Positions 1-64,000 of a stretch of 64,000 nt of DNA are shown here, piece after piece. The stretch is from positions 8,375,501 to 8,439,500 of the forward strand of contig NZ_CP108356.1 in assembly GCF_036237315.1 (NCBI RefSeq), given 5' to 3'. This stretch comes from Streptomyces sp. NBC_01351 (GTDB lineage: Bacteria; Actinomycetota; Actinomycetes; Streptomycetales; Streptomycetaceae). The notes beneath the pieces are model-generated. The model searched no databases. It was not told where the DNA came from and worked only from the letters and a program-made list of their open reading frames with translations. The position numbers were made by a program, and so were the translations under genes. Numbering within the stretch: position 1 is the stretch's first letter; the number at the start of each line of letters is the position of its first letter.

Positions 1-916
<916 letters not shown>

Positions 917-1273
917 CAGATGCTCCTTCTTCCTGGTGGTGCGATGTGCGGTGCAGCAGGCCCGCTCTCCAGGCAACCACCCGCCGACCCGCCGCGGAGG
1001 CCCGTACAGGGGCTCGTTCGTCCAGGGGTCCAGCAGTACCCCTTTCGCTGCCCGGCAGGTCCATGGGCGTGCCGTACGCGCCGCCCGACACCGCACCCTC
1101 ACCGTCCGCTCCCTCGTCCGTCTCGTCCTCGCTGCTGGCGACCAGGTCCTCCAGGCGCGAGCGTGTCGCGTGTGAGATCCGCTCCACCCTGCTACGGCAA
1201 CAGGACCTTCACCGATGATCGTTCCGGCGCTCGCTGAGCCGTCGTCGCCCAGGGGAGTCGTACCGCCATCGGG
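917..1273. other. intergenic, no supported gene
   Basis: This stretch holds the upstream region of the aldo/keto reductase. Open frames here are shadows of that gene or have no recognisable motif. No tRNA, terminator hairpin or repeat was seen. Confidence 0.5.
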
Positions 1274-1602
1274 GGAATACCGCACGCTTCGAATGACGCT
1301 CCCCGCCAGCTGGCGCCAGTTCGTGGACCGCTCAAAGGCGCGAGGCGTACGCGAACGACCTTGGCCAGGAGTCCAGCCTGGTTGCGGTGACGGCCCGGTC
1401 CAATCGCAGCAAGGCGGATCAGGATCCGGCTCAGTGGCTGCCGCCGTCGGGTTCGGAGCGGGTGCTGTGCCAGTACGGCGCGGAGTGGACCGCGACCAAG
1501 CTCCGTTGGGGCCTGGCGGTGGACGAGCTCGAACGTGACCGGCTCCTGGACATCGCTGCCGGCTGCGGTGGCACCGACGTGGTGTTCACCCCTGCCCCGT
1601 AG
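1274..1602 (+). pseudogene. HNH endonuclease-family remnant, copy A (C-terminal part)
   Basis: C-terminal half of a GmrSD/DUF1524-like HNH-family protein common in Streptomyces. Translating from about 1333 gives [53 protein letters not shown], and an end at TPAP. The catalytic His segment (usually DHVVPLAEAWDSG) is missing. In its place is a roughly 38-bp block at 1274-1312 that is shared with copies B and C elsewhere in the window. No start codon or ribosome site fits, so it is probably inactive. The product family is a good match, but the function of the remnant is unknown. Confidence 0.75.
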
Positions 1603-1690
1603 GCCGGGAAGGGCTTGAGTGACCGGTGCGCTCGCGGTACGAGGTGCAGCCCGCAGGGGGCCAGGCCATCGACCCCGTGTGCGCGTGAAG

Positions 1691-1720
1691 GCGCCCAGCC
1701 CGAGGCGGCGGGCTGGGCGC
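1691..1720. terminator. hairpin terminator
   Basis: A perfect 12-bp inverted repeat (GCGCCCAGCCCG with its complement) has a 6-base loop. It sits between the HNH remnant A and the converging DUF3052 gene and can serve both. Confidence 0.75.
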
Positions 1721-1749
1721 CTGTGTCTCTCGCGGGCTCGTTCCGGCCG

Positions 1750-2166
1750 CTACCGGTTGGCCTTGGGGGTGGCCAGGCGAAGCCCGTTCCAGCCCGTGCC
1801 TGCGCTCGCTGAGCCGACCTGCTGAAGGCCGGCCGTCACTGCTGCCTCCTGGATGTCTGAGGGCTCGACGTACCCGTCGCGTCCGGACTTCGGTGTGAAC
1901 AGCCAGATCAAGGCGAAGCCTTCGACAAGTGTCGTTGCATCGACCAGCGCGTCGGCAAGATCGCCGTCCTCGTCCCGGAACCAGACGATCACGGCATCGA
2001 CGACATCGTCGTACTCCTCACCGACCAGCTCGGTGCCCGTCAGGTCTTTGATGGCCCCGCGAAGCTCCTGCTCCGCGTCGTCTTCGTAGCCGAGTTCCTG
2101 GACGACCATTCCCGACTGGAAGCCCAGTCGGACTGCCGGGTTGGTTTGCTCTTCTGTTGCGCTCAT
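1750..2166 (-). CDS. DUF3052 family protein
   Basis: Small acidic cytoplasmic protein of 138 residues of the DUF3052 family, which is widespread in actinobacteria and has no firmly assigned function. Family-typical blocks are NPAVRLGFQSGMVVQELGY, EYDDVVDAVIVWFRDEDGDL, LIWLFTPKSGRDGYV and EPSDIQEAA. ATG 2166 is preferred over the longer frame start at 2208 because it begins the family N-terminus (MSATEEQTNP) and has AGGAG just upstream. Length is normal for the family. A terminator at 1691-1720 follows. This is probably a chromosomal gene standing among debris. Confidence 0.9.
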   Translation of the reverse strand: MSATEEQTNPAVRLGFQSGMVVQELGYEDDAEQELRGAIKDLTGTELVGEEYDDVVDAVIVWFRDEDGDLADALVDATTLVEGFALIWLFTPKSGRDGYVEPSDIQEAAVTAGLQQVGSASAGTGWNGLRLATPKANR

Positions 2167-2321
2167 GACGGCTCCTGTGGTCTGGGCGCGACTGTCGCAC
2201 GCTTCCATCCGTAGCCAATCAGATACACAACGTGTCGAACCCGGGTGTGATCAAACTCGGCGCTGCCATCGACCGCGCTGTCGGGTCGCCCGTTTCCTCA
2301 ACCCGTGACGTCCGACGGCCA

Positions 2322-2582
2322 GCAATACGGCACGGTTCGAATGACGCTCCCCGCCAGCTGGTGGCTACGGCTGGACCACGGAGCGGCGCCGCCGGTACGC
2401 CAACGAGCTCGGCAGCGATGTGACCCTGGTCGGCCCCGGCGGTGCACTGCCTGTACATCGGCGAGTGGGTGGCGACCAAGCACTCGTGGTCGCTGGCCGT
2501 GGACCAGGCCGAGCGTGAGGCGCTGCTGTGGTACGCGGCCGACTGCCCGAACGCGACGCCGGCCTTCGAGCGGGCCTCCTGA
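2322..2582 (+). pseudogene. HNH endonuclease-family remnant, copy B
   Basis: Second degenerate C-terminal piece of the same HNH family. One frame gives YGWTTERRRRYANELGSDV. After a frame change, CLYIGEWVATKHSWSLAVDQ and AERE, ALLWYAADCPNATP are visible, ending with TGA at 2580-2582. It begins with the same block (2322-2360) as copy A, and the catalytic His region is absent. At least one frameshift near 2440 separates the two halves. Confidence 0.72.
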
Positions 2583-2617
2583 CCTCCGGCTGAAACCGTC
2601 CTCTCGGACCGACCTCG

Positions 2618-2651
2618 GCGCGGGTCGCCACCACCCGGTGGCGGCCCGCGC
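2618..2651. terminator. hairpin terminator
   Basis: A 15-bp stem with one G-U type mismatch and a short loop lies just after the stop of HNH remnant B. Confidence 0.65.
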
Positions 2652-2847
2652 TGTCGTGTGTCCGGGGCCGCCCAGGACACCCCCGCAGGGGTGATTTTTG
2701 CCCTCGCGTACGCTTAGGCGGTTTGTGCGGTGTGCTCCCAACTCGTCCTGAAAACATGCCTCTTGACACGTTCTGGGATCTTTCGGCATCTTTCCGGCAC
2801 GGCTCGACGGTCGGGCCGCATGGTGTGCGTTTGGGGTGTGTTTCGGC

Positions 2848-3901
2848 ATGGGTGGACGGCGTGAGGTCTACGACTCGGTGCAGGCGGCGGGCCGGTTGCG
2901 GGTTCCGGTGGCGGCGTGGAGGTGGGCGACGGGTTCGGGTCTGGTCCCGGCGGCGGACGCCGGCCGGGGGGAGTGGTCGCGGGCGGTGGTCGAGGCGGTC
3001 GACCCGGAGGCGGTGCGGGCCGCGTTGCGGGGCCCGATCGGCGCCGGGGTGGCGGCGGACCGGCTGACGGAAGCCCTGGGGGTCCCGCTGCCGCCGATGC
3101 GGCCTCGGGTGACGGCGGCGGCCATCGGGCATCTCGTCCGGGCCGGCCTGCTGGTCTACCTCGGCGGTGAGGCGGAGTTCCCCGAGGTGCACCCGGAGCA
3201 GGTGGCGGCCCTGGCCCGCCGCCGGGACCTGCCCGCGCTCCTGGACCGGCACGTGCCCCTCGGCCCCGACCAGGCCGCCGTCCGCCTCGGGGTGCGGCGT
3301 CGGGACTTTGACGAAGTGGTCCGACTCGGTTTCCTCGCCCCTGTGGCGACGGTGGAGATCGACTACAAGCGCCAGGGCGGCGTGACCACCGTCCCGCTCT
3401 ACAGCGCCCGTGACATCGCGCTCCTGGACGTGGTCCGCCCTCGGGTGGACTGGCGGGCTGTGCGGGAGACCCGGCCGGGCCGCCGGTCTCTGCTCGTCGG
3501 CCTGACTCCGCTCACCCCGGACACGGACCGGGTTCTGCTCGCGGAGGTGGGCTGGATCGCGGGGGTGGGGCGGGCGGCGGTGGTCAACTGGCGGCGCCGC
3601 CACACCGACTTCCCCGCCCCGACCGGCGGGACGGACGTGCATCCGGAGTTCGACCGGGCCGACGTCGTCGTGTGGCTGCTCGCCCACGACAAGATCGTCA
3701 TTCCCGCCGGGGCGGGGGCGGCCTCGCTGCGGGTGCGCGGCACACGGGGCGCCACAGGCCGGTTCCGGCTGGATGCCCCGTTGGCTGGGCCTCGCCGAGG
3801 GGCCTGTCCGCTACCGGGGGCGGACCGGGCTCCCCCGGGTGGGGGAGTACGGGATCGTGCTGCGGCCGGATCCGGGGGAGGGGCCTGTTCGGAGAGGCTA
3901 G
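2848..3901 (+). pseudogene. multi-HTH putative DNA-binding protein, frameshifted near C-terminus
   Basis: About 350 residues with three segments that look like MerR/excisionase-type helix-turn-helix units: near residues 5-35 (VYDSVQAAGRLRVPVAAW), 140-200 (DQAAVRLGVRRRDFDEVV) and 235-280 (LAEVGWIAGVGRAAVVNW). No catalytic motif was seen. The frame is open past 4500, but the natural C-terminus (APWLGLAEGPVRYRGR to a TAG at 3899) is recovered only by removing one base near 3782. The open frame beyond is therefore probably an artefact of a 1-base insertion or of sequencing. The start is either ATG 2848 or GTG 2836; neither has a strong ribosome site. Exact family not recognised. Confidence 0.55.
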
Positions 3902-3958
3902 GTCCACGGCGGGGGGACACCGGACCGCCACCCGAACCCGAGCATCCCGGAGGACCCG

Positions 3959-4489
3959 ATGGCGACCGAGAACGGGACCGAGAACCCGACCGAGAACGCG
4001 ACCGTGCTGCCCGCCCGCCGGTCCGCATGGCCCGGTTGGGTGGCCGCCGCCGCGGCCCTGGCGTACGCGGCTCCGCACTTCTGGTGGGGCGCCGGCGTCT
4101 CGGCGATGTTCCCCGGGGACTTCGCCATGGCCCCGGACGGGAACCTGGAGGCCGCCATCGGCTACTGGTTCATGGGCGCCCTGGCCGTGTTCGGCGCGGT
4201 GCTCGCCCTCGCCCTGGTCCGTCCCTGGGGCCGCCGCTTCCCGGCCCTCCTCATCGCCGTCCCGTCGGGGCTCGCCGCGATCGGGATGATCCTCTGGGGC
4301 TTCATGTACTTCGCGATGCAGTACATGCTCGCCGTCGGCCGCGTGGTCTCGTCCCCGGCCTTCGCGGCCAAGGACGCCCACCCGCAGGCCGCCTGGGGGC
4401 TGTTCTGGTACGGCCTCTTCCTGGTCTGGGGCATCACCCTGGGCATCGCCGCCTGGCAGCGCCTGCGCGCGCGCCGGGACGGGGCCTGA
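3959..4489 (+). CDS. four-helix membrane protein, DUF3995-like
   Basis: 176-residue integral membrane protein. A hydrophilic Asn/Glu/Thr-rich N-terminus of about 20 residues is followed by hydrophobic segments near residues 24-44, 62-84, 91-112 and 140-160. The motif AYAAPHFWWG near the first helix and a short basic tail RLRARR are visible. It resembles small Streptomyces DUF3995-type proteins, but that assignment is tentative. GGAGG lies 5 bases upstream of ATG 3959. It is 57 bp after the frameshifted HTH gene, so the two may form an operon. The IS630 copy begins right after its stop. Confidence 0.75.
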   Translation: MATENGTENPTENATVLPARRSAWPGWVAAAAALAYAAPHFWWGAGVSAMFPGDFAMAPDGNLEAAIGYWFMGALAVFGAVLALALVRPWGRRFPALLIAVPSGLAAIGMILWGFMYFAMQYMLAVGRVVSSPAFAAKDAHPQAAWGLFWYGLFLVWGITLGIAAWQRLRARRDGA

Positions 4490-4494
4490 CACCC

Positions 4495-5586
4495 CTAGTC
4501 TTCTGAGTCAGGAATTCTGTTCAGATATGAGGCGAGGCGTTCGAGGATCTCGTCCGCGGTCTTGGTCCAGATGTAGGGCCTGGGGTCGGTGTTCCAGGCT
4601 GCGATCCAGGTCCGGATGTCCTTCTCCAAGGCCTGGACGGTCTTGTGGACGCCTCGCCGTATCTGTTTGTTCGTCAGCTCGGCGAACCATCGCTCCACAA
4701 GGTTGAGCCAGGACGATCCAGTCGGTGTGAAGTGCAGATGGAACCGTGGGTGGGCCAGTAGTCAGGTCTTGATGGCCGGGGTCTTGTGGGTGGCGTAGTT
4801 GTCCAGCACGAGGTGGATGCCGAGGCCGTCCGGCACTTCCCGGTCGAGCTTGATGAGGAACTTCTTGAACTCCTCGGCGCGGTGGCGGCGGTGCAGGGAA
4901 CCGATGACCTTGCCGGTGGCGACCCCCAGGGCGGCGAACAGGGTGGTGGTGCCGGCCCGGACATAGTCGTGCGTGACGCGTTGCGGCACTCCGGGCATCA
5001 TCGGCAGCACCGGCTGTGAGCGGTCGAGGGCCTGGATCTGCGACTTCTCGTCCACGCAGAAGACCAGAGCCCGCTCGGGCGGGTCCAGATAGAGGCCGAC
5101 GACATCGTGGACCTTGTCGACGAAGTACGGGTCTGTCGACAGCTTGAACGTCTCCGACCGGTGCGGCGGCAGACCGAACGCCCGCCAGACCCGCGACACC
5201 GTCGACTGCGACAAGCCCGTCTGCCTCGCCATCGACCGCGTCGACCAGTGCGTCGCGTTCTTCGGAGCCGACTCCAGCGTCCTGGTGACCAGCGCGGCCA
5301 CCTGCTCGTCGGTCACCGTCCGGGGACCGCCCGATCGGGGCATGTCTCCCAGGCCGGCGATCCGATGCTCAACGAACCTTGCCCGCCAGCGGCCCACCGC
5401 ATGCGGCGTCGAGCCGAGCCGGGCAGCGACGTCCTTGTTGGACGCACCCCCCGCGCAGGCCAGGATGATCCGACAGCGCAAGGCCCACGCCTGCGGCGTG
5501 GAACGGCGTCGCACCCGCCCCTCGAGCGCAGCCCGTTCCTCGTCCGACAGAACCAACTCGGCCTTCGGCCGTCCAGTACGTGCCAC
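4495..5586 (-). pseudogene. IS630-family transposase with in-frame TGA
   Basis: DDE transposase of the IS630 family. The N-terminus (MARTGRPKAELVLSDEERAA) leads into a helix-turn-helix (SNKDVAARLGSTPHAVGRW). The first catalytic Asp is in VDEKSQIQALDRSQ, the second in LVLDNYATHK, and the Glu in SWLNLVERWF. After residue 274 the frame meets TGA in IKT-stop-LLAHPRFHLHF. The reading frame is unchanged across it and related enzymes have Trp there, so this is a single TGG to TGA change. The protein would lose its catalytic Glu, so the copy should be inactive unless read through. Confidence 0.9.
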
Positions 5587-5632
5587 AGGCCAAGTCTAAA
5601 CATCTGAACAGAATTCCTGACTCAGAAGACTA
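4496..5632. mobile_element. IS630-family insertion sequence with ~31-bp perfect inverted repeats
   Basis: The ends at 4495-4526 and 5602-5633 are perfect inverted repeats (CTTCTGAGTCAGGAATTCTG within them). Both ends carry CTAG, consistent with the TA target duplication of the IS630/Tc1 superfamily. The whole element is about 1.14 kb and carries a single transposase gene with an internal stop codon. Confidence 0.9.
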
Positions 5633-5699
5633 GGGCCTGTCGTCAAACTCCCGTCTACCCCGCCCTTCGGGCGACGACGGGAGTTTGACGACAAGCCCT
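5632..5699. repeat. 68-bp near-perfect palindrome (MITE-like or strong hairpin)
   Basis: Arms of 24 bp (AGGGCCTGTCGTCAAACTCC and onward) match their complement at 23 of 24 positions around a 20-base loop. It abuts the right end of the IS630 copy directly. The outer end TAGGGCCTGTCGTC resembles an IS tip, so it may be a tiny non-autonomous element or an IS end pair rather than a plain terminator. Confidence 0.6.
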
Positions 5700-5726
5700 G
5701 GCCGTCTGTGCAGGCTCGACAACACG

Positions 5727-5756
5727 AGGCCCCCGGGACGCTCGTCCCGGGGGCCT
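5727..5756. terminator. hairpin terminator
   Basis: A perfect 13-bp stem (AGGCCCCCGGGAC and complement) with a 4-base loop lies 50 bp downstream of the stop of the minus-strand helicase remnant. Confidence 0.75.
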
Positions 5757-5806
5757 GGCTGTGCACTTCGCTGACCGCCTGGTTCAACGACCAGCGGGAG
5801 GGGGTG

Positions 5807-8080
5807 TTACGCCCAGTCCACGCCCAACTCACCAAGTGCTGCCCGCTGCTTGGCATCGAGTTTGGCGCGGCGGGTTTTGGTGTTGGAGATCCATACGCCG
5901 AGCTTCACGACGGCCGGCTCCGTCTCGCCGTCGGCCGCAATGGGCTCGGCGTGGCTGCGCGGCACAGGCCGTTCCGCGCCTTCCCGCTCCACCCACTGCG
6001 CGAGCGCTGCCAGGCCCCGCTGGAACGCCTGCTGTGGCTCCTTCGCTGTACGCGGCGCCGCTGAGGCGGGAGATGGCGTCTGGGTGGGCTGTACGCCGAG
6101 CTTGGTCAGCCGTTCCCGCTGCTCGGGGAGAAGCTGCGCCCAGGTGCCCGGCTCCTGCTGCCGCCACCGCCACCTGCCGACGTCGTCGCCCTCGAAGACG
6201 ACACCCGGTGCGATGTAGGGCAGGACGCCGTCGGCGTCGACCAGGTCCGCGAGGACGCGGTAGTGGCGTTGCCAGTCGAGCGGCCATGGGCAGTCCCAGT
6301 CCTGGTCGATCGTGGTGAGCTGCGCCGCGCGCTCCGCTGCCCGGTCCGGGTCTTTGCCGAGGCCGTTCTTCGCGCCCTTGCGGCGGAGGTTGGCCATGTG
6401 CTGCCCGATGGGCACCATCTCGTCGTCCTCGCCCCACACCGCGTCCTGCCGGGGCGCGAGGTGCCCGGTAGCGCGGTGGTAGGAGCGGAGCACGGCGAGC
6501 TTGGCCTCCCACGCCTCTTCGCCGGGCTCCCAGACCATCCCGGCCTCGGGCGCGTCCAGCAGGGTCTTGCGGCGCTCCTCGAGCTCTCCGGCGCGCAGTG
6601 CTTTGCGCTGTTGGTGCACCCACCGGCCGAGGGGGAAGTCCTTGGTGATGCCGACTTCGGTCTCGGTGTCGTACGGGACGGCGTACAGGCCGGTGATCCC
6701 GTTCTCGGCCCGCCACCGCAGGAGGGCCTGGTAGCCCTCCAGCCACACCAGGCTGTCCGGCCGGTAGACCCGGGTGCGCAGGAACGCGGCGATCGTGGCC
6801 GCGTCCCGGGGAGAGGAGAAGTGGAGCAGGGCCGCCGCGGCGACGGCGTCGGCGCCTTTCTCCTGGTCCTCGCCCTCGCCGCCGGCCCCGACGATCCGCC
6901 CGTCCTCGTCGCGGTGCAGGTGGACCTTGCGCTGGCCGCTGGTGAGGGCGCGGGAGGCGAGCTGCTCGACCAGGCGCTCATCATGACTGCGGAGGCCCTG
7001 GAGGACCGCTACAAGCGGCTTGAAGCTCGCTGAGGCGACCATGTCGGTCGGGTCCTCGCCCGGCTCCAGGAACACCGGCACGATGATCCGCGCGACCTTG
7101 GTGCTGCCATCGCGGTTGAGCCACAGGGCCCGGCCGATGTTCTGGACGATCTCGACCTGGGAGCCGCGGGTGTCGGCGAAGCAGATCGCCTCCACGCCGC
7201 GCTCGCCGGTGATGTCGACGCCCTCGCCGAGGACGCGTACGGATGCGAGGAACGCCCGGTGCACGCGCCGGTTGGTCGCGTCGATGCCGTTGGCGAACTG
7301 GCGCAGGACCTCGCGGCGCTCGGTGACGCGGTGGTCGCCGCACAGCCACGCCGACCAAACCCGGTCCGGGGGTACGTGGCGGCCGGCCTCCAGCTCGTAG
7401 AACTCCGCCTCGATTGACGACTTCGGCAGCTTCTCCGCGGCCGCCAGGTCGGCGTTGGAGGCGTCGGTGACGTAGAGCTCGGCGGCGGTCTCCGGCAGCT
7501 TGTCCGCGAACGCGGCTGCTTCTTCGACCCTCTGGTGGAACGTCATGACCGTACGCAGGTTGTACGCTGCGGCGTGCTCCAGGAGCGCGGTCTGCAGGAG
7601 CGCCAGGCGCCGGCCCCGCCGCGCTTCCTCGGATTCCCCGAGGACGGGGGAGGGGTCTCGGATCTCCAGCACGTCGATCTCGAACCCAGCGAGGATGCCC
7701 CGCTCGATCGCCTCCGACAGGCCGAGCTCGGCCAGCCATGCTCCGTACGTGCCGTCCGGGTCGTCGGCCATGCTCGCGAACTCCAGCTCCTGGCCGCCGG
7801 TGCCCTTCTGCGGCCGGGCCGCGGCGAGGATGCGCGGCGTGGCGGTGAGGTAGAGCCGGAAGTCCGCCGGGATGCGGGCGTTGTCGTGGATCGCCGCCCA
7901 CGGCCGCCCGAGATCACCAGCGGTGCCGTGAGTGCGATGTGCCGGGTTGATGTCAGTGGGCTGCTGGCAGTGACGGGCTGTCAGGTAGTCGTGTTTGTAC
8001 TGGTCGTGTAGCCAGGGGCTTGGTTCGTCACTGACATGGGGGTGGTGTTCGGTGTGCCTGTCACTGTCACGGGGCGGCAC
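5807..8080 (-). pseudogene. DEAD/DEAH-box helicase with helicase-associated repeats, N-terminus lost
   Basis: Superfamily 2 helicase lacking its first third. Homology starts in the middle of motif II: the frame reads NPAHRTHGTAGD where an intact protein would have DEAHRT. Motif III-like YLTATPR, the C-terminal helicase domain (VLGEGVDITGERGVEAICFA) and motif VI-like VQNIGRALW are all present. They are followed by several Trp-rich helicase-associated units in the last 300 residues. Walker A is absent, so ATPase activity is not expected. The first ~45 codons of the open frame (7943-8080) look unrelated, which marks a rearrangement point. Helicases of this general kind occur near Streptomyces chromosome ends, but that link is only suggestive. 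Confidence 0.82.
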
Positions 8081-8363
8081 ACATGCAGGTCGCCCACTGA
8101 CAGGAACGCGGGAGATCGCATTCGGGGGCCGGCTGCGCCGGGTCGAGTTGTCGTGGTCGGGGCCCTGGGGGCGGTCTCAGGTGTGCCGGCACTCCCGACC
8201 GTTCGCCGGGCCGGCCGGCTGCTCGTGCACGGAGGCCGTCTGCGGGCACCTTCTGGTGGACTATGCAGGGTGTCTGCATCACGGGGGTTCCGGCGGGCCC
8301 GCCCGCGATGGAACACCACCGCGCCGGCAATATCCGGTGCCGCGAACTCGTCGCGGCCCGCGA

Positions 8364-8459
8364 GGTGTAGTCGCCGTCCGTGACTCCAGGAACCCCGAAG
8401 GCCGCGCCTTCCGCACCACCGCTGCCGCCTTGGCCGCCTTCGTGGGCGGCCGTCGCCGA
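8364..8459 (+). pseudogene. DUF397 fragment
   Basis: The translation VVAVRDSRNPEGRAFRTTA followed by ALAAFVGG matches the C-terminal half of DUF397 proteins, small partners of XRE-type regulators in Streptomyces. The N-terminal half is not readable upstream. The rest of 8081-8578 holds no gene I can support. Confidence 0.5.
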
Positions 8460-8602
8460 GGGGCATATCAGGTGCTGATGGAGCGGTCACGGAGGAACCG
8501 GAGGTGTTTCCCGAGAAAACCTGCCCACCGGGGGCAACCACAGAGCATGCCCGTGTGTCGTACATTCTTGGCGCGTACATGTGGATTGCTATTGGAGGGC
8601 AA

Positions 8603-9130
8603 GTGAGAACGAAGAAGACGGCGAAGGTTGCTGCCACCGTTGCGGCTGGGGTCGCGTTGGTGATGACGAACTCTGGTGCCTCCCACGCGGCGGACAGCGG
8701 CCCCCTTTACATCAAGAACGCAAACAGCAACAAGTGCCTGGAGATCGAGAACTCCAGCAAGGTCAACGGGGCCAATGCCCAGCAGTGGAGTTGTGTGGGG
8801 CAGTCGGGATCCAAGTGGAAGTTGCGCCCCCTCGGCAACAGCGAGTACCAGATCATCAACATAAACAGCGGGAAGTGCCTGGAGGTCGAGAACGGATGGC
8901 GGCACAATGGCGCCCCGATCCAGCAGTGGACCTGCGACGCGAGCATCGGCCATCAAAAGTGGGAGATCATCCAGAACATCGGATCCGGCGGAGACCTCTG
9001 GCTCTGGAATGTGGGCACCAGCCACGTAGCCGAGGTCGAGAACTCCTGGACGCACGACGGCGCCCCCGTACAGCAGTGGTCGACTGTCTACGCGGCGCGG
9101 GGACAGCAGTGGTACTTCATGAACGCCTGA
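8603..9130 (+). CDS. secreted ricin-type beta-trefoil lectin domain protein
   Basis: Secreted carbohydrate-binding protein of about 175 residues. A basic n-region (VRTKKTAK), a hydrophobic core and an Ala-x-Ala-like cleavage site (SHAAD) form a signal peptide. The remainder is a single ricin B-type trefoil with three repeats carrying the QxW pattern (AQQWSC, IQQWTC, VQQWST) and K/N-C-L-E motifs (NKCLEIEN, GKCLEVEN). There is no enzymatic domain, which is unusual since these modules often accompany a hydrolase. GTG 8603 is chosen because GGAGG sits 4 bases upstream; an in-frame ATG at 8579 lacks one. A terminator follows at 9211-9236. Confidence 0.88.
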   Translation: MRTKKTAKVAATVAAGVALVMTNSGASHAADSGPLYIKNANSNKCLEIENSSKVNGANAQQWSCVGQSGSKWKLRPLGNSEYQIININSGKCLEVENGWRHNGAPIQQWTCDASIGHQKWEIIQNIGSGGDLWLWNVGTSHVAEVENSWTHDGAPVQQWSTVYAARGQQWYFMNA

Positions 9131-9210
9131 CCTGAGGTCTGCCGTCGCAGTCGGCGCAGTGATCCTGCGCTGTGCGGCTATGGAGCGGTGATCTACCACC
9201 TTGAAGTGTT

Positions 9211-9236
9211 GCCGCCCCGGCCTGCTCCGGGGCGGC
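9211..9236. terminator. hairpin terminator
   Basis: A perfect 10-bp stem GCCGCCCCGG with a 6-base loop lies 80 bp after the lectin gene. The following ~400 bp up to 9632 shows no gene or repeat. Confidence 0.7.
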
Positions 9237-9632
9237 ACGCCACCTGGTGGGACAACAGTCCACCGCAGTGAGCATCGCCGTGCGTTTCGGCTCCGCGGCC
9301 CGCTCCGGCATGGCGCCTTCGACTGCGATCTCTCGGTTTGGTGACAGTGGTGTGAGAGACAGTGGGCCTTTGCGTGTTGCTGCTGGTCGGGGGCTGTTTC
9401 AGGGAGTGGGGTCACTGTCACGAATGTGAGATCGAGGTCTATTCACTTGCGAGACCGCGGGTGATTGTCCCTGGGGTGCCGCGGTAGTTGTCCATCGTGA
9501 GTAGGTCGTCGCTGATGCTGGTCAGGGGTGGGTGTGCACCTGGTGGTGACATTTTGGTGCGGTGTGTTCGGTGTCATCGGTGTGCGTTGTGTCTGGACAA
9601 CGGCGTGCGCTGTCTATGGGGTGTTGCCGGCG

Positions 9633-10082
9633 TCAGTGTTCGTGGATGTCCGGGCTCTCCGTCCCGTACCAGGGGCGAAGCTGTAGGTATCTCTTCTTCA
9701 TGGCGGGTCCGAGATGGGCTTCGATGCCGTGCGCAGGTTCTCCCTCGTAGGGGAGGTCGTTGAGGAACGAGGTCACGATGACCTCGATTGCCCCGGGCAC
9801 GCGATGCCGCGTCTCCTCTTCCAGGAAGGCAAGGACTCGGCGCCAGTCGGGACCGTCGGGGTCGCCCTCCGCCAGGTAGGAGTGGACGGTGTCCTGCACG
9901 ACGTCCCAGAAGAACATGTGCGGTAGTACGCCGTTCTCGTTGAAGACGTGGCTCTCGTAGGCGTCCTGGAATCCGGGCACCTGAGCAACGAGGTCGTCCA
10001 CGAGCCGCATGCTGGCAGCAGCCTTCTCCGCAGTCGCGTCCGTCTTGGGCTCTTCTCGCTCTTCGTTGTCGTCGGCCGCCAT
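9633..10082 (-). CDS. small acidic immunity-like protein (DUF7674-like)
   Basis: 149 residues, acidic, no signal peptide. The central region VFNENGVLPHMFFWDVVQDT and the later VIVTSFLNDLP resemble the DUF7674-type pattern (H-x-FF-x-D, then a SFLE/N-LP helix). That group contains proteins of unknown function, often near polymorphic-toxin loci. No toxin gene is adjacent here. The start at ATG 10082 gives a hydrophilic Glu/Lys N-terminus. The family call is from pattern memory and uncertain; that it is a coding gene is more secure. Confidence 0.6.
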   Translation of the reverse strand: MAADDNEEREEPKTDATAEKAAASMRLVDDLVAQVPGFQDAYESHVFNENGVLPHMFFWDVVQDTVHSYLAEGDPDGPDWRRVLAFLEEETRHRVPGAIEVIVTSFLNDLPYEGEPAHGIEAHLGPAMKKRYLQLRPWYGTESPDIHEH

Positions 10083-10166
10083 GTGCCGGGACGCTATCTC
10101 ATCGCGTCAGCACCACCCCGGGCCTCTTCCGCTTTTGACTGCGCAGGTGGTTGAGCATGGGGCCGT

Positions 10167-10714
10167 TTGCACGAGGAGATCCTGTACCGCCTCGACGACG
10201 CTGGCCTCCTCGACCTGTCCCGCGCGGTCCTCGACTCGGCCCACGTGAGGGCTAAAAAGGGGCGAACTCACAGGTCCGAGCCCCGTGGACCGGGGCAAGC
10301 CGGGCTCCAAGATGCACGTCCTGTCGGACGCGAACGGACTGCCCCTCGTTGTCGGTGTCACCGCAGCCAACACCCACGACAGTCAAGCCCTGAAGCCCAT
10401 GGTCCTCGGTCACCAAACGAGACACGACCCCCGCCGCGGCCGCCACTTCAAGCCCCAACGCCTGCATGCCGACAAGGCCTACGACATCCCTGAACTGCGG
10501 AAATGGTTACGCGGAAAACGCATCGGCGTCCGCATCGCCCGCAGAGGCATTGAGGCATCAGAACGCCTCGGACGGCGCAGGTGGGTGGTCGAGCGAACCA
10601 TGTCCTGGCTGACCGGACCACCGCTACGAGCGCCACCCCCGCAACTACCTGGCATTTCTCGGACTCGCCGCTGCCCTCTGCTGCTACAAACGACTCGTCC
10701 GCCTCACCACATAG
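10167..10714 (+). pseudogene. IS5-type transposase remnant
   Basis: The C-terminal two-thirds of a DDE transposase is spread over three frames. LLDLSRAVLDSAHVRAKKG reads in one frame and VDRGKPGSKMHVLSDANGLP in a second, up to WVVERTMSWL. The end is RNYLAFLGLAAALCC to a TAG at 10712. Frame changes lie near 10258 and 10612. There are no complete element ends around it. The N-terminal HTH part is missing. Confidence 0.85.
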
Positions 10715-10722
10715 GACACGGT

Positions 10723-13147
10723 CTAAGCGGTGCTGGCGGCGGCTTCCAGGGTGCTGAGCTCGGCGGCGGCTTCGAGCTGCCGGGGGTGGTTCAGCCGGAC
10801 CAGGGATTCGTGGGCGGCCGTCAGGGTTTCCCGGGCCTCTTCGTGACGGCCCAGGTGACGCAGGACGACGCCCAGCTCTAGCCGGGCGGTCTCGCTCCAA
10901 AAAGACTCCGGGTTCCCCGCACGAAGGGTCAGCACCTCACGCAGAGGGGCTTCCGCCTCGCTCCACCGGCCGAGCGCAGCCAGGTCGTTGCCGACGCTCT
11001 GGCTGACCAGGGACAGGTAGGCATTGCTCACTGCGGTCGGTCGCCCCGGGATGCCCGCCCGGCAGAGCGTTTCGCTGCGGCGGTGGATGGCCAGTGCTTC
11101 CTCGGGCCGGCCGTCCATGCGCAGAACCTGGCCCAGCGCGTTGAGGGCGGTCAGTTCGGCCAGCCTGCTCGCGCCGCAGGACAGCCCGGCGAACCGGGCG
11201 ACCGACGACCTCAGCCGCGCGACGGCCTCCGTGATCCGACCGAGCCGTTGGAGCGCCCCCGCGCCGTACCCCAGAGCCCAGCCCACCTGGAGCTCGTCGC
11301 CCGCCTGCCGGGCCGCTTCCAGAGCGGTGTCCGCGGCGGCCAGCGCTCCGACGTAGTCGAAGACGCACATGTTGCGGGCCCAGGCGAGGTAGTTCAGCTG
11401 CACGGCCACCTCACGGGTGCTGCCCAGCGCCCGGGCGGAGTCGGCGGCCCGCCGGAACACCTCGGCCCACACCTCCCAGTCCATGGTGGCGTCGGAGAAC
11501 CAGTGCATCGCCTGCGCCGCGTCGACGACCTGGCGGTGCCGGCCGGCCGACTGGGCGTGGCGCAGGGCACCGAGCCACTGGGCCCGTTCCTCCACCAGCC
11601 AGGCCCTGGCACGGTCGCTGCCGACCGGCGCGGTGGCCGGGTCGGGGTCGCCTTCCGCGTCACCCTGGTCGGCGGCCGACCGTACTCGGCCTCGAAGTGC
11701 AGGGCGGCGGCGGTGGCCCGGCGCAGCGTCCAGCGGGCGGCCCGGTCCTCGGCGGCGGTGATCTCCTCGGGCCCGTCCTCCTCGGCCGACTGCGCGGCGG
11801 CGAACAGGCGCAGGAGATCGTGGTAGCGGTAACGGTCAGCGGTGGGGTGGGACTGGAGGAGGCCGGCATCGACCAGGTCCTCGGCGTACCCGGCGGCCTT
11901 GCGGGTGGGCAGGTCGGCCAGTAGGGCGGCGGTTTGGGGGCTGAAGTCGGGGCCGTGGGCCAGGCAGGAGCGTCGGAAGACGGTCTGTGCCTGCGGGCTC
12001 AGTTGCCGGTAGGAGAGGGCGAAGGCGGCCCGGATCTCGAGTGAACCGGCCTTCAGGGTGTCGAGGCGACTGCCTTGTTCGGCGAGTTGGGTGGCGAGTT
12101 TGGCGATGTGTTCGGTGGGGCGGGAGGCGAGGCGTTGTCCGGCGATGCGGACGGCGAGGGGGAGGTGGCCGCAGAGGTCGGCGAGGTCGCGGGCGGCCTG
12201 GGCTTCTTGTGTGACGCGGTGCAGGCCGATGATGCGGGTGAGGAGTTCGACGGCTTCTTCGCGGCGGAGCAGGCCGAGTTCGGTGCGGTGGACGGCTTCC
12301 AGGCCGGCGAGGGCGTGGCGGCTGGTGACGAGGGTGAGGGAGGCGCCCTCCCCGGGCAGCAGGGGCCGTACCTGGTCCTCGTCCGCGGCGTTGTCCAACA
12401 CGAGCAGGACGCGCCGGTCGCGCAGGAGGGAGCGCAGGAGACCGCTGCGGTCGTCGGTGCCGGCGGGTACGTCGGTGGCGCCGAGGGCGCGTAGCAGGCG
12501 GGCGAGCGCGTCACGGGGCGGGGTGGGCTGCAGGTCCATGCCTCGCAGGTCGAGGTGGAACTGCCCGTCGGGGAAGTGGGGTGCCAGGGCGTGGGCGGCG
12601 TGCACGGCGAAGGCGGTCTTGCCCAGGCCGGGCTGGCCGCAGACCACCGCCACCGGCGGACGGCCGGGGTCCCACTGCTCGGCCAGGGCCGCCAGCCGCG
12701 CCAGGGCGGGCCCGCGGGCGGTGAAGTCGCGCAGGTCGCGGGGGAGTGCGAGGGTGTGGCGGAAGGCGGGGCCCGGGGCGGTGGAGCCCGCCTCGCCGGC
12801 GCCTTCGGACCGCCCGACAGCCGGCTTCCCCCGGCCTCTCCCGCCGGGCCGGCGCCCGCGTACGACCTGGCCGCCGGCTCACTCCCGGCCCGGCGCGCGC
12901 GGGGCCGTCCCCGGCTGGCGGCCCGTTCCAGTTCCTCGGTGCCGGCCGCATCCAGTCCCAGCGCCGCGGCCAGGGCCGTCACGGTGCGCCGCTGCGGCCC
13001 CCGGGACCGGCCGCGCTCCATGTCCGACAGGGCCCGCACGCTCACCCCCGCGGCGTGCGCCAGCTCCTCCTGGCTCTGGTCGGCGCCCGTGCGCAGGCGG
13101 AGCAGGTGCTCACCGAACCTGCCGGTGGCCGGTGTGTCCGTCCCCAT
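10723..13147 (-). pseudogene. HTH/NB-ARC/TPR transcriptional regulator broken by two frame changes
   Basis: AfsR-like regulator without the OmpR-type domain. It starts at ATG 13147 with an XRE-type helix-turn-helix (QSQEELAHAAGVSVRALSDM). After a Pro/Ala-rich linker comes an NB-ARC ATPase with Walker A GQPGLGKTAF and Walker B VLLVLDNAA. A TPR-rich C-terminus to 10723 follows (ARQAGDELQVGWALGYGAG). The three blocks are in three frames: one shift falls in the linker around 12830 in a run of G, another near 11680 before DQGDAEGDPD. Each shift is one base, so sequencing error is possible. It faces the PI-PLC gene across a 300-bp region containing a 34-bp palindrome, and it may have controlled that gene. 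Confidence 0.82.
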
Positions 13148-13199
13148 GCCGCTTGTCCCCCGGTGCTGCGCGGACCGGCCGGTCCGCCGGTCCTTTCGT

Positions 13200-13233
13200 C
13201 CGGCAAAAGTATGCCGGACCGTACTTCTGCCGG
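13200..13233. promoter_or_regulatory. candidate operator palindrome between regulator and PI-PLC gene
   Basis: Half-sites CCGGCAAAAGTA and TACTTCTGCCGG (11 of 12 complementary) are separated by 10 bases. It is 53 bp upstream of the regulator start and 214 bp upstream of the PI-PLC start. The AT-rich half-site centres stand out from the GC-rich surroundings, as expected for an operator. Binding by the adjacent HTH protein is inference. Confidence 0.5.
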
Positions 13234-13446
13234 TGGAACTGCCTGGTCCGGATCGGCTGGCCGCGGTTGGCTGGAGCGACCCGGGAGGGAGCCCGACCAG
13301 CCCCCGCCCGAGGCCGGTCCGTCGCCGCTCCGCCGGCGCTCCCGCGTGCGGCTGCGCGCCGGGCGCGGGGGACCTTCCGTACACCCGGTCGCCGCCGTAC
13401 CGTGCCCGCGGTCGCCGGCGGCCGCTTCTACCAGGGGAATTTCACA

Positions 13447-14916
13447 ATGAGAACCAGTGGTACCGCGCCCCGTCCGGGCGCCGACCGCCGTGCTCGCCTG
13501 CTGCGCCTGCTTGCCCTTCCTGTGCTCGCGCTCCTCGTCTTGGCCTCGGCGCTGACGGCTCCCACGGGGGCGGTGGCGGCGAGCAGCAAGTACGGGAACG
13601 CGCGCTATCACCAGTGGTCGTTCGTGACCGCGCACAACGCCTACGCCAACACCGACATGCACTGGCCGGTTCCGCCGAACCAGTCGCAGAGCATCAAGGA
13701 GCAGCTCGAGGGCGGGGTGCGCGGACTGATGCTCGACACCTACGACCCCAAGGGCACCGGCCCCGTCCAGCTGTGCCACGGCGGCACGTCCCTGTGCTAC
13801 GAGCAGTTCAACTCAGCGCTGCTGAACGTCGTGAACTTCCTGCAGAAGAACCCGCAGGAGGTGGTGACGATCTTCCTGGAGAACTACGCGAGCCGCGAGA
13901 CGCTCAGCAAGAGCATCACCGACCTGCTGGACGCCAAGGGCGCCGGCAAGATGCTCTTCGACCAGAACGACTGGGGCATCTTCAGCAACAATTGGCCGCG
14001 GCTGAAGGACATGGTCTCCGCCAACCAGCGCCTGGTGATCTTCCAGGACAGCTGGGGCGACGTGGCCGCCGGCTCCGGCACCCTGATGAACACCTGGTCG
14101 CACACCGTGGAGAACCGGTACAGCTACGGCGTGGGGCAGCCGTCCGGCTGCGAGTCGCGGAACGGCAATCCGCTGCACACGAACCCGATGCCGGGGACGA
14201 CCGGCCTCACCCCGCTGTTCACCATGAACCAGTTCAGCTCGGACAACCTCGACCCGAAGGCCTACGCCAAGATCGACAACGGCGCCACGCTCAAGAGCCG
14301 GATCGAGAAGTCGTGCCGGCCCGCCGCGGGCGGCCGCAACCCGAACTTCGTCGCGGTGGATTTCTACCAGCTCTCCGACAACTCGGGCCACACGCCCGTG
14401 TCGGTGGTCGATGGGCTCAACCGCGACAACTACGTCTTCGAGCCCGACCCGGCGGTGTGGACCGTCAACGGCGCCAAGCAGTACGTCAGCACCTACGGCA
14501 CCAACCGCTGCATGGTGCGCGGTGACGAATTCCCCGACGGCTCCGGCGGCCTGGTCACGCAGCGGACCTGCGTGAACCCGGCGCCCAGCAGCCACCAGTG
14601 GACGGCCACGAAGCCGAACTACGACGGCAAGGGCCACTACTGGCTCAAGGCGGGCAACGGCTCCTGCCTCACCGTTCCGTACAACAACGGGACCCCGCCC
14701 GGCGAGGGCACGCAGCTCTTCTGGTGGCCCTGCGAGACCAAGTGGTTCTCCGGCAGCCAGCTGTGGAACGTCATGCCGACCAACACCGACAGCAACGGCC
14801 AGACGCACGGCTACTACTTCATCAACCAGTGGACCGGCAAGTGCCTGACCCTGGACCCCGGCACATCGACGGCCAAGGCCGGCAAGGTCACCCAGGCCGC
14901 CTGCCCCAAGCGCTGA
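13447..14916 (+). CDS. secreted PI-PLC X-domain phosphodiesterase with ricin-like C-terminus
   Basis: 489-residue exported phosphodiesterase-type protein. The signal peptide has the hydrophobic core LLALPVLALLVLASALT and cleavage near VAAS. The PI-PLC X barrel shows the first catalytic His in FVTAHNAYAN (about residue 62) and the second in QLCHGG (about 109), with VTIFLENYAS and RLVIFQDS strands. From about residue 350 a ricin/trefoil-like region (NRCMVRGDE, SHQWTATKP, TGKCLTLDP) probably binds carbohydrate. The substrate could be a phosphoinositide or another glycerophosphodiester. ATG 13447 follows AGGGGA; the open frame upstream to 12058 is a shadow of the opposite regulator. Confidence 0.9.
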   Translation: MRTSGTAPRPGADRRARLLRLLALPVLALLVLASALTAPTGAVAASSKYGNARYHQWSFVTAHNAYANTDMHWPVPPNQSQSIKEQLEGGVRGLMLDTYDPKGTGPVQLCHGGTSLCYEQFNSALLNVVNFLQKNPQEVVTIFLENYASRETLSKSITDLLDAKGAGKMLFDQNDWGIFSNNWPRLKDMVSANQRLVIFQDSWGDVAAGSGTLMNTWSHTVENRYSYGVGQPSGCESRNGNPLHTNPMPGTTGLTPLFTMNQFSSDNLDPKAYAKIDNGATLKSRIEKSCRPAAGGRNPNFVAVDFYQLSDNSGHTPVSVVDGLNRDNYVFEPDPAVWTVNGAKQYVSTYGTNRCMVRGDEFPDGSGGLVTQRTCVNPAPSSHQWTATKPNYDGKGHYWLKAGNGSCLTVPYNNGTPPGEGTQLFWWPCETKWFSGSQLWNVMPTNTDSNGQTHGYYFINQWTGKCLTLDPGTSTAKAGKVTQAACPKR

Positions 14917-14940
14917 CGACGGACCGACGTACGACCGGAC

Positions 14941-14977
14941 GGCCCGGTCCGGCACCGCACGGGTGCCGGACCGGGCC
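14941..14977. terminator. strong hairpin terminator
   Basis: A perfect 16-bp stem GGCCCGGTCCGGCACC with a 5-base loop lies 25 bp after the PI-PLC stop codon. Confidence 0.85.
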
Positions 14978-14984
14978 GTTCCCG

Positions 14985-15128
14985 TGTCCGCCAGCGGTAC
15001 TCGACCGTCAGCGCGAGCCGGGGCGCCGTGGCGAGGAAGAGGTACACCGTCGCGCTCTCGGGGTGGCGAACCGCCGGAGCTGGGTGGTGCCGGTGCGGTC
15101 CAGGGCGGCCAGAGCCGTGGCGGAGAGG
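14985..15128 (-). pseudogene. possible DNRLRE-domain protein C-terminal fragment
   Basis: The minus strand reads LSATALAALDRTGTTQLR and then, in a second frame, ATVYLFLATAPRLALTVEYR. This resembles the end of secreted DNRLRE-domain proteins (RTGTTQFRLRF ... LTVEY). It is broken and directly abuts the mini-element at 15130. Confidence 0.35.
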
Positions 15129-15129
15129 T

Positions 15130-15603
15130 TGTCCTGTCTCACCGAAGGTTGACCGATCTCACCGAAGCTTGACCGCGCCAGTCCATGCCGCCTGCAGCTC
15201 CGGGGCGTTAGTCGTCACGTGGATTGCACTCTGAATCAGCTCGTACAGCGGACCCGCAGCTTGCCATGGAGCGGGTCCGCCAGTTTGTGATGGCAATGCA
15301 CTCAGAAGCGATGTGGGCAGTCGGTCCAGCCAGGGATGCGGGGGCGCATCTACGGGAGATCGGAAGCGCGCTGACGCTGCTGGAGGACGCGGGCATGCTC
15401 ATCGAGCAAGCAGCTGCCCTGATCCTTGGCATGCCGGCAGCCAACCGGGCAACGGAGAGGGCTTTGCTGACCCAGGCCCTGGCGGAGGGCGACGACGTCA
15501 CGGGACTCAGCGTGCTCCGAGCGGGTCGGTCAACCTTCGGTGAGACAAAGGAGGGGTCGGTCCGACTTCAGTGAGATCGGTCAACCTTCGGTGAGACGGG
15601 ACA
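15130..15603. mobile_element. 474-bp mini-element with IS21-like multiple terminal repeats
   Basis: Left end TGTCCTGTCTCACCGAAGG and right end (complement) TGTCCCGTCTCACCGAAGG are imperfect inverted repeats of about 36 bp. Each continues into a second repeat unit (GATCTCACCGAAG). The motif CTCACCGAAGGTTGACC or a close variant occurs five times, two at the left and three at the right. Tips starting TG plus internal repeats are typical of IS21 ends. No transposase is inside; the only content is one ORF. The right tip interrupts a lipoprotein gene. No clear target duplication was found. Confidence 0.65.
15224..15574 (+). CDS. small helical protein inside the mini-element
   Basis: Up to 116 residues from GTG 15224; an internal ATG at 15266 would give about 102. 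Predicted mostly helical (VRQFVMAMHSEAMWAVG, LREIGSALTLLEDAG, EQAAALILGMPAAN), with no membrane segment, Cys cluster or known motif. Its last 15 codons and its stop lie in the right terminal repeats of the mini-element, so the protein end is encoded by the transposon tip. Not recognised. Codon third positions are less GC-rich than in neighbouring genes. Confidence 0.45.
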   Translation: MHSESARTADPQLAMERVRQFVMAMHSEAMWAVGPARDAGAHLREIGSALTLLEDAGMLIEQAAALILGMPAANRATERALLTQALAEGDDVTGLSVLRAGRSTFGETKEGSVRLQ

Positions 15604-16112
15604 GTCTGGTGGCACAGCGCGGCGATGGTCGGGCTGGTGACGCCGTGTGCGGAGCGGCACAGTGCTGCCATGTCCCCGGCCCGCACACCGGGGGCGGGCC
15701 GGGCGGCGCGCGGGGCGGGTGTACGGGCGGCGGGCTTCGCCTTCGCTGTGCCCGTGGTCCTGGCCTTCGCGGCGCGCTTGGGTGGGGCGGCCCGGTGCGG
15801 GGCGGTGGCCTGGTGCGGCCGGGTGGGCCTGGGATGGGTTCGGCGGGGGATGGCTGCAGTCCGGCGGCTCGGGGTGGTTGCGGGGGTGTGCCGGGCAGGC
15901 TCGGTGCGGGGCTCGGCGGAGGGTTGGGCGCCAGGCAGGGGAGAGAGGGGCAGCGCCGGCTCTGTGACGCGCTGTCCGGGCCGGGCGTGGTGTTTGTGGT
16001 CGGTCGCCGCGGTGGCCGGGGAGGCCTTCGCGGCCGGGCCGGGGTGGACGGTGACGCATCCGGAGGCCGCGAGCAACGCGGCGAGGAGCAGGGGCAGAGA
16101 CCAGCGGCGCAT
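15507..16112 (-). pseudogene. Pro/Ala-rich lipoprotein, C-terminus replaced by mini-element
   Basis: Exported lipoprotein. ATG 16112 begins MRRWSLPLLLAALLAASGC, a signal peptide with lipobox AASGC. A long Pro/Arg/Lys/Thr-rich, probably cell-wall-spanning stretch follows, then a short C-terminal motif MAALCRSAHGVTSP and AALCHQT with two Cys. Similar short Cys motifs end several Streptomyces lipoproteins. Homology stops exactly at 15603, where the mini-element begins; the frame then runs through the element's terminal repeats to 15507. The protein may still be made with an altered tail. Confidence 0.65.
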
Positions 16113-16258
16113 GCCGCCACCGTGCCGCACCCAGGCCCCAGCCCGGCCCAGACGATCCGTTGCACCCCTCGGATGGATGACGCGACGGCCTCCCGCCGGG
16201 ACCGTCTCTCGGGGGAGGGTGACCCTGGAAGGGGGCGACTGCGAGGGAGGCTCCGGGG

Positions 16259-16560
16259 ATGGTGCTCAGGCCGCCGGTGGAGCCGATGCTGGCACAGGCC
16301 GCAGAGTCGGTGTCCGGCCCGGCCGCGCTGCGTGCCGGGGTGGCCTACGAACAAAAGCTGGACGGGCATCGGGCGCTCGTCTTCACCGCGGCTGGCCCCG
16401 GTGAGTGAGCGGGTGCTGGTGCAGACCCGCCGCGGGTCCCTGGTTCAGGACCGCTGGCCGGACCTGGTCGCAGCTGCCGCGCAGCTCCCTCACGGCCTGG
16501 TCCTCGACGGCGAACTCCTTGTATGGGACCCGGAAGCCGGCCGGTTGTCGTTCGAGGCGT
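16259..16560 (+). pseudogene. ATP-dependent DNA ligase, N-terminal fragment
   Basis: Start of an LigC/LigD-type ATP-dependent ligase: MVLRPPVEPMLAQAAE, then the adenylation motif EQKLDGHRA with the nucleotide-accepting Lys, and motif III-like LVLDGELLVWDPE. A frame change lies near 16395. The gene is cut after RLSFEAFR at about 16560, where opposite-strand coding begins, and two-thirds of the protein is missing. GGGAGG precedes the ATG. Confidence 0.8.
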
Positions 16561-16694
16561 TCCGCCTCCTGAGGGTCGGCCTGGTAGAGGGCGGCCAGGG
16601 CTGCGGCGCGCTCACGGAAGCGGGCGCGCAGGCAAGCCGGGGCCAGCACCTCGGCGTCCGCGCCGAGCCGGGCCAGCTGGTCGAAGGCGACGTC
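16561..16694 (-). pseudogene. WYL-domain regulator, C-terminal fragment
   Basis: The minus strand reads VAFDQLARLGADAEVLAPA followed by CLRARFRERAAALAALYQ. This is typical of the last ~45 residues of WYL-domain transcriptional regulators (a conserved V-L-x-P-x-x-L-R helix). It joins head-on to the ligase fragment at about 16560 and is bounded on the other side by the IS5 element at 16696. Confidence 0.55.
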
Positions 16695-16695
16695 C

Positions 16696-17773
16696 TAGGG
16701 CCCGTGTGATGTCGTGATCAGTCGGCGGTCCTCAGCAGGTCGTCGATCCAGATCATTGCGGCGCGGAGGTGGACGCCGGCGAGGTAGCTCTCGGGCGACT
16801 TGTCGTATCGGGTGGCGATCCCACGCCAGGCTTTCAGCTTGTTGATCAGGCGTTCGACAGTGTTCCGGTCCTTGTAGAGGTCAGCGTCGTGGCTGACAGG
16901 CCGGCCGCCTCGGACGCCCTTCTTCTTCCGGTTGGTGGCCTGGTCCCTTTTTTCCGGGATGACTGCCTTGATACCGCGTCTGCGCAGGTAGGAGCGGTTG
17001 CTGCGAGACGAGTAGGCCTTGTCCGCGGCGACCGCGCCGGGCCGGGTTCGTGGACGGCCGACAGGCAGGCGGACTCGCACTCTCTTGAGCATGGGGATGA
17101 AGTGCGGGCTGTCCCCGGCCTGCCCGGCGGTCAGGACCAGCGCGAGCGGACGGCACCTGCGGTCCGAGGCGAGATGAATCTTGCTGGTAAGCCCGCCCCG
17201 TGACCTGCCGAGCAGGGCCTCATTCAGGCGGAGCTTGTGTCTGCGCCGGATGCGCCGACGCTCGACCTGTCCGTTCTGTTCCTCCGGTCCGCCCCCTTTT
17301 GACGCGCTGCCTCCTGCTCCTGCGCGGCTTCTTCCAGAGCGTCCATGAGGTGCTTGCTGACTCGCATCCCGGCAGCGTCGTGGTGAGCGCGGACCGTTGT
17401 GGAATCTACGCTGACCAGCGACAAATCTGTTTGCTCCGCGCGGGCGGCCTCAGCGATCAGGCTTTCCAGCAGGGCGGAGAAAACGCCAGCGTTCCGCCAT
17501 ACCCGGAAACGTCCGTAGACGGTGGCCCAGGGGCCGAACTCGGTAGGCATCTCCCGCCACTGCCCACTGGACCGGAACCGCCAGATCACCCCTTCGAACT
17601 GCTCCCGCAACCGCTCGGGGTACGGGCCGTACCTACCAATCGGCAGGTACGGCTCGATGAACTTCCACTGGGCATGGGTGAGTTGCCTACGTGTCACGAC
17701 CAATGTCCTACCGGGTTCCGCCCCACGAAGAAGGCGATACCCCACAACTGACCACGACATCACACAATCCCTA
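16696..17773. mobile_element. IS5-family (IS427-type) insertion sequence
   Basis: The ends TAGGGCCCGTGTGATGTCGT and, on the complement, TAGGGATTGTGTGATGTCGT form ~25-bp inverted repeats (21 of 25 matching). Both tips carry CTAG. The element is about 1.08 kb and has a two-frame transposase with an A-AAG-GGG slippery site at 17292-17300. Confidence 0.85.
16718..17763 (-). CDS. IS5-family transposase made by -1 frameshift
   Basis: orfA (17763 down to 17224) carries the N-terminal region TRRQLTHAQWKFIEPYLP and the first catalytic Asp in VSVDSTTVRAH. At ARQKG (codons CAA AAG GGG) a -1 shift joins orfB. orfB provides LGRSRGGLTSKIHLASD, VAADKAYSS (second Asp) and TVERLINKLK (Glu). The joined product is about 345 residues with all DDE residues present and no stop codons. 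This copy looks potentially active. Confidence 0.85.
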
Positions 17774-18412
17774 GTCCTCCGTCCCCCGCCCGAACGAGAT
17801 CTCCACCCGTCGGTTCTTCTTCCGGCCCTCCTCGGTGGAGTTGTCCGCTATGGGGTCGTCCTCGCTCTTGCCGACCACCTCGTAGGCGATCCCGGATGCA
17901 CCCAACTTCGCGGCGAGCGCCTTGTGTACGGCCTCGGCACGCTCCGTGGAGAGGGTCTTGCCGTGGGCGTACGTCCCCAGGTTGTCGGTGAAGCCGTGGA
18001 CCGTGACCTTCTGCGGGCCGTTCTCCCTGATCTCCTCGGCGACCTCGGCGATCCGGGCGTCGGCATGGCCGCTCAGCTCCGCGCTGTCCTTGGCGAAGAG
18101 GACCTCGGACTGGAGGGTCAGCTTGATGTCTTCGTTCGATTCCTCGCGCCCCGAGTCGCCGGACAGGTCTCCGGAGACCGAGAGGATGTCGACCACCACC
18201 GGAGGGGCCAGCTCCGCACCCTTCTTCAGTTCCAGGACCTTGGCGTGCGGATCGACCGGGACGGGCGGCGGCTTGGGTGAGGCGCTGGGCGAGGGGTCGG
18301 CGCGGGCCACAGGGGCGTCGTGCAGACTGAGGAAAGTCGTCAGGCATACGGCGGTGAGTGCGCAGGCCGCGAGTCGGGCGGCAGCGGTGCGTGCCGTCGT
18401 CGCCGGCCTCAC
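17771..18412 (-). CDS. OmpA-like C-terminal domain exported protein
   Basis: 213-residue exported protein. GTG 18412 begins MRPATTARTAAARLAACALT with a hydrophobic stretch and cleavage near VARADP, then a Pro-rich segment. From about residue 95 there is an OmpA/MotB peptidoglycan-binding domain: LFAKDSAELSGHADARIAEV, VTVHGFTDNLGTYAHG, LSTERAEAV and GRKKNRRVEISF. These match the family pattern (GxTDxxG ... NRRVE). It probably docks to cell wall. Its GTG overlaps the stop of the upstream lipoprotein gene (GTGA), indicating translational coupling. The 3' end abuts the IS5 right end at 17773, only two bases past the stop, so the gene appears intact. Confidence 0.88.
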   Translation of the reverse strand: MRPATTARTAAARLAACALTAVCLTTFLSLHDAPVARADPSPSASPKPPPVPVDPHAKVLELKKGAELAPPVVVDILSVSGDLSGDSGREESNEDIKLTLQSEVLFAKDSAELSGHADARIAEVAEEIRENGPQKVTVHGFTDNLGTYAHGKTLSTERAEAVHKALAAKLGASGIAYEVVGKSEDDPIADNSTEEGRKKNRRVEISFGRGTED

Positions 18413-19008
18413 TGGGCGACCGTGATCTTGACGGGGGCGGTGCCGAAGGTCGGCATGGCGAAGTCGACCTCCGTGGTGCCCTCCGGCGGCGCCGGGAACT
18501 GGACGAAGACCGGGGCCGTGTCGCCGGGCTGGAAGACCGTGTGGAACTGGTTGCACAGGCAGTTGCCCTGGGTGTCCCGCAGCGGATAGTAACGCTTCTT
18601 GCCCTTGAGGTCCGCCAGGGTGGCACCCGACGAGGAGTAGCCGTTTTTCAGCGACAGATCGTTGCCGCCGGTCCACTGGCCGGTGTTCAGTGCCACCTTG
18701 CCGTCGTTGCGCATCTCGCCGCGGACGGTCACCACACCGCCCTCGTACCGCTGCACGGAGTCGATGGTGAGCACCGCGCCGTTCGCGCCCTTCATCTCCA
18801 GACCCTTGCCCTTGGGGTCCGCGGCGGCCGGCTTTTCGGCGGCCGGCTTCTTGCCGTCCGGCGCACCGCCCGAGTCGCCAACCCCGCACCCGCTCAGCGA
18901 AAGCGTTACGACCGCAACGAGGCCGACGGCGGCCACCTTCGCCCCGACTTGCGCCATTCCATGCCAACTTCGGTGCCCAAGACCGGTCCGACCCTGTACC
19001 TCATGCAT
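18409..19008 (-). CDS. lipoprotein coupled to OmpA-like gene
   Basis: About 199 residues. ATG 19008 is favoured for the GGGGGAA ribosome site; an internal ATG at 18957 gives a shorter signal peptide. The signal sequence ends in a lipobox LSLSGC. A Lys/Pro/Ala linker and a globular domain with a CLCNQFH motif follow (TVFQPGDTAPVFVQFPAPP near the end). Function unknown, but the pairing with an OmpA-domain protein is typical of Streptomyces cell-envelope pairs. Both genes form one transcription unit with a 4-bp overlap. Confidence 0.82.
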   Translation of the reverse strand: MHEVQGRTGLGHRSWHGMAQVGAKVAAVGLVAVVTLSLSGCGVGDSGGAPDGKKPAAEKPAAADPKGKGLEMKGANGAVLTIDSVQRYEGGVVTVRGEMRNDGKVALNTGQWTGGNDLSLKNGYSSSGATLADLKGKKRYYPLRDTQGNCLCNQFHTVFQPGDTAPVFVQFPAPPEGTTEVDFAMPTFGTAPVKITVAQ

Positions 19009-19302
19009 CACGCTTCCCCCTCGCTCCCCGTCCACTGCAACGCGTTGCACAGTAGCGCATGCGAACCCTGTGCCCCGGTGACATGCATCGCACACATGCA
19101 CCTCCGCAGAAGCCCAGGAGAAGCCTTCTCACCCTGGGTCTACGGCAGTTGACTCGGTGTCCAACAGCCGTGAGCGTTGCCCATGAGTCGAGCTCGGCAA
19201 CTGGGCAGAGGGGAAAGCCGGTCATGCTCGTACAGTGTGCGCGCCTGCACTGCGTCCCTTCCGCGCTCGTAGGGACCTCGTCAGGGTCCGTGCGAGGCGG
19301 CG
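19009..19302. other. intergenic, no supported gene
   Basis: Upstream region of the lipoprotein/OmpA pair. No convincing ORF, hairpin or repeat was seen. Confidence 0.4.
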
Positions 19303-19500
19303 TCAGTGCGGGGCAACAGCGGCCCCGAATTCGGTACTCGTCTTGAGCTTGTGGCAGCCCCGGCACAGCACTTGAACATTGCCGTCTGTGTCCGTCCCGC
19401 CGACGGCGAGGGGCTTCACGCGGTCCACACCACAGCGGACGCGGGGAAGTCGTCCTTGCACCAGTCACACCACGCGTGACCGCGCTCCTGTATCCGCCCA
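19303..19500 (-). pseudogene. phage-type HNH endonuclease, C-terminal fragment
   Basis: The minus strand gives ERGHAWCDWCKDDFPAS and, after a frame change near 19433, VDRVKPLAVGGTDTDGNVQ followed by LCRGCHKLKT. The paired CxxC motifs and the H/D-R-V-K-P-L-x-x-GG-x-D-x-x-N core are those of HNH nucleases. The first catalytic His is replaced by Arg (VDR for VDH) and the frame is broken, so it is inactive. This family is distinct from the four HNH remnants A-D. Confidence 0.7.
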
Positions 19501-19786
19501 CGGAATCGAGAAGGGAGACCAGGGCGCGAACCGAAAGGGGAAAGGCGCACGAGCGGCGGAGCACGCCGAGACCCTGGGCCAGGTCTGGCCGGTGGCGACG
19601 GTGCCGTGGTGCGGAGTCGCCGACGCGACCTTCACGCCGTCGTCCCGCTGAGCCCGGGCTGGGGATCAGCGGGACGAGTGGCCGGATCCGGCGCCTGCGC
19701 AGGAGCGCCCCCTCCTCCCGGCAGCACCGCGCGCTAGAGAATGCGATGTACGCGCGGTAGGGACTCAAGAGGGCGGGAATGTATTG

Positions 19787-20956
19787 ATGTTGAACGAAAT
19801 GATGTTCCGAAGTGTCGATGTGGATGCTGAGAGCCGGTTCGACTACTGGCAGGAGCGCATGGGCCGGACCCGCGCGCCCATGCGCCTCAGCAGCGACCAT
19901 GCCGATGACTACCGGGCCACGCAGCGTGTGCTGGACCTCGGCGCCGTGTCCGTGTGGCCGGCTACGTTCCAGCCGCTTGTCTTTCGGCGGACGCCCAAGC
20001 TGATCCGCCAGTCTGATCCGGAGGTGTACCACCTCTCGCTGCTGCTGCGCGGGAGCGGTTCTGTCACCTGGGGCAAGAACCGAGAAGTCCACTACAGTCC
20101 GCACGATCTGTACTGGAACGACTCTTCCCGGCCGTGGGAGATCCACGCCAGCGGCGAGGTGATCACAACAGTGGGTCTTGAGATCCCCAAGGCGCTCCTA
20201 CCGCTGCCCCGCGGCGGTGCAAGCAGGCTGATCGGATGCCGGGTGGAAGGACGAGAAGGGATCGGCGGCCTGCTCGCGCACTTCCTCACCGAGTTATCCA
20301 AAGACACCAGTGCCTACCAGCCCTGCGATGGACCCCGCCTGGGAACAGTCCTGACCGATCTGGTGGCCGCACTCTTCGCCCACATCCTCAGCGCGGACGG
20401 ATCCCTGCCGCCCGAGACTCACCGGCGGGCCCTTGCCCTGCGCATCCAGGCATTCATCCGCCAACACCTGCACGACCCGCAACTGACTCCAGCCGGCATC
20501 GCCGTCGCACACCACATCTCCACCAGTTACCTTCACCAAATCTTCCAGGCCGAAGGCGCCACCGTCGCCGCCCAGATACGCCACCAACGTTTAGAGGCCG
20601 CCCGCCGAGACCTCGCAGACCCTGCCCTGCGCACCACGCCCATCCACGCCATCGCCGCACGATGGGGGTTTCCCCGCGCCGCCGACTTCAGCCGTGCCCA
20701 TCGCAACGCCTACGGCACCACACCCAAGGACCACCGCCACCAAGCCTCCAAGCCCACGCATCCAAGTGGACTCAGTGCTAAGGAAGTTGTGGACCCAGTG
20801 CTCACGACCTTCCCGCCGCACCAGGGCAGACTGCTGAGGTCTTCTCCTCCCGGCCGAAGAACCAGGCCGAGGGAAACGGGGATTCCACATTCGAACAAAC
20901 ATAAGTTTCCATGCCAGGTGGGGCGCACCCCACCTCAACGAAGGGGCTCAGCATGA
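19787..20956 (+). CDS. AraC-family transcriptional regulator with two TTA codons
   Basis: About 389 residues. An N-terminal AraC_binding-type cupin region (SRFDYWQERMG, HLSLLLRGSGSVTWG) precedes a C-terminal double helix-turn-helix: LTPAGIAVAHHISTSYLHQI and AIAARWGFPRAADFSRAHR with the closing YGTTP motif. The last ~60 residues beyond the family end are Pro/Arg-rich and unusual. TTA leucine codons at about 20291 and 20590 would make translation depend on the bldA tRNA, a known developmental control in Streptomyces. The stop overlaps the ATG of a tiny downstream gene (ATGA), so the extension may exist to couple the two. The ATG at 19799 is an alternative start. Confidence 0.87.
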   Translation: MLNEMMFRSVDVDAESRFDYWQERMGRTRAPMRLSSDHADDYRATQRVLDLGAVSVWPATFQPLVFRRTPKLIRQSDPEVYHLSLLLRGSGSVTWGKNREVHYSPHDLYWNDSSRPWEIHASGEVITTVGLEIPKALLPLPRGGASRLIGCRVEGREGIGGLLAHFLTELSKDTSAYQPCDGPRLGTVLTDLVAALFAHILSADGSLPPETHRRALALRIQAFIRQHLHDPQLTPAGIAVAHHISTSYLHQIFQAEGATVAAQIRHQRLEAARRDLADPALRTTPIHAIAARWGFPRAADFSRAHRNAYGTTPKDHRHQASKPTHPSGLSAKEVVDPVLTTFPPHQGRLLRSSPPGRRTRPRETGIPHSNKHKFPCQVGRTPPQRRGSA

Positions 20957-21079
20957 CGTGGATCCGTAAGGCCGCTCTCGCGGTGAGCTTCCGCAGACGC
21001 CAGCGCTAGCCGCAACATCGTGCGCGGTTACTTCGGCGCTCCGCATGCCCGTTACATCCTCAACAAGAAGAACTTCTGA
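20953..21079 (+). pseudogene. tiny secreted peptide gene coupled to AraC regulator, frame-broken
   Basis: ATG 20953 overlaps the regulator stop (ATGA) with AAGGGG upstream. The frame reads MTWIRKAALAVSF and then hits TAG at 21007. In the +1 frame coding continues as ASASRNIVRGYFGAP and HARYILNKKNF, stopping at 21077. Adding two bases near 20990 would restore a 42-residue peptide with a signal sequence ending in ASA and a basic mature part of about 23 residues. It could be real decay or a sequencing error. No family recognised. Confidence 0.5.
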
Positions 21080-21174
21080 TCAACACGTGAGTACATCAAC
21101 ACCCAAATACTCGTCAAGTCGCGGATATGGAAAGCGACGTGACGGATACCTCCCGAGTGGAAGAAGTGATCATC

Positions 21175-21519
21175 ATGTGGCGAAAGACAGCAACCGCTAT
21201 CGCTACGCTGGCGTTGACAGCGGTCGGCGTCGCGCTCGCTCCCGCAGCATCTGCCGCCGAGCCGTGCGATGCCGGTAAACTGTGCCTGTACAGCAGCACC
21301 GGCTTCAGGGGCATGCAGTTCGAAACTGGCAGCCGTGGCACGTGCTGGTATCTCGCAGATTACGGACTCAGGAACCGCGTCTACTCCTACGACAACAACA
21401 TGTCTGTCTACGCCCGCTTTTACGATGAGAACTGGAACAACGTCTGGAACATCCGTAACGGTGGCAGCAGTTCCGACAGTTCATCCCTCTCCGGCGAGGT
21501 ATGGGTGTGTACCGACTGA
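21175..21519 (+). CDS. secreted peptidase-inhibitor I36-like protein
   Basis: 114-residue exported protein: signal peptide MWRKTATAIATLALTAVGVA with cleavage at ASAAEP. A small Cys-containing beta-gamma-crystallin-like domain follows (GKLCLYSSTGFRGMQF, GTCWYLADYGLRNRVYS, YDNNMSVYARFY). This is the pattern of peptidase inhibitor family I36 (SMI-type). It likely acts outside the cell, perhaps on extracellular metalloproteases. ATG 21175 gives the proper signal peptide; the open frame starting at 21127 adds 16 acidic residues that do not fit. A perfect terminator follows. Confidence 0.88.
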   Translation: MWRKTATAIATLALTAVGVALAPAASAAEPCDAGKLCLYSSTGFRGMQFETGSRGTCWYLADYGLRNRVYSYDNNMSVYARFYDENWNNVWNIRNGGSSSDSSSLSGEVWVCTD

Positions 21520-21540
21520 GGTTTCGACCAGATCCGTAAA

Positions 21541-21574
21541 CGGAGGGGCGACTCCGCTCGGAGTCGCCCCTCCG
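21541..21574. terminator. hairpin terminator
   Basis: A perfect 14-bp stem CGGAGGGGCGACTC with a 6-base loop lies 21 bp after the I36-like gene. Confidence 0.85.
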
Positions 21575-21637
21575 TAACTCCCACGAGGGGAGTCACGGAC
21601 AGCGATCCCGGCTTAGGGGCCGTTTTCGTCCGATGTT

Positions 21638-22300
21638 TCATCCCGGAATGGTGTGTTTGGCGGCCTTCTTCGGTTCGCGCCAGGAGATGGTGCTCTCGCC
21701 GGTGAGGCGGCGGGCCATAAGGTCGGTCATGGCGATGTGGATCACGGCTTCGGAGCGGGCGGGAAGGGCTTCGTAGTCGCGGGCCAGGCGCCGGTGGAGC
21801 ATGAGCCAGCCGTAGGTCCGCTCAACCGCCCACCGCTTGGGAATCGGGGTGAAGCCCCTGGTCCCGGGGATGCGGGCGGTGATCTCCATATCGATGCCAA
21901 GGGCAGCCGCGTGCTCGACGAGGTGCTGGCGGTAGCCGCCGTCGACCCACACTTTGTGGATCCCGGGGTGGTCGGCGGCGACCTGGTCCAGGAGCCGGGT
22001 GCCGGCGATAGAGTCCTGCACGCTCGCCGCGGTAACCAGCACCGCGAGCAAGAGGCCGAGCGTGTCGGTGACAATGCTCCGCTTTCTGCCGACGATCTTC
22101 TTCCCCGCGTCGATGCCCTGGCTGGAGGCGTGGACGCTGGTGGAGGTCTTGACGCTCTGGGCGTCGATCACACAGGCCGATGGCTCGGCGTCCCGGCCTT
22201 CCTTCTCCCGCAGGAGTTGCCTGAGCAGGCCGTTGAGCTGAGCGAACACGCCCTCGTCTGCCCATTTGGCGAAGTAGCCGTAAACCGTGTTCCTATTAGT
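21638..22300 (-). pseudogene. IS5-type transposase remnant, left flank of Tn554-like element
   Basis: The C-terminal part of an IS5-family DDE transposase starts at NTVYGYFAKWADEGVF and includes ACVIDAQSVKTS (first Asp), VWVDGGYRQH (second Asp) and WAVERTYGWLMLHRR (Glu). The N-terminal ~60 residues are missing because the Tn554-like element begins at about 22300. The IS end lies at about 21612 and resembles the end at 27029 in inverted orientation. Confidence 0.87.
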
Positions 22301-22314
22301 TACGTGGAATCACG

Positions 22315-22345
22315 CGCCGCAGGATGCAGCTCGTATCCTGCGGCG
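22315..22345. promoter_or_regulatory. hairpin in the leader of the recombinase operon
   Basis: A perfect 11-bp stem CGCCGCAGGAT with a 9-base loop ends 24 bp before the TTG start of the first recombinase and close to the element end. It could be a recombinase-binding end structure or an attenuator-like leader. Confidence 0.45.
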
Positions 22346-22368
22346 TCCCCACGTTCTGAGGAGACCCG

Positions 22369-23439
22369 TTGGGCAGCGCAGTGGTCCTGGAGGAGAAGTG
22401 GCCGGTTCTGAGCCGGCATGAGCGGGCGGCCGAGTGGCTGCGAGTGTGGACAGATCTCGGACGGGCTCCCCGGACGATCGACGCGTACGCGCGGGGACTC
22501 GCCGAGTACCTGCTGGTCTGCGAGCGGGACGGAATCGACCCGGTCGCCGCGAAGCGTCTGCACGTGGCGGCCTTCGTGAAGGAGCTGAGCTCGCGGCCGA
22601 GCCGACGAGGAGGCAACGTCGTCGCTCTGGACTCCGGGGCCGGTCTGGCGAATGCGACGCTGCAGCAGCGGCTGGTGCCGGTTCGGCTGTTCTACGACTA
22701 CCTCATCGAGGAAGGCCTGCGGGAATCGAACCCGGTCGGCCGCGGTCGCTACACGCCCAGCAGGAACTTCGGCGGCCACCAGCGCGGGCTGGTGCCCCGG
22801 CTTACGAAGCTGCCTTGGATTCCGGGCGAACAGCAGTGGCTCGACCTGCTGGCCGTCGCGCGTGAAGAGCCCGTACGCAACCGGGTCATGCTCGCTCTCG
22901 CCTATGACGCGGCCCTGCGGCGCGAGGAACTGTGCTCGCTGCGGACCGACGACCTTGACCCAGCTCACCGGACCCTCCGGATTCGGGCCGAGACGACGAA
23001 GACCCGGCGCGAACGGGTCGTCCCCTACTCGGCGGCGACCGGCGTCCTGCTATCCGACTACCTCACGCATCGGGCCACAATCAGCCGGGCCCGCGGGCCG
23101 CTGTTCTTGTCCGAGTCACGCCGCAACTACGGCCAGCCGCTGACCCTGTGGACGTGGTCGAAGGTGATCCGGCGCGTCGCGCTCGCCGCCGACCTGCCGC
23201 GGTTCTCGACCCACACCACACGGCATCTGTGCTTGACCGACCTGGCCAGAATGGGCTGGGAACTGCACGCCATCGCCTCCTTCGCCGGTCATCGCAGCAC
23301 CGAATCAACGCTGACCTACATCCATCTCTCGGGCCGCGACCTGGCGGAGAAACTGAACCGGGGCATGCAGCAGATCCATTCCTGGCGCGTGGACATGCTG
23401 ACCCGAGGCGCCCATCCCTCGAAGGTGGTCGCCGAGTGA
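22369..23439 (+). CDS. tyrosine recombinase, TnpA-like (Tn554 type)
   Basis: 356-residue site-specific recombinase. An N-terminal SAM-like core-binding region (residues ~20-140, TIDAYARGLAEYLLVCERDG) precedes the catalytic domain. The latter has Arg I in ALRREEL (about 183), the H-x-x-R pair in HTTRH (about 281), a His in AGHRST, and the nucleophile Tyr in LTYIHLS (about 316). Start TTG 22369 is chosen because GAGGAG lies 6 bases upstream. It is translationally coupled to the second recombinase. Expected job: excision and integration of the element together with TnpB. Confidence 0.9.
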   Translation: MGSAVVLEEKWPVLSRHERAAEWLRVWTDLGRAPRTIDAYARGLAEYLLVCERDGIDPVAAKRLHVAAFVKELSSRPSRRGGNVVALDSGAGLANATLQQRLVPVRLFYDYLIEEGLRESNPVGRGRYTPSRNFGGHQRGLVPRLTKLPWIPGEQQWLDLLAVAREEPVRNRVMLALAYDAALRREELCSLRTDDLDPAHRTLRIRAETTKTRRERVVPYSAATGVLLSDYLTHRATISRARGPLFLSESRRNYGQPLTLWTWSKVIRRVALAADLPRFSTHTTRHLCLTDLARMGWELHAIASFAGHRSTESTLTYIHLSGRDLAEKLNRGMQQIHSWRVDMLTRGAHPSKVVAE

Positions 23440-25775
23440 CCGCCCAACCGAGAACGGCTGGGCCGACAAGCCGTCCGACCTGGGCATGGTCCGTCGACCT
23501 TGCACACTATGACCGTCGCGGCCTGCTCACCGAGGCCGAGTCGGACGTGCTCCTGACACTCAGCATCGATCAGCTCCGGCGTGACGGCCTCGTCCTCGAC
23601 GCGATGCCTCTGCGGCCGATCGCGCGGTTGGTGCGGCCGTTGGCGGACGCTCTCGCCGGCCTGCACTGGCCGCCGGACGACCATCACCAGCGGCGGTTCG
23701 CGCGGGACGCGGCCGGGCTCGTGCTGATCCGCTGCGGCGAGCTTCGCCGGGCCTTCTGGGGCTGGTCGGCAGACGACTGGGTGGAACTGGTGGACACCAG
23801 CGGCACCGACTTCCGACGCTCCTGGGGCGGACAGATCGGCCCCAACTCCCGGCCGTTCGTGATCGCTCTTGCCTACTTGCTCGGCGAGTTCACCGCCTTC
23901 GATCGGCTCGGCCGCTTCCAGCGGCCGACCCTGGCCACCCGGGTGTTCGGGGACGATCCCGTCGACGATGCCGTCCGGCGGATCTGCACGGTTCTGGCCG
24001 ACTGGGGCTATCGCCGTGACGCCGACAAGCTGGCCGCGGTGATCTGCCAGACGCTGCTGCTGAACCGCAGTCCGCTACTGGAGGACCTGTCTACCGAGGC
24101 CCTGGCCGCACTGCGCGTCCATCCGGCGATGAGCGGACAGTGGGGCAAGGATTTCTACGGCATCCAGCGGGCGGTCGCGGCACTCGGCCACGCGGACCCG
24201 CCGCCGTCACGGCAGGAGGCCGGACCGGCCGCGATGGAGGGCGTCCCGGCTGCCTGGGCGGCTTCGGTCGAGCATTGGTACGCGACATCTACGCTGACTC
24301 CGAAGATCCGCAGCGGCTACCGCAGCGTGCTCGCCAAGATCGGTCGCTGGCTGGCCGCCGAGCACCCCGAGATCACCGAGCCCCGCCAGTGGACCCGACA
24401 GACGTGCGCGTCCTGGGTCGCAGCCGTGGACCGCATGAGCGTCGGAGACTTCTCCCAGTGGACCCGCGGCATGCAGTCGCAGAACCGCCTGGGCAAACCG
24501 CTCACGCCGCAGACGAAGTCCGGCTATCTCAAAGTGCCCCGCGCATTTTTCCGTGACCTGCACGAATGGGAACTGATCCCGCGCAGGTTCGACCCCGCCC
24601 ATGCCCTGAGAACGCCACGAAGCGTCCGAGCCCTGATGGGCCCGGACCCGCGGGTGATCGCCGATGACATCTGGGCCAAGCTGCTCTGGGCGGGCCTGAA
24701 CCTCGAGCCCGGCGACCTGCCGACCGCGGACGGCCGCACCTATCCTGCCGAGCTGATCCGGGCAATCACGCTGACCTGGCTGTTCGCCGGCCAACGCAGC
24801 GACGAGATCGCCCGCCTCCTGGTCGGCTGCATCCGATGGCAGCACGACGGCCTGCCCATCCCCGGCGACTCCGGAGAGGTCCTCGCTCGCGACGCCGTCT
24901 GCCTGCTGAACGTGCCGACCCACAAAACCGGTACCGCGTTCACCAAACCCGTCGATCCACTCCTGGGCCAGGCCATCGAAGCATGGCAGTCTGTCAGACC
25001 CGCTCAGCCGCCGATGCTCGACCGCAAGACCAACGAGTACGCCGACTTCCTGTTCGCCCACCGCGCCCGCCGGGTCGCAAAGCACTACATCAACACGGCG
25101 ATCATCCCGATGCTCTGCCGCAAGGCCGGCGTCCCCAACGCCGATGTCCGCGGCAACATCACCAGCCACCGTGCCCGGTCCACGATCGCCAGCCAGCTCT
25201 ACAACGCCAAGGAGCCCATGACCCTCTTTGAGCTGCAGGAATGGCTGGGCCACCGCACTCCCGAGGCAACCACGCACTACGCGAAGCTCACCCCGAACAC
25301 CCTAGCCAGGGCTTACAACGACGCCGGCTACTTCGCCAGAAACGTACGCACCATCGAAGTCCTCGTCGACCGCGACGCGGTCACCTCCGGCGCCGCCGCC
25401 AGCGGTGAACCCTGGCAGTACTACGACCTCGGCCACGGCTGGTGCACCTACACCTTCTTCGAGCAGTGCCAGCACCGCATGGCCTGCGCACGCTGCGACT
25501 TCTACACCCCGAAGGTATCCAGCAAGGGCCAACTGCTTGAGGCGAAAGACAACCTGCAGAAGATGCTGGCCAATATCCCGCTCACCGACGATGAACGCGC
25601 CGCCGTCGACGACGGGCAGACCGCCCTCGACAAGCTCCTCGAACGACTCGCCGACGTTCCTACCCCCGCAGGGCCGACACCGAGCCAGATCGGCGCCCCC
25701 GCGACTGCGACTCTGCTGCCGGTCATCGACCTCACCACCCGCACGCGATCGTGCCGGCCCGGTGAGCCGTGCTGA
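23436..25775 (+). CDS. large tyrosine recombinase, TnpB-like (Tn554 type)
   Basis: 779 residues from GTG 23436, which overlaps the first recombinase stop (GTGA). The N-terminal ~270 residues carry no catalytic motif. The core-binding domain is near 290-400 and the catalytic domain follows, with Arg in AGQRSDEIARL (about 453), SHRARS (about 577) and the Tyr in EATTHYAKL (about 614). After that comes the conserved Cys/His patch FFEQCQHRMACARCDFY seen in TnpB-type recombinases, then a coiled helical tail. It is longer than Tn554 TnpB (630) because of the N-terminal extension. It looks complete. Confidence 0.88.
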   Translation: MTAQPRTAGPTSRPTWAWSVDLAHYDRRGLLTEAESDVLLTLSIDQLRRDGLVLDAMPLRPIARLVRPLADALAGLHWPPDDHHQRRFARDAAGLVLIRCGELRRAFWGWSADDWVELVDTSGTDFRRSWGGQIGPNSRPFVIALAYLLGEFTAFDRLGRFQRPTLATRVFGDDPVDDAVRRICTVLADWGYRRDADKLAAVICQTLLLNRSPLLEDLSTEALAALRVHPAMSGQWGKDFYGIQRAVAALGHADPPPSRQEAGPAAMEGVPAAWAASVEHWYATSTLTPKIRSGYRSVLAKIGRWLAAEHPEITEPRQWTRQTCASWVAAVDRMSVGDFSQWTRGMQSQNRLGKPLTPQTKSGYLKVPRAFFRDLHEWELIPRRFDPAHALRTPRSVRALMGPDPRVIADDIWAKLLWAGLNLEPGDLPTADGRTYPAELIRAITLTWLFAGQRSDEIARLLVGCIRWQHDGLPIPGDSGEVLARDAVCLLNVPTHKTGTAFTKPVDPLLGQAIEAWQSVRPAQPPMLDRKTNEYADFLFAHRARRVAKHYINTAIIPMLCRKAGVPNADVRGNITSHRARSTIASQLYNAKEPMTLFELQEWLGHRTPEATTHYAKLTPNTLARAYNDAGYFARNVRTIEVLVDRDAVTSGAAASGEPWQYYDLGHGWCTYTFFEQCQHRMACARCDFYTPKVSSKGQLLEAKDNLQKMLANIPLTDDERAAVDDGQTALDKLLERLADVPTPAGPTPSQIGAPATATLLPVIDLTTRTRSCRPGEPC

Positions 25776-25834
25776 GGACCCTTCGAACTTTATCCAGGTG
25801 TGGGCCAGCACGAGAAGATGCCAGAGTCACCGTC

Positions 25835-26323
25835 GTGACCTTGATGAACGTGCTCGTCGACTTCGCCCGGACCGGCCGTATCGGACCGCTTCACTGCGGC
25901 ATGTCCCTGACCCAGGCCGAGGATCTCCTGGGTCCAGGACGCCCACACCCCGCCATCCGGATGAGACCGGACATTGACGGCTACCCCCACGCCTGGAACG
26001 GCCTGGAGCTGTCCATCACCCAACGCCTTGTAAGCGGAATCTCGATCAGTCTCCGGCCAGGCTCGACAACCATGTTGCCGCCCCTAGTCTTGCCAGACTC
26101 AGAGTCCTACCCGTCCACAGTGCTCCGAGAAGACCTGATCGCTGGCCTTGACGCAGTCGACTGCCGCCACGACATCAACGACCGCCTCACGTTCGGAGAG
26201 CAATCCAGCATCCTGACCCAACCCGCCAACGTCTGCGCGGTGTTCTTCACGCCTGGCCGTGACGACCACGTGCCCCATCCTGAACACCTCTACCTCGGCG
26301 TGATCCACAAGCACACCGCTTGA
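25835..26323 (+). CDS. hypothetical passenger protein of the Tn554-like element
   Basis: About 162 residues from GTG 25835 (ATG 25844 also possible). The N-terminal segment VDFARTGRIGPLHCGMSLTQ and the following AEDLLGPGRP recall immunity-type and SMI1-neighbour proteins in Streptomyces, in which a G-x-x-x-L-GPG-x-P turn repeats. There is no HTH or nuclease motif. It sits where tnpC would be, but shows no similarity to the small basic TnpC. It ends 20 bp before the right junction, so it is carried within the element. Confidence 0.6.
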   Translation: MTLMNVLVDFARTGRIGPLHCGMSLTQAEDLLGPGRPHPAIRMRPDIDGYPHAWNGLELSITQRLVSGISISLRPGSTTMLPPLVLPDSESYPSTVLREDLIAGLDAVDCRHDINDRLTFGEQSSILTQPANVCAVFFTPGRDDHVPHPEHLYLGVIHKHTA

Positions 26324-26344
26324 CATCTTTGATTCCACAGAATA

Positions 26345-26974
26345 TTAGGGAACACCGTCTACGCGTACTTCGCGCGCTGGCAGGAGGAAGGTGTCTTCGA
26401 CCAGCTCAACAGTCTCCTGCGCCGGCAAGTCCGCAGGCAGGAGGGCCGAGGCGACGAACCGACCGCATGCGTCATCGACTCCCAGAGCATCAAAACCTCC
26501 ACCGACGTCCCCGCCTCCGGGCAGGGCATCGACGCCGGCAAGAAGATCGTGGGGCGGAAGCGGAGCATCGTCATCGACACTGTCGGACTCCTCCTCGGAG
26601 TCCTGGTCACCGCGGCAAGCGTGCAGGACTCGATCGCCGGCCAAACCCTCATCGAGCGGATCGCTGCCGAGCATCCCACTGTCCGCAAGACCTGGGTCGA
26701 CGGCGGCTACCGCCAGCACCTCGTCGGGCACGCCGCCACCCTCGGCATCGACATGCACATCGTCCGCCGCGACCCCGCCACCAGGGGATTTACGGTCCTG
26801 CCCCGCCGTTGGACCGTCGAACGCACGCTGGGATGGCTGATGAACCACCGCCGTCTGGCCCGCGACTACGAAGCCCACCCGCACCGCTCCGAAGCCATGA
26901 TCCACCTCGCGATGATCAACCTCATGACCCGCAGACTCACCGCCGAATCCACCCCCACATGGCGCGGCGCATGA
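26345..26974 (+). pseudogene. IS5-type transposase remnant, right flank of Tn554-like element
   Basis: Starts at NTVYAYFARWQEEGVFDQL, at exactly the same codon as the left remnant but on the opposite strand. It continues with ACVIDSQSIKTS, KTWVDGGYRQH and WTVERTLGWLMNHRR to a TGA at 26974. The protein is about 65% identical to the left remnant by eye, so the two are separate IS copies of one family rather than halves of one gene. The IS end is near 27029. Confidence 0.87.
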
Positions 26975-27152
26975 ACCACCCTCAACCCGGCAATTCAGGA
27001 TGAAACAACGGGATGAAACGCCCTCTTAGGGCGGCACAACCGAGGGGGCTCAACTTCACATCTTGGTTCAGGCCTGGCAGGGACGCGGATGCTCGGTGTA
27101 ATCGGGAGGCGATAGGGGCGGGAGGTGCGGAACACTTCCCCAGGTGATCGTG

Positions 27153-27803
27153 ATGCAGCCCGTCCTGGAGATATACAACGCCGATGGCTTCGACCTCTGG
27201 CCTGTCGCCGAGGTCAAGCCGTTCAGCTTCCTGCCACTCAGCGGTGAGCTCTCACCCGCCCAAGTCGGGACGGCGGTGATGAGTATCGCCGGCTGGAACG
27301 TCGAACCCGATCAGGATGCCGACTCGCCTCGGCCAGCCGACCCGCTTGGCGGTTTTCTGCATGGGCTGCTGACCTGCGGCACTCTATGGGCATCCGGTGG
27401 CATGCGCGTCACGGACAGTTCCTCAGGCGTCAGCTTCGTGCCCGGCTGCTGCGACGGGCTGGAGGACTGGCGCGACTGGCACCAGTTCTTCGACGGGGAC
27501 AGCGCGCTCTGGTTCGGCCATGACCCCAAGTCGTCGGTTGCCGAACGCGCCGGCGACGCCATCCGGCTCACTGTCGACGCCGAGCAGAGCGATAGCCAGG
27601 CGATCGAACTGTCCGTGACCGAGCTCCGCCACCTGCTCGCCGAAGCCGAGCGCGACCTGGCCGGCTTCCTCGCGCTGGCAGCAGCCTGGGCTTCTAAGCA
27701 CCTGCCTAACCACTCCGCCCCCGTCTCCACCGCCCTCGCCCGTCTTCTCGACCTGCCCGAGTCCGCCGTGTCGCCGAAGTCGCAGGACCGCCCGTCTCGC
27801 TGA
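27153..27803 (+). CDS. hypothetical protein
   Basis: 216 residues, cytoplasmic, acidic, no known domain that I recognise. Distinct segments are GGFLHGLLTCGTLWASGG, SFVPGCCDGLEDWRDWHQFF and a C-terminal helix TELRHLLAEAERDLAGFLAL. ATG 27153 follows AGGTG; GTG 27144 is an alternative. Codon use looks genuine (strong third-position GC) and the frame is intact, unlike its neighbours. It may be a cargo or chromosomal gene; nothing indicates a role. Confidence 0.6.
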   Translation: MQPVLEIYNADGFDLWPVAEVKPFSFLPLSGELSPAQVGTAVMSIAGWNVEPDQDADSPRPADPLGGFLHGLLTCGTLWASGGMRVTDSSSGVSFVPGCCDGLEDWRDWHQFFDGDSALWFGHDPKSSVAERAGDAIRLTVDAEQSDSQAIELSVTELRHLLAEAERDLAGFLALAAAWASKHLPNHSAPVSTALARLLDLPESAVSPKSQDRPSR

Positions 27804-27901
27804 CCAACGGACGGGTGGGTGACCCCGATCTCCTCATCGCGTGCGACGTCGTGAGCATGTTCGCGTGCACCGGCAGGACGTCTTCGACGAGTACGCCGGC
27901 A

Positions 27902-29564
27902 TCAGGGGCTCACGAGGATGCGTTGGCGGAGGAGGTCGAGGTTCGCCCGGCCGTAGCCCATCCGTTTGAGGAGCTTGACGCGGGTGACGTGGCCTTCGAC
28001 CTGGCCCGAGCTCCATGGTGTGGACAGTCCCGCAGTGACGGCGTCGAAGTCGCGTCGCATACCGCTGACCAGGGAATGCAGGGCTGGGAGGTCGTCGGCC
28101 AGGACTCGGTCCATCCATTCGGGGAGTTGATCTCCCCGGAGGTGGTGCAGCATTTCAGCGAAGTCGTGGACGTGACGTGCCGCGGCGTCCAGATGAGGAC
28201 AGACCGTGCGGATCTCCTTCAGTTCCGCAGCATCCGCGGGGGCGAGATGCTGCGGGTTCGTCATGATCCAACGGACGACGCGTCGGGGTTTCGGGGCCGG
28301 CCTCGGTTGAGGCTGGGGCACCCGCTGCTGCTTCCGCCCTGGTTGGCGGGGTGGTTTGTAGGTCCGGAAGTAGCGGCGGACGCATTGGATGCTCCCGGTG
28401 AAACCGCGCTCGCCCAGTTCCCGGTGAAGCTGGCGAATGTCGTGACAGCCGTCCAGCCAGCGGGCGTGGAGATACTCCTTGTGCTCGTCCAGTCCGGATA
28501 GGCGGCCGGTGGCTTTGGCCAGAAGTTCGTCGAGGCTGCCAGCACGGGCGAAGCGGCGGACGGTGGAGTGGTCCAGCCGCAGTGCCCGGCCGATCGCCGC
28601 CAGGGATTTCCCCTCGGCCAGCAGCACCTGGACCGACGCGTAACGCTCGGCCGTGCGGGCCACCAGGCGCCGGGGCCGACCCAGCACGTCAAGCGTGCCG
28701 TCGGGTGGAACGAACGGCAGGGCCACCCCCTTGGGCAGCTCCGTCGTGACCGGGGTTTCGACGGTCTCCTCCGCCATGACCAGGGACTCCGCGAACGCGT
28801 CCCGGATACATCCGTGGTGAGAGCCGACCGTTCTCTCTAGGGCCTCGGCGATGTTCCGCCACAGGTGCCAGGCATCGGCGACCTGCATCGCCTGCGGGCG
28901 CCGGTTCGGGCCGCGTAGGCCGGCCCGGTCCCGGCAGATGACCTCCACTTCCGGGTGGTGGCGAAGCCATGCGGCCAGCGGTCCAGCGTCCCGGCCGGGC
29001 AGGACGTCGACGGGGCGGCGGGCTTCCAGGTCGACCAGGAGGGTCGCGTAGGAGCCGCCCTTGCGTAGAGCGAAGTCGTCCACTCCCAGAAACCTGACCG
29101 CGCCGACCGGCTGCTGAGGAACCGAGCGGAGCAGATCCAGCAGGGCGTCCTTGGCGATGCGAATCCCGAGCAGTGCGGCCAGGCGGGCGCCGGGCCGGCC
29201 CGCCAGGGTCAGGGCGATCGACGAGAGCATCGATCGCAGGAGCGTGGTCTGTCGGGTATGCGGTCTGGTCAGCCCTGCGACCTGCTCGGCGAACGTGACG
29301 GCCGGACACCGATCGTTCGGGCACCTGAAGCGCCGCACGACCAGTTCGATCACCACCGGCCTGCCGGCGACCGGCACGTCGCCGAGCCTGCGGACATACC
29401 GTCCGTGCACCCGCCACGACGGCATCCCGCACCCCGGGCATCTCACCGGCAAGGTCTGGCACCCCCGCGCGCAAGGTGACGACGCCATCCGTTCGCTTGA
29501 TCGACTTGACGACAACACCGGACGGATGCGGCAACAACCGCCCCAACACCCCTGAACCGGACAC
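27902..29564 (-). pseudogene. ISL3-family transposase with N-terminal frame change
   Basis: About 555 residues. The N-terminus (LLPHPSGVVVKSIKRTDGVV) is in one frame from ATG 29564. From about 29470 the protein continues in the next frame with the zinc finger VRCPGCGMPSWRVHGRY and the DDE region VRFLGVDDFALRKGGSYATL. An HTH (GKSLAAIGRALRLDHSTV) and the catalytic Glu region SSGQVEGHVTRVKLLKRMGY follow. The 1-base shift near 29470 would stop production. The upstream end of the element is recognisable at 29616 (complement GGCTCTGTCGGGGATC); the other end near 27800-27900 is not clear. Confidence 0.85.
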
Positions 29565-29641
29565 CCGAAGACTGCCCAGCTCAACCCTGCGACATCACAA
29601 GATCCCCGACAGAGCCCGTAATTCACCAGGGTCTCGCGGCG

Positions 29642-29962
29642 TCAGACATCATCGAACGGTTCGTCACTCCACCTGAACCAAGCACGAGTGTCACTGATAT
29701 GCAGAAGGAACTCCGCGACCGGACCTGACGGGGCCACCAGCGACAAGGTGTCCGCGATCCGGCCGTAGGCGTCGTCGAACCGGTCGTACTCCTCCGCCTC
29801 CATCAGAGCCAGCGACTCGTCGAACCACGGCTTCACCTCTTCGAACGTCGGCGTTGAAACGAAGCGACCGTTCAGCCATGGAAAGTCGGCCTCGTCGATC
29901 ACGATCTCGCCGAGCAGTTCCTCCTGCCGCATCAGTCGCCAGACTTCGCCCTCGAAACCCAT
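29642..29962 (-). CDS. hypothetical acidic protein
   Basis: 106 residues from ATG 29962 (MGFEGEVWRLMRQEELLGEI). Strongly acidic with many aromatics (DEADFPWLNGRFVSTPTF, WFRWSDEPFDDV). Its size and composition resemble Streptomyces immunity-type proteins, but no family is recognised. The longer frame to 30256 is overlapped by IstB remnant coding and is not used. It begins right after the ISL3 end. Confidence 0.6.
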   Translation of the reverse strand: MGFEGEVWRLMRQEELLGEIVIDEADFPWLNGRFVSTPTFEEVKPWFDESLALMEAEEYDRFDDAYGRIADTLSLVAPSGPVAEFLLHISDTRAWFRWSDEPFDDV

Positions 29963-30084
29963 CCCGCCAGCTCTCCATCCATGTCCTGGTGTCGCCGGGC
30001 AGCTTCTCACGCGGCAAGGACAACGAGGCAGGAGCACCGGTGTTGGCAGCCGTATCAGCGCTCGCGCGCGATGGATCACGGCGG

Positions 30085-30540
30085 TCAGGGCCTGTCGCTG
30101 GGGTTCTTGGGGCGCTTGTTGGGCCGGTAGCTGGGGCCGTTCGTGATCACCTGGTGACTGGCATTGATCAGCCGGTCCAGGAGGGACTCGGCGACGACGG
30201 GGTGGGGGGAAGAGCGGATACCAGTCGCTGGGCGCCCGGTTGCTGGTGGTGATCACGGACCGGCCCTGCCGCTCGGAGATGAGTTCATAGAGGTCGCCGG
30301 CCTGCGGGGTAGTTCATCTGACGCATGTCGAAGTCGTCGAGGATCAGCAGGTCGGGACGGACGATCTCACGCATGCGGCGGTCCCAGGTGCGGTCTGCGT
30401 GGCCGCCGGCGAGCTCGTCCAGGATCCGGCTGGTCTTGGCGAAGCGGACGTTGGCGCCCTGGCGGATGTGGGTTCGGTGGAGATGGCCGAGCTCATGGAA
30501 CGCATTGTCCGCCAGGTCACCGACCCCGACTCTCAGCCCT
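30085..30540 (-). pseudogene. istB: IS21 helper ATPase IstB remnant
   Basis: The minus strand carries the middle and end of IstB: FHELGHLHRTHIRQGANV, FAKTSRILDELAGG, Walker B-like DLLILDDFDMRQM, then YELISERQGRSVITTSNRAP and the tail PNKRPKNP. Frame changes occur near 30205 and 30310. Walker A is missing. No IstA is nearby. Confidence 0.8.
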
Positions 30541-30729
30541 GGGCGTTCCGAAATTGCCCTGCGTGACCAGCGGACCTCTGCGGCCCGGATGCGCAGTACG
30601 GGCCGCATGTCCGCCAAGCCTCAAGCCGCCCCCGATCACGACGCTGCTGCCCGGCACACTCAGAGCGCCGACAAGAAGCGTGGCGGCCCTGCCCGCTGAC
30701 GACCTAATGAGAGAGCGGAGGATGATCCG

Positions 30730-31890
30730 ATGCTCGACAGCCACCTTTACACGTCCCTGTCCGCCACCGAGATCGCCGACCTGGTCAGCCACGGCAAGAC
30801 CACAGCTTGTGATGTCGTCAACATCGCGCTGGCGCAGTGCGCTGGCCGCGACGGCACTCTGCGCGCCTTCACGGCCATCTGGGCGGACTCAGCGCGTGCC
30901 AAGGCGGCCGAGGTCGATGCCGCGGTGGCACGGGGAGCCCGCCTACCTCTGGCCGGGGTACCGATCGGGGTCAAGGCGAGCGAAGGTGCGGCCTCGTTCC
31001 AGAACCAGCGCCTGGTCGCCGCCGGATGTGTGCCGATCGGCGCGACCTCCGTACCCCGCTCCGGCACAGACTGGCAAACCTACGGCTCCACCGACCGCGG
31101 TCCCACCCTCAACCCCCTCAATCCCGCATGGTCGCCGGGCGGTTCATCGGCCGGATCCGCCGCCGCGGTCGCCGCCGGTCTGGTGCCGCTCGCCACCGGA
31201 TCCGACGGCGCCGGCTCGGTCCGCATCCCCGCTGCCTGGTGCGGCATCATCGGCTTCAAGCCCACCAACGGGCTTCTGCCCTCCCGGGACCGCGCTGGAC
31301 TCAACACCCCCGGCGTGCTGACCCGTACCCCTCACGACGCCGCCGCCTACCTCAGCGTCGTCGCCCCCACCAACACACCCCTGCCGCCGGCGAGGAGCCT
31401 GACGGTGGCCTGGACACCTACGCTGGGCTACGCCGACACCAACCCCGACATCGCCGACACCGCCCGCAAGGCCCTGCACCGGATCGCGCAAGCCGGGCTG
31501 TGCACCATCGTCGAGGGTGCGGTCGAGCTACGCGATCCGGCTCCGGCCTGGACCGCCCTGCGCACCGGTTCCCGGACCCCGGACACCGAGTTCCTGATCG
31601 TGGCCAACGAGCAGAGCCTGCGAGCCGTCTTCGACAAGGTCGACATCATCGCCACTCCCACCACACCCCACCCCCCACACGGCCCCGGACCGCGCATGAA
31701 CGTGGCACTCACCTGGGCCTTCAATCTCTCCGGCCATCCAGCGCTCACGCTGCCCGCCGGAAGTACACCGGGCGGCGCGCCGGTCGGCCTCCAGCTGGTC
31801 GCCCGCCACCACGCCGACACCGTGCTCCTCGATGCGGCAGCCCGGTTCAGCAGCCACGATGCCACGGAGGGTGGACAGCGATGGCACTGA
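30730..31890 (+). CDS. amidase-signature hydrolase
   Basis: 386-residue amidase of the Ser-cisSer-Lys family, hydrolysing a C-N amide bond. The catalytic Lys is in GVPIGVKAS, the Gly/Ser-rich signature PGGSSAGSAAAVAAG carries the cis-Ser, and the nucleophile Ser lies in SDGAGSVRIPAAW. The protein is about 70 residues shorter than usual, and the region after FKPTNGLLPS is compact, suggesting an internal deletion in the substrate pocket. ATG 30730 has GGAGG 8 bases upstream. It stands alone between an IstB remnant and an IS5-type remnant. Substrate unknown. Confidence 0.85.
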   Translation: MLDSHLYTSLSATEIADLVSHGKTTACDVVNIALAQCAGRDGTLRAFTAIWADSARAKAAEVDAAVARGARLPLAGVPIGVKASEGAASFQNQRLVAAGCVPIGATSVPRSGTDWQTYGSTDRGPTLNPLNPAWSPGGSSAGSAAAVAAGLVPLATGSDGAGSVRIPAAWCGIIGFKPTNGLLPSRDRAGLNTPGVLTRTPHDAAAYLSVVAPTNTPLPPARSLTVAWTPTLGYADTNPDIADTARKALHRIAQAGLCTIVEGAVELRDPAPAWTALRTGSRTPDTEFLIVANEQSLRAVFDKVDIIATPTTPHPPHGPGPRMNVALTWAFNLSGHPALTLPAGSTPGGAPVGLQLVARHHADTVLLDAAARFSSHDATEGGQRWH

Positions 31891-31939
31891 GCCAGCCAAC
31901 GGGGGCCTGGTCAGCGGTGCCGTACGGCTCGACCCGGCC

Positions 31940-32209
31940 CTAAAGGCTGTTGCAGAAGGTCCGTCTCGGGCAGGCCGGGGTAGTGTTTGAGCTGCTGTTT
32001 CGGCCTGTCATGGCGAGGTTGTGCATGGTGGCGACGGCCTGGACGGCGTGGTGGAGGCCGTCTCCTTTCTGGCGGCAGTCGCGGAGGATCTTCCAGTTCT
32101 TCATGCGGGCGAAGGTGTGCTCGACGCGGGCTCGAACCCTGCGGTGTTCGGCGTTGTCCTCTGCCTGACCGCGCAGGAGAGGCCGTCCGGCCCTTCTGCG
32201 GTGCGGCAC
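31940..32209 (-). pseudogene. IS5-type (DDE_Tnp_4) transposase C-terminal fragment
   Basis: The translation EHRRVRARVEHTFARMKNW followed by KILRDCRQKGDGLHHAVQ is the end of a DDE_Tnp_4-type transposase (the Glu of the triad is in VEHTFARMK). Only about 65 family residues are left, and the N-terminal two-thirds is absent. Confidence 0.75.
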
Positions 32210-32278
32210 GATCAGCCCGGTGCCCAGGTAGGCACCCGAGGGCGGCGCGCCGGCCGGGGCGACACGTACGCGCTCTCG

Positions 32279-33166
32279 TCAACGGCTCCCGCGCAGCGAC
32301 TCGACCGCCCGGGACAGGCTGGCTGAGGCGTGGCCGGAAGCCACTTGGTCGTCGAAGAGCCGCAGCAGGGGCGCGAGCAGATCGGTGGAGAGCCCCTGCT
32401 CCTGGGTGGTGGCAAGGATGTTGCGCAGCCCCACCCGGTTGATCTCCAGTGTGGACGTGGTGGTGGCGTACTCCCCGCGGTCGATCTCCTCGGCGAACGA
32501 CGGCAGCGCCTCGGCCGCCGCTGTCAGCCAGCGCACCAGCGGGGCGGTGACGGCTGCCGCCGGGATCCCTTCGGTGGCGCCGAGCGCCACGGCCTGGAAG
32601 AAGCCGGCGAACATCCCGTACATGCCGCTCAGCACGGCGGTGTCGTAGACGGACGACAGGTCTGGGGCGGAGCCGACGAAGGTGCCCTCCCCGATCAGGT
32701 CAAGGGCCGGCCGGTGCGTCCGGTAGGCGGCTTCGTCGCCGCTGTAGAGAACGAAGGAGGCGGAGGTGCCGATGGTCTGGGGCACCGCGTACACGGCGCC
32801 GTCCAGGTAGGCGGCGCCCTGGTCGGTGACCCAGGCGGCCAGGTCTCGGGCGGCGCCCGGAGTGCCGGTCGTGAGGTTGACCACGGTACGGCCGGCCAGC
32901 GAGCCGGCCGCGGGGAGGAGCAGGTCGCGGACGGTGTCGTAGTCCAGGACAGCGACGACTACGAGCTCACTCTTCTCGATGGCGGCGGCGGGGGTGGCCC
33001 CGGTCGAGGCTCCTCGGGCGGCGAGCCCGTCGGCCTTGTGGGCCGAGCGGTTCCAGACGGTGGTGGGGTGCCCCTGTGCCAGGAAGGCTCCGGCCAGAGC
33101 CTGGCCGAGGTTGCCCAGGCCGAGGACGGTGACGAGGGTCGTGGCGGGCGATGCGGTCGAAGTCAT
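32279..33166 (-). CDS. NAD(P)-dependent oxidoreductase, imine-reductase-like
   Basis: 295 residues. N-terminal Rossmann domain with VLGLGNLGQALAGAFLAQGH and the NADP-favouring TVWNRSAHKAD. VVNLTTGTPGAARDLAAW marks the 6-phosphogluconate-dehydrogenase superfamily. The C-terminal helical domain (SVYDTAVLSGMYGMFAGFFQ) has the spacing of imine reductases and their relatives, so the likely reaction is NADPH-dependent C=N or C=O reduction; the substrate is unknown. ATG 33166 has GGAGA 8 bases upstream. It is divergently transcribed from the SARP gene across 163 bp, which suggests control by that regulator. Confidence 0.85.
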   Translation of the reverse strand: MTSTASPATTLVTVLGLGNLGQALAGAFLAQGHPTTVWNRSAHKADGLAARGASTGATPAAAIEKSELVVVAVLDYDTVRDLLLPAAGSLAGRTVVNLTTGTPGAARDLAAWVTDQGAAYLDGAVYAVPQTIGTSASFVLYSGDEAAYRTHRPALDLIGEGTFVGSAPDLSSVYDTAVLSGMYGMFAGFFQAVALGATEGIPAAAVTAPLVRWLTAAAEALPSFAEEIDRGEYATTTSTLEINRVGLRNILATTQEQGLSTDLLAPLLRLFDDQVASGHASASLSRAVESLRGSR

Positions 33167-33329
33167 GGTGATCGTCTCCATTCGGGTGGCTGTCTGCCGG
33201 AACGGAACCCAGCGTGCGGCGCTGCGCTGCCGGTTCGCTGTCGCTCCGCTGCCCCTCCGCTGTCCGCATGCAGGCCGGCTGCCGACCCGCTGCCGGGCCC
33301 TTCGCAGGACGCCCGATAGGGTGATCATC

Positions 33330-36300
33330 ATGCGAGTGGGGGTGCTGGGGCCGCTGATGGTGTGGGCGGACGACGGGGAGCCGGTGACCGTCACGGGCGC
33401 GAAAGCGCGCCTCCTGCTGGTCCGGCTGCTGGCGGAGCCGGGGCGGCTGGTTTCCGCGGACGGGCTGGTGGACAGCCTGTGGGGCGACCCGGACGCCGAG
33501 CCGCCCGTGCACCCCTACGGCAGCCTCCAGGGGCAGGTGTCCCGGCTGCGGGCGATCCTCGGACGGGCTGCCCCGGGTGGCGGCCGCGAGCGGCTGGTGC
33601 ACGAATCTGGTGGCTACCGCCTGGAGTTGGCGGGCGCCGAGGTGGACTCCCTGCGGTTCACCGAGCTGCTCTCACGGGCGCGCGCCGCGCGGCTGGATGC
33701 CCAGACCCGGGCGGAAATCCTGGACGAGGCACTGCGGTTGTGGCGTGGCGAGGCGTACGCCGGCCACGCCGCCGATCCAGCGGTGCACGCCGCGGCACGG
33801 CGGCTGGAGGAGGAACGCCTCGGCGCCCTTGAGGAGCTGCTGGACCTGCGGGTGTGGCGCGGCGAGCAGCATGCGGTCCTCGGTGAACTGGAGCAGTTGG
33901 TTGCAGCGCATCCGCTGCGGGAACGACTGCGGGCTGTTCAGCTGCGGGCGCTCTCCCGGGCCGGGCGGCCGGCCGACGCCCTGGACAGCTACGAGGATCT
34001 GCGCCGCCGGCTGGCAGGGGACCTCGGGCTCGACCCCGGCCGGGAGCTGACGGACCTGCGGCAGGCGATCCTGCTGCAGGAACCGGACGTCGACGGCTCC
34101 GGACCGGACCCGGCCCGCCAGGCATCCCCGCCTGTGGCCGGGCCCGCCCCGGCGCCTGCCCCGGCCCCCGCGCCTGCCCCTGCTCCCGCCCTGGCGCCCG
34201 CCGCTGGGCAGGCAGGAGGCGACGACACCGGCATGCCCGTCGACCTGGGCCGGTCCCCTTACCCGCAGTGGTCCGCCGCCGTAGCAGCAGCCCAGCCGCT
34301 GGCAGGTCCCCGACCAGTGGCCGGCGGCCGGCTCCCCGCACCGCTGACCCGGATGGTGGGCCGGGCCGTCGACCTCCGGACCGTGGGCGATCTGCTGGCA
34401 GAGTCCCGGGTGGTGACGGTGACCGGTCCCGGCGGTGTGGGCAAGACCCGCCTGGCCGTCGAGTGCGCCGGGAAGACGGCCGCCCGCCTCGGACACGAGG
34501 TGTGGCTGACCGAGCTCGCCTCACTCCCCGCGACCTCCTCCAGCGAAGAGATCGCCAGGGCCGTGCTCAGGACTGTGGGTGTGCGCCAGCCCGACGCGGA
34601 GCCGGACCGCGACCCCGACCACCAGGCACCCTTCCCCATGGCGGAACTCGTCGTCGGAGCCCTCCACGAACGACGGGTCCTGCTGCTGCTCGACAACTGC
34701 GAGCACGTCGCCGACGCCGTTGCCGAACTGCTGTCCGCGGTCCTGCCCCGGATACCCGAACTGGCGGTTCTGGCCACGGCTCAGGAACCGCTCGGGCTGG
34801 TGGGCGAAGCGGTGCACCCCCTGCAACCCCTGGGGTTGACCGAGGCGGTGGAGCTGTTCACGGGCCGTGCCGGACTGCCACCCGGGGCACTCGCCCTGCC
34901 CCAAGACAGGGAGGCAGTCGAGGCCTTGTGCGCCCGCCTGGACGGTCTGCCCCTGGCGCTGGAGCTGGCGGCGGCCCGGGCCCGCCCCCTCGGAGTGCAC
35001 GGCCTGCTGGCAGGACTGGACGACCGGTTCGCCCTGCTCTCCCACGGAATGCGCGGGCTGCCCGAACGCCAGCGAACCCTGCGCGCGGTGATCGACTGGA
35101 GCTGGGCGCTGCTGGGCCCCGCGGAAGAGGCGGTACTGCGTCGGCTGGCCGTGCACGCGGGAGACGCCTCGGCCGAAGCCGCCGCCGCCGTGTGCGCCGG
35201 CCCGGACGTGTCGGACCCGCCCGTCGCGGAGGTACTGGCCAAACTGGTGGACCGTTCCCTCGTGGTCCTAATCGACCGCCCGGATGCCAGGCGGTACCGG
35301 CTGCTGGAGTCGGTCAAGGCATATGCCCTGCAGCGGCTGCGGGAAGCGGGGGAGGAGGCGGACACCCGGGCCCGGCACGGGACCTACCACCGAAACCTGG
35401 CCCAGCGGGCGGAACCGCTGCTGCGCGGCCCCCGGCAGCGGGAGTGGCTGGCGGTTCTGGACGGGGCCGAGGCCGACCTGCGTCCGGCCGTCGAAGAGGC
35501 GCTGTCGCGCAACGATGTGGTACCCGCGCTGCGCACGGCCCGCGCCCTGACCTGGTACTGGCTGCTGCGCGGACGGCCGGGCGATGCGGGCCGTCTCCTC
35601 GACACCTGCCTGGCCGCAGAGCGGACCACTGCGGCCGGGGCGGGGCAGCGACCGGAACGGGCGGCCGCCCTCGCGGCAGCGGTCGCCTGGCGGACCGGCC
35701 TGGCCCTCGGCGAAGGCGCTTCCCCGACGACCGGCAAGGCGGAACTGCAGGCCGCCCTCGCCGCCCTCGACGACCCCCGGGTGGTGGCCGAGGACCCACA
35801 GGCGCGCGCTACCGCGCTGTGCTTCCTGGCCGTCGCACAGATGGGCGCGGGTGACGTGGCCACCGGAGAGGAGCTCACCCGAAGGGCCCTGGCCGCCTCC
35901 GAGGAGATCGGCGACTCCTGGGCAACTGCGGCGGCACTCAGCGTGCGCGCCCGTCACGCCCTGGGCCACGGCGACCTCGCCCGCGTACGCGACGATGCCG
36001 AGCGCAGTACCCGGCTCTTCAGCACGCTGGGCGATCGGTGGGGGCTTCTGCAGACGGTGTTCCCGCGGGCGGCGACGCACGAGATCGCAGGGGACTACCC
36101 GCAGGCAGCCCGGTTGCACGAGGAGGGGCTGGCCCTCGCCGAGGAACTCGGCCTGTGGACGGAGGCCACCAAACGGCTCTGCGCGCTGGGCCGGTTGGCG
36201 TTCCTCACCGGCGAGTACGCGGAAGCTCGCGAGCGGCACGTGCACGCCTTGCGGCTGGCGCGGGAACAAAACCACCGTCCGGGGGAGGCGGACGCCCGGA

Positions 36301-36770
36301 TCGGCCTGGGCATGATCGCCCGGCGCACAGGTGAACTGGCGGATGCCGAAACCCACATGGCCGCCGCCCTGGCCTGGTTCCGCGCCATCGGATACGGGCC
36401 CGGGAAGGCCCTGGCCCTCGCCGAGCTCGGATTCACCGCCGAACTGAGGGGGGCCCCGGACCAGGCACGCGATTTCCACACCCGGGCACTGATCGTGGCC
36501 CGGGACCTGGGCGACGTACGGGCGATGGCCCTGGCACTGGAAGGACTGGCCGGCGCGGCCGCTGCCGAGGCTGCCCACGACGGGGCCGCAGAACTCCTCG
36601 GCGCCGCCCACGCTGCCCGCACGGCGGTCGGCGCCCCGCTGCCGGCCGCCGAACGACGCGATGTGGACAGGGTGTGGTCGGCCTGTCTGGCCGCCCTCGG
36701 CCCGACTGAGGTCGACAACGCGTTCGCCCGCGGGAGAGCCCTCGGCTGGGAGCACGTGTCGTCGGCGTAG
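33330..36770 (+). CDS. SARP-type BTAD/NB-ARC/TPR transcriptional regulator
   Basis: 1146 residues. It opens with an OmpR-like winged helix (MRVGVLGPLMVWADDGEPV) and a bacterial transcriptional activator domain to about residue 245. A Pro-Ala repeat linker spans about 255-295. The NB-ARC ATPase has Walker A GPGGVGKTR (about 366-373) and Walker B VLLLLDNCEH (about 450), with LPLALELAAARA further on. The last ~450 residues are TPR-like helices. This is the AfsR-type layout of large activators that switch on nearby metabolic genes in response to ATP-bound oligomerisation. The only neighbouring candidate target is the divergent imine-reductase-like gene. The frame is intact. ATG 33330 begins the family N-terminus. 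Confidence 0.92.
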   Translation: MRVGVLGPLMVWADDGEPVTVTGAKARLLLVRLLAEPGRLVSADGLVDSLWGDPDAEPPVHPYGSLQGQVSRLRAILGRAAPGGGRERLVHESGGYRLELAGAEVDSLRFTELLSRARAARLDAQTRAEILDEALRLWRGEAYAGHAADPAVHAAARRLEEERLGALEELLDLRVWRGEQHAVLGELEQLVAAHPLRERLRAVQLRALSRAGRPADALDSYEDLRRRLAGDLGLDPGRELTDLRQAILLQEPDVDGSGPDPARQASPPVAGPAPAPAPAPAPAPAPALAPAAGQAGGDDTGMPVDLGRSPYPQWSAAVAAAQPLAGPRPVAGGRLPAPLTRMVGRAVDLRTVGDLLAESRVVTVTGPGGVGKTRLAVECAGKTAARLGHEVWLTELASLPATSSSEEIARAVLRTVGVRQPDAEPDRDPDHQAPFPMAELVVGALHERRVLLLLDNCEHVADAVAELLSAVLPRIPELAVLATAQEPLGLVGEAVHPLQPLGLTEAVELFTGRAGLPPGALALPQDREAVEALCARLDGLPLALELAAARARPLGVHGLLAGLDDRFALLSHGMRGLPERQRTLRAVIDWSWALLGPAEEAVLRRLAVHAGDASAEAAAAVCAGPDVSDPPVAEVLAKLVDRSLVVLIDRPDARRYRLLESVKAYALQRLREAGEEADTRARHGTYHRNLAQRAEPLLRGPRQREWLAVLDGAEADLRPAVEEALSRNDVVPALRTARALTWYWLLRGRPGDAGRLLDTCLAAERTTAAGAGQRPERAAALAAAVAWRTGLALGEGASPTTGKAELQAALAALDDPRVVAEDPQARATALCFLAVAQMGAGDVATGEELTRRALAASEEIGDSWATAAALSVRARHALGHGDLARVRDDAERSTRLFSTLGDRWGLLQTVFPRAATHEIAGDYPQAARLHEEGLALAEELGLWTEATKRLCALGRLAFLTGEYAEARERHVHALRLAREQNHRPGEADARIGLGMIARRTGELADAETHMAAALAWFRAIGYGPGKALALAELGFTAELRGAPDQARDFHTRALIVARDLGDVRAMALALEGLAGAAAAEAAHDGAAELLGAAHAARTAVGAPLPAAERRDVDRVWSACLAALGPTEVDNAFARGRALGWEHVSSA

Positions 36771-37418
36771 CGCGGCCCCTCACCGGCCGCACGTTCGCTT
36801 CGGACGCCCCCGGCCTCTGGCGGTCCATGCGTTCCCGGACCGCCTGCACACGCTCGGCCCTCACCTTCCGCGACCTCTTGCGTTCGTCCAGGAGCTTGCC
36901 GACCAGCTCGACACAGCGTTCATGCTGAGTGTGCCCGCACGTGATGCCAAGCTCGATGAACAGGGCCCGCCTGGCCGCCATGCTCGTCCGCCGGGGCACG
37001 AGATCAGCCCTCGGCTTGAAGATCAGGGCGCTGATGAGTGCATCGGCTTTCTCTCTACCGTCGTGCCCGTGTCCGCGCACGGTTTTCACTCCTGGACATG
37101 CTTCCTCCTTCACATCAGGTGCTGGACCATGGGTCAACCGAGCGCACCCCCCCTTGCCCTTGGTCCTGGAGGCGGGGGCGGTCCCGCTCGTCCGGGGCCC
37201 CTCGACCCCGGGGACTCGCTCGTCCGTCCCGGGTGTCGAGGACGAGCCGGAGGAGGACGAGCCGGCCGGGGCCGGTACGGCGTGGCGGCCGGGAGAAACT
37301 CCTCGGCCTGCTCGCCCCCGCGCGCTCCGTTGAAGCGCGCGCCAGTCCAGCCCTCCTCTTACAACCCCTAGCAGAATGCCAACCGGGCCAGTCGGTGACT
37401 CGTGCATGATGATCGGGA
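36771..37418. other. 650-bp stretch without a confident gene
   Basis: A minus-strand frame between about 37110 and 36780 reads plausibly (MAARRALFIELGITCGHTQH, VELVGKLLDERKRSRKVRAE). However, it runs on into the 3' end of the SARP gene and has no natural stop, so it may be a decayed gene fragment. The part 37130-37400 is low-complexity GC-rich sequence. Confidence 0.35.
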
Positions 37419-37910
37419 ATGCTGCGGGTTCTGGGAGGGCGTGTGGGTGAGGACGGCGGGGTGGACCTGATCCACCTGATCGACCCGGACAGCAGTGTCC
37501 GACTGCGTGTACTGGGGCGGAGCAGGCCCGGGGGCACGCCGTACAACGACTACCTCGATGCCGAGCTCGTCATTACGAGCGCCTTCGCCAACGGGCGCCT
37601 GGGGCTGTGCCTGTCGCCCGAAGCCATGGATGACTGGTCAACGGCCGTGGTCGAACTCTGCGACGGGCAGGGTGTCCGCTGGACGGCCGCAGGCGACACC
37701 GAGATCCGGATTGAGATCGACAGGCACTTCTCGATGCCCCGTCCCATCGTCACCGTGGACGACAGCGGCGAGTCCGGGGTCTCGGTTCGGGTTGTCCTGG
37801 ATCCGGGGAATGGCTGGGACGCCAAGCTGCGCGAACAGCTCGGCCGGGTCCGGCAGGCATGGCCGAATGAGGTAGTGACGACGCCTCGATCAAGGAACTC
37901 CTGGCAGTGA
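37419..37910 (+). CDS. DUF5959 family protein, C-terminal tip cut by IS5
   Basis: Up to 163 residues; GTG 37461 (MDLIHLIDPDSSVRLRVLG) gives the family-like start, ATG 37419 the longest. The blocks GGTPYNDYLDAELVITSAF, LGLCLSPEAMDDWSTAV and EIRIEIDRHFSMPRP match DUF5959, a Streptomyces family of unknown function often found near toxin/immunity genes. The last ~10 codons overlap the end of the opposite IS5 transposase (stop at 37890), so the natural C-terminus was probably replaced. Confidence 0.8.
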   Translation: MLRVLGGRVGEDGGVDLIHLIDPDSSVRLRVLGRSRPGGTPYNDYLDAELVITSAFANGRLGLCLSPEAMDDWSTAVVELCDGQGVRWTAAGDTEIRIEIDRHFSMPRPIVTVDDSGESGVSVRVVLDPGNGWDAKLREQLGRVRQAWPNEVVTTPRSRNSWQ

Positions 37911-38713
37911 CTTCAGGCGTCGCCAGCACATGAGAGCGCAGCCGAGGGCCAGGAAGGCTTCGTGGATGTCGTCGCGGATCTCCCAGCGGATCCTCAATCG
38001 GCGGAACCAGTGCAGGTGGGCGAACGCACGCTCGACTACCCAGCGTTGAGCGCCCAGCCCCGAACCATGCTCGGTGCCCCGGCGGGCGATCGACGGCTTA
38101 ACTCCCAGCCTCCAGACAAGGCGACGGTATTTGTCGTGGTCATAGCCGCGGTCGGCCAGGACAACATCCGGGCGACGACGCGGTCGGCCGCGCTTGCCTC
38201 GCACGGGCGGCACTGCTTCGAGCAGCGGGATGAGCTGGGTGACGTCGTTTCGGTTGTCGCCGGTCAGCGTGACCGCAAGCGGGATGCCGGTGGCATCGGT
38301 GATCAAGTGGTGCTTGCTGCCTGCTCTGCCCCGGTCAACAGGGCTTCGTCCCGTCTTGGCGCCCCTTTTAACGCCCGGATGTGGGAGCCATCAACCGCGG
38401 CATAGGAGAAGTCCAGAGCGTTTGCGCTCCGGAGTTTGGCGAGGAGAGCCTCGTGGAGCCGGGGCCACACGCCGGCCTCGGTCCACTCGGCCAGGCGGCG
38501 CCAGCACGTCATGCCCGATCCGAAGCCGAGCTCCTGCGGCAGGTGCTCCCAAGAGATCCCGGTGTGCAGCACGAACAGGATGCCCTGGAATACCAGCCGG
38601 TCCGGATGCCGCTTCCGTCCGGGATGGCGAGTCCGGCGTTCCACCTTTGGCAGCAACGGTCCGACCACCGCCCACAACTCGTCATCGACATGCCATGGCT
38701 TCGGCCGAGCCAC
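37890..38713 (-). CDS. IS5-family transposase in two frames
   Basis: orfA (38713 down to 38303) begins MARPKPWHVDDELWAVVGPL and contains the first Asp in AAVDGSHIRALKG. orfB continues with KTGRSPVDRGRAGSKHHL, VVLADRGYDHDKY (second Asp) and WVVERAFAHLHWFRRLRI (Glu). The frames join by a -1 shift at the AAAAGGGG run (38362-38369). The zero frame here is TTA-AAA-GGG, a weaker slippery arrangement than the A-AAG-GGG of the other IS5 copies. Product would be about 275 residues. Confidence 0.82.
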
Positions 38714-38780
38714 CCCACACCCCCGGATCGTCGCTTCCGGAGCGATCCAACCACTTCAAAGATCATTCTGTTAGGGGTTG

Positions 38781-38935
38781 TTAGTGGTCCCACCAGTCCC
38801 CCCGCTTGCGCTCCGCCAGCGGGGGAAGGTTCGCGACCTGCCGCGCCCTCCGCCTCATGGCGGCCTGCTCCTCCGCCTTCTTCGCAGCCAGTGCTTTCAA
38901 CCGGGAGGTCACCGGTGTGGACACCAGGCGGGCGG
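38781..38935 (-). pseudogene. C-terminal fragment of an unrecognised basic protein
   Basis: The minus strand reads TPVTSRLKALAAKKAEEQA, then AMRRRARQVANLPPLAERKR and GDWWDH, to a TAA at 38781. The amphipathic Lys/Arg/Ala helix and a clean end suggest a real C-terminus. Upstream, homology turns into the antisense of a Pro/Ser-rich linker, so a junction lies near 38935. Family not recognised. Confidence 0.3.
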
Positions 38936-39399
38936 CTTCGCCAACTCCGACGCCTGCGCCGACTCCGTCCAGTTCGGCCACGACTCCGCCGGCGCCTGCG
39001 CTGCCGAGCCCCGGCTCGACGGTCTCCTTGACCAGCCTCACTCCCATCAAGGAGCAGCAGGAAACCTTGGACATCGGACCTCAGACAGTCAGCCTGAAGA
39101 GCTACCCCTTGACGATGTACTCAGTCTGCTCTCACACGACTTGGCAGTTGGACCGGAAGTACGCTTCCTTCACCGCCCAATATGGCGTGACCGACGACTG
39201 GGACAAAGTGCCCGAGCAGTTCACGATCTGGGTAGACGACGCAGAACGGCTGCATGCGACCAAAGATGCGGGCAACACTCCGGGGAAGGTCACCCTGGAC
39301 GTCAGCAACGCTTTCCGGATCACGCTGCAAACTTGGCCTTGCTACCCGTACGACCCTGGCTTCGCCGTGTGGATCGACCCCGTCCTGACGGCTAAATAG
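38936..39399 (+). pseudogene. NPCBM-like exported domain, 5' part lost
   Basis: After a Pro/Thr/Ser linker (SPTPTPAPTPSSSATTPPAP) the frame carries a compact beta domain: YPLTMYSVCSHTTWQLDRKY, FTAQYGVTDDWD and KVTLDVSNAFRITLQTW. The pattern resembles NPCBM/NEW2 domains, which in Streptomyces often follow a membrane-anchored Ser/Thr kinase or hydrolase. Nothing upstream of the linker matches, so this is the tail of a truncated gene. A start at 38806 would use antisense sequence and is not credible. Confidence 0.5.
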
Positions 39400-39519
39400 G
39401 TGCCCTCCAGGTGGGTTTCCGCTCTTCTCGACGGTGTCGTCCGCGGTGACACCGACCAGGCCACGGACCAGAACGTGTCGCTCCGAGAACTCGGCCCCCT
39501 CCAGGTATCGGGCAGCCGA

Positions 39520-39725
39520 TTCCTTTGACCCTCAGCTCGCGGCGAAACCGCCGCTACCTGCGAAGACGTCAGATCAAGCACACGATCCCCGAGCCGAAGG
39601 ACCAGCGGGCCAACCGCAAACGCCACGGCAGCAACGGCGGCCGGCCGGCTTCGACTCAGAGATCTACAAGCGCCGCAACGAAGTCGAACGGACAATCAAC
39701 CGGCTCAAGAACCACCGGGCCGTCG
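39520..39725 (+). pseudogene. IS5-type transposase C-terminal fragment
   Basis: SSRRNRRYLRRRQIKHTIPE, then KDQRANRKRHGSNGGRPA, and, in the next frame, FDSEIYKRRNEVERTINRLK (catalytic Glu). It is related to the IS5 copies at 53 and 56 kb but clearly diverged. A frame change lies near 39650 and both ends are missing. Confidence 0.75.
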
Positions 39726-39816
39726 GTGGGGCCGACCTGGCCCCCACCGGCCACCTCCCCGAACCCACTGCCGAGACCTGGCACATCCCAGACACCACAC
39801 CCCACTCGACCAGCAC

Positions 39817-39862
39817 AAACGGCTCCGGCCCCTCGCGAACACGTGAGGGGCCGGAGCCGTTT
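39817..39862. terminator. hairpin terminator (first of a tandem pair)
   Basis: A perfect 18-bp stem AAACGGCTCCGGCCCCTC with a 10-base loop; the stem begins with AAA and ends with TTT, so it can act on either strand. Confidence 0.75.
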
Positions 39863-39875
39863 CGGTACGACAAAA

Positions 39876-39914
39876 GAGCCGGTCAGAGCGACATTGCGTC
39901 GCTTTGACCGGCTC
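39876..39914. terminator. hairpin terminator (second of a tandem pair)
   Basis: A 17-bp stem GAGCCGGTCAGAGCGAC with one G-U type pair and a 5-base loop lies 14 bp after the first hairpin. Confidence 0.65.
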
Positions 39915-40073
39915 CATTTGGTCGGTTGACCGCCAACGCTGCCACAGGCGGCAGAGCCCGGACTGCCCGCAGACGGCACCGGAGCCCAGCCGCGCTCGCC
40001 ATGTGATGGATGTTGGTCTGAGCCTGAGAGGCTGGTACGGGCAGGCAGTACCTGCCCGGGTGAACGGGACGGC

Positions 40074-40415
40074 TCAGGCGTTGACGGGAGTCTGGGACGG
40101 GATGTCCGCGCTGGGGTCCGGCTCCAGAGGGGCCGCGGCCTTCGTGTTCGGCCGGGCACGCCTGCCGCGGGGCCGGTGCGTGGGCTCTTCGGCGCCGAGC
40201 GCGGCCAACTCCGACGCGGACCAACCGGCGGCCTCCGCTGCCACGTGGGCCTTGCCGTACGGGACCTCGGTGGCTGCCAGCTCGCTGATCAGCCTGATCC
40301 GGTCGGCGAGGATCGCCGCGAGTGGCTCCATCGCGTTTTGCCTGGCGGCCAGTTGGGCGGCCTGGATCTCTCCAGCCTTCTTGAGGATCACCGTTAGCTC
40401 CCGCGGTGGCGGCAC
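40074..40415 (-). CDS. small hypothetical protein with HTH-like segment
   Basis: 113 residues. The helical N-terminus (LTVILKKAGEIQAAQLAARQ) is followed by ISELAATEVPYGKAHVAAEA and AGWSASELAALG, which looks like a simple helix-turn-helix of the kind used to register short DNA words. The tail is basic and Pro-rich (RPRGRRARPNTK). No close family recognised. ATG 40415 opens the frame. The 3' neighbour is the hairpin pair at 39.8-39.9 kb. Confidence 0.6.
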   Translation of the reverse strand: MPPPRELTVILKKAGEIQAAQLAARQNAMEPLAAILADRIRLISELAATEVPYGKAHVAAEAAGWSASELAALGAEEPTHRPRGRRARPNTKAAAPLEPDPSADIPSQTPVNA

Positions 40416-40838
40416 CAGAGGCCCTGCCCAGCGGCCGGCACTGACCTCGGCCCGCGACCTTGCGTCACCAGGCCGGGGCCTCGGCCTCGAGATGCTCGAC
40501 AGACGAGAACTCCCGGCCCCGCCAGAATGGGACCCGGTCGTAGGGCATGGGACTCGCGGCTGGCCGCGGCGGTCACCGTATCCGTAGGGCCTGCTTCGTG
40601 GGAGCAGGTGCCGCTCGTCCTGGTTGAGGCAGGGCTGTGCCGGCGGGCCTGGGTCTCGGCTTGGACGGCGGGCTGGCCGACTGGCGGACCGCTGAAGCGT
40701 AGGTGCGTCAGGAGCGGGCTCGCAGAGCTTGAGTGAACGATGTGTGCTCCTTCTGGAACGACCCCCTCCGCAGGGGTTGACGGAGGCATTTGCCAGGCGG
40801 ATCGTAGGCGCCTCAGTCGACCGAACGCTGGAGGTCCC
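40416..40838. other. intergenic, no supported gene
   Basis: GC-rich sequence with only shadow frames. It may include the divergent promoters for the genes at 40415 (minus) and 40839 (plus). Confidence 0.4.
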
Positions 40839-40997
40839 GTGACCGACGAGTACCGCACCATAGAGCGGACGTTGCCAGTCGGCACCGCCGCGATCTTGGG
40901 GGCAGCTGGCATGGACCTGACGGATGCCGAGCTACTTGAGCGGTACCCGCGCGTGGCCGAGATCCTGGCACGTTGGGAGCAAGAAGAGCGGGGGTGA
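40839..40997 (+). CDS. 52-residue hypothetical protein
   Basis: GTG 40839 with GGAGG 6 bases upstream. The frame reads MTDEYRTIERTLPVGTAAIL and then GAAGMDLTDAELLERYPRVA, ending at TGA 40995. Acidic, helical, no Cys. The strong ribosome site and coherent composition suggest a real small gene. The longer frame from 40740 has no start signal. Function unknown. Confidence 0.55.
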   Translation: MTDEYRTIERTLPVGTAAILGAAGMDLTDAELLERYPRVAEILARWEQEERG

Positions 40998-41179
40998 TGC
41001 CCCCATCAGGGACCATTCCGGGCCGACTGTCTTCCCGGCTCCCCACGGGAGGGCCGTCGCGTTCCTCACGCGATGCGCAATGGGTGCGACGTAGCTCCAC
41101 GGCGAGCGTTTGCCACCAGCTCACCCTGCTGTCAGCAAGACAATCAAAGAGAGGCTCAGACCCCCGAAACAGCCAGGTC

Positions 41180-41368
41180 GCAGGGCACCCTCCCTACGAG
41201 GAACAAGTGCCAGCCCCAGTTGGCTGGACCAAAACCTTCACCGACCCACGCCTCTGCGCGGCCATCGTCGACCGCCTCACCTTCGGCGGCAACATCATCG
41301 AAACCGGCACAGACTCCTACCGCCTCGCCACCACCCGAGCCCGATCCGAACCGCAGGCGGTCAGCTGA
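41180..41368 (+). pseudogene. IstB-like ATPase C-terminal fragment
   Basis: GWTKTFTDPRLCAAIVDRLT followed by NIIETGTDSYRLATTRAR matches the last ~45 residues of IS21/IstB-type helper ATPases (W-x-x-x-F-x-D ... A-I-V-D-R-L ... I-x-T-G-T-x-S-Y-R). The rest of the gene is missing. Confidence 0.6.
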
Positions 41369-41434
41369 CGGCTGCAATCAATCCTTCAGGCGATGCAGAG
41401 GGAGGGCTCGCTCCACCGCGGCGGGACGATGGGC

Positions 41435-41893
41435 CTATCCCTGGTGGAGGAAACTCCGCACGTCAGAAGCCACCCGCGACATTTGCTCACCCGCTTCGAG
41501 GGTCGTGGTCACCGAGCACTCCCACGAATCCTCAGCAAAGATCCCCAGGCGCAGACCCCAGGTCAGCTGAACGTGGCCACCGGAGTGGAAGGTCGCCGCC
41601 AGGACCAGCTGATTGGTCACCCACGACCTATCCCCTTCCCAGCCCCGAAAGTCTCTCGCCAGGCCGTCCAGGAACTCGGTGAGATCCCCGGCGCGATCCC
41701 ACACCGAGGCACTCACCGACTCGAGCCGTGCCTGCAATCCATCAGCCACGGCCTCCACCGCGAACGCGACCTCATGATCGTCCACGCGGGCCCAGTCGAA
41801 GAGCCGGACATACGTTGACGGCGTCGTCCGACTACGGACAACGAGCTCGGACCACTCAGAAGAAACCTCGAACAGACTCACGTGCCAAACCAT
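41435..41893 (-). CDS. DUF6228 family protein
   Basis: 152 residues: DDHEVAFAVEAVADGLQARL, TEFLDGLARDFRGWEGDRSW, FHSGGHVQLTWGLRLG and ECSVTTTLEAGEQMSRVASD. These blocks match DUF6228, a Streptomyces family of small cytoplasmic proteins whose context suggests immunity-like roles; no function is proven. Intact frame from ATG 41893. No toxin gene is adjacent. Confidence 0.8.
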   Translation of the reverse strand: MVWHVSLFEVSSEWSELVVRSRTTPSTYVRLFDWARVDDHEVAFAVEAVADGLQARLESVSASVWDRAGDLTEFLDGLARDFRGWEGDRSWVTNQLVLAATFHSGGHVQLTWGLRLGIFAEDSWECSVTTTLEAGEQMSRVASDVRSFLHQG

Positions 41894-42167
41894 ACGAGGC
41901 GCGCAGCACAGTCGTCATCGCAGTTCTCGCACAGCGGTCACCGCTGCTACTTCTCATCAACATTCCATGCCCCTGGACCCGCTGGGCGCTCTCCGAAGTC
42001 ACCAAGAACGTTCTCGGTTTCTGCCTATGCAGCCACTCATACAACTGGCATACCGCGACGATCACTGATCGTCAGCCCCTACGACAACCCGACTTCAAGG
42101 TCGGTAACTGGACCTGCGACGGCACCCCGCTCAAGGCCGTCTGATTCGCCCCACACCTGGAGTCGTA
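41894..42167. other. intergenic, no supported gene
   Basis: Lower GC than its surroundings. The open frames here use atypical codons and match nothing I recognise. Confidence 0.4.
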
Positions 42168-42422
42168 TCAGTAGGTGATCTCTTCACCGCTGGAGTCCCA
42201 GACCCGGGCATAGCATTGGCCCGGCATGAAGTTCGGCTCAAGGATGGTCAACCGACCGGGGCCGTGAACGAAGGTCCCCACCCCCGTTCGTCCGGCGTAG
42301 GTCTCAGGCCACTCGATGGTGATGTGGTCCCCGGGGTTCACGACCCACTCGTTTCCCGCCGGCTCGAACTGGACGATCAACGGATCAGGGCCGTCAGCAG
42401 CCACCTCGAACTTGAACATCAC
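42168..42422 (-). CDS. small hypothetical protein
   Basis: 84 residues, ATG 42422 or 42419 (MMFKFEVAADGPDPLIVQFE). The content PGDHITIEWPETYAGRTGVG and FVHGPGRLTILEPNF suggests a single beta-sandwich domain. Cytoplasmic, one Cys. No family recognised; similar short beta proteins occur as orphan genes in Streptomyces. Confidence 0.6.
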   Translation of the reverse strand: MMFKFEVAADGPDPLIVQFEPAGNEWVVNPGDHITIEWPETYAGRTGVGTFVHGPGRLTILEPNFMPGQCYARVWDSSGEEITY

Positions 42423-43028
42423 CCGAGCCTACCGATCACCCCCTCCACGAACTTCCGCGGGGCAGCATTAGCTCCAGATCCGGGCAGGGCAGAGGCGCTG
42501 GAGTGGAGTTGGCGGTCGCGGGTGTGACCGCGGTCACCGCAGCCCCCGCAGACCCGCTCTCCGGGCCGCCCTGGTGGCGGCCCGCGTTTTCGTGAGTGAC
42601 GGGGCGCAGCGAAGTCTTTTGAGTGCCGGTTCAGGTTTTTTCTGGGGCGTGGCCCAGGGTGCCACACGGTGCCGCGCGCCGCCCTCCGGGCCCTGCGGGC
42701 GAAATTGCCGGGCGCCCTTCGGGTCCTGTCCTTCACTGACTACGACCGCTTCGCCGCCGCCTGCCCCAAGGCAGCCCAGGCCATCCTGGACATCATCGTC
42801 ACCCAGGCCCGCCACGCCGCAGTCGTTCAGCCCCGCCTGATCTGCCTGGTCCACAGCAGCGATCCGAACATAGAGTTCAAACCCGTCGGCGCCATGCCGG
42901 TCGTGTGGCACCACAGCGAATGGGCTGACTCCAATCGGCGGTGACGTTGAGTCCAGCCTTTGCTGCATCACCGGGGATGACGTCCGAAATTCGACCAACA
43001 GCTCTCCCGAAAGGAGTGGTGAGCCGCC
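42423..43028. other. 600-bp stretch without a confident gene
   Basis: A plus-strand frame at 42669-42944 is open (CPKAAQAILDIIVTQARHAA, PVGAMPVVWHHSEWADSNRR) but lacks a ribosome site and any recognised motif; it may be a gene remnant. The rest is non-coding by eye. Confidence 0.35.
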
Positions 43029-43922
43029 ATGCGCCAGATCCGATGTGAGATCGACACCGAGTACCGAGGTGCCGAGGCGATGGCCGATCTGGCCTGGCGC
43101 TGGCTCACCGAGGGCGCGGATCGCCTGGAGGGCGAATCCTTCCAGGCGGTCCTCGACTCCACCGGACAGGTGGAGGAGTCGCTCAAGAAGTCGGTGCCGT
43201 GCGGCCCGCCCGGGTCGCTCTGGGGCTTCCTCAGCGTGCACATTGTCAGTCGAGGGCGGGTCACCAACCGTTCCCGGGTGCTGACCCGCAAGAACCTGCC
43301 GATGCTGCGCAAGTGGCTCGTCCTGGACGTGCAGCTGGCCGAGATTGCGGTCTACCGGCTGGACGACCGAGGAATGCCCGGTCAGGAGGTCCTGCGGATG
43401 GGCGTCGCGCGCGACGAGGGCTCCAGGGACTGGGTCAGGCTCAGCGCGGAGACCCCCGAAGGGCGCTTCGGGCCTGCCGCCCAGGCGCGCCTGATGGAAC
43501 TGCTGCGGGACTTCTCGCAGGAGGTGGACCCGTCCTACGCCCAGGTCGGCTACAGCCTGACGCTGGGCCGTACCGAGCACGAGGAGCGGGTCGGCCCGCC
43601 GCTGCCCGAGTGGACGCTGCCGGAGTCGCGGCGGCTGCTGCGCGGGTACGAGTGGCTGATGGTGATTCCGCGCGAGATTGCCCAGCAGCTCGGCGGCGGC
43701 GACGGGATCGCCGCGGCCGGTGACTTCCACCGGGTCGAGACCCTGCGTGACGGCGCGGTGCTGCTCCAGGTCACGCCGGAGTTCGACGGCTTCACCAGCG
43801 AGGCGATCGAGCGGACATGGCGGCTGGTGCGCCCCGCACTGAGGCCGGGGATGCCCAAGCGCTTCCGGGACTCCGACGCGTGGGGCCCGCCGAGCCGGAT
43901 CTGGTACGCCGACATCGCCTGA
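43029..43922 (+). CDS. hypothetical protein with DUF3396/immunity-like C-terminus
   Basis: 297 residues, intact. The N-terminal half has a mixed alpha/beta pattern (VTNRSRVLTRKNLPMLRKWL). The C-terminal half reads RLLRGYEWLMVIPREIAQQL, GDFHRVETLRDGAVLLQVTP and YADIA, resembling immunity-type proteins (DUF3396/TsiV3-like) that end in a YADL/I motif. The assignment is from pattern only. ATG 43029 follows an AAGGAG about 13 bases upstream. It would act in the cytoplasm. Confidence 0.65.
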   Translation: MRQIRCEIDTEYRGAEAMADLAWRWLTEGADRLEGESFQAVLDSTGQVEESLKKSVPCGPPGSLWGFLSVHIVSRGRVTNRSRVLTRKNLPMLRKWLVLDVQLAEIAVYRLDDRGMPGQEVLRMGVARDEGSRDWVRLSAETPEGRFGPAAQARLMELLRDFSQEVDPSYAQVGYSLTLGRTEHEERVGPPLPEWTLPESRRLLRGYEWLMVIPREIAQQLGGGDGIAAAGDFHRVETLRDGAVLLQVTPEFDGFTSEAIERTWRLVRPALRPGMPKRFRDSDAWGPPSRIWYADIA

Positions 43923-44348
43923 CCCCGCAGGGCCGACGAGGCCGGGGGCGGGCCGGGTGGGCCGATCAGACGCGGTGGGCGCGATCTTCTGGGGGCCGGG
44001 CCACAGGGCTCACCCGGAGGTAGGCCGCCTGCATCCCCGCGCACGTGGGGCTCCGGGCAGACTCTGCTCGACCGGCTGCAGGAAGGAGGCTCGGAGCCGG
44101 GAGCAGGCGTCGCCACGTTTGTGATGCGCCCGCCGGCTGAGTACCGGCAGGGCCTCCTGTTTCGTATCCCTGTCGGTTGGGTTGGGGCTGGGTGAGTCTC
44201 TTCACCGCCGCCGTCCTCGCCACGCAGCCCTCGATGTTCGCCGTTCTCTGTGTCGCTTCCCTACCCGCCTGGCTGGTCGTCACAGGCCGTCCCTAGCTCG
44301 AACTGGACGGGTCCGGGGCTTCCCTGCGCTGAAGGCTCGCGCCTCGTG

Positions 44349-44393
44349 AGGCGGTCGGCCCGGACCTCCGGTCCGGGTCCGGGCCGACCGCCT
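44349..44393. terminator. strong hairpin terminator
   Basis: A perfect 17-bp stem AGGCGGTCGGCCCGGAC with an 11-base loop lies 25 bp past the stop of the minus-strand secreted protein gene. The preceding 43923-44348 has no supported gene. Confidence 0.8.
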
Positions 44394-44417
44394 ACTTGAT
44401 GCGCCGCGGGCTCCGGC

Positions 44418-44993
44418 TCAGCAGCCGCCGCAGTTGTAGTACGTGACGTCCCAGTGATTGCCCTCGTCGGCGTAGATGTTGCCGGAGCCGGACTTCCACT
44501 GCGGAGCGCCGTCACCGCGCACGCCGATGTAAGTGAAGGTGTTCTTGATGTAGTTCCCGATGCACGTGTACTTGCTGTAGTCGAGCTTGTAGCCGTTCCA
44601 GTGCGAGTACGTGCCCCCGGCATGGCCGGTCTCGGTGCCGCCGGTGATGTTGAGGGCGCAGCCGCTGGCGCTCTTGAGGGTCTGGGCGCCCTTCGCCGAG
44701 GCGAGGTTGAGCTGCTCGAAGGAGGTGCAGGTGGGGTTGTTGCGGTCGGAGCAGCCGCCGGACGAGGACCAGGTGATCCCGGAGCTGCGGAACATGGAGG
44801 TCGCGGTGGCGTGGCTGATCTTGGTGACGGCGTGGGCGTCGGTGGCGCCGGTGAGAACGCCGACGCCCGGTGCGAAGAGCGCGCCGAGGACGAGGGCGAG
44901 GGCGGTGACGGCCGAGCGCAGTGCCGTTCCCGGCCTGCGGGGCGTGGCCGTTTCGCGGGCCTGCCGACCGCTGGGGGCTAGCGGAGACTTCAT
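44418..44993 (-). CDS. secreted protein with DD-peptidase/hedgehog-like metal site
   Basis: 191 residues. A long basic n-region, the hydrophobic ALALVLGALFAPGVGVL and a cleavage at DAHAVT form a signal peptide. In the mature part, GGTETGHAGGTYSHWNGYKL followed by D, and later DEGNHWDVTYY, give the His...Asp...His pattern of M15/hedgehog-type zinc peptidases. Paired Cys residues (GGCSDRNNPTCTS, YNCGGC) suggest disulfides. It probably cuts cell-wall peptides or is a non-catalytic relative. Unlike typical M15 enzymes it has no wall-binding module. Intact frame; terminator at 44349-44393. Confidence 0.72.
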   Translation of the reverse strand: MKSPLAPSGRQARETATPRRPGTALRSAVTALALVLGALFAPGVGVLTGATDAHAVTKISHATATSMFRSSGITWSSSGGCSDRNNPTCTSFEQLNLASAKGAQTLKSASGCALNITGGTETGHAGGTYSHWNGYKLDYSKYTCIGNYIKNTFTYIGVRGDGAPQWKSGSGNIYADEGNHWDVTYYNCGGC

Positions 44994-45383
44994 GAGGGTT
45001 CCTCCTGGTGCCTACTACGGCGAGTGGTATGGGCATGGGTGGTGCTGCTGCGCGGGTGGATCGTGAGGTCTACCCGCGTCGACTCATGGGTGCTGTCATG
45101 GGTCTACCGGCTGTCGGACACCACTGTGAAGACCTCGGTAGCGGCAAGTTGGCGGCGTCTTCCGGCACCGGTCCGCTTCAAACGGCTGCGCCTGGACGTG
45201 ACTGTGGAGGAGGTGCCGCTGTTCTTTGCCGGGCGGAGCGCGGCCACCGGTTGAAGGGTCTGGGTGAGCACTTGCGCGGAGGGGGAGGTGGGGCAAGTGC
45301 TCACGGGTGACGGCCGGGGGGCCGCTCAGTGCGCCGGCCCCCGCCTTGCCTCGTCTGTCAGAGGCGCTCGATATCGTCCAGGC
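44994..45383. other. intergenic, no supported gene
   Basis: Divergent region between the secreted protein (minus) and the gene at 45384 (plus). No ORF with a start signal, no long repeat. Confidence 0.4.
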
Positions 45384-45965
45384 ATGACCTCAAGTGATCA
45401 TCTGCTCGACCTGATCCGGAACACCCCGGAGATCGATCTGCTGCTGCGGACGTCGTTCGGCTTCGACGTCGGGCGGAAGTATCACGGCGAGGGGTTGAGG
45501 CTTGCCTCGGGTGCACCGCTGGAGCCGATCGCCGGGGAGTTCGCCGGTGGGGCGTACTTCCTGTGTGCTGAGGAGGACGGCCTTCGGCCGGTGGTGTTCG
45601 CGAGTTCCGAAGGAGAGGGCGGGCTGATCGCCGACGACCTGGCGGACGCGCTGGAGATCATCATCGGGCTTGAATGGCGGGACTGTCTCGGGTTCTCCGG
45701 CGGGGGCGACGTGGAGGTCATGCAGGTCTCTGCCCAACATCTCGAGCGGTACCTGGCCCGGGGCAACCCGGAGATCGCCGAGGAGCGCGGCCACGTGGCC
45801 GCGGCCCTGTCGCTGCGTGTCGTGCCCGTCGCCGACCTCGTCATCCGCCTGTGGGAAGCCGCTTCGAGGACCGAGCCGGAGTACGTGGTGACCACCGAGG
45901 ACGGGGAGGCATATGACCCACCGTTCGGCGAGTGCTCGGAGCCTCGCCACGGTGGCTGGCGCTGA
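45384..45965 (+). CDS. hypothetical cytoplasmic protein, immunity-like
   Basis: 193 residues from ATG 45384 (MTSSDHLLDLIRNTPEIDLL). The middle reads IAGEFAGGAYFLCAEEDGLR and PVVFASSEGEGGLIADDLAD, a pattern like SMI1/KNR4-type immunity proteins (G-x-x-F-x ... G-x-x-x-x-x-A). A helical C-terminus follows. The open frame starting 120 bp upstream has no ribosome site. Real gene likely; family tentative. Confidence 0.62.
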   Translation: MTSSDHLLDLIRNTPEIDLLLRTSFGFDVGRKYHGEGLRLASGAPLEPIAGEFAGGAYFLCAEEDGLRPVVFASSEGEGGLIADDLADALEIIIGLEWRDCLGFSGGGDVEVMQVSAQHLERYLARGNPEIAEERGHVAAALSLRVVPVADLVIRLWEAASRTEPEYVVTTEDGEAYDPPFGECSEPRHGGWR

Positions 45966-46041
45966 ACCATCCGATAGCCGTTCACCAGTCAGAGCGACGC
46001 ACGACGGACATCGCCATTCGTTGGCCTGGTAGACAACCAGC

Positions 46042-46416
46042 ATGGCGACGTACCTGGCTCTTTTCGGCGACTCCAGCACCACCTGGCGTATCGAACCCTC
46101 AGCCCTCACTCCCGCCCTGCAAGACATCTGGGCCGACGCGATCATCGATCCGACCAACCGGAACGAAGCTCGGGGCTTCACGTGGAGCTTCCAGACGTCG
46201 AGTGGTCCAGCTGAGACGTACCTGCACGCGGACGGCACATGCCTCTACATCGATGCCGCACTCGCCGACGCGGCCGAGATCGCCTGCCTTTTCCGTCAGT
46301 ACGTGCCAGGGTCCATCGAAGTGATCTTCTGCGATCAGGGCTACAACTTCGACCTGGTGATCACACCCGACACCACCGCAGCAGAACTCATCGGCAAGGT
46401 AGACGCTTTGCCGTAG
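46042..46416 (+). CDS. small hypothetical protein
   Basis: 124 residues: MATYLALFGDSSTTWRIEPS, then EARGFTWSFQTSSGPAETYL and VIFCDQGYNFDLVITPDTTA. It is compact, has two Cys and no signal peptide. Such proteins with a VIFCD-x-GY ending recur as orphan genes in Streptomyces; function unknown. Intact frame, separated by 76 bp from the previous gene in the same direction. Confidence 0.65.
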   Translation: MATYLALFGDSSTTWRIEPSALTPALQDIWADAIIDPTNRNEARGFTWSFQTSSGPAETYLHADGTCLYIDAALADAAEIACLFRQYVPGSIEVIFCDQGYNFDLVITPDTTAAELIGKVDALP

Positions 46417-46455
46417 TCATCTCCGGACGCACACCAGTCGGGTGTGGGAGCTGAG

Positions 46456-46720
46456 CGGAATACGGCACTCTTCGAATGACACTCCCCGCCATCTGGGGCG
46501 TCGGCGTGGACGGCGAAGCGTCGCGAGGCCTACGCCAACGACGTGGCGACGCCCACCTCGCTGATCGCGGTCACCGCGAAGTCGAACCGGAGCAAGGCCG
46601 ACCAGGACCCGGCGCAGTGGCTGCCGCCGTCCGCGGACGCGCTGTGCTGGTGCGGCGTCGAGCGGCGTCGAGTGGACTGCGACCAGGGTCCGCTGCGGCC
46701 TCGCCTATCGCAGCGAGCGG
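46456..46720 (+). pseudogene. HNH endonuclease-family remnant, copy C
   Basis: Same family as copies A and B. It starts with the shared ~38-bp block (46457-46494), then reads [40 protein letters not shown] and degenerate sequence. The catalytic His segment is absent and the end is fused into the next gene. Confidence 0.7.
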
Positions 46721-47220
46721 AGGGACCGACCCGTGGGCCGGCACAACCGATCGGGCCGGATTCGCGTCCTCCTTCGCGGAGCGACGACGGCCTGGAGGGC
46801 ATCATCGACACGTTCACCGACGAGCGCAGGGGTCGGAACCGCCGGCCGGCCGGGGTCGTCCTGGTCCTGTTGGGCGTGGTGGCGGGTGTTCTGCTCACCG
46901 CCGTGTTCCTGACCGTGGTGTGGTGGCCCCGGACCGAGGTGACGTACCGCAGCGCCGCGCCCTCCTCGGTGGTCTACGCCGACGAGGCACAGCACTACCT
47001 GGAACTGGTCCACCGGCACACCCCGTCCGGGCGGGACACCTACCGGATCGTGGCCGGCCGGTACACCGGTGCCGCCTATGGACACTGGCTGGACGTCGAC
47101 ACCGCCGTGGCGGAGAAGGGCATCGAGTCCACGACATGGACGCAGGACGGAGTCCGCGTCCGCTTCACCACGGGCCACGAGATGTTCGTCCCCGCCCGCT
47201 TCTTCATGTTCGGCAGGTGA
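46543..47220 (+). CDS. single-pass membrane protein fused behind HNH remnant C
   Basis: The open frame starts in HNH remnant C and runs without a stop into a membrane protein. From about 46790 it reads DDGLEGIIDTFTDERRGRNR, a transmembrane helix (VVLVLLGVVAGVLLTAVFLT), then an outside domain HYLELVHRHTPSGRDTYRI and GHEMFVPARFFMFGR. Between the two parts there is no in-frame ATG or GTG, so the membrane gene has lost its own start and now depends on the HNH frame, or it is dead. The exact family of the membrane part is not recognised. Confidence 0.5.
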   Translation: MATPTSLIAVTAKSNRSKADQDPAQWLPPSADALCWCGVERRRVDCDQGPLRPRLSQRAEGPTRGPAQPIGPDSRPPSRSDDGLEGIIDTFTDERRGRNRRPAGVVLVLLGVVAGVLLTAVFLTVVWWPRTEVTYRSAAPSSVVYADEAQHYLELVHRHTPSGRDTYRIVAGRYTGAAYGHWLDVDTAVAEKGIESTTWTQDGVRVRFTTGHEMFVPARFFMFGR

Positions 47221-47413
47221 GCCGGCGCGATCGCACACCGTCCGTGCGGTGCGCCCGACCAGGGGGCGTCTTCGCGGGGGTTCGGGCCCCGGACAGGGGT
47301 GGAAGGGTCCGGTTCGGCGTACGGTCGATGGACCGGCCGGACCACCTCGACGACGCCGTCACCAACGGCGCCTGTGCGTTCTCGTTCATGTTGCGGTGTG
47401 GCCGTTGGCAGGC

Positions 47414-47510
47414 TGTCTCTTTGACCTGTGATGCTGCGGGTCTATGAGGCGGTCGGTGATGGGTTGTTTCCGGTGTCGGAGGGGTCTTGACCTGCGGTGC
47501 CGCAAGTTGG
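47414..47510. repeat. transposon-end-like direct repeats
   Basis: TGTCTCTTTGACCTGTGATG at 47414 and GTCTTGACCTGCGGTGCCGC at 47484 share TTGACCTGnGnTGCnGC, about 70 bp apart. Terminal TGT plus spaced repeats resembles the ends of Tn5053/Tn7-type elements, fitting the TniB remnant on the same side. Confidence 0.4.
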
Positions 47511-47619
47511 ATGAGAGTCCCGCAAATGTATTGAGAATTGCGGTGGGCGTTTGGGGCTGTCTGCGGGCAAGCGGGAAGCGGTGTGACTGGTAGTCCGTGC
47601 CGGGCCGGTTGCTCTGACG

Positions 47620-48254
47620 TCAGGTTTGTTGTGCCTGGGGGAGGTCGAGGTAGCGGGCGGCGTCGTGGAGGATTTCGGGGGTGAGGGCTTCTGTGCCGTC
47701 GAGGATGGCGAGTTGGGCGGCCATGCCGATCAGGGGGGTGAGGTGTTCCATGAGCCCGTCGGTGATCTGGTAGAGCTTCTTCTGGTGTCCAGGAGGCTGT
47801 CGGGTTTGTGGTGCCGCAGCCGGAGCCTGCCGTCGAGGGTGGCCAGGGTGCTGACCCATTCGTCGGGGTGTTCCTTGCAGCGGGGTGGGAGCCGGTTGAC
47901 CCAGAGGGTGGGGACCGAGCACGGCCGGATCGGCGTGGTGGACTCTGTGGGCCGGCGCAGTGCGGGGAAGCGTGCGGCGCGGGCTTCGCGGAGGATGTCG
48001 CTGGAGCCGATACCGCTCCAGAAGACGGTAAGGCCCAACTCGTCGGCGAGGTAGTCGAAGAAGTCGAACGTCGGCTGCAGGTCCTCGGGCCGCAGCCGGT
48101 CGATCCCGTCAACGAGACACACCTCCGTGCGGGCGTGGCGCATCACGTGGACGGCGGGGCCGGTGAAGTCCTTCATCCGCTGTACGGGGCGTTGCTCGGT
48201 GTCGGAGCGAGAGGCCGAAATAGGGCACGATCGCGCACTATCGCCGATGACCAC
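47620..48254 (-). pseudogene. TniB/TnsC-like transposition ATPase remnant
   Basis: The minus strand reads TEVCLVDGIDRLRPEDLQPT (Walker B-like), LADELGLTVFWSGIGSSDIL, WVSTLATLDGRLRLRHHKPD and, after a frame change near 47790, QKKLYQITDGLMEHLTPLIG and AAQLAILDGTEALTPEILHD. This is the C-terminal two-thirds of an AAA ATPase of the TniB/TnsC group. Walker A is missing and no TniA is present. Confidence 0.65.
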
Positions 48255-48755
48255 CTGGTACTCGAAGAACCGGGAGCTGGGTAGTGACCAGCCCGTTCAC
48301 CATGGGCGACCGGGTTGTAGGACACGCGCCGCCACCGGGTCGTCGTGGTCACCGAACCCTGCGCGCCTGCCGGCAGGGTCCTGCTGTGCAGCGAGTAAAG
48401 CGGCGCCACTTGGTCCGCCCGCGCCCAGTACCTGCGCACGCTCCCGCTGCTGCGTGGCCCCGTCACCCCGCCGCCCAGACCTCAGCCGTACGACCAAACG
48501 CCGAGTGCCTGGTGATACACAGCAATCCGACGATCGTACGAAAGATGTCCCAGCCCATGCCGGTTTGTTCGGGTATATGAGGGCGCAAAGAGGCGTGGAC
48601 GCGCGTCTTTCAGAAACTTTCGGGGACCGGCTTGCACGATCGGGCGTGTTTTCCGATGGAGTGGTGTTCAGGAGCGCCTGGCGCTCTACGGCTGCCGGAT
48701 CTGGGGGGCAGGTACGCCGGTTACGCACACGCCACTTGGAAGGTTTCACGCCGAC
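48255..48755. other. 500-bp stretch without a confident gene
   Basis: It probably contains the promoter of the coupled sigma-factor operon that starts at 48756. No clear -35/-10 pair, palindrome or conserved ORF was found. Confidence 0.35.
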
Positions 48756-48980
48756 GTGAATGCTGTCGAGATCGTTGCCCTCGTACTGATAGCCGCCACC
48801 GCGGTCCGTGTCTTTGCGCTTGATGTGGTCAGGGTGTGGCGGCGCCTGCCGGGCGCGGGAGTCCGGGCAGGAGCCGCTGAGCTGTCGGCCGGCCACCGCC
48901 GCCCCGCCCGCACGCCCCACCATCGTGAGGTACTCGCCGTCCCCGCGGGCGGCGACGAGCAGCCGTGGGGTGGCACATGA
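48756..48980 (+). CDS. small single-pass membrane protein heading sigma operon
   Basis: 74 residues from GTG 48756: a transmembrane helix right at the N-terminus (MNAVEIVALVLIAATAVRVF) and a basic then Pro/His-rich tail of about 45 residues, probably cytoplasmic. A GGAAGG lies 10-15 bases upstream. Its stop overlaps the ATG of the ECF sigma gene (ATGA), so the two are translationally coupled. That position is typical of anti-sigma factors, but there is no ZAS or other anti-sigma motif, so the role is inference. Confidence 0.55.
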   Translation: MNAVEIVALVLIAATAVRVFALDVVRVWRRLPGAGVRAGAAELSAGHRRPARTPHHREVLAVPAGGDEQPWGGT

Positions 48981-49555
48981 ACGAGGGAGAGTTTGATCCA
49001 TCGGGGGACCAGGCAGTCTCCAGCGAGCTGGCAGGTGTCCTGCCGGTGGACTTCACCGCCTTCCACTCCCAGCAGCACCGCGCGTACCTGCGCTACGCCC
49101 ACCTCCAGCTGGGCAACGCGAAGGACGCCGAAGAGATCGCGGACGACGTGTTCACATTCCTGCTGAAGGTGTGGCCGCAGGCGCTGCGGGAGGCGAGCCT
49201 GCACGCCTTCGCCTGGGCGGCGTTGCGCGAGCACGTCGAGCGCCGCCTGGCCGTCCTGGAGCGACCGGTGGCGATGGTGGAGACGGCGTGGTTCGCGGCG
49301 CTGCGCCGCTCCTCTCGGGAGCGCCTGGAGTTGCTGGAGTCCAAGCTCGGCCTGTACGCGGCGATCGCGGAGCTGTCCGAGCGGCAGTACGACGTGGTGC
49401 TGCTGATGTTCCTGCTGGGCAACAACTGCGACACGGTCGCTCGGATGATGGGGATCGCCCCTGCCACCGTCCGCTCGCACATCCGCGGCGCGCGCCGTGC
49501 CCTGTCCCGCAAGCTCGGGGTGGACTGGATCCCCGGAGAGGAGAAGGACCAGTGA
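48977..49555 (+). CDS. ECF-type RNA polymerase sigma factor
   Basis: 192 residues. Region 2: FTAFHSQQHRAYLRYAHLQL, NAKDAEEIADDVFTFLLKVW. Region 4: AIAELSERQYDVVLLMFLLG and NCDTVARMMGIAPATVRSHI, a classic sigma-70 region 4 HTH with LG replaced by MG. It binds core polymerase and directs it to its own promoters. The start is ATG 48977; the frame also has a GTG 12 bases earlier. It overlaps the gene before it (ATGA) and the gene after it (GTGA), so all three are made in fixed proportion. Not close to a named sigma group that I recognise. Confidence 0.88.
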   Translation: MNEGEFDPSGDQAVSSELAGVLPVDFTAFHSQQHRAYLRYAHLQLGNAKDAEEIADDVFTFLLKVWPQALREASLHAFAWAALREHVERRLAVLERPVAMVETAWFAALRRSSRERLELLESKLGLYAAIAELSERQYDVVLLMFLLGNNCDTVARMMGIAPATVRSHIRGARRALSRKLGVDWIPGEEKDQ

Positions 49556-51303
49556 GCGACATGACCCCTGATGGCGACGTGGCGCTGTGTGAACTGGACG
49601 AGGCCCTGAAGAACGCGGTGGTGCTGGCGGAGGAGTACGCCGGTTACGACGAGTACGCGGCCCGGCGGCGGATCGCCCGCAGGATCGTGGCCGACCGCTC
49701 CCGCTCGGTGGCCGCCGGGCACGGCAGCGTAGGCCTGCCGCTGCCAGGGCAGCAGGTTCCGGCAGCGGGCGACCATCTGGTGCTGGATGCCGCCTGCCAT
49801 GTGCGGGCGGCGAGGGGCCTGGATGAGATGGCCTGGACGCTGGTGGAGAGCAGGGCGTTCGCCGAGCTCGCGCTCGGCGCGGGGACGTGGCCTCACGGGA
49901 TGGAGTCAGCGCTGCTGTTCGCCGGTCTCCTGCACTTGTCCGGGAAGCCGGACGGCGCGCAATTCTGGTTCCAGTACGCGGCCGGTGCCGGATCGCGGGC
50001 GGCCGCCCAGGCTCTCTACCTCCATCACCTCGCCCGCGCCGAGGTCAAAACCGCCCGCCACTGGCAGGACCAGGCCCAGACCCTGCCTCCGGACGAGGAC
50101 CTGCCGCATCTGCCCCAGACTCCGGAGGCCCTGGAGGAGGCCCTCGGCGCCTCCGTCATCTGGACCTCACCTCCGATCACCACCCAGGACCTCGCCGCCC
50201 TTATGGCTCCGGGACGGTCCGCGCAGCGACCGCACTACCGGCTGCCCGCGCGCCTTGGCCGCGCCGCCACCTCCGAGCGTGAGGAGGATGACGACCTGGG
50301 CGAGGTCTTCCTCCCCGGCCCGCAGACCGCGGTCGCCGTCGCTCGGTACGCGCGCCTGAACCCCAAGGAGCTGACCGAGGAGGCCAATCCCTGGGCCTTG
50401 GAGGCCCTGAAGCCGCCACAGCTGACCCGCGCCGCCCGCAGCTCCCCGGAGGAGCGGCCGGCTCAGGTCGCGATGGAATCGGTCCACCGGACCCTGCGCG
50501 TCCTGGAGGTCATCTCCCGTTACTCCGGGGGCGTGAGCATGACGCAGATCGCCCGCGAAACCCACCTCCCTCAACTGGCCCTGGTCCGTGCGATGGAGGC
50601 GCTGATCCGCTCCAATCTGGCCACCCCGGCCGGGCCCGGCGCCTACATCGCCGGACACGCCCTCCTGCTCACCGGAGGCGGTGACGGTGGCGGCCGTCGG
50701 CAGGTCGGGGAGACCCTCGCTTGGGTGCGGGACGCGGTGGGCGCCGCCGTCTACGTCGCCCGCTACACCGAGGGCGAGGTCTCCATCACCCAGTACGCCG
50801 ACAGCCCCGCCGCACCCGTCGTGGAGGAGTGGGTCGACTTCCGCGCAGCCGCCCACGCCTCCGCGGTTGGCAAAGCCCTGCTGATCCAGCTCGACTACAA
50901 CGCTCGCAAGGACCACCTCTCGCGCCACCAGCCCGTCCGCTTCACCCCCCACACGCTCACCAGTCAGGAGACCCTCTTCGACCAGCTCGACACCTGCCAC
51001 CCGAACGCCCCGCTCCTCGACCTCCAGGAATACGCCCTGGGCACCGTCTGCGCGGCCGTCCCGATCGCCTCCGGGCCCAACCCGGAATGCGTCGCCCTGT
51101 CCATGCCCGTCCCCGATCCTCGACGGCTGCGGCAAGCCGCCCGCATCCTGCAGAGCGAAGCCACCGCCGTCCTCCTCGCCCTCATCGTCGCCGGCAGCTC
51201 CGACCCCACCCCGCGCCGGGACATCCCCGGATGCCACGACGGACGGGAAGGGGAGGCCGGTACGGCCGGGTGCGGGAGCGGGGCCCTCTCCACCACCTGG
51301 TAG
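49552..51303 (+). CDS. large regulator with N-terminal helical region and IclR domains
   Basis: 583 residues. Residues 1-280 are helical and TPR/Sel1-like (LDEMAWTLVESRAFAELALG, LLFAGLLHLSGKPDGAQFWF), with no enzyme motif. From about 310 an IclR-type winged helix appears (SVHRTLRVLEVISRYSGGVS, MTQIARETHLPQLALVRAME). It is followed by an IclR effector-binding domain (HASAVGKALLIQLDYNARKD, RFTPHTLTSQETLFDQLD, ALGTVCAAVPI). IclR proteins are normally ~250 residues, so this is an unusual fusion. GTG 49552 overlaps the sigma gene stop with GAGAAGGA upstream. It may sense a ligand and adjust sigma activity, which is inference. Confidence 0.85.
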   Translation: MSDMTPDGDVALCELDEALKNAVVLAEEYAGYDEYAARRRIARRIVADRSRSVAAGHGSVGLPLPGQQVPAAGDHLVLDAACHVRAARGLDEMAWTLVESRAFAELALGAGTWPHGMESALLFAGLLHLSGKPDGAQFWFQYAAGAGSRAAAQALYLHHLARAEVKTARHWQDQAQTLPPDEDLPHLPQTPEALEEALGASVIWTSPPITTQDLAALMAPGRSAQRPHYRLPARLGRAATSEREEDDDLGEVFLPGPQTAVAVARYARLNPKELTEEANPWALEALKPPQLTRAARSSPEERPAQVAMESVHRTLRVLEVISRYSGGVSMTQIARETHLPQLALVRAMEALIRSNLATPAGPGAYIAGHALLLTGGGDGGGRRQVGETLAWVRDAVGAAVYVARYTEGEVSITQYADSPAAPVVEEWVDFRAAAHASAVGKALLIQLDYNARKDHLSRHQPVRFTPHTLTSQETLFDQLDTCHPNAPLLDLQEYALGTVCAAVPIASGPNPECVALSMPVPDPRRLRQAARILQSEATAVLLALIVAGSSDPTPRRDIPGCHDGREGEAGTAGCGSGALSTTW

Positions 51304-51380
51304 CCCGGGCGCACCATGCTCCGGGGCGGGACCGGGATGTTCGCTCGCACCGCCTCCTGCCGCGTCCTATGGGGGGAGGC

Positions 51381-51459
51381 CGCCGGGTGGAGCAGGTCGG
51401 CAGCTCGCTGGGCTCATAGTCCAGAGGCTGCGTGGTTCAAATCCCGCCCCGGGCCACCA
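51381..51459 (+). tRNA. initiator-tRNA-Met-like sequence (CAT anticodon), probably degenerate
   Basis: The D-stem GAGC/GCTC, an anticodon arm with loop CTCATAG (anticodon CAT) and stem CTGGG/TCCAG, a T-loop TTCAAAT and a terminal CCA at 51457-51459 can be aligned with Streptomyces initiator tRNA (GTGGAGCAG ... GCTCGCTGGGCTCATA). The T-stem has mismatches that one inserted A would repair, and the acceptor stem pairs poorly. It is likely a pseudo-tRNA or a divergent extra copy. A terminator follows directly. Confidence 0.5.
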
Positions 51460-51462
51460 GAA

Positions 51463-51498
51463 GGACGGGCCCGCCGCGTAATGCGGCGGGCCCCGTCC
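51463..51498 (+). terminator. hairpin terminator after tRNA-like sequence
   Basis: Arms GGACGGGCCCGCCGC and GCGGCGGGCCCCGTCC pair over 15 bp with one bulged base and a 5-7 base loop, directly after the CCA end. Confidence 0.75.
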
Positions 51499-51606
51499 GC
51501 TGTCCGCGCATGATGCTGTCGAGTTGGGCGAGTCGATCCGTGCCGCGCGCCGGACGCTGGATGCCGGGCAGTTGCGGAAGCTGTGGCGTCAGCTTCCGGC
51601 TGGACC

Positions 51607-51845
51607 ATCTCCGGAGGCGTCTGGCATTCGTATTACGACGATGTCCTCGTTTCCGGCCCGGTTGGGATCGATATTGACCATCACCATTCGCTCCGCTTGG
51701 GGGAGTGCGCGACTCTGGCGGCTACGGCTGGACGACGGAGCGGCGCTGCCGGTACGCCAACGACCTTGGGCCGGGACGTGACTCTCGTGGGTGTCACTGG
51801 CCCGCTCGAACAGTGCACCCGGACCCGTCCGGGCGGACGCTGAAG
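51607..51845 (+). pseudogene. HNH endonuclease-family remnant, copy D
   Basis: Includes the catalytic region lost in copies A-C: VWHSYYDDVLVSGPVGIDID followed by HHHSLRLGE, corresponding to the D-x-DH-V-V-P-L motif with changed residues. A frame change then gives DSGGYGWTTERRCRYANDLG, and another RDVTLVGVTG. At least two frameshifts; inactive. It does not carry the 38-bp block. Confidence 0.7.
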
Positions 51846-51936
51846 GCCTGCTGGAGGTGCGCAGTGACGGACTCAATGAGCTGGTGACCGTGCCGGGTGT
51901 GTGGGAGTCAGGACTCGAAGGAGGGAGCCGGTCGCC

Positions 51937-52110
51937 ATGTCCAGCTTCTTCCACGAGATCCCCCCGCCTCGCTTCCCGCGCGGTGTGTCGGAGGACGATC
52001 CTGCCCGTGTGGCCTGGGTGGAACTGCAGATGTCGCTGTACGGGGCTTCCATCAAGTTGTGGGAGGCCAGCTTGGTCGCGGTCGTTCACCCAGCGAACGT
52101 GAGCGCCCCG
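51937..52110 (+). pseudogene. small ORF, probably broken
   Basis: ATG 51937 with GGAGGG upstream reads MSSFFHEIPPPRFPRGVSED, then DPARVAWVELQMSLYGASIK and LWEASLVAVVHPANVSAP. Composition is coding-like up to about 52085, after which the frame loses sense. Family not recognised. Confidence 0.35.
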
Positions 52111-52283
52111 ATCTGGTGTCCGTCACCGAATCCGGGCGCTCTGTGTTGGCCTGACCAGCTGGCTGACCCGCTGAGCGGCTCAGTGGGGTTCGTCTTGGGT
52201 CTGTGCGGTCGTTGGACGACACAGCCGATCTGTTTATCGCCAAGCCGGGCCTGCGACCGCTGACCGCTGAAAGGGAGACGTAA

Positions 52284-52691
52284 ATGGGCGACTGGATCCC
52301 CCGCGAGGATTGGGTGAAGACGCAGCCCCAGGCGCTCGTGGCGTCGTGAGTCATGTTGCTGGACGACCAGGACCGGATGCTTTTGCTGCGGTACGGCCCT
52401 GGTCAGGAGGACGCCAGCGAGACGTGGTGGCTGCCAGGCGGGATGGTCGATGAGGGCGAGAGTCCGTGGCCGGCGGCCCGCCGGGAGATGGGTGAGGAGA
52501 CCGGCATCATGTTGGGCTCGGAACCTTGCTTCATCGGCATCGACCACAGGGCCAACGTCCTCGGCACAGGCCCCGTCGTGGACTACTTCTTCGCCGCGAG
52601 TCTCGCGGCGCACCGTCACACGCTCATCGCGCTTCATGCCGCAGCCCTGTCCGGCCGCGCGGCTTACCTGCAAGAGGGGATGCCCACATGA
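52284..52691 (+). pseudogene. NUDIX hydrolase with in-frame TGA near the start
   Basis: ATG 52284 (AAGGGAG upstream) opens MGDWIPREDWVKTQPQALVA, then TGA at 52347, then the same frame continues VMLLDDQDRMLLLRYGPGQE. The NUDIX box is complete: GGMVDEGESPWPAARREMGE followed by ETGI. Such enzymes hydrolyse nucleoside diphosphates linked to another group. The C-terminus is short after YFFAASLAAHRH. Internal ATG 52353 could still yield the NUDIX core. The stop overlaps the next NUDIX start (ATGA). Confidence 0.75.
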
Positions 52692-53191
52692 GCCGCATCC
52701 GCACAGCCGCGACCGGCCTGGTCGTCCGCGACGGCCCCGTCCTGCTCGTCAAAGGGAACTGGCCTCAGCCGGATACCTGGCTTCCGCCCGGCGGCGGACA
52801 GAAGCTGGGCGAGCCTCTGTACCGCGCTGTCGAGCGGGAGGTGCTGGAGGAGACCGGGGACGGAGGCTGTCGAGGCGGGTCGCCAACGACGAGAAGCCTC
52901 GCCGTGCTGTTCGGCACCAGCCGCACCGCGATACACCGCACCCTCCTGAAGAACCGGCGACTGTCCTGGATCTTCATCCGCGACCCCGACTTCCGTGCCA
53001 AGGCCCAGCGTGTCCTGGACCTGCACGCCCGCACGTTCGAGGGTGCCCCGCTGGGCCCGGACGAGTACGTCCTCTCCAGCGACGAGAAGATCTCCATCCA
53101 GGCCGCTGCCGCTGCCACCCTGTTAGGGCGTGTCTCCTTGGTCGCAGAGGACCTAGGCACTGTTTCTTGGATCATGTGCGGAGCCAGATGA
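52688..53191 (+). pseudogene. second NUDIX gene fused to IS630 transposase fragment
   Basis: ATG 52688, coupled to the first NUDIX stop. Residues 1-58 are a NUDIX N-terminus with most of the box (GGGQKLGEPLYRAVEREVLE, ETGD). From about 52870 the frame becomes part of an IS630-type transposase (WIFIRDPDFRAKAQRVLDLH, ARTFEGAPLGPDEYVLSSDE, with the DDE Asp). At 53124 an IS end (GGCGTGTCTCCTTGGTCG) follows and then the IS5 copy at 53153. It is a chain of three insertions or rearrangements. Confidence 0.75.
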
Positions 53192-54161
53192 TGAGGGCTG
53201 CGAGGGTGACGGTGCCGAGGTAGATGTAGGCGCGTTTCTCGTATCGGGTGGCGACGGCGCGGAAACCCTTGAGCCGGTTGATGGCTCGTTCGACGGTGTT
53301 GCGTTTTTTGTATCGCTCGCTGTCGAAGCCGGTGGGCCGGCCGCCTCGAGACCCGCGGTTCTTGCGGTGTCTTTGCTGGTCGAGACGTTCGGGGATGGTG
53401 TGCCGGATTCCGCGTCGTCGCAGGTAGCGGCGGTTCTTCCGCGATGTGTAGGCCTTGTCCGCCAGGACGTAGTCCGGTCGAGTGCGGGGCCGGCCGACTC
53501 CGGTACGGGGTACGGAGACCTGCTCCATCACCCGCTCGAACTGGGGCCCGTCACCGTAGTGCCCCGGTGTCAGGACGAGGGCGAGAGGCCGGCATCGCCC
53601 GTCCGCGGCGAGGTGGATCTTGGTGGTGAATCCGCCGCGGGAGCGTCCCAGACACTCGCCGATCTGACCACTTCCCCGAGTCGGATCACCAGTTTCCGCA
53701 ACACCGGATCGACCTGGTTCGTCCCCCGAACGTTCCCCTTTGAGGATCGGCGGCCGCCGGTGTCTTCCTCGCGCCGGCGGCGTGCTGGTGGGCCCGCACT
53801 GCTGTCGAGTCCACCGACACGTCCCAGTCGATCCGGCCCGCGGCGTCCTCGGCCGCCTGGATCCGAGACAACAACATCGTCCACGTTCCATCAGCTGACC
53901 AGCGGCGATGACGTTTATAGACCGTCTCCCACGGCCCGAACCGCTCCGGCAGATCCCTCCACTGCACGCCCGTCCGGACCCGGTAGAGCACCCCGTTGAT
54001 CACCCGGCGGTGATCACTCCACCGGCCCCCACGGGCACCGCCAGGAGGCAAGAACGACTCCAGCCGGTCCCACTCTGCGTTCGTCAGATCCCCACGCCCC
54101 ATACGGACAGCCTGACCCCAACACCCCACTCCCGTCAGGAGATCCGAGAAACAGTGCCTAG
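53153..54161. mobile_element. IS5-family element, copy 1 (inverted partner of copy 2)
   Basis: The ends CTAGGCACTGTTTCTTGGAT and, on the complement, CTAGGCACTGTTTCTCGGAT are inverted repeats with CTAG at both tips. Nearly identical to the element at 55584-56593 in opposite orientation; at least one indel and one substitution separate them. Confidence 0.9.
53172..54102 (-). pseudogene. IS5 transposase, copy 1, slippery heptamer lost
   Basis: orfA starts MGRGDLTNAEWDRLESFLPP and has the first Asp in VSVDSTAVRAHQHAAG. orfB has LGRSRGGFTTKIHLAADGR, VLADKAYTS (second Asp) and TVERAINRLKGF (Glu). The junction reads CTC-AAA-GGGG (53735-53741 on the complement). One A is missing relative to copy 2, so the A-AAG-GGG heptamer is gone and the frames differ by +1. 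orfA ends early at RCCGNW, so fusion transposase should not be made. Confidence 0.85.
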
Positions 54162-54234
54162 CTCGGGTTCAAGGTTCCTGGTCCTTCTTGCGATAGTTGT
54201 GCGGCAGCATGACCCGCGTGAAGGGGGGCGTTCC

Positions 54235-54453
54235 ATGACTGTGTGCGCTCAATGCAACTTGGGCAATGTGACGGCATTCCGACTGATCAAAGACGGCCGT
54301 GACCTGTGGGTCTGCCACGAATGTGACGCCGTATGGTTCGGTGAGGACCCGCCCAAAGGTCCTGCGGAAGGCACGCTCTACCAGTACGTTGAGGTTTACG
54401 GAGGCCCGGGTACGCCCACGGACTGGGAGCAGATCGAGGCTGTCGGCAAGTGA
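54235..54453 (+). CDS. small zinc-ribbon protein
   Basis: 72 residues from ATG 54235 with GGGGGG about 6 bases upstream. MTVCAQCNLGNVTAFRLIKD and GRDLWVCHECDAVWF hold two CxxC pairs spaced like a rubredoxin-type zinc ribbon, and an acidic tail follows (TDWEQIEAVGK). Probably a cytoplasmic metal-stabilised adaptor; function unknown. It is the only intact non-IS gene between the inverted IS5 copies, so it is carried like a composite-transposon cargo. Confidence 0.7.
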   Translation: MTVCAQCNLGNVTAFRLIKDGRDLWVCHECDAVWFGEDPPKGPAEGTLYQYVEVYGGPGTPTDWEQIEAVGK

Positions 54454-54510
54454 CCACGAGCAGCCTCTACTTTGAGCGATGATTCTCGACTTTGCCTGGC
54501 CGCGTCCAGA

Positions 54511-55352
54511 TCAGGATTGCGGCGAGGTGGAGTGCGGCTTGGAGGCGATGGCGAGTTTGTCGGTTCGGGTGGCCAGGCCGCGCCACTGCTTGAGGCGGTT
54601 GATGCAGCGTTCGACGGTGTTCCGTTGCTTATAGGTCTCGCGGTCGAAGCCGGGTGGGCGCCCACCGTGACGGCCTCGCCGTTGGCGGTGGCCGATCTGG
54701 TCGGACGGCTGCGGGATGACCGCGCGGATTCCCCGGCGCCGCAGATGGGCCCGGATGGCGCGTGAGGAGTAGGCGCGGTCAGCCAGAACAGTGTTGGGCC
54801 TGGTTCGGGGCCTGCCCGGACCGGTGCGGGGCACGCGGATACGGTCCATCACCGTCTCGAAGGCAGGCGCGTCACCGGCCTGGCCTGCGGTGACGGTGAA
54901 GGCCAGGGGCCGGGCCCGGCCGTCGGATGCCAAGTGGACCTTGGTGCTCAGGCCTCCGCGGGAGCGTCCCAGTGCGTGATCGACTGGCTCCCGGCGTCCC
55001 GCCGCCCCTTTTTGAGTGCTCCGGCCGCGTGCTGATGGGCCCGGACGACGGTTGAGTCGACCGACACGGTCCAGTCGATGTCGTCGGCAGCGTCCGCCGC
55101 GGCCAGGACCGAGGCCAGGATCCGTTCCCAGGTGCCGTCGACGGCCCACCTGACCAGCCGTTTGTGAGCGGTCTGGAACGGACCGAGCTCGCCTGGCAGG
55201 TCACGCCAGGGCGAGTTGGTGCGGTACTTCCAGGCGATGGCTTCCAGGGTGCGACGGTGGTCGGCCCACCGTCGTCCACGGACCGGATCGGCCGGCATCA
55301 GCGGCTCGATCCGGTCCCACATCGCATCAGTGATCACTAATCGGACAGACAC
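54511..55352 (-). pseudogene. IS5-family transposase (different type) with 3' frame change
   Basis: orfA (55352 down to 54948) starts MSVRLVITDAMWDRIEPLMP and carries VSVDSTVVRAHQHAAGALKK. The junction codons AAA-AAG-GGG (55005-55013) form the A-AAG-GGG slippery site. orfB continues LGRSRGGLSTKVHLASDGRA, TVLADRAYSS and TVERCINRLKQWRGLATR. Near 54535 one base is lost, so the family C-terminus (AALHLAAILIWTR) is out of frame. One element end is at 55391 (GCGCGTGTCTCTTTGGTCGG on the complement); the other, near 54465, is not clear. Confidence 0.82.
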
Positions 55353-55519
55353 ATCCGATCAACTGACCAACCGACCAAAGAGACACGCGCTAGACGACTC
55401 TCAGCATGAGCAGTGGCGGGGCTTGCAGCCCGAGGTGCGGGGAGCCCGTGCCGGGGCTTCCCGGACCGGGCGAACCGCTGGGGCTTCGAGTCGAAGCCGT
55501 GGGCACGGAGGACCGGGGC

Positions 55520-55583
55520 GGCGCCGTCGCGGCAATGGCGAGGTATCGCCGCCCGATACAAAAAGACCGCCCAGTCACAACTC
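55520..55583 (+). pseudogene. IS5-type transposase terminal scrap
   Basis: QWRGIAARYKKTAQSQLL matches the last residues of IS5-type transposases. It is cut off by the insertion of IS5 copy 2 at 55584. Confidence 0.5.
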
Positions 55584-56593
55584 CTAGGCACTGTTTCTCG
55601 GATCTCCTGACGGGAGTGGGGTGTTGGGGTCAGGCTGTCCGTATGGGGCGTGGGGATCTGACGAACGCAGAGTGGGACCGGCTGGAGTCGTTCTTGCCTC
55701 CTGGCGGTGCCCGTGGGGGCCGGTGGAGTGATCACCGCCGGGTGATCAACGGGGTGCTCTACCGGGTCCGGACGGGCGTGCAGTGGAGGGATCTGCCGGA
55801 GCGGTTCGGGCCGTGGGAGACGGTCTATAAACGTCATCGCCGCTGGTCAGCTGATGGAACGTGGACGATGTTGTTGTCTCGGATCCAGGCGGCCGAGGAC
55901 GCCGCGGGCCGGATCGACTGGGACGTGTCGGTGGACTCGACAGCAGTGCGGGCCCACCAGCACGCCGCCGGCGCGAGGAAGACACCGGCGGCCGCCGATC
56001 CTCAAAAGGGGAACGTTCGGGGGACGAATCAGGTCGATCCGGTGTTGCGGAAACTGGTGATCCGACTCGGGGAAGTGGTCAGATCGGCGAGTGTCTGGGA
56101 CGCTCCCGCGGCGGATTCACCACCAAGATCCACCTCGCCGCGGACGGGCGATGCCGGCCTCTCGCCCTCGTCCTGACACCGGGGCACTACGGTGACGGGC
56201 CCCAGTTCGAGCGGGTGATGGAGCAGGTCTCCGTACCCCGTACCGGAGTCGGCCGGCCCCGCACTCGACCGGACTACGTCCTGGCGGACAAGGCCTACAC
56301 ATCGCGGAAGAACCGCCGCTACCTGCGACGACGCGGAATCCGGCACACCATCCCCGAACGTCTCGACCAGCAAAGACACCGCAAGAACCGCGGGTCTCGA
56401 GGCGGCCGGCCCACCGGCTTCGACAGCGAGCGATACAAAAAACGCAACACCGTCGAACGAGCCATCAACCGGCTCAAGGGTTTCCGCGCCGTCGCCACCC
56501 GATACGAGAAACGCGCCTACATCTACCTCGGCACCGTCACCCTCGCAGCCCTCATCATCTGGCTCCGCACATGATCCAAGAAACAGTGCCTAG
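55584..56593. mobile_element. IS5-family element, copy 2
   Basis: Same end sequences as copy 1 (53153-54161), opposite orientation, 1 bp longer. CTAG at both tips. Confidence 0.9.
55643..56574 (+). CDS. IS5 transposase, copy 2, with intact -1 slippery site
   Basis: orfA runs from ATG 55643 (MGRGDLTNAEWDRLESFLPP). At 56004-56011 the codons CAA-AAG-GGG form A-AAG-GGG, a standard X-XXY-YYZ heptamer. A -1 shift there joins PQKG to ERSGDESGRSGVAETGDPTR and the rest of orfB (LADKAYTS, TVERAINRLKG), ending at TGA 56572. The fusion of about 310 residues has all three DDE residues. Without a shift orfA ends after SPRTGDAGLSPSS. Likely functional. Confidence 0.87.
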
Positions 56594-56682
56594 TGGCGAA
56601 CGTGCCGGGCAGCAGTACCGTCAGGGACCCAGCGGCACCGCCGCCCGGGTGATAACGCAGTGTCACTGCACCGGATATGTGC

Positions 56683-56985
56683 TTACGGCGAGCCGCTCGC
56701 CGCCTCCCAGGCGACCCCGATGACCGGGTGGTCCGTCGGCGCCTGTGGGGCCGGGCGGCCGGTGGCCGCCGCGAAGAGGGCCCACTGGCCGACCGTGACC
56801 GGGGTGCGGGCGATCCGGAACGCCGGGACGTGGATCTCCGCGCGCGGGGCTTCCTTCATGTACCACTCCACCGGCACCCCGGTGCCCGCATAGCGGCGGG
56901 CCACTCCCGCCACCTCGTCGACCGGCGTACCCCGACGCAGCAACCCGGCCGGTACCTCGACCCAGTTCACCTGCTCCATCCGCAT
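56683..56985 (-). pseudogene. formylglycine-generating-enzyme-like (SUMF1) N-terminal fragment
   Basis: About 100 residues from ATG 56985 (GAGGAGG upstream): VEVPAGLLRRGTPVDEVAGV, HVPAFRIARTPVTVGQWALF and DHPVIGVAWEAASGSP. These match the start of SUMF1/EgtB/PvdO-type non-haem iron or copper proteins (PF-x-I-x-x-x-x-VT-x-x-x-W, then HPV-x-x-V-x-W). The remaining ~150 residues, including the active site, are missing. The cut lies about 90 bp from IS5 copy 2. Confidence 0.75.
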
Positions 56986-57253
56986 GGCTCCTCCTCGGCT
57001 CGAACGGAACAACCCTCATGATCGCCTCCATGGTCGGAGCCGGCATCGGCCGATGGCCCCATCTCTACAGCGACCTTGGAACCAGGACATCGGGCCACGG
57101 ACCGGCCGTGCTCCGGCATGGGGAGCGGTGCACGTTCGCGTGTACCAGGCTGAGCACTTACTTTCATGTGTACGCCGACACCTGCCAGCACTCGAAGGAA
57201 GGAGCGTTGACCGCGCGGTAGGGGGATCAGCGCGGGTCGGTACGGTCCCCGGC

Positions 57254-57481
57254 ATGCGCGATCGTTTTCACATCACCGTCCGATTCCGGGCCGGAGGCCC
57301 GGCAGTCGAGGGTCAGTGGGAGGACGAGGCCGCAGCGTTGCGCAAGTTCCGCTCGTGGGTGGGCAGGCGCGGCAGCACCGACGGCGTGGTCATCACCCTG
57401 TGGCGGGAGACGGAGGGCGCGCGTACGGACATGCGGACATGGATGCCGCGTACCGGGGAAACCGTGCATCGCCAGCAGTAA
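57254..57481 (+). CDS. 75-residue hypothetical protein
   Basis: ATG 57254: MRDRFHITVRFRAGGPAVEG, QWEDEAAALRKFRSWVGRRG, STDGVVITLWRETEGARTDM. A small beta-alpha-beta-like protein with strong coding composition; similar short ORFs are common in Streptomyces genomes. Function unknown. Confidence 0.6.
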   Translation: MRDRFHITVRFRAGGPAVEGQWEDEAAALRKFRSWVGRRGSTDGVVITLWRETEGARTDMRTWMPRTGETVHRQQ

Positions 57482-57733
57482 CGCGCCTCTTGCCCACCGG
57501 TACCTGCGCCGCTATTCCGGAATTGACTCCGGACGCTCGCGGAATCTGGTCGGTAAATGTGGCGCACCACTGACCGCGCCACTATGCGGGGGGATACCGG
57601 CAAAATATGTCGATGACACAGTGGATTCAATTCTGTGGGATGCTGGGTGCGCGGTCTTTGCGCCGCCCAGATGTGAGACGGGGCCCGCAGCGCTGCGAAC
57701 GCCGAAGGCCCCGGCCGCGCTCTACGCGGGGTT
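57482..57733. other. intergenic, no supported gene
   Basis: No ORF with coding character; lower-GC patch near 57600. Confidence 0.4.
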
Positions 57734-57766
57734 CCGGACCTGCTCAGTACCAAGGAGCAGGTCCGG
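57734..57766. terminator. hairpin terminator
   Basis: A perfect 12-bp stem CCGGACCTGCTC with a 9-base loop lies immediately after the TGA (57768-57770) of a minus-strand gene fragment. Confidence 0.7.
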
Positions 57767-57767
57767 C

Positions 57768-57872
57768 TCACAGGTTGAGGATGAACTCCCTGAACGTGCG
57801 AGTCACGTAGTAGCCAGCTGTCGACACCGGGGCCAGCCACTGGCGGATGCGGCGGAACCTACGCCGTTTCCT
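57768..57872 (-). pseudogene. C-terminal fragment of an unrecognised gene
   Basis: The minus strand reads RRRFRRIRQWLAPVSTAGYY and VTRTFREFILNL to TGA 57770-57768, followed by a terminator. The clean end plus terminator suggests a true 3' end of a deleted gene. Between 57873 and 58189 nothing is recognisable. Confidence 0.35.
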
Positions 57873-58189
57873 CCTGCATGCTGCGCACGATGTCGCCGTC
57901 TCGTCGGGCGTGTCCACCAGCACCTCCGTCCGTTCCTTCCGGAACCTCCCGGGGGGAGATTTCCGGCTGAGTGCGCGGACGGGGAGTTTTGCGAACCACC
58001 CAGGGAAAACAACAGCCCCTTCTCGTGGGTCATTTCGGCGCTGCCGAAGAGGACGCTGCCCTTCCGGCGCTAATTGGGCACATGCCTAACAAGAAACCCT
58101 AGAGGATGATCATGCTTTGAATCGGGGTGAAGTGGCCCTTTATGGGAATTATCGGGGCACCTCGGATTTTGCAAAAGATCTCCTTGTGG

Positions 58190-58985
58190 TCACGCCCGGG
58201 TCGCGCCGCGGTAGTCGCCTGCGGGCATGGCGGAGTCGAGCGGGACGACCTCGACCTGGCGGCCTGTGCGGGGTGCGTGGAGGACTTGGCCGGAGCCCGC
58301 GTAGAGGCCGACGTGGTAGATGAACCCATCCCGGCGGACCCAGAAGAGCAGGTCGCCCGGACGGAGTTCACCGCGGGAGACGGGCCGGTGTGCCGTGGCC
58401 TGGTACTGCGCGGCGGCGGTGCGGGGGAGTTGGGTGTGGGGCCAGTAGGCGTACTGGACCAAGCTGCTGCAGTCGAACCCGACGGTGGAGGAGACCGCGC
58501 ACCGGCCGCGGAGGAAGCCGTTGCCGTCGTCGCAGAAGCCCCGGCCGGGCCCGGCCGGTCCGCCGCCTCCGTAGGCGTACGGGGTGCCGATCCGAGCGGC
58601 CGCCCGCCGCAGTGCCTGTGAGCCGGCGCCGCCGACGTTCAGCAGGGGCGCGCCCTTGTAGTCCTTCATCAGGTTCATGATGTTGATGACGTACCAGTAG
58701 GTCTGGCCCTTGGTGAAGGACTTGGGCGGGACGCCGCCGTAGTCGAGGACGGCGCCCCAGCCGGCGTTGTAGCCCGCGAGCGCGAGGCGGCGGACGTCGT
58801 CACCGAGGCCGGCCGGACTCCTTGGCGTCTTGGAGCAGGGACCACATGTAGCGGCCCTGGGCGATCACGGCGTCGCCGACGTCGAACGGATCGGCGCGCC
58901 CGTTGCCGTCGGCGTCGTTTCGGTACTTCGCCCACGTCCCGTCCACGAACTGCTGGCGTCGGCCGGCATCGATGGCACGGTGCGC
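58190..58985 (-). pseudogene. SLT transglycosylase / NlpC-P60 cell-wall hydrolase, truncated and frameshifted
   Basis: Two-domain peptidoglycan hydrolase of the type carried by actinobacterial phages and conjugative elements. The remaining SLT part reads QQFVDGTWAKYRNDADGNGR, ADPFDVGDAVIAQGRYMWS and ALAGYNAGWGAVLDYGG. The NlpC/P60 part has the catalytic Cys in GFDCSSLVQYAYW and the His in IYHVGLYAG. A 4-base GGCC duplication near 58815 shifts the frame between the domains, and the SLT N-terminus with its Glu is missing. From ATG 58678 the P60 domain alone is still an open frame. Confidence 0.85.
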
Positions 58986-59112
58986 AGATGCGTTGCGTAC
59001 TGAGCGCAGACAGGCCGCGGATGGACGGGAGTTGGCCGACACCTCGCTATCCCGGCGGCCCGCCGACCGCCAACTATGGGCGTGTACACATCACCGTGGA
59101 GCGGGGGGCTTC

Positions 59113-59835
59113 GTGGCGGGTATACAGCCGCGTACACAGACGGTCAGCGTCCGCGCGCGAGACGGTTTCGAGTCGTGGGCAGGCATGGTCGGCGACCTCG
59201 TGATGCCGGTCTCCATCACCAGCCCGCACGTCGAGCAGTTCCGCGGCAGGGCGACGACGCTCGACCTCACCCACACCGACCTGTCCGGGTTCGCCTCCTC
59301 ACCGACGTCCGCCTGGCGCGGTGCGGGGCACATCCGGCGCGCGGACCCGGAGAACTACTTCCTCTTCCTCGTCCACGGCAGCCCGGTCGGCCTGGAGCAG
59401 AACCGCAGCAACGCCCTGCTCCGCGCAGGTGACATGACGCTCTTCGACTCCTCACACCCATTGAACTGCGAGTTCCTCGACGAGGGCCGGCTCTCCCGGG
59501 TCTCCCTGTTTCGGGTGCCCCGGAGCACCCTGCCTCTGCCCCAGGACCACGCCGACCGGCTCCTCGGCACCCGGCTCGCCACCGGCACCGCCTCGGGCAC
59601 GCTGCTCGCCTCGTACCTGACCGGGCTGCGCACCCATGCCGAGCGCTCCGACTCCACCGAGCTGTCCCGCCTCGGCTCCGTTGGCCTCGATCTGTGCGCC
59701 GCCTATCTCGCTGTGCAGTCCGGCGGCCCCGGCGCTCTGCCAGCCGAGACCCGCCGCCAGGCCCTGCTGGCCCGGATCCGGGCCTTCGTCGACCACAACC
59801 TGCCCGACCCGCGGCTCGGCCCGGACACCATCGCC
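59113..59835 (+). pseudogene. AraC-family regulator lacking its HTH
   Basis: GTG 59113 (GGAGCGGGGGG upstream) gives about 240 residues of an AraC_binding-type sensor domain: SITSPHVEQFRGRATTLDLT, AGHIRRADPENYFLFLVHGS, LLRAGDMTLFDSSHPLNCEF. The first linker helix (ARIRAFVDHNLPDPRLGPDT) follows. Homology stops at TIA, where an intact protein (compare 61978) would continue ARHHIS. The open frame runs on through unrelated sequence. It may encode a sensor domain unable to bind DNA. Confidence 0.82.
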
Positions 59836-59838
59836 TGT

Positions 59839-60129
59839 TCACTCCGACGCGGCAGCCCTCCACCTATCTGCCCGAATGGCATGTTTATCGGTCTGGCGTT
59901 CCTGGCCGGCATGGCACTGATCAAGTACCCAGCTCTGGTTCCCCCCGGCCCTGCGTGCGCTCGCCAACACTGCGGCCTGTTCGTCGCGGTCGCGCAGCAT
60001 GCGCATGACGGTCGCAGGGGCCGGGTGCTGGCCGCGCTTCTTGCCGGTGCGGATGACCAGGTGAGAAGCGATCTCGCGGCATCGTGCCAGGTGCGGCCGG
60101 GCGGTGCTGGTGTCGACGCGGACGGGCAT
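59839..60129 (-). CDS. small basic hypothetical protein
   Basis: 96 residues from ATG 60129 (MPVRVDTSTARPHLARCREI, ASHLVIRTGKKRGQHPAPAT, VMRMLRDRDEQAAVLASARR). The last ~25 residues look like random sequence and run into the junction with the AraC fragment at 59836, so the C-terminus may have been replaced. Last of a row of small minus-strand genes. Confidence 0.4.
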   Translation of the reverse strand: MPVRVDTSTARPHLARCREIASHLVIRTGKKRGQHPAPATVMRMLRDRDEQAAVLASARRAGGNQSWVLDQCHAGQERQTDKHAIRADRWRAAASE

Positions 60130-60152
60130 GGTCCGGCTTCTGGTCGTGCTGG

Positions 60153-60380
60153 TCAGCGGTACAGGTCCTCGTTGAGCCGGCGGTGCAGCAGCAGGAGGGC
60201 TTCGGTGTCGCCGACATCGGCCAACTGGTGCAGCAGGGTACGGATTGCTGGGTCGTCGCCAGCGCGCACGGCCTCCACGATGCGCTCGATCAGCCGGGAA
60301 GCCTCGCAGGGTGCGGGTGCCGGACCGGGCGGGGCAACCATGGCCGTCCGGTCCGGCAGCAGCAGGGGGTGTAGCCCCAA
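60153..60380 (-). CDS. small helical hypothetical protein
   Basis: 75 residues from TTG 60380, or 62 from ATG 60341: CEASRLIERIVEAVRAGDDP, AIRTLLHQLADVGDTEALLL, LHRRLNEDLYR. Amphipathic helices, acidic. Probably co-transcribed with its neighbours (gap of 23 bp on each side). Function unknown. Confidence 0.5.
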   Translation of the reverse strand: MGLHPLLLPDRTAMVAPPGPAPAPCEASRLIERIVEAVRAGDDPAIRTLLHQLADVGDTEALLLLHRRLNEDLYR

Positions 60381-60403
60381 GGGGGCTGGTGGGCGTCACC
60401 GGT

Positions 60404-60637
60404 TCAACGCTCCTGCTCGGGCTCGGTCACCCTGTGGGCGGCCAGGGCAGCCGCGGCGATCTGCGGTTCGATCGGGACGCCGAACTCGTACAGGCCGATC
60501 TCCAGTACGTCGTCCGTGGTCGCCTCCGAGGTCCGCTTGAGGGCGAGCGAGGCGGCGCCGCGGGCCAGGGCCTGCTCGCGGCCCGGGGCATCAGGATCTC
60601 GGAGTGCGGACAGCACGGTCCGCCACAGGTTGGTCAT
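60404..60637 (-). CDS. small hypothetical protein
   Basis: 77 residues from ATG 60637: MTNLWRTVLSALRDPDAPGR, EQALARGAASLALKRTSEAT, TDDVLEIGLYEFGVPIEPQI. Its ATG overlaps the stop of the preceding tiny gene (ATGA), indicating translational coupling. No known domain. Confidence 0.5.
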   Translation of the reverse strand: MTNLWRTVLSALRDPDAPGREQALARGAASLALKRTSEATTDDVLEIGLYEFGVPIEPQIAAAALAAHRVTEPEQER

Positions 60638-60798
60638 CGCTCCGTACCTTCTTCTCCGGGTTCGGCGTGCTCCTGGTCCAGCTCGTCGGCGCCGTCCTCG
60701 ATGTCGCCGCCGTACGGCCCGAAGGGTCCACTCTCGCCAGCGGTGCCGGCGCCCTGGACGAGGGCGGCCCCCTTCATGCGGTGCGGGTGCGGGATCAC
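60634..60798 (-). CDS. 54-residue acidic protein coupled to resolvase and next gene
   Basis: GTG 60798 overlaps the resolvase stop (GTGA); ATG 60777 is an internal alternative. The frame reads MIPHPHRMKGAALVQGAGTA, GESGPFGPYGGDIEDGADEL, DQEHAEPGEEGTER and stops in an ATGA overlap with the next gene. Gly/Glu/Asp-rich, disordered. Overlaps at both ends argue that it is translated. Confidence 0.45.
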   Translation of the reverse strand: MIPHPHRMKGAALVQGAGTAGESGPFGPYGGDIEDGADELDQEHAEPGEEGTER

Positions 60799-61096
60799 CG
60801 GACGCTGCCTTCGAGCTGGCCGGGGATGCGGGACGTCCGCAGTTCCTTGAGGCCGGGGATGTGGTTGTAGAGCGTGCCCACCGAGACGCCGAGCAGGGCC
60901 ACGATGGTCTCGATGCTGTTCTCCGGGTTGGGCAGCATGTCGCGGGCGGCGCGCAGCAGCTTGTCGTTGACTACGGTGGGCCGGCCGCCAACCCGGCCGC
61001 GGGCCCGCGCGGCGGCCAGGCCCTCGTTGGTGCCCTGCACGATCAGCTCCCGGATGAACTCCGCGAGCGCGGCGAACACGTGGAAGATCAGACGGC
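60795..61096 (-). pseudogene. serine resolvase/invertase, C-terminal part
   Basis: RRLIFHVFAALAEFIRELIV, then EGLAAARARGRVGGRPTVVN and IETIVALLGVSVGTLYNHIP. This is the end of the resolvase catalytic domain, the conserved A-R-x-R-G-R-x-GGRP hinge and the Hin-type HTH. The catalytic Ser domain is missing, replaced at 61094 by an IS4-type transposase fragment. Confidence 0.82.
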
Positions 61097-61504
61097 GGCC
61101 TGCAGCGTCGTCCCGTCGACAGCCATCAGCCGCAAGCCCCGCCAGAGCGCCCTGGGCGTCCGCTCGTCCGCCACCGCTGCCCCGGCATGAAGCAGCAGCT
61201 CACGCAGCACCTCCACCCCGAGGTTCTGGCGAGCACGGAAGACTGCCGCTTTGTCCGGCACCCGCCAGGCACCCCACCCGTCCTCACGCCGCACCGCCTC
61301 GGCCAGCGTCCGAAGAACCTCTCGGTACGGCTCGCCGGAGAACAACGCTCGCGCGAGCACGAAGTACACCATCAACCTCGGCGGCAGCAGCCGAATCCGC
61401 ACTTCACGGGTCCGGAACTTCGCCAACGCCGCGTCCACCAGCTCCGGCGGATATACCTCCGTCAGGTCCCCCAACCCGATCCGGTCCACCAACCGAGCGG
61501 TCAT
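61088..61504 (-). pseudogene. IS4-family transposase, N-terminal fragment
   Basis: 138 residues from ATG 61504: LVDRIGLGDLTEVYPPELVD, AALAKFRTREVRIRLLPPRL, and the first DDE Asp in LMAVDGTTLQ. This is the IS4 N-terminal domain; the catalytic core beyond the first Asp is gone. The stop is formed by the junction with the resolvase gene. Confidence 0.8.
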
Positions 61505-61691
61505 CAGACACCACCCCCTGGTATCTGTTGAACCGCCAAATCACCCCAAAGTCAACGGCATTGACGATAAACGACAAGCTGAGTGCTGCCGTCCCAGTCC
61601 GGTTTGAGGGTCACGCCAGGCCGTCAGGCCTCGGGGGATGATGTTGTGGGCGCCGATCCGGCGCCACACGATAGGCTGGGCCCCGCAGCGC

Positions 61692-61874
61692 AGCTCCCGG
61701 GGCCGTACGACCACGTCGCGCGCCCGTCCGGCGCCCAGGCGCGTTCGTACACGCCGGGAGCGACCCGCGCGCCCTTCACACGCAAGCCCGGCCGGAAGGG
61801 CCGGCCGGTGCGGAGGTCAGGCGCGAAGGACTCCAGGACGACGCGGCGGAAGCGCCGGCGCTGGGCGGGGGTGA
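61692..61874. repeat. ~185-bp direct repeat, left copy
   Basis: About 90% identical by eye to 63493-63677 in the same orientation (long identical run around GGTGCGGAGGTCAGGCGCGA). On the minus strand it encodes part of an unrecognised protein (QRRRFRRVVLESFAPDLRTG), so the repeats are two remnants of one gene. They bracket the AraC plus secreted-protein pair. Confidence 0.7.
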
Positions 61875-61977
61875 GGCGCTGAAGCCCAGCGCCACGCGGG
61901 AGATCGAACCATGTACCGGCAGAGATCCCGTCGCTGCATCCTTGGTTCCCGCTGAGACTTCAAACTGGGGGGCGTGG

Positions 61978-62967
61978 ATGTGGTCAGTAGTGTCGTCGGG
62001 CGGGGTGCCCGCGAGGGAACGCTTCGAGTGGTTCTCCGATCTGATTTCGCGTGAGGTGATGCCCTCTGTGCTCAGCAGCGAGCGGCCCGCCGACTTCCAG
62101 GCCGAGGCTGCCGCACTGGACCTGGGAGAACTCCGTCTGGCGCGGTTCGCCTTTTCGCCCCTGCGTTCACGGCGCACAGCCGCGATGATCCGGCGCGGCG
62201 ACCCCGAGCAGTATCAGCTGGCGCTGATGAGGCAGGGCGTCACGTCGTTGTCCCAGCACAGGAACGAGTGCACTGCCGGAACCAATGACTTCCTGGTGTG
62301 GGACACCTCGCGGCCCCAAGAGGCTGAGCTGACCGGTGGTGGCCCAGTACAGGTGGTCGTCCTCCAAATCCCCAGGGACGTTCTGCCGTTGCGCAGCCAA
62401 CGCCTCGACCAACTGCTCGCCCGCCGCATACAGGGCGGTCGCGGCATGGCAGCAATCCTGGCCTCCTTCCTGACGGCCCTGGAAGACCACGGCCCCCAGT
62501 GCACACCAGAGGAGCTGCGTCATCTCGGCACGGTCGCCCTCGACCTTGCAGCCGCTTGCCTGGCCCAGCACCTGGACTCTGAGGAGCATCTTCCCGCCGA
62601 AGTCCGCGCACAGGCCCTGTTGCAGCGGATCTACGGCTTCATCGAGCACAACCTCGGCGACCCGGAGCTGACCCCTTCCACCATCGCCGCCCGCCACAAC
62701 ATCTCGGTGCGTAGTCTCCACCAGCTCTTCAAAGGCCACGAGGAGAGCGTCCACGTCCGGATCCGTCGGCGCCGCCTGGAGCAGTGCCGCTCCGACCTCG
62801 GCCGCCCCGATCTCGGTGCCCACCCGGTGCACACCATCGCCGCCCGCTGGGGCTTCAGCGGCCCGGTGGTCTTCAGCCGCTCGTTCCGCGAGGCGTACGG
62901 AATCAGCCCCACCGAGTTCCGCGCGCTGAGCGTTAAGGGATCCCGCGCTGACGGTTCAGCGCTGTGA
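61978..62967 (+). CDS. AraC-family transcriptional regulator
   Basis: 329 residues from ATG 61978 (GGGGGG upstream). Sensor domain: RERFEWFSDLISREVMPSVL, IRRGDPEQYQLALMRQGVTS, NDFLVWDTSRPQEAELTGGG. DNA-binding part: DPELTPSTIAARHNISVRSL, HQLFKGHEESVHVRIRRRRL and TIAARWGFSGPVVFSRSFRE with the end YGISPTEFR. This is the same subfamily as the genes at 19787 and 59113, but intact and of normal length. A small secreted protein gene starts 60 bp downstream on the same strand and is a likely partner or target. Confidence 0.9.
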   Translation: MWSVVSSGGVPARERFEWFSDLISREVMPSVLSSERPADFQAEAAALDLGELRLARFAFSPLRSRRTAAMIRRGDPEQYQLALMRQGVTSLSQHRNECTAGTNDFLVWDTSRPQEAELTGGGPVQVVVLQIPRDVLPLRSQRLDQLLARRIQGGRGMAAILASFLTALEDHGPQCTPEELRHLGTVALDLAAACLAQHLDSEEHLPAEVRAQALLQRIYGFIEHNLGDPELTPSTIAARHNISVRSLHQLFKGHEESVHVRIRRRRLEQCRSDLGRPDLGAHPVHTIAARWGFSGPVVFSRSFREAYGISPTEFRALSVKGSRADGSAL

Positions 62968-63027
62968 TCAACTCCTGCCTAGATTCGGTGACGTCCTAAC
63001 AACCTTGCCGAAACACATGGAGTTGCC

Positions 63028-63384
63028 GTGAAGAAGAAAATCGTTCAGGCGGTCATGACGGCTACCGCGGTAGCCGCCCTCGGGCTGATCGGTGCCGCCC
63101 CGGCGAGCGCCGCGTCCGCTTCCTGCTCGACCTCGGGCGGGACGCTTTGCACCAGCTCCCCCATCCCGGCCAATGGCAACCACCAGGTCTGTTTCGGCGG
63201 GAAGCACAACGCTCTGGCCTCTTGGGGGCGCGCCGAACTCTGGGACGGCGACACCGGGGTGATGGTCGGCTCCATCGCGACCAACGGCTTCCGCTGGCAG
63301 CAAGCGTGCACGGGTGGACTGTACGGGCAGCACTACTACTTGAAGGGCACGGGTGGGTTCTTTTACGGCGAAGTCTGGAACTGA
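63028..63384 (+). CDS. small secreted protein downstream of AraC regulator
   Basis: 118 residues from GTG 63028 with GGAG 6 bases upstream. The signal peptide MKKKIVQAVMTATAVAALGL is cleaved near ASAASA. The mature ~85 residues have four Cys (ASCSTSGGTLCTSS, HQVCFGGKH, QQACTGGLYG), several aromatics and Gly, so a compact disulfide-stabilised beta domain is likely. Not a recognised inhibitor family, though size and layout resemble the I36-type gene at 21175, which also lies behind an AraC gene. Confidence 0.8.
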   Translation: MKKKIVQAVMTATAVAALGLIGAAPASAASASCSTSGGTLCTSSPIPANGNHQVCFGGKHNALASWGRAELWDGDTGVMVGSIATNGFRWQQACTGGLYGQHYYLKGTGGFFYGEVWN

Positions 63385-63410
63385 CCTGACCCTCGGCCGG
63401 TCCGGTCAGG
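63385..63410 (+). terminator. weak hairpin terminator
   Basis: A 7-bp stem CCTGACC with a 12-base loop directly after the TGA of the secreted protein gene. Confidence 0.4.
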
Positions 63411-63451
63411 CCGCCGTACCGAATGCGTAGGCGCCTTCCGCCGCAGCAGCT

Positions 63452-63478
63452 GTGCCACCGGCCCACGACCGGTGGCAC
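63452..63478. terminator. hairpin terminator
   Basis: A perfect 10-bp stem GTGCCACCGG with a 7-base loop between the secreted protein gene and the right direct repeat. Confidence 0.6.
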
Positions 63479-63492
63479 GGCTGCCCGGCCCG

Positions 63493-63677
63493 CGGCGCAG
63501 CTCCCGGCCGTACGACCACGTCGCGCGCCCGTCCGGCGCCCAGGTGAGTTCGTAGACGCCCGGAGCACAGCGGACGCCCTTGATTGCAAGCCCGGCCGGA
63601 AGGGCTGGCCGGTGCGGAGGTCAGGCGCGAAGGACTCCAGGACGACGCGGCGGAAGCGCCGGCGCTGGGCGGGGTGA
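63493..63677. repeat. ~185-bp direct repeat, right copy
   Basis: Partner of 61692-61874. The two diverge sharply after GGGGTGAGG at the right end and upstream of GCGCAGCTCCCGG at the left. Confidence 0.7.
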
Positions 63678-63784
63678 GGTGCCGAAGGCCGGCGGTGAAG
63701 CGGGGGAGCGTCTCGACGGTCGGCACGAAGTCTCCTCCGGGAAGCACGAAGCCCCCGGTGCTGGAGGGCGGGGTTCGGAAGGGC

Positions 63785-63910
63785 GTGTGCGGTGAACTCG
63801 GGTCACCGGTGTGCTTGGTCGTGCTCGATTGCGTTCGGTGTGGTGAGTCACCGGTGAGTGCGGCCCGGCGGGCGCTGAGTGGTGCGTGGATTGGTGAGTT
63901 ACCGGGGTGC
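63785..63910. repeat. three spaced GTGAnTnACCGG motifs
   Basis: GGTGAACTCGGGTCACCGGT (about 63789), GGTGAGTCACCGGTGAGTG (about 63840) and GGTGAGTTACCGGGGTG (about 63892) recur with a period of about 50 bp. The core GGTGA-n-TCACC is palindromic. The stretch carries no gene; it could be an array of protein-binding sites or plain degeneracy. Confidence 0.35.
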
Positions 63911-64000
63911 GGGAGTTGGGACCGGAGAGCGATGACATTCGCTGCCGGGGCTGGCGCCGCTTCCCGCCTGGCGGGCTAGATCTCCGCCAGCCCTTTCCTT

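Follow-up and report, generated by a model that had tools for sequence, protein, structure and literature searches.

The window, a 64,000-nucleotide stretch of DNA from Streptomyces sp. NBC_01351, lies at the right end of chromosome contig C1 (8,455,151 bases) and harbors three overlapping genes about 28 kb from that end. The genes encode a microprotein, an ECF-like sigma factor, and a long fusion protein in which a helical half precedes an IclR-type half. The features are as follows.

48633..48663, forward strand: promoter-like bipartite element TGCACGATC-N12-CGATGGAGTG, scoring 20.8 bits with a two-block profile; candidate target of the sigma factor of this module
48756..48980, forward strand: microprotein gene, 74 aa, GTG start; hydrophobic helix, then arginine-rich segment RVF-x(2)-D ... 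RRLxGAGVRxGAAEL; found at E=9.3e-12 by a profile of 11 microproteins whose modules lack IclR
48977..48980, forward strand: ATGA in which the microprotein stop and the sigma start overlap, seen in the sequence; 19 of 23 type-A loci keep the frame
48977..49555, forward strand: ECF-like sigma factor gene, 192 aa from ATG, DAEE in region 2.2; Sigma70_r4_2 33.4 bits (cut-off 25.7)
49552..49555, forward strand: GTGA in which the sigma stop and the fusion start overlap, seen in the sequence; kept in most type-A loci
49552..51303, forward strand: fusion gene, 583 aa, GTG start; predicted sigma-partner domain plus IclR module
49552..50421, forward strand: sigma-partner half, aa 1-290; its relatives are found by themselves next to sigma genes; model pLDDT 79
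49789..50082, forward strand: predicted Sel1/TPR-like helical repeats inside the partner half, aa 80-177; partner model and weak fold match
50479..50604, forward strand: IclR-type HTH, aa 310-351; PF09339 22.5 bits (cut-off 22), marginal
50713..51132, forward strand: IclR ligand-binding domain, aa 388-527; PF01614 54.4 bits (cut-off 24)

A check of the window sequence found all three ORFs intact, with both overlaps that an earlier note had described; an alternative start of the sigma gene is the GTG at 48965. The four letters ATGA alone are little proof of translational coupling as they arise automatically whenever the second sigma codon begins with A. What counts is a tiny-ORF start that stays in frame with a sigma-overlapping stop despite a varying distance. 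Across the type-A loci, the close full-length relatives of the window, the distance from the tiny-ORF start to the sigma start ranges from 86 to 227 nt, and the frame of the conserved start leads into such a stop in all loci except L148, L156, and the broken L059, where it is out of frame, and L152, which has no such overlap. The surroundings had been described as a region full of broken genes. In a sample of nine neighboring ORFs, transposase parts are present in three, two being overlapping ORFs with parts of an IS4/5-type transposase, and four have no Pfam match. The NUDIX family accounts for two further ORFs, which lie in overlapping frames, alongside the IS4/5-type transposase parts, at 52353-55352 of the window. 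A PADLOC search with five proteins gave no defense-system match.

Pfam recognizes the window sigma factor by its region 4 (PF08281), and region 2 yields no PF04542 match at E<=1. Longer ECF models span regions 2 and 4 with scores below their cut-offs; TIGR02937, for example, covers residues 40-184 with 37.6 bits against a cut-off of 42.9. The acidic motif DAEE, at residue 54 of the 196-aa reading of the gene, corresponds to the DAED-type motif of ECF region 2.2 described in excerpts of PMC8999054. According to the same excerpts, many ECF sigma factors lack a recognizable anti-sigma factor and their mode of control is unknown (PMC8999054).

The first 300 residues of the fusion have relatives in a set of 54 proteins, the window's own included, most of which align over the entire fusion with 47-75% identity. 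Some are cut short at one end, such as P0003 and P0038, which stop before the IclR domain; wherever an organism is given, it is Streptomyces or an actinobacterium. Among 150 Streptomyces genomes, type A is present in G039, G042, G134, G071, and G054, with a frameshifted copy also in G054 and a longer fusion relative in G058. A scan of named genomes provided 26 loci, 21 with an IclR fusion and 5 with a partner for which no IclR was found in frame, and the sigma gene is directly upstream of the partner gene in every one of the 26 loci fetched. The claim that the three genes form a conserved unit is thus upheld, as the sigma gene lies directly 5' in each full-length relative examined, and homologs of the third gene do not mostly occur without it.

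Two further fused types share this layout. Type B is present in the window's own genome at 1.44 Mb and in seven other genomes examined; its sigma factor is 33-36% identical to that of the window, and its fusion of 599-666 aa is joined to the sigma gene by ATGA. Type C consists of the same IclR lineage with a different N-terminal domain and a sigma-like gene in front, and is found on a plasmid-size contig of the same genome and on many plasmids. From 45 plasmid records with a match, 18 were fetched, 14 of which have a sigma-like gene directly upstream (one of these, L168, is type A). Nine of these 14 genes are annotated as sigma factors and five are hypothetical with weak matches to ECF models; an annotated small ORF overlaps the sigma gene or lies within 6 nt of it in 8 of the 14 loci. 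The remaining four plasmid loci comprise two short IclR genes with no adjoining sigma gene and two with an annotation-free gap separating a gene from the IclR part. In the IclR tree, types B and C are well-supported groups and type A is weakly supported (83/51); the fused rows stand apart from a lone 252-aa IclR form at 93/99, a value that is not starred. The IclR fusion may have a single origin. A relationship between the type-C N-terminal domain and the type-A partner half was considered and found unsupported (hhalign probability 0.2%).

On two of the plasmids, a second module composed of a small ORF, a sigma gene, and an IclR-free partner lies on the opposite strand beside the type-C trio (L167, 5830-7383; L176, 4080-6117). 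Contig C2 of the window's genome (232,721 bases) shows mirrored match pairs with coordinates that sum to ~232,722, and looks like one large inverted repeat. A tRNA-Met (cat) gene lies directly 3' of the window trio at 51381-51455 (Rfam 36.4 bits); it has three copies in the arms of the genome that are 91-92% alike (C1:95442, 7942063, and 8074593) and four others at 82-86%. The left arm contains a broken fusion relative (L058, C1:92500-100500), with pieces 43-63% identical, that also adjoins a tRNA-Met gene. The type-B pair is located beside metG, encoding methionyl-tRNA synthetase, in eight of eight loci (L055, L060-L066). Because of this adjacency and the tRNA-Met gene behind the trio, control of Met-tRNA charging was considered. 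It was dropped for type A, since no tRNA gene is present in L054 and L074-L078 or in the 21 named loci L139-L159.

The constant partner of the sigma factor is the helical half of ~290 residues, to which IclR is an added module. The helical half recurs without IclR as a protein of ~240-290 aa, and a sigma gene lies beside this IclR-free partner in 40 of 43 loci, the three exceptions being TPR-type proteins of ~600 aa. With or without IclR, the half adjoins a sigma gene in 56 of 59 loci (54 distinct), and at loci from other genera the two are neighbors in nine of ten. TPR-type proteins of ~600-660 aa that are weakly partner-like and have no adjoining sigma match were observed at L124, L131, L132, and L024. 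The candidate partner family comprises at least 805 clusters at E<=1e-10, and most of the best 120 of these are called 'hypothetical protein' or carry no protein name; the stand-alone partners that were scanned have neither a Pfam match above cut-off nor any NCBIfam match. Modeled alone, the partner half appears Sel1/TPR-like; the fold match is weak, with no Foldseek match at E<=0.001, and a PDB profile search returned only two matches (E 0.22 and 0.58). The model of the full-length fusion is too weak to use (mean pLDDT 55), and the Foldseek PDB rows shown for it are IclR proteins. The anti-sigma motif HxxxCxxC is absent from the fusion and from each of the 48 partner rows.

In the usual gene order, an anti-sigma gene follows its sigma gene. 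The position typical of an anti-sigma gene is therefore taken by the third gene rather than by the tiny ORF, and the suggestion that the tiny ORF sits at the usual anti-sigma place was not borne out. The companion proposal, that an IclR-type protein could replace or assist the anti-sigma factor, is modified in that the part that remains constant is the helical half.

Complete HTH and ligand domains had been claimed for the IclR half; the ligand domain (IclR_C) scores well above its cut-off, but the HTH only marginally so. In a search of the whole genome the HTH of the fusion scores 26.5 bits, whereas the top eleven IclR HTH matches score 41.5-70 bits; the domain reaches 16.2 bits in type B and 13.6 bits or no match in two type-C proteins. 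The weakness of the HTH in all fused types relative to canonical members of the same genome favors sensing over DNA binding, and the domain probably serves dimerization more than DNA binding. Among solved sequences, the nearest to the IclR_C domain is the inducer-binding domain of PobR (PDB sequence match, E=5.6e-9). The 252-aa protein related to the IclR half stands alone: none of 22 such loci, taken with 1.5-kb flanks, has a sigma match below E=1. In several of the loci of this relative (L031-L053) the neighbors include tRNA-Lys and genes that we take to be amino-acid transporter-like.

Comparison across loci identifies the 74-residue ORF as a real microprotein gene, with a product that matches no known family in Pfam or in longer family models. 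Stand-alone modules, which lack IclR, carry a small ORF with a common motif. A profile of 11 such ORFs, none of them type A, was run over the loci and the window translated in six frames (18,293 segments). All matches below E=1e-4 end close 5' of a sigma gene, 215 nt away in one case and no more than 70 nt in the others, and outside this setting the best match has E=0.2. A family profile that includes the window (A6) matched 38 of 150 Streptomyces genomes, so the ORF is conserved well beyond its own genome. Thirty A6 loci were fetched; a sigma gene is present in 29 and a sigma gene plus partner downstream in 27, the exceptions being L202, without either, and L191 and L211, without a partner match. 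Among the 17 loci that did not supply rows to the profile (13 did), 16 have the sigma gene and 14 the sigma gene plus partner. In type A the motif is eroding, with 4 of 24 loci (the 23 loci plus L168) below E=1e-4, namely the window, L157, L078, and L168. The microprotein, to which a single TM helix had been ascribed, is strongly hydrophobic in only part of type A, where hydrophobicity ranges from strong (the window, L143, L145, and L158) to none. None of the eight type-B loci matches the microprotein profile, and the type-C small ORFs are partly hydrophobic with no significant match.

Upstream of the microproteins, 34 non-redundant regions were compared. The pair CACG-N16-CGCT occurs in 10 of the 34, versus at most six for any such pair in three shuffles that preserve base composition only. 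With a two-block profile and five-part cross-validation, 19 regions exceed the 95th percentile of 400 control regions and 10 exceed the 99th, percentages that are rough because the profile was seeded with sites picked by eye from the same set and the controls may include element-bearing regions; in about half of the 34 regions the element is weak or missing. The ten best sites read T[GC][AC]AC[GA]TT[TC]-N12/13-CG[ACG]TT[AGT][GT]CTG and lie at -105 to -136. A strict type-A pattern with up to three mismatches is found once in each of five genomes, 5' of the trio, and no further target of this strict form emerged in these genomes; the reversed pattern has one match across all five.

By gene order and family membership, we read the trio in the window as the IclR-sensor version of an unannotated Streptomycetaceae module consisting of a microprotein, an ECF-like sigma factor, and a partner predicted to be Sel1/TPR-like. 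The three genes are encoded together, overlapping or nearly touching, at many loci, and in this lineage the partner bears a fused IclR ligand domain. The overlapping trio suggests an undescribed switching of a sigma factor by a chemical signal. In the account that we hold to be probable, if only slightly so, the partner holds the sigma factor and the ligand of the IclR domain gates it. The partner would bind the sigma factor in the cytoplasm and keep it off RNA polymerase; a small organic, perhaps aromatic, acid on the IclR domain would change the partner and free the sigma factor; and the freed sigma factor would transcribe its own operon from a TGCACGTTT-N12/13-CGMTTNGCTG element, together with further targets. 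The microprotein, hydrophobic and arginine-rich, would most likely act as an accessory at the membrane, tethering or tuning the pair, or else as a translation-coupling leader. The anti-sigma role is proposed on the basis of the position of the partner gene 3' of the sigma gene and of its translational coupling, as for anti-sigma genes. The recurrent pairing of sigma gene and helical half, the intact IclR_C domain, the weak HTH, the microprotein family, and the upstream element count for it; the missing anti-sigma motif, the weak fold match, the erosion of the type-A microprotein, the lack of a significant microprotein match in types B and C, and the weakness or absence of the element in about half of the regions count against it. 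More tentatively, and with less than an even chance in our view, a widespread three-part sigma switch, with a membrane-associated microprotein, may have acquired an IclR domain such that a metabolite controls the sigma factor directly and the microprotein provides a further input. To our knowledge, the IclR ligand domain is otherwise known for controlling DNA binding.

The sign of the partner's action could be reversed, with the TPR/Sel1-like domain needed for sigma activity and the ligand raising that activity. We regard such a positive role as rather unlikely, since a separate, downstream, overlapping gene is the usual anti-sigma layout; it is nevertheless consistent with the partner model, the absence of the anti-sigma motif from every partner row, and the C-terminal TPR extension of ~200 residues in ECF42, reported in excerpts of PMC8999054 as essential for activity. 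Less probable still is that the fusion regulates the operon promoter by binding DNA, as a conventional IclR-type protein would, and leaves the sigma factor untouched: IclR_C is complete and the window HTH is just above its cut-off, but the helical half accompanies sigma genes where no IclR is present, and the HTH is even weaker in types B and C. Location near the chromosome end and near transposase parts, together with the broken relative in the left arm (L058) and the frameshifted copy in another genome (L059), could indicate a decaying remnant of the chromosome arm or a chance overlap without function. This reading is largely refuted, and we give it very little weight, as the trio is found in the same order in many species and on plasmids, and the frames are intact in the window.

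For ECF sigma factors without a recognizable anti-sigma factor, the module provides three things that can be tested in Streptomyces: a candidate family of partners, a family of microproteins, and a candidate promoter. If the IclR domain does gate the sigma factor, it would represent a new wiring of metabolite to sigma factor and might serve as a building block for inducible expression. No description of the module or of an IclR-sigma pair was found in titles and abstracts of open-licence literature, and 'IclR' has 0 occurrences in PMC8999054. Among known systems, ECF42 would resemble the module in that an ECF-type sigma factor works with a domain that, here, is predicted to be TPR-like. In ECF42, however, the TPR extension is part of the sigma chain, whereas here the domain lies in a separate, translationally coupled ORF, the partner can bear an IclR domain, and the sigma gene is preceded by that of a microprotein. 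The soluble, sensor-type anti-sigma factor ChrR, with an N-terminal ZAS domain and a cupin domain, is likewise encoded with its sigma factor and, as would be the case here, is a cytoplasmic partner with a small-molecule-type C-terminal domain (excerpts of PMC8999054); the present module differs in having no ZAS motif, a predicted helical-repeat partner domain, a putative IclR ligand sensor, and an extra microprotein. Members of the IclR family (PobR, PcaR, and IclR) share the IclR_C ligand domain, PobR being the best PDB sequence match, but the fusion has 583 aa versus about 250, a fused sigma-partner domain, a marginal HTH, and a position behind a sigma gene. The module would act much as a ChrR-type soluble sensor does, or as ECF42 split into two chains. 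As the ChrR-type motif and the single-chain build of ECF42 are both absent, we term the module a variant of non-canonical ECF control.
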